Shown piece by piece: positions 1-9,707 of a stretch of 9,707 bases of DNA (its first letter is position 1; the number at the start of each line of letters is the position of its first letter). The translations under genes and the position numbers were made by a program. Below the pieces are notes generated by a model, which was given only the letters and a program-made list of their open reading frames with translations, searched no databases and had not been told where the DNA came from. This DNA is from Pirellulaceae bacterium (GTDB taxonomy: Bacteria > Planctomycetota > Planctomycetia > Pirellulales > Pirellulaceae). The stretch spans positions 1 to 9,707 of the forward strand of contig JABDKS010000622.1 of the NCBI GenBank assembly GCA_013002105.1, read 5' to 3'.

Positions 1-93
1 CGGTGTAACCGACGGGTGATCAAGTATCGCGGCACAGAATGCAACGACACGGTCAAACCCGAAAAACCCCTTTTCACGACGGTTCGATGGCAT
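1..93 (-). CDS. Possible 5' end of an unidentified gene, cut by window edge
   Basis: On the minus strand an ATG at 91-93 opens a frame of 31 codons that runs off the left edge without a stop. The peptide begins MPSNRREKGFFGFDRVVAF. I do not recognise a family. An in-frame TGA lies six codons upstream of the ATG, so the frame cannot extend much further. A TTG just before the ATG is an alternative start. A second minus-strand frame from a GTG nearby is also open to the edge, so the choice of frame is uncertain. If real, the gene is divergent from the transporter at 401. The call rests only on openness and a plausible N-terminus; 31 open codons can occur by chance. Confidence 0.25.
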   Translation of the reverse strand, partial: MPSNRREKGFFGFDRVVAFCAAILDHPSVTP

Positions 94-400
94 CAATGTA
101 GCGAGCAATCAGATTTCCAAGCCGCGAAAACGGACCTACTGGTTGAGAAACCACAGAATGGTGATGCCGACCACATCACAAACCCCTTAAACCCAATCAG
201 AACACCCAGGAGTACGCCTTGGGGATTTAGGCAGTTTCCCCCAAAATGGTGAGCCATACGCGGGCTCTAAGACTTCACCCCCCAGCCGCTTTTCCCACGA
301 ATCGGTTTCAGAAACGACCGCTTTCTTACCTTTCGCCTGGCAATGGTAAGATCCCGCACACTTTCTTGATGAACTCGACACCAATAGCAGTCCGCCGATC
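94..400. other. Gene-free stretch upstream of the transporter
   Basis: No coding frame here looks like a real protein, and no tRNA, riboswitch or clear promoter was seen. Two modest inverted repeats are visible. TTGGGG at 219-224 faces CCCCAA at 239-244, and GAGCC at 251-255 faces GGCTC at 263-267. Neither is followed by a T-run, so neither looks like a standard terminator. If the leftward frame at 1-93 is real, this stretch would hold two divergent promoters. No Shine-Dalgarno site precedes the GTG at 401. Confidence 0.5.
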
Positions 401-1762
401 GTGAAAAGCAACCTTGCCAAACGTGGGTTTCTGAGTCTGATTTCCTCGCAGTTTTTTGGAGCCATGAATGACAATATCCTCAAAGGGATTTTGACATTCA
501 TGGTCATTGATGGTGCATGGGCAGGTCAGCTCGGCCGCGGCGGTCAGGGCATCGTGGGAATGTTTTTTACGATCCCATTCATCTTGTTATCCGGATACGC
601 CGGCCAAATCGCCGATCGCTACTCCAAACGAAAGGTGTTGATCGGTGTCAAGATCGCCGAGATCCCGATCGCGATCGTTGCCTTGGCCGGGTTTTGGACC
701 GGCAATCTTTGGATCACATTGGCGTCATTGATTCTGCTGACCTGTCAGAGTTCGTTTTTCGGACCGGCAAAATACGGGATGATCCCTGAGTTGGTCGAAG
801 ACTCCGATCTCAGCCGCGCCAACGGCACGATCAACATGATGACCAACATCGCCGTCATCGTTGGGACGCTGGCAGCCGGCTTTATCAGCGATCTCTATAG
901 TCCGCAAAACATCGGAACAGCGATTCCCTGGCTACCCGGTGCCACGCTCACGATTGTGGCGCTGCTGGGGTTGGGGGCGGCTGTCTTCATGACTCCCTTG
1001 CACCCGGGCGATCGCGACTTGCAATGGGACTGGAATCCCTTCAGCACCTACATCGATGCTGTTAGCGAGATGTCCAAGTCACGATTGTTGATGGTCATGC
1101 TGGCGTGGGGTTACTTTTACCTGCTCGCGGGACTCGCACTGTTCATCGTGCCCGAGTACACGGTCGTGTTGGGCGTCAATCGTGCCGAGGCCAGCGTCCT
1201 GTTGGGGGTGATGGGCATCGCGATTGGCATCGGTTGTGCCGTTGCAGGATTGATCTCGGGGCACCGAATCGAAACACGTTTGATTCCAATTGGTGCCGTC
1301 GGACTGGTTCTCTTTTTTGCGTTGTTGGCGCTCGTTCCGCCGTCGCTGCCCAATTTGCGGCCGATGGTGCGAGTCGCGCTCAGTAGCGTGTCGCTGTTCA
1401 TTTTCGGTGCTGGTTTTTCGGCCGGTTTTTACATCGTGCCGCTACAAGCGTTACTGCAAAAAATGTCGCCCGACGATGAACGGGGTCGATTCTTGGGGAC
1501 CGCGAACGCATGCTCGTTTACATTCTTGACGATCGCAGCTGGATTGTATGCTGTGATCCGCCCGGCTTTTGGGGACAGTCCCCAATACATCTTTTTGATC
1601 TGTTCGCTGCTGATGGCGGCAGGCGCCGGGTATTTCTTGTGGAAACTACGCGGCACCGGTTTTTTGATCGGAGCGGGGATCCCACATGATTCGCCACTTA
1701 ACACACCGGCACCCACCACGCCAAACGAAACGGGCAATCCTTACCAACCGCCCGAATCTTAG
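401..1762 (+). CDS. MFS transporter, LplT-like (lysophospholipid transporter family)
   Basis: A 453-residue, very hydrophobic protein with the usual twelve-helix MFS length, predicted in the inner membrane. Family signs are the N-terminal SSQFFGAMNDNILKG (residues 15-29), the MFS motif A loop GQIADRYSKRK (68-78), and FGPAKYGMIPEL (120-131) followed by SRANG (138-142). In E. coli LplT the matching stretch is PAKYGILGEL followed by ANG. LplT flips lysophospholipids across the inner membrane for re-acylation by Aas. No acyltransferase domain or gene is next to it here, so substrate is inferred from family only. The start is GTG: an in-frame TAA lies at 347-349 and no other start codon falls between it and 401. 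The first helix begins about ten residues in, as in LplT. The polar tail ends in NPYQPPES, a type of short motif I associate with planctomycete membrane proteins. It converges with the channel gene. Confidence 0.8.
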   Translation: MKSNLAKRGFLSLISSQFFGAMNDNILKGILTFMVIDGAWAGQLGRGGQGIVGMFFTIPFILLSGYAGQIADRYSKRKVLIGVKIAEIPIAIVALAGFWTGNLWITLASLILLTCQSSFFGPAKYGMIPELVEDSDLSRANGTINMMTNIAVIVGTLAAGFISDLYSPQNIGTAIPWLPGATLTIVALLGLGAAVFMTPLHPGDRDLQWDWNPFSTYIDAVSEMSKSRLLMVMLAWGYFYLLAGLALFIVPEYTVVLGVNRAEASVLLGVMGIAIGIGCAVAGLISGHRIETRLIPIGAVGLVLFFALLALVPPSLPNLRPMVRVALSSVSLFIFGAGFSAGFYIVPLQALLQKMSPDDERGRFLGTANACSFTFLTIAAGLYAVIRPAFGDSPQYIFLICSLLMAAGAGYFLWKLRGTGFLIGAGIPHDSPLNTPAPTTPNETGNPYQPPES

Positions 1763-1797
1763 AGTTCTTCGATTCACCGTCGTGCGAGGACCTCTTC

Positions 1798-1887
1798 TGA
1801 CCAGACGCTGCCACGACAGGACCTGACCGGCGCCTTCGGCGACGGCAACAGAATTGACAACGTCTGATCAAACACTCGGTCTGGTCA
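1798..1887. repeat. 9-bp inverted repeat linking the intergenic region to the 17-bp array
   Basis: TGACCAGAC at 1798-1806 is the exact reverse complement of GTCTGGTCA at 1879-1887, which is part of unit 2 of the tandem array. The two arms lie between the convergent transporter and channel genes. They could pair in read-through RNA from either strand, but the loop is about 70 bases and there is no T-run, so a terminator role is a guess. Confidence 0.3.
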
Positions 1888-1946
1888 AACACTCGGTCTG
1901 ATCAAACACTCGGTCTGGTTAAACACTCGGTCTGGTTAAACACTCG
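1862..1946. repeat. Five tandem copies of a 17-bp unit (minisatellite)
   Basis: Five perfectly abutting 17-bp copies of GTCTGRTYAAACACTCG start at 1862, 1879, 1896, 1913 and 1930. Only two positions vary. Copies 1 and 3 are identical (GATC core), copy 2 has GGTC, and copies 4 and 5 are identical (GGTT). The copy at 1930-1946 holds the last two codons and the TAA stop (1936-1938) of the minus-strand channel gene. The array therefore begins inside the gene's 3' end and extends into its 3' flank. There are no spacers between copies. It probably arose by slippage or unequal exchange. Confidence 0.95.
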
Positions 1947-2727
1947 GCGCGTCACCGCGATCTTCCAGCAACTGCTTCAATTCCGCGACCTGCTGGCTCA
2001 GCTGATCAATTTTCTCTTCCAGATCCTCGTTGTTGTCCATCGTCATTTCATCAACGAAAACCGCGTTGGCCAGGCTCATTCCAAAAACACCACCCAACAA
2101 CACGATCAACCCGAAATACAAACGCGTGATCCCGATTACCCAGGGCCGATCGGTTCTTTCAGCGATCAACTTAGGAATCTCATACCAGCCTTCGATCGTA
2201 AACATCTTGAAGACCGAGTAGAGGCTGATCAGGGGATCGCCGAAATGTTCGGGGACGATGTCACGATAAAAATGACAGGTGACGATCGAAAAGATGAATA
2301 GCAAGAACCCCAGCGCAAACAAAACGAAGACACTCGCCCGCATCGCTCGCGCAAGTCCTACGAGAATGTGATGCATGTTGGGCACAAATCGCACCAAACG
2401 GGCCAGTCGCGCCAAACGAAATAGACGTAAGATGATGAAGACACCGGTGTCCGGGATATCGGTAAACGGTACCAACAGCGTCGGAAAGCTCAGCACGACG
2501 ATCGCAAAATCAAATCGATTCCAACCGCGTGCAAAGTAGCGGGCGACACCGTAAGTCGAAATCTTCACCGCAGCTTCGACGACAAACAGCACGATGAACG
2601 CCATGTCGACATATTCCAGCCACTTTACGTCCCGTAAGCCGGGAAAATAGAAGGCGTAGATCACCAGTGCGTTGATCGCTACCGCGGTCAACATTAGACG
2701 CTCACTCAGTAGCAAACGTTTCAACAT
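1936..2727 (-). CDS. Voltage-gated cation channel, one-domain BacNav/CavMr-like (Ion_trans)
   Basis: A 263-residue inner-membrane protein with one six-helix ion-channel repeat, so it should work as a homotetramer. Approximate layout: S1 10-27, S2 40-57, S3 73-87 (WNRFDF, the usual acidic S3 start), S4 95-113, S5 130-152, pore helix 166-177, S6 198-226. S4 has five arginines exactly every third residue (R101, 104, 107, 110, 113), which is the voltage-sensor pattern. The pore reads FKMFTIEGWYEI, with filter TIEGWYE at 177-183. NaChBac-type sodium channels have TLESW here; CavMr has TLEGW. After S6 comes an acidic linker and a coiled coil (about 233-255, LEEKIDQLSQQVAELKQLL), as in the BacNav C-terminal bundle. 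The length is close to NaChBac's 274. I chose ATG at 2727; an in-frame GTG at 2736 would add three residues. It lies 52 bases downstream of thiC on the same strand, so co-transcription is possible. The last codons and stop lie in a 17-bp tandem repeat. Confidence 0.9.
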   Translation of the reverse strand: MLKRLLLSERLMLTAVAINALVIYAFYFPGLRDVKWLEYVDMAFIVLFVVEAAVKISTYGVARYFARGWNRFDFAIVVLSFPTLLVPFTDIPDTGVFIILRLFRLARLARLVRFVPNMHHILVGLARAMRASVFVLFALGFLLFIFSIVTCHFYRDIVPEHFGDPLISLYSVFKMFTIEGWYEIPKLIAERTDRPWVIGITRLYFGLIVLLGGVFGMSLANAVFVDEMTMDNNEDLEEKIDQLSQQVAELKQLLEDRGDAPSV

Positions 2728-2779
2728 CGCACCCACTACTTGCTATTGGATTGCCAGCAACGAACGGCAGAACCACCCA

Positions 2780-4162
<1,383 letters not shown>

Positions 4163-4179
4163 TCATTTTAAAGCCGCCT

Positions 4180-4250
4180 CTCACTGTGTGAGTGGTGGCC
4201 GGAGCGGCCGATCGCCGACATTGTTTATACGCTCCGAACGTTGTTTGGAG
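4180..4250. other. Two small hairpins between the cytochrome gene and thiC
   Basis: The 154-base gap holds two inverted repeats. CTCC at 4232-4235 plus AAC at 4237-4239 face GTT at 4243-4245 plus GGAG at 4247-4250, with one mismatch on the transcribed strand. This hairpin starts 15 bases after the cytochrome stop, where a terminator might sit, but it has no U-run. CTCAC at 4180-4184 faces GTGAG at 4188-4192 with a three-base loop, within the presumed thiC leader. Role unknown. Confidence 0.3.
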
Positions 4251-4265
4251 TAGGTCCCCGCCGAC

Positions 4266-5624
4266 TCACAACGTCTTGAGATACTCCAGAACCGCCCGTT
4301 TTTCCGGCTCTGTCAATGCGGCGGGATAATCGTGGCCGGTGTTACTTTTACCGAACCGACGGGTATCGAAAAAGCTTCGACGAACCGCGACATCGACTTG
4401 CGTCAGTGGCACCTTGTCGACCACCTCGATTTCAAAGCCAACTTTTTCCCCGTCCATCGCTTCGGCCACACGCCGCCAGATGGTCGGTCGCTGGTCCGGA
4501 TGCAGCAAATGCCACAGCGTGGGAATGCTGCCATTGTGCAAATACGGCGGGCTGGCCCATACACCGTCCAGCGGCGGTGCGACGTAGCCGTCCGGATCGA
4601 CGACGGTCGAGTGCTCGTCGCTCTCACCGGCATGTGCAAACCAACTTTCGGAATAGTGCCGGCGACCTTTGACGTCCAATGCGGTTAATCGAACGCTGTC
4701 TGTCTGTAACTCCGAAATCGGAACGCGGCGATTAGGATAACTCCCGTCGGGTCCGTACGTCCCGTGACACTCGGCGCAATTCGAACGAAATACCTGTTCG
4801 CCCTGTCGGGCAAGACCATGATCAATTGCACCGTCGTACTTGGGCGGCTGCAACGAGGACAAGTAGGCGTAGACATCGCGAAAATCGTTCTCGTGGTTCC
4901 GAAAAAACTCCGGTCCGTTTTCCGGAACGAGCGTAAACTGCATCAATCCACGATGCCCTTTCTGTGCAAACCCATCGATGTACAGATAAGGACGCTTGGA
5001 AAAATGCCACCACGGCGGCGCGTCCATGTCATGGTGCGTGAACAGCACCGGCGGACGATTGACCAGATTCAGTTGGCCATCGCGGCGATGCAATAATCCT
5101 TGACCGAACACCACCGCATTGGTTGTCCCATGAGTTGTGCCCAGTGGTATCACCACCGACGCGACATCCATCCGTGACAGCGGTATCCCCTGACGGAATT
5201 TCGTGCGACGTATCTCTTCGGAAAGCGTCTGCAATGCAAATCGGTTGTTCGGTGCGCCCGGCGTCGGCTTCCCATAGACACTTCCGCCGTGACACGAAAA
5301 ACAATTCATCGTCCACGCACCGTCGGGACTGACGACGTATTGCAGTGGTTTTCCGGAATCATCACCCGGCCGAACCGTTAAACCATACCGCTGGAACGCC
5401 ATTTCGCGACGCCGCTCAATCGTCGCCTTCTCGGCTTCACTACGCAGCGGCTCGGGCCAACTGGTCCAAATCTGATCGAACGTCGCTTGATCAAAATCAG
5501 GCGGCAGATATGGCCTCTCGGTCAGATTTTGGTACCCACGTCGCAGTGCATCATCGCCCCAACACTCACCAACAAAAATGATGGCAAATACGACGACAAA
5601 CGACAAAGATAGTTTGCGACACAT
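4266..5624 (-). CDS. Secreted diheme c-type cytochrome, RoxA/CcpA-like
   Basis: A 452-residue predicted periplasmic protein. It starts with a signal peptide (residues 1-22: basic CRK, then SLSFVVVFAIIFVG, then the end near CWG). Two CXXCH heme c sites are visible: CFSCH at 108-112 and CAECH at 283-287. Near the C-terminus is APPLDGVWASPPYLHNGS (about 349-366) followed by IPTLWHLL and later NTGHDYP (428-434). That PPYLHNGS-PTL block is typical of the diheme peroxidase, MauG and RoxA-like families. The length is above classical CcpA (about 320-350) and well below the RoxA rubber oxygenase (near 680). The reaction is therefore open: peroxide reduction, electron transfer or an oxygenase-type role. 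I chose ATG at 5624 because it gives a clean signal peptide; an in-frame GTG at 5651 would add nine residues. It lies 121 bases downstream of the glycosyltransferase on the same strand and 154 bases upstream of thiC. Confidence 0.85.
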   Translation of the reverse strand: MCRKLSLSFVVVFAIIFVGECWGDDALRRGYQNLTERPYLPPDFDQATFDQIWTSWPEPLRSEAEKATIERRREMAFQRYGLTVRPGDDSGKPLQYVVSPDGAWTMNCFSCHGGSVYGKPTPGAPNNRFALQTLSEEIRRTKFRQGIPLSRMDVASVVIPLGTTHGTTNAVVFGQGLLHRRDGQLNLVNRPPVLFTHHDMDAPPWWHFSKRPYLYIDGFAQKGHRGLMQFTLVPENGPEFFRNHENDFRDVYAYLSSLQPPKYDGAIDHGLARQGEQVFRSNCAECHGTYGPDGSYPNRRVPISELQTDSVRLTALDVKGRRHYSESWFAHAGESDEHSTVVDPDGYVAPPLDGVWASPPYLHNGSIPTLWHLLHPDQRPTIWRRVAEAMDGEKVGFEIEVVDKVPLTQVDVAVRRSFFDTRRFGKSNTGHDYPAALTEPEKRAVLEYLKTL

Positions 5625-5745
5625 CGATGCAGATACGAGTAGAACGTTCACATGTTAAGGATAGACCGCTGGCTAGGGTTTCGTCCAGTTTTCGGTCACA
5701 GCAAGGATTCACTATGGCATGCTGCCCGTCAGGTCGATGCGGCGC

Positions 5746-7377
5746 CTACCTATTGTATGTACCCAGATCGATAGGTTCCCAACCGTCCAGCAACCTGGGG
5801 CGCAACACATCAAATCGAACCACGTGAACACGACCAAAACTTTTCAGTTCGTAATGGAGTTGCTGGGAAATTTCCCAATTTGTGACCTGACGCGCGAACG
5901 CCTGGCGGGACGAACGCGCGACGAACCAAATATGCTCACGGCCCGAGTCCGTGAAATCCACGTTCCCTCGGCCAGGGCGTCGATAAGATTCGGTGGCCCG
6001 GATCGAGAATCCGAAGTGATCGACCTTGAAACCGCGACTCCAATCCTGACGGACGAACCCTTCTTTCAATTTCTCCAAACGATACGGACCGGACAGGGGA
6101 AACAAAAAATAACCGCTCCCGAGTCGCTCCCTATTGCCCCACGCAAACGGCTGCTGTCCTTCGACCAACCCGCTGTCCAACAGCACTGCATCGCTCGGCG
6201 CTCGCGAACTCGCGATCCACGCGGCTGCCCCGCGCCAATCTTCGCCTCGAAAAACCAACTGAGTCTTCCCGTTCCGCCACTGTGTGATCGTATCCTGCTG
6301 CCACGTCAACAGACCGATTAAACAGACGACGAGACCCATTGCGGCACTCGTCCGCCACTTCCCGGACTCGTTGGGCAACACCAACAACGCACATCCGCCG
6401 GTCGACCAGGCGAGCATTGGCAGGGCGGCAACGAAGTAGCGCCGATGCCAGAGCGGCACCCAATCAAAGTAGGACGCGGCAAAAAAGAGACAAGTGGCAG
6501 TGACCGCAGCCGCCGCAGGAACGAATGCTTGCACCACCTCGACCACCCTCCGCGTTCTCAATGCCGTCACGGCAAGAAATCCGGGCAAGATCGCCAACGG
6601 GATCCAATCCCAAATCAGCCAAAGTTGCCGCAGTGAGGATGCCTGTCCAAACGCCCGCCACTGATTACGATTCTCCCATGAATCCCCCAGCGATGAATGG
6701 AGCAACGAAAACGCCACTGCCGCGATCAAAATGCACGCCACAACGTCGGAGATCTGAAATTGCCACAAGGAACGGTGCTGCAAAAAACTGACCAGCAGCG
6801 TCAACCCAACGAGAATTCCCAGCGTTACCACTGCGGTCGGATGCAAGAGTGCCGCACAGCAGACAGCTGACACCAGGATCAATCGCAGATTCGCGCGCCC
6901 GATCGTCCGAGCGTGTGTCAACATCGCGACCGCGGCCCACGTTGCGATCACGGTAAACAACATCACAAACGCGTAGGGTCGAAATTCGGTGCCAAAGAAC
7001 ACCGAATTGGACTCGACGGCTAAAACGAGGCCCGACAAGACCCCGGCCGACAAATCCTGCGTCGTTTGCCGCACACCGAGCACCAACAACGCTGACGCGG
7101 TGGCAACTGCCAGCACACTGCTCATTCGCAGCGCGACTTCGGAGTCACCCACGATCGATTTCCAGATCCACATGACCTGAAAATACAGAGGCGTTTGGTT
7201 ACCGAGAGTCGCCCGTTTCGATACCTCCGAAAGATCGGCCCAGACCGCCCACGCTGTGTGCAGTTCGTCGACCCAAAAACTCTGGTAGCAAGAAGGCAAC
7301 CGAATCAGAATCGCCAGGACAAACACGATCCCCGCCGCAATCACTGTCGACCATTGATCACGGGAAAAAAGTTTCAT
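5746..7377 (-). CDS. GT39-type integral membrane glycosyltransferase
   Basis: A 543-residue protein with about ten hydrophobic segments up to roughly residue 365, then a soluble region of about 180 residues, probably periplasmic. The first periplasmic loop has SFWVDELHTAW (33-43), whose Asp-Glu pair (37-38) is the catalytic acidic motif of GT-C enzymes of the ArnT/PMT kind. TPLYF at 62-66 corresponds to the common PPLYY motif. TEFRPYAF (130-137) matches the usual second-loop ARPYA motif. Such enzymes move a sugar from a polyprenyl-phosphate donor to protein, lipid or glycan at the outer face of the membrane. Donor and acceptor cannot be told from sequence. The soluble tail (including FRGEDWRGAAAWI and later GREHIWFVARS) is common in bacterial family members and may bind the acceptor. 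The start is ATG at 7377; no Shine-Dalgarno site is visible. The gene's upstream region is the palindromic repeat array, whose nearest half-unit is 14 bases from the ATG. Confidence 0.8.
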   Translation of the reverse strand: MKLFSRDQWSTVIAAGIVFVLAILIRLPSCYQSFWVDELHTAWAVWADLSEVSKRATLGNQTPLYFQVMWIWKSIVGDSEVALRMSSVLAVATASALLVLGVRQTTQDLSAGVLSGLVLAVESNSVFFGTEFRPYAFVMLFTVIATWAAVAMLTHARTIGRANLRLILVSAVCCAALLHPTAVVTLGILVGLTLLVSFLQHRSLWQFQISDVVACILIAAVAFSLLHSSLGDSWENRNQWRAFGQASSLRQLWLIWDWIPLAILPGFLAVTALRTRRVVEVVQAFVPAAAAVTATCLFFAASYFDWVPLWHRRYFVAALPMLAWSTGGCALLVLPNESGKWRTSAAMGLVVCLIGLLTWQQDTITQWRNGKTQLVFRGEDWRGAAAWIASSRAPSDAVLLDSGLVEGQQPFAWGNRERLGSGYFLFPLSGPYRLEKLKEGFVRQDWSRGFKVDHFGFSIRATESYRRPGRGNVDFTDSGREHIWFVARSSRQAFARQVTNWEISQQLHYELKSFGRVHVVRFDVLRPRLLDGWEPIDLGTYNR

Positions 7378-7535
7378 ATTACATTGATACAGTAGCCGTC
7401 ACGCTCCGTCGTGACGAAGCCGGAGCGAAAAACAATTTTCAAAAACAATTGCGGATCGAAAGCAAAAACTCTCCGACAGCAAGCAAACTTGATCTGCAAC
7501 CTACGATCCAAAACATAAATGATCGTGGACCAACC

Positions 7536-7609
7536 GTCGGGCTACATCACGCGGAGCGTGATGGCCACTTGCAAAGTAGCCGTCACGCTCCGTCGTGACG
7601 AAGCCCGAC
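7536..7609. repeat. Paired REP-like palindrome (BIME-like cruciform), copy 1
   Basis: Outer arms GTCGGGC (7536-7542) and GCCCGAC (7603-7609) enclose two inner hairpins, ATCACGC/GCGTGAT on the left and GTCACG/CGTGAC on the right, joined by a short TTGCAAA linker. The whole can fold as a two-armed cruciform. The second base of each paired arm has drifted while pairing is kept, for example ATCACGC/GCGTGAT against GTCACG/CGTGAC, which suggests selection for structure. Confidence 0.9.
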
Positions 7610-7720
7610 CGAAAAACAATCTTCCAAAACAATTGCGGATCGAAAGCAAAAACTCTCCGACAGCGAGCAAACTTGATCTGCAACCTATGATCCAAAACCA
7701 CAAATGATCGTGAATAAACC

Positions 7721-7793
7721 GTCGGGCTTCATCACGCGGAGCGTGATGGCCACTTTCAAAGTAGCCGTCACGCTCCGCGTGACGAAGCCCGAC
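7721..7793. repeat. Paired REP-like palindrome (BIME-like cruciform), copy 2
   Basis: Same layout as the first cruciform, with a TTTCAAA linker. This copy has lost one base in the right loop, so its right arm is GTCACGC-TCC-GCGTGAC, a seven-base-pair stem with a three-base loop. It is the most symmetrical of the three. Confidence 0.9.
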
Positions 7794-7903
7794 CGAAAAA
7801 TAATCTTCCAAAACAACTGCGGATCGAAAGCAAAAACTCTCCGACAGCAAGCGACCTTAATCTGCAACCTACGATCCAAATCGCAAATGATCGTGAATCA
7901 ACC

Positions 7904-7977
7904 GTCGGGCTACATCACGCGGAGCGTGATGGCTACTTTCAAAATAGCCGTCACGCTCCGTCGTGACGAAGCCCGAC
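7904..7977. repeat. Paired REP-like palindrome (BIME-like cruciform), copy 3
   Basis: Same layout again. The left arm reads GGCTAC rather than GGCCAC before the linker, and the right arm begins ATAGCC rather than GTAGCC. The right hairpin loop has the longer form, as in copy 1. Confidence 0.9.
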
Positions 7978-8089
7978 CGAAAAATAATCTTCCAAAACAA
8001 CTGCGGATCGAAAGCAGAAACTCTCCGACAGCGAGCAAACTTGATCCGCAAACTACGATCCAAATCACAAATGCTCCAGAACCAACTAA

Positions 8090-9142
8090 TCAAGCGGCGT
8101 GCAGTGGCGTCTTGGCAACCGTCTGTATGATCTTACATGCCTGGTTGATCTGCTCGGCACTGACATCCAAATGTGTCACCAATCGGACCGCTTGTGGGTC
8201 GATTGCAAAACAACGCACACCCTGTGCTTCAATCGCTTCGGCAAATTGCTGTCCACCGCTGTGATCCGGATCGACTTCGAAGACAACCATATTGGTATCG
8301 ATTCTTCCTCCTCGCAAATTCAGCGTCGCGCAAGCCTCGATCGCTTCGCCCAAGCGTTGCGCGTTGGCATGGTCATCAGCCAACCGTTCGCGGTGATGTT
8401 CCAGTGCATGCAATGCACCGGCTGCGATGATGCCAGCTTGCCGCATCGCTCCGCCAAACAGTTTTCGGCATCGGCGAGCCTCGTAAATAAAATCTCTAGA
8501 ACCGGCCAGAATCGAACCCACCGGGGCTCCGAGTCCTTTGCTGAAGCACGCACTGACCGAATCGAACGGGGCAGCCAAGTCGGCTTCGCTGCGACCACTG
8601 GCAATCGCCGCGTTCCACATCCGGGCTCCATCCAAATGACACGACAATCCATGCTCGCGTGCCCACTCGCACGTCGATTCGACTTGCTCTTGGGGTTGTA
8701 TGCGACCGCCCCAACGGTTGTGCGTGTTCTCGATGCACAGCAATTTGGTCCGCACGCTGTGATCGTCTTCGGCATGGACCTGGCCTGCCAAGTCGGCAGT
8801 CGTCAACACGCCGCCATCACCGAAGACGGTTTGTGCGATCAGACCCGAGAGAGCGGCAAAGGCACCCTGTTCGTAGTGGTAAACATGACTATTACCCTCG
8901 CAGATAAAACCGTTTCCGTGCCCACAGTGGACGCGAACGGCGATCTGATTGGCCATCGAACCGCTGGGAACGAACACAGCAGCTTCTTTCCCCAATATTT
9001 CAGCCGACCGTTGCTCCAATTTTTCAACCGTCGGGTCAGTATCGATGACCGCATCCCCGACGACGGCTTTTGCCATCGCCTGCCTCATTTCCGGCGTCGG
9101 TCGGGTCACAGTGTCGCTGCGAAGGTCAATTTCTACCGTCAT
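8090..9142 (-). CDS. ltaE: Low-specificity L-threonine aldolase (PLP enzyme)
   Basis: Cleaves L-threonine and L-allo-threonine to glycine and acetaldehyde in the cytosol, using pyridoxal phosphate (fold type I). The 350-residue protein has the family start IDLRSDTVTRPTPEMR (5-20), VPSGSMANQ (58-66) in the cofactor pocket, HLDGARMWNA (169-178; D171 should bind the PLP ring nitrogen, with R174), and CFSKGLGAPVGS (199-210), whose K202 should form the Schiff base. RLVTHLDV (320-327) holds the conserved C-terminal arginine that binds the substrate carboxylate. The length matches the family (about 330-350). The usual GDDVYGEDPT segment reads GDAVIDTDPT here (29-38), so the aromatic residue after valine is an isoleucine. 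ATG at 9142 is the natural family start; no Shine-Dalgarno site is visible. The gene is divergent from hisD, with a repeat element between them, and its stop lies 17 bases from the palindrome array. Confidence 0.95.
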   Translation of the reverse strand: MTVEIDLRSDTVTRPTPEMRQAMAKAVVGDAVIDTDPTVEKLEQRSAEILGKEAAVFVPSGSMANQIAVRVHCGHGNGFICEGNSHVYHYEQGAFAALSGLIAQTVFGDGGVLTTADLAGQVHAEDDHSVRTKLLCIENTHNRWGGRIQPQEQVESTCEWAREHGLSCHLDGARMWNAAIASGRSEADLAAPFDSVSACFSKGLGAPVGSILAGSRDFIYEARRCRKLFGGAMRQAGIIAAGALHALEHHRERLADDHANAQRLGEAIEACATLNLRGGRIDTNMVVFEVDPDHSGGQQFAEAIEAQGVRCFAIDPQAVRLVTHLDVSAEQINQACKIIQTVAKTPLHAA

Positions 9143-9212
9143 AGTGATTTATCAAAAGGGATCGCGGGTAAACAAGAACCAGTGTAGCGGTTTATGATGT
9201 CCCGCTGCCAAC

Positions 9213-9369
9213 GTAGAACGGACTTCAGTCCGTTACCATCACCTGTCGCGAAAACCTCGCACGCCCAACTCCTAGGACAGGACCTCCCTGGCATGCAAAC
9301 GCAACTGCCAGGACAGGTCCTAACCTACTGACTCCCGTCATAAAAGAAACGGAGTGAATTCCGTTCTAC
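9213..9369. mobile_element. MITE-like element with self-palindromic inverted ends
   Basis: The left end at 9213-9234 and the right end at 9348-9369 are inverted copies of each other with 20 of 22 bases matching. The outermost ten bases (GTAGAACGGA against TCCGTTCTAC) match perfectly. Each end is itself a hairpin: AACGGACT/AGTCCGTT at 9217-9234 and AACGGA/TCCGTT at 9348-9365. Between them is a further hairpin at 9280-9320. There is no coding frame inside. This matches a small non-autonomous element or a pair of REP-like palindromes. No clear target-site duplication is visible. The right end stops one base before the hisD ATG, so it forms the hisD leader. Confidence 0.7.
9280..9320. repeat. Two-part hairpin in the ltaE-hisD gap
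   Basis: GGACCT (9280-9285) and CTGGCA (9288-9293) face TGCCAG (9306-9311) and AGGTCC (9315-9320). This gives two perfect six-base stems separated by a 2x3 internal loop, with a 12-base apical loop. It lies between divergent genes, where no terminator is needed and there is no T-run, so it is better read as part of the repeat element. It would be in the hisD 5' leader if transcription starts upstream of 9280. Confidence 0.75.
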
Positions 9370-9370
9370 A

Positions 9371-9707
9371 ATGAGCCAACTAACTATCCAACGCGTCGAT
9401 GCTCGCACGGGCAATTCGGAAATTTTGGACAAGCTGCGTGACAAACTTAGTCCCCAGGGTGATGTCGTCAGCCCGCGCGGGCGCGCACTGACCGAAGAAG
9501 TCTTCGGTAAACCATTGACCCCGGTCGAAGTGGTCCAGACGATATGCGATGACGTTCAGCGCGACGGTACCCCTGCCCTGCTCCGCTACCTCAAGGCGCT
9601 GGACAAAGCGGATCTCACTGCCAACCAACTCCGCGTTCCACCTGGAGAGTTAAACACCGCCCATGCCAAAGCCAACCCCGAATTGATCGCTTCGATCGGC
9701 CGCATTC
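9371..9707 (+). CDS. hisD: Histidinol dehydrogenase, N-terminal part (cut by window end)
   Basis: The frame from ATG 9371 stays open for 112 codons to the window edge. HisD carries out the last two steps of histidine synthesis, L-histidinol to L-histidinal to L-histidine, with two NAD+ and a zinc ion in the cytosol. The visible part matches the family N-terminus: a SPRGRALTEEVFG segment (34-46), then VVQTICDDVQRDGTPALLRY (54-73), which corresponds to the VNDILDNVKARGDEALREY region of the E. coli enzyme. LRVPPGEL and the start of the next helix (ELIASIGRI) follow. The zinc ligands and catalytic residues are beyond the window. The ATG abuts a palindromic repeat. The only Shine-Dalgarno-like GGAG (9351-9354) lies within that repeat, about 16 bases upstream, which is too far to be normal. 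Confidence 0.87.
   Translation, partial: MSQLTIQRVDARTGNSEILDKLRDKLSPQGDVVSPRGRALTEEVFGKPLTPVEVVQTICDDVQRDGTPALLRYLKALDKADLTANQLRVPPGELNTAHAKANPELIASIGRI

Follow-up and report, generated by a model that had tools for sequence, protein, structure and literature searches.

The 9,707-nucleotide stretch of Pirellulaceae DNA analysed here (the window) carries a putative gene for a one-domain, six-helix voltage-gated channel from a seemingly unstudied branch of the bacterial voltage-gated channels. The best explanation of the gene, to which we give a probability of roughly 0.55, is that it encodes a subunit of a cation channel that is assembled from four identical subunits, is activated by depolarisation, belongs to a separate prokaryotic lineage and passes Ca2+. 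As judged from record titles, this lineage appears to be centred on the Saprospiraceae and to be present in some planctomycetes. In the proposed mechanism four subunits would form one pore, which S4 would open when the membrane is depolarised. Hydrated divalent ions would be admitted by three features of the filter acting together: its four Glu-3 residues arranged in a ring, the wide mouth that Gly-4 gives it, and a further ring, on the outside, made up of Glu-7. The channel would then pass Ca2+, probably with some Na+, and would serve a voltage-triggered Ca2+ entry signal. We infer the ion preference from sequence.

Architecture of the predicted channel

The reverse complement of positions 2179-2199 reads ACG ATC GAA GGC TGG TAT GAG, in frame within the open reading frame 1936-2736 of the minus strand, and gives the filter TIEGWYE as the initial annotation had read it. 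Judged by the alignment of the family, translation more probably starts at ATG 2727 than at GTG 2736, and residues are numbered in the 263 aa form. The protein matches the Ion_trans model PF00520 of Pfam at 2.1e-33 (116 bits against a curated cut-off of 25 bits), and no NCBIfam model matched it at 1e-3. An AlphaFold2 model was built from the 120-row family alignment (mean pLDDT 86.2 and pTM 0.66 for the best of five, with two of the five at a mean pLDDT of only 75-77). It places the helices as listed in Table 1, with S6 and the C-terminal segment forming a single helix from residue 195 to 258.

Table 1. Positions in the window of the channel gene, its predicted elements and the gene upstream.
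Feature	Residues	Positions	Strand	Basis or remarks
Channel gene, putative	266 aa from GTG 2736 or 263 aa from ATG 2727	1936..2736	minus	stop 1936-1938
S1	9-25	2653..2703	minus	AlphaFold2 helix
S2	35-59	2551..2625	minus	AlphaFold2 helix; F-x-x-E pattern
S3	68-85	2473..2526	minus	AlphaFold2 helix; invariant D73 within WNRFD
S4 voltage sensor	95-114	2386..2445	minus	AlphaFold2 and alignment
S4-S5 linker and S5	118-154	2266..2376	minus	AlphaFold2; invariant C151 near outer end of S5
P1 pore helix	165-176	2200..2235	minus	AlphaFold2
Selectivity filter TIEGWYE	177-183	2179..2199	minus	codons, alignment
Short P2-like helix after filter	183-191 (feature 184-191)	2155..2178	minus	AlphaFold2
S6 and gate motif GGVFGMSLANAVFVDEMTMDNN	212-233	2029..2094	minus	family alignment
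C-terminal heptad helix	236-258	1954..2022	minus	sequence; AlphaFold2 helix 195-258
thiC		2780..4135	minus	directly upstream of channel, same strand; 52 nt from thiC stop to ATG 2727

The hallmarks of a voltage-gated channel, regularly spaced S4 arginines and the charge-transfer residues E51, D73 and F48, are present. The S4 segment, ILRLFRLARLARLVRF, has arginine at every third residue (R101, R104, R107, R110 and R113); the first four are invariant in the 120 family rows and R113 is conserved in at least 90%. A glutamate on S2 and an aspartate on S3 are the usual charge partners of the S4 arginines, and E51 and D73 are unchanged in 120 of 120 rows, with F48 at 90% or more. The gate motif D-E-M-T-x-D-N (D226, E227, M228, T229, D231 and N232) is likewise invariant in the 120 rows and varies in more distant members, for example VDTLVADN in L135. 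Beyond it, L236, I240, L243, V247, L250 and L254 follow a regular 4-3 heptad, read by eye from the sequence alone, and this helix is likely to be the coiled coil of the tetramer. The five-arginine S4, the S6 and the C-terminal helix of a one-domain channel that had been described initially are therefore borne out by the alignment, the AlphaFold2 model and, for the heptad, the sequence. A 17-bp unit present in 5.1 copies (94% matches) at 1862-1947 covers the stop codon and the last three codons of the gene.

This conservation also bears on whether the protein conducts at all. It might have no voltage-gated conduction in the cell, acting for example as a voltage or lipid sensor, or the gene might be non-functional. 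No function is recorded for the family, and the acyltransferase-type gene found upstream of many of its members (see below) hints at a membrane-lipid task. Such a reading seems very improbable, as the reading frame is intact and S4, the charge-transfer residues, the filter and the gate motif show little or no variation among the 120 rows.

The selectivity filter and its conservation

A protein search gave 947 matches at E <= 1e-3, and the alignment and counts use the best 120 of these, including the window's own protein (P0001). Among these 120, Thr, Glu, Gly and Trp of the filter are each found in all rows. Position 2 is Val in 48, Leu in 36, Ile in 32 and Met in 4; position 6 is Asn in 82, Tyr in 33, His in 3 and Asp in 2; and position 7 is Glu in 106, Asp in 11 and Gly, Gln or Ala in one each, so that it is acidic in 117. 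Exact TIEGWYE occurs in 12 of the 120, the window counted. On these counts TIEGWYE is an ordinary spelling of the family filter. Ile-2 and Tyr-Glu at 6-7, noted initially as combinations not known from studied channels, are common within the family (32, 33 and 106 of 120); its position 6, mostly Asn or Tyr, differs from the Val of CavMr. Since 947 related proteins were found and Thr, Glu, Gly and Trp are identical in all 120 listed, the filter is not a product of chance. The E-G-W core is also present in 80 of 80 genomic loci (the best 80 of 170), as well as in L121-L126 and L132-L142, although the protein and locus sets overlap and their counts are not additive. Serine at position 4 was found in none of the 120 rows, and TLESW, the canonical BacNav filter, is absent from the window.

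For comparison, proteins related to L099, a channel with the filter TLEGWVD, were collected, and the filter was readable in 118 of 120 (P0205 and P0235 were unreadable). Here position 4 is Gly in 102, Asp in 11, Asn in 4 and Ala in 1; Leu-2 is found in 115 of the 118, and position 7 is Asp in 110 and Glu in 8. Position 6 is Val, Ile, Leu or Phe in 94 rows. All 11 Asp-4 rows carry Thr-6, while 94 of the 102 Gly-4 rows have one of the four hydrophobic residues at position 6 and 4 have Tyr. The window family mostly departs from this pairing, combining Gly-4 with Asn or Tyr. The usual AnclNav filter, T-L-E-(G/D)-W-x-D in our own reading of CavMr, NavPp and the comparison set rather than by a published definition, differs from that of the window at Ile-2 and Glu-7, the latter also being found in the 8 Glu-7 rows of the comparison set. 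TLEGWYE, one letter away from the window filter, was found twice in the set.

Placement among prokaryotic channels

In the trees CavMr and NavPp are represented by rows with identical filters, which are a weaker stand-in for the channels themselves, and neither NavMs nor any CatSper sequence is among the rows. Neither the name CavMr nor NavPp appeared among the best 120 rows from each of the searches with TLEGWVD- and TLEDWTD-filter channels, in which most rows are nameless, or in the 60 top-ranking PDB chains for the TLEGWVD channel; the 13 records obtained with the latter in a plasmid search were each less than 60% identical. Into the unrooted tree of 59 rows went 6 family loci, a selection of 19 from the 119 other family proteins and one of 16 from the 120 comparison proteins. 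The 22 loci L097-L118 contributed 15 rows (L105, L106, L112, L113, L115, L117 and L118 being left out). The rooted tree of 49 rows kept 10 of the 19 family proteins, the same 6 loci, 10 of the 16 comparison proteins and 12 of the 15 loci, dropping L101, L110 and L114, of which L101 and L114 are long branches. Five bacterial potassium-type channels, serving as root, and three Cav repeat II rows were added. Excluded from the trees were a planctomycete gene split into two parts that do not share a frame (L095/L120) and two pieces at contig ends with filters unread (L096/L119).

The unrooted tree separates the 26 family rows from all other rows by one branch, supported at 100/100 and about 5.5 changes per site long; how the NaV and AnclNav-type rows are arranged relative to each other is unsettled in it. 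In the rooted tree the family (100/100) is sister to the NaV and AnclNav-type rows, which join without it at 97/92, the whole assemblage being supported at 98/97; removal of the seven filter columns left the same sister group with a bootstrap of 97. Rows with filters of the CavMr and NavPp types form a clade that excludes the family (98/95), and in the best trees the family lies outside the NavAb/NaChBac clade. Its monophyly apart from the NavAb/NaChBac and the CavMr/NavPp-filter rows is firm as far as these sequence trees go. The exact sister group is not settled by them, with long branches in play: AU tests left two alternatives unrejected, a single clade of the family and the AnclNav-type rows (p 0.137) and one of the family and the NaV rows (p 0.146). 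The initial annotation had read the architecture as that of the BacNav family; the architecture agrees, whereas membership in that family or a place with CavMr finds no support, the best trees showing a separate deep lineage (with the stand-in rows for CavMr) in which TLESW is absent. A position among proven sodium channels, which would have told against its calcium reading, is not what the best trees give, although the joint clade with NaV rows is not rejected.

A fast-diverged member of the ancestor-like AnclNav group, to which CavMr and NavPp belong, would share Gly-4 and an acidic position 7 with the window family and would fit the joint clade left standing by the AU test; the two TLEGWYE filters in the comparison set also speak for it. 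This origin nevertheless seems unlikely. The best rooted trees join NaV and AnclNav-type rows without the family, with or without the filter columns; placing the family with the five-row CavMr-filter-like subclade costs 12.9 log units (p 0.054, not rejected at 0.05); and both the two-cysteine loop and the S6 asparagine discussed below differ.

Glycine at position 4 was also considered as a mark of lineage and rejected, because in the trees it occurs on three backbones: the window family, the CavMr-filter-like rows and one NavAb-like row. The last, L097 from a Planctomycetota genome, has the filter TVEGWPD, groups in the NavAb-like clade (100/98 unrooted, 99/97 rooted) and is a natural counterpart of NavAb S178G, with Gly-4 on a canonical sodium-channel backbone. 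L118 is a 779 aa open frame that starts with a one-domain channel with the filter TGETWPE and continues in a long C-terminal extension.

Differences from known channels in S6, the pore helix and cysteines

With the canonical channels NavAb, NaChBac and NavMs the protein shares the fold, S4, one pore domain per subunit and a long helix after S6. The pairwise identity is 22.9% to NavAb and 23.8% to NaChBac, and the filter is TIEGW in place of TLESW. An alignment of the pore, the check proposed at the outset, finds Gly-4 in common with CavMr, Glu-7 where NavAb has Met and the conserved S6 asparagine displaced. Ser218 stands at the position of this asparagine and Asn221 three residues further on, both invariant in 120 of 120 family rows, in contrast to the NavAb, NaChBac and AnclNav-type rows, which have Asn at the aligned site. 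In NavAb a turn of this residue into the pore and a role in a pi-helix are discussed (available part of PMC9754703). On the P1 pore helix Lys174 aligns with Gln172 of NavAb; 111 of the 120 family rows have Gln here, 3 Lys, 5 Arg and 1 Thr. Lys174 could weaken the entry of cations.

The only cysteine of the window channel, C151, is invariant in the family, and none of the 120 rows has two cysteines within 35 residues after the filter. A two-cysteine loop of this kind is present in 113 of 231 AnclNav-type proteins, the other 118 also being without it, and is reported for CavMr, though not for the whole group, as a disulfide within a long extracellular loop that precedes S6 (PMC10120453, in the part of the text available).

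Among eukaryotic channels, CatSper, the sperm calcium channel, has four different pore subunits and shows fold similarity to the window protein; its filter has Asp rather than Glu at position 3. Repeat II of animal Cav2 and Cav3 shares the Ion_trans fold and has filters of similar pattern, TGEDWN(A/E) and TQEDWN, but lies in a chain of four repeats and is 20.0-28.6% identical to the window protein.

Ion preference

CavMr of Meiothermus ruber shares with the window channel the six-helix voltage-gated plan, Glu-3, Gly-4, Trp-5 and an acidic position 7. Its filter had been given initially as TLEGW, with a position-4 glycine favouring calcium, and both points were correct: it is TLEGWVD, differing from the window in Leu for Ile at 2, Val for Tyr at 6 and Asp for Glu at 7, and PCa/PNa, above 200 in the wild type, falls to 11.9 in G4S and 7.7 in G4D (available part of PMC7041947). 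In the same report Ca2+ selectivity is also lowered by V6T and is still high in D7M, so that an acidic position 7 is dispensable there; NavPp gains divalent selectivity with D4G, its T6V mutation shows alongside CavMr V6T that position 6 matters, and swaps of the filter between CavMr and NavAb are described as giving no detectable currents. A 2023 analysis linked glycine at position 4 to calcium in one-domain channels (available part of PMC10120453). In NavAb, S178G, which also produces TLEGW, leaves PCa/PNa below 0.01, the M181A mutants are described as non-selective, with about 10-fold Ca2+ selectivity, and the authors suggest that the channel cannot tell monovalent and divalent ions apart without Met-7 (available part of PMC12919392). 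This 2026 paper still terms CavMr the only identified prokaryotic calcium channel.

Given the data on CavMr, NavPp and the NavAb mutants, Gly-4 together with Glu-7 makes divalent permeation plausible, and the window channel is plausibly Ca2+-permeable. The proposal of a calcium-type channel on the strength of Gly-4 therefore keeps the shared glycine and its plausibility and loses the sufficiency of the glycine, since NavAb S178G remains at a PCa/PNa below 0.01; Gly-4 alone as the determinant of the ion was rejected for this reason. By analogy with these channels, the backbone and not Gly-4 by itself would decide Ca2+ selectivity.

Besides NavAb S178G, Tyr-6 where CavMr needs Val, the scarcity of Tyr-6 among Gly-4 comparison rows (4 of 102) and K174 all count against the Ca2+ reading. 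They could be explained by a channel that is Na+-permeable or poorly selective between monovalent and divalent ions, its E-G-W ring lying on a backbone without CavMr-like Ca2+ selectivity: position 6 of the family is polar or aromatic at a site where V6T and T6V have effects, and the window is just 20-28% identical to the AnclNav-type rows. With Met-7 of NavAb replaced by Glu, Gly-4 in 120 of 120 rows and position 7 acidic in 117, we regard this as possible but on the doubtful side. The Ca2+-passing channel of a separate lineage is preferred. In a bolder form of it the family is a third deep lineage of prokaryotic one-domain channels, beside canonical BacNav and the CavMr/NavPp group, with E-G-W fixed throughout. 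Its members would be native calcium channels that acquired their selectivity independently, on a backbone of their own, and planctomycetes would have received them from the Saprospiraceae that carry them. This form would seem to have somewhat less than an even chance.

The family provides a natural test of how four-fold pores choose calcium, as it is separate, comprises more than 100 sequences and has the key glycine fixed while other filter and S6 positions differ. Calcium selectivity in the family would mean that a second backbone can be combined successfully with Gly-4 and an acidic position 7; its absence would mean that the backbone of CavMr is required. In several database rows with JGI names, family members are labelled 'voltage-gated sodium channel', a label that may be wrong. 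In a literature search by titles and abstract openings, with subscription journals sparsely covered, no description of the family and no recording from any member were found, and under the same coverage a search for the strings TVEGW and TIEGW found them in no paper.

Distribution of the family

The family was confirmed at 170 loci in named genomes, and the best 80 of these come, by record titles, mostly from Saprospiraceae (Lewinella and its kin), with two from planctomycetes (L001 and L066). Three samples of genomes were searched, window-type members being set apart from other channels by E-value. Window-type channels were found in 5 of 392 Planctomycetota genomes (E 4.7e-49 or better), 7 of 241 genomes of the family of Planctomycetes bacterium K23_9 (2.0e-96 or better) and 11 of 395 Bacteroidota genomes (3.8e-66 or better), each count including a centre genome (G001 or G003) already known to have the gene and, for the K23_9-family sample, also G002; the first two samples share G001. 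With so few carriers in all three samples, the distribution is patchy. Other channels matched in 22, 14 and 29 genomes, respectively, the next best E-values being 3.9e-27, 3.4e-29 and 2.0e-32, and where the filters of these weaker matches were read they were of TLEDW, TLEGW and TLESW types with a few others. A plasmid search with the window channel protein gave no match.

The planctomycete members considered are the window channel and those at loci L001, L066, L093 and L094. In the unrooted tree the clade of the window channel adjoins the Bacteroidota-named rows P0016 and P0019 (a nine-row set, 100/99), and other planctomycete members sit elsewhere in the family. This scatter suggests more than one transfer between Planctomycetota and Bacteroidota.

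Gene context

The order of genes around the channel is the same in K23_9 (L001, CP036526), namely the start of hisD, a threonine-aldolase-like gene, a PMT-type gene, a RoxA-like cytochrome gene, thiC, the channel and an MFS gene, with proteins 49-83% identical. ThiC is 63% and the PMT-type protein (5746-7377) 49% identical, and the MFS, cytochrome, aldolase and hisD neighbours 74-83%. Neither a promoter (simple scan) nor a terminator-like site was found between thiC and the channel, so co-transcription of the two would be possible. The one promoter-like site in 1700-4400 is at 4165-4192, against 1.5 expected. Terminator-like sites number ten in the same interval, where shuffled sequences would lead one to expect 3.2 (sd 2.1); the site at 1754-1731 on the minus strand lies downstream of the channel stop. 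No RNA family was found in the window at gathering scores.

Annotation of neighbours across the family covers three recurrent types, and a gene for calcium handling may be among the other neighbours. Of the 79 loci that extend for more than 800 nt upstream of the channel, 51, nearly all from Bacteroidota by title, have an acyltransferase-type gene (PF01553) as the immediate upstream neighbour, on the strand of the channel; an RNase_T-type exonuclease gene follows the channel in 36 of the 73 loci with more than 500 nt downstream; and an MMR_HSR1-type GTPase gene, which we read as EngB-like, is found at a greater distance upstream in 34 of 80. At the search sensitivity used, neither the acyltransferase nor the exonuclease neighbour was found at the window, L001 or L066. 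The MFS protein (401-1762), encoded convergently to the channel, aligns with the transporter portion of models for acyl-ACP-phospholipid O-acyltransferase (NF006386, 3.4e-76) and with LplT (1.7e-30), all its model matches being below the curated cut-offs. Taken with the acyltransferase-type neighbour in many Saprospiraceae, these matches make a link between the channel family and phospholipid acyl turnover possible.

The RoxA-like di-haem cytochrome c protein at 4266-5651 scores 159 bits against a cut-off of 900 for the rubber dioxygenase RoxC and, at 132.8 bits against 150, lies just under the cut-off for a di-haem cytochrome peroxidase subfamily. A 184-bp unit in 3.7 copies (92% matches) at 7391-8073 fills most of an intergenic gap.
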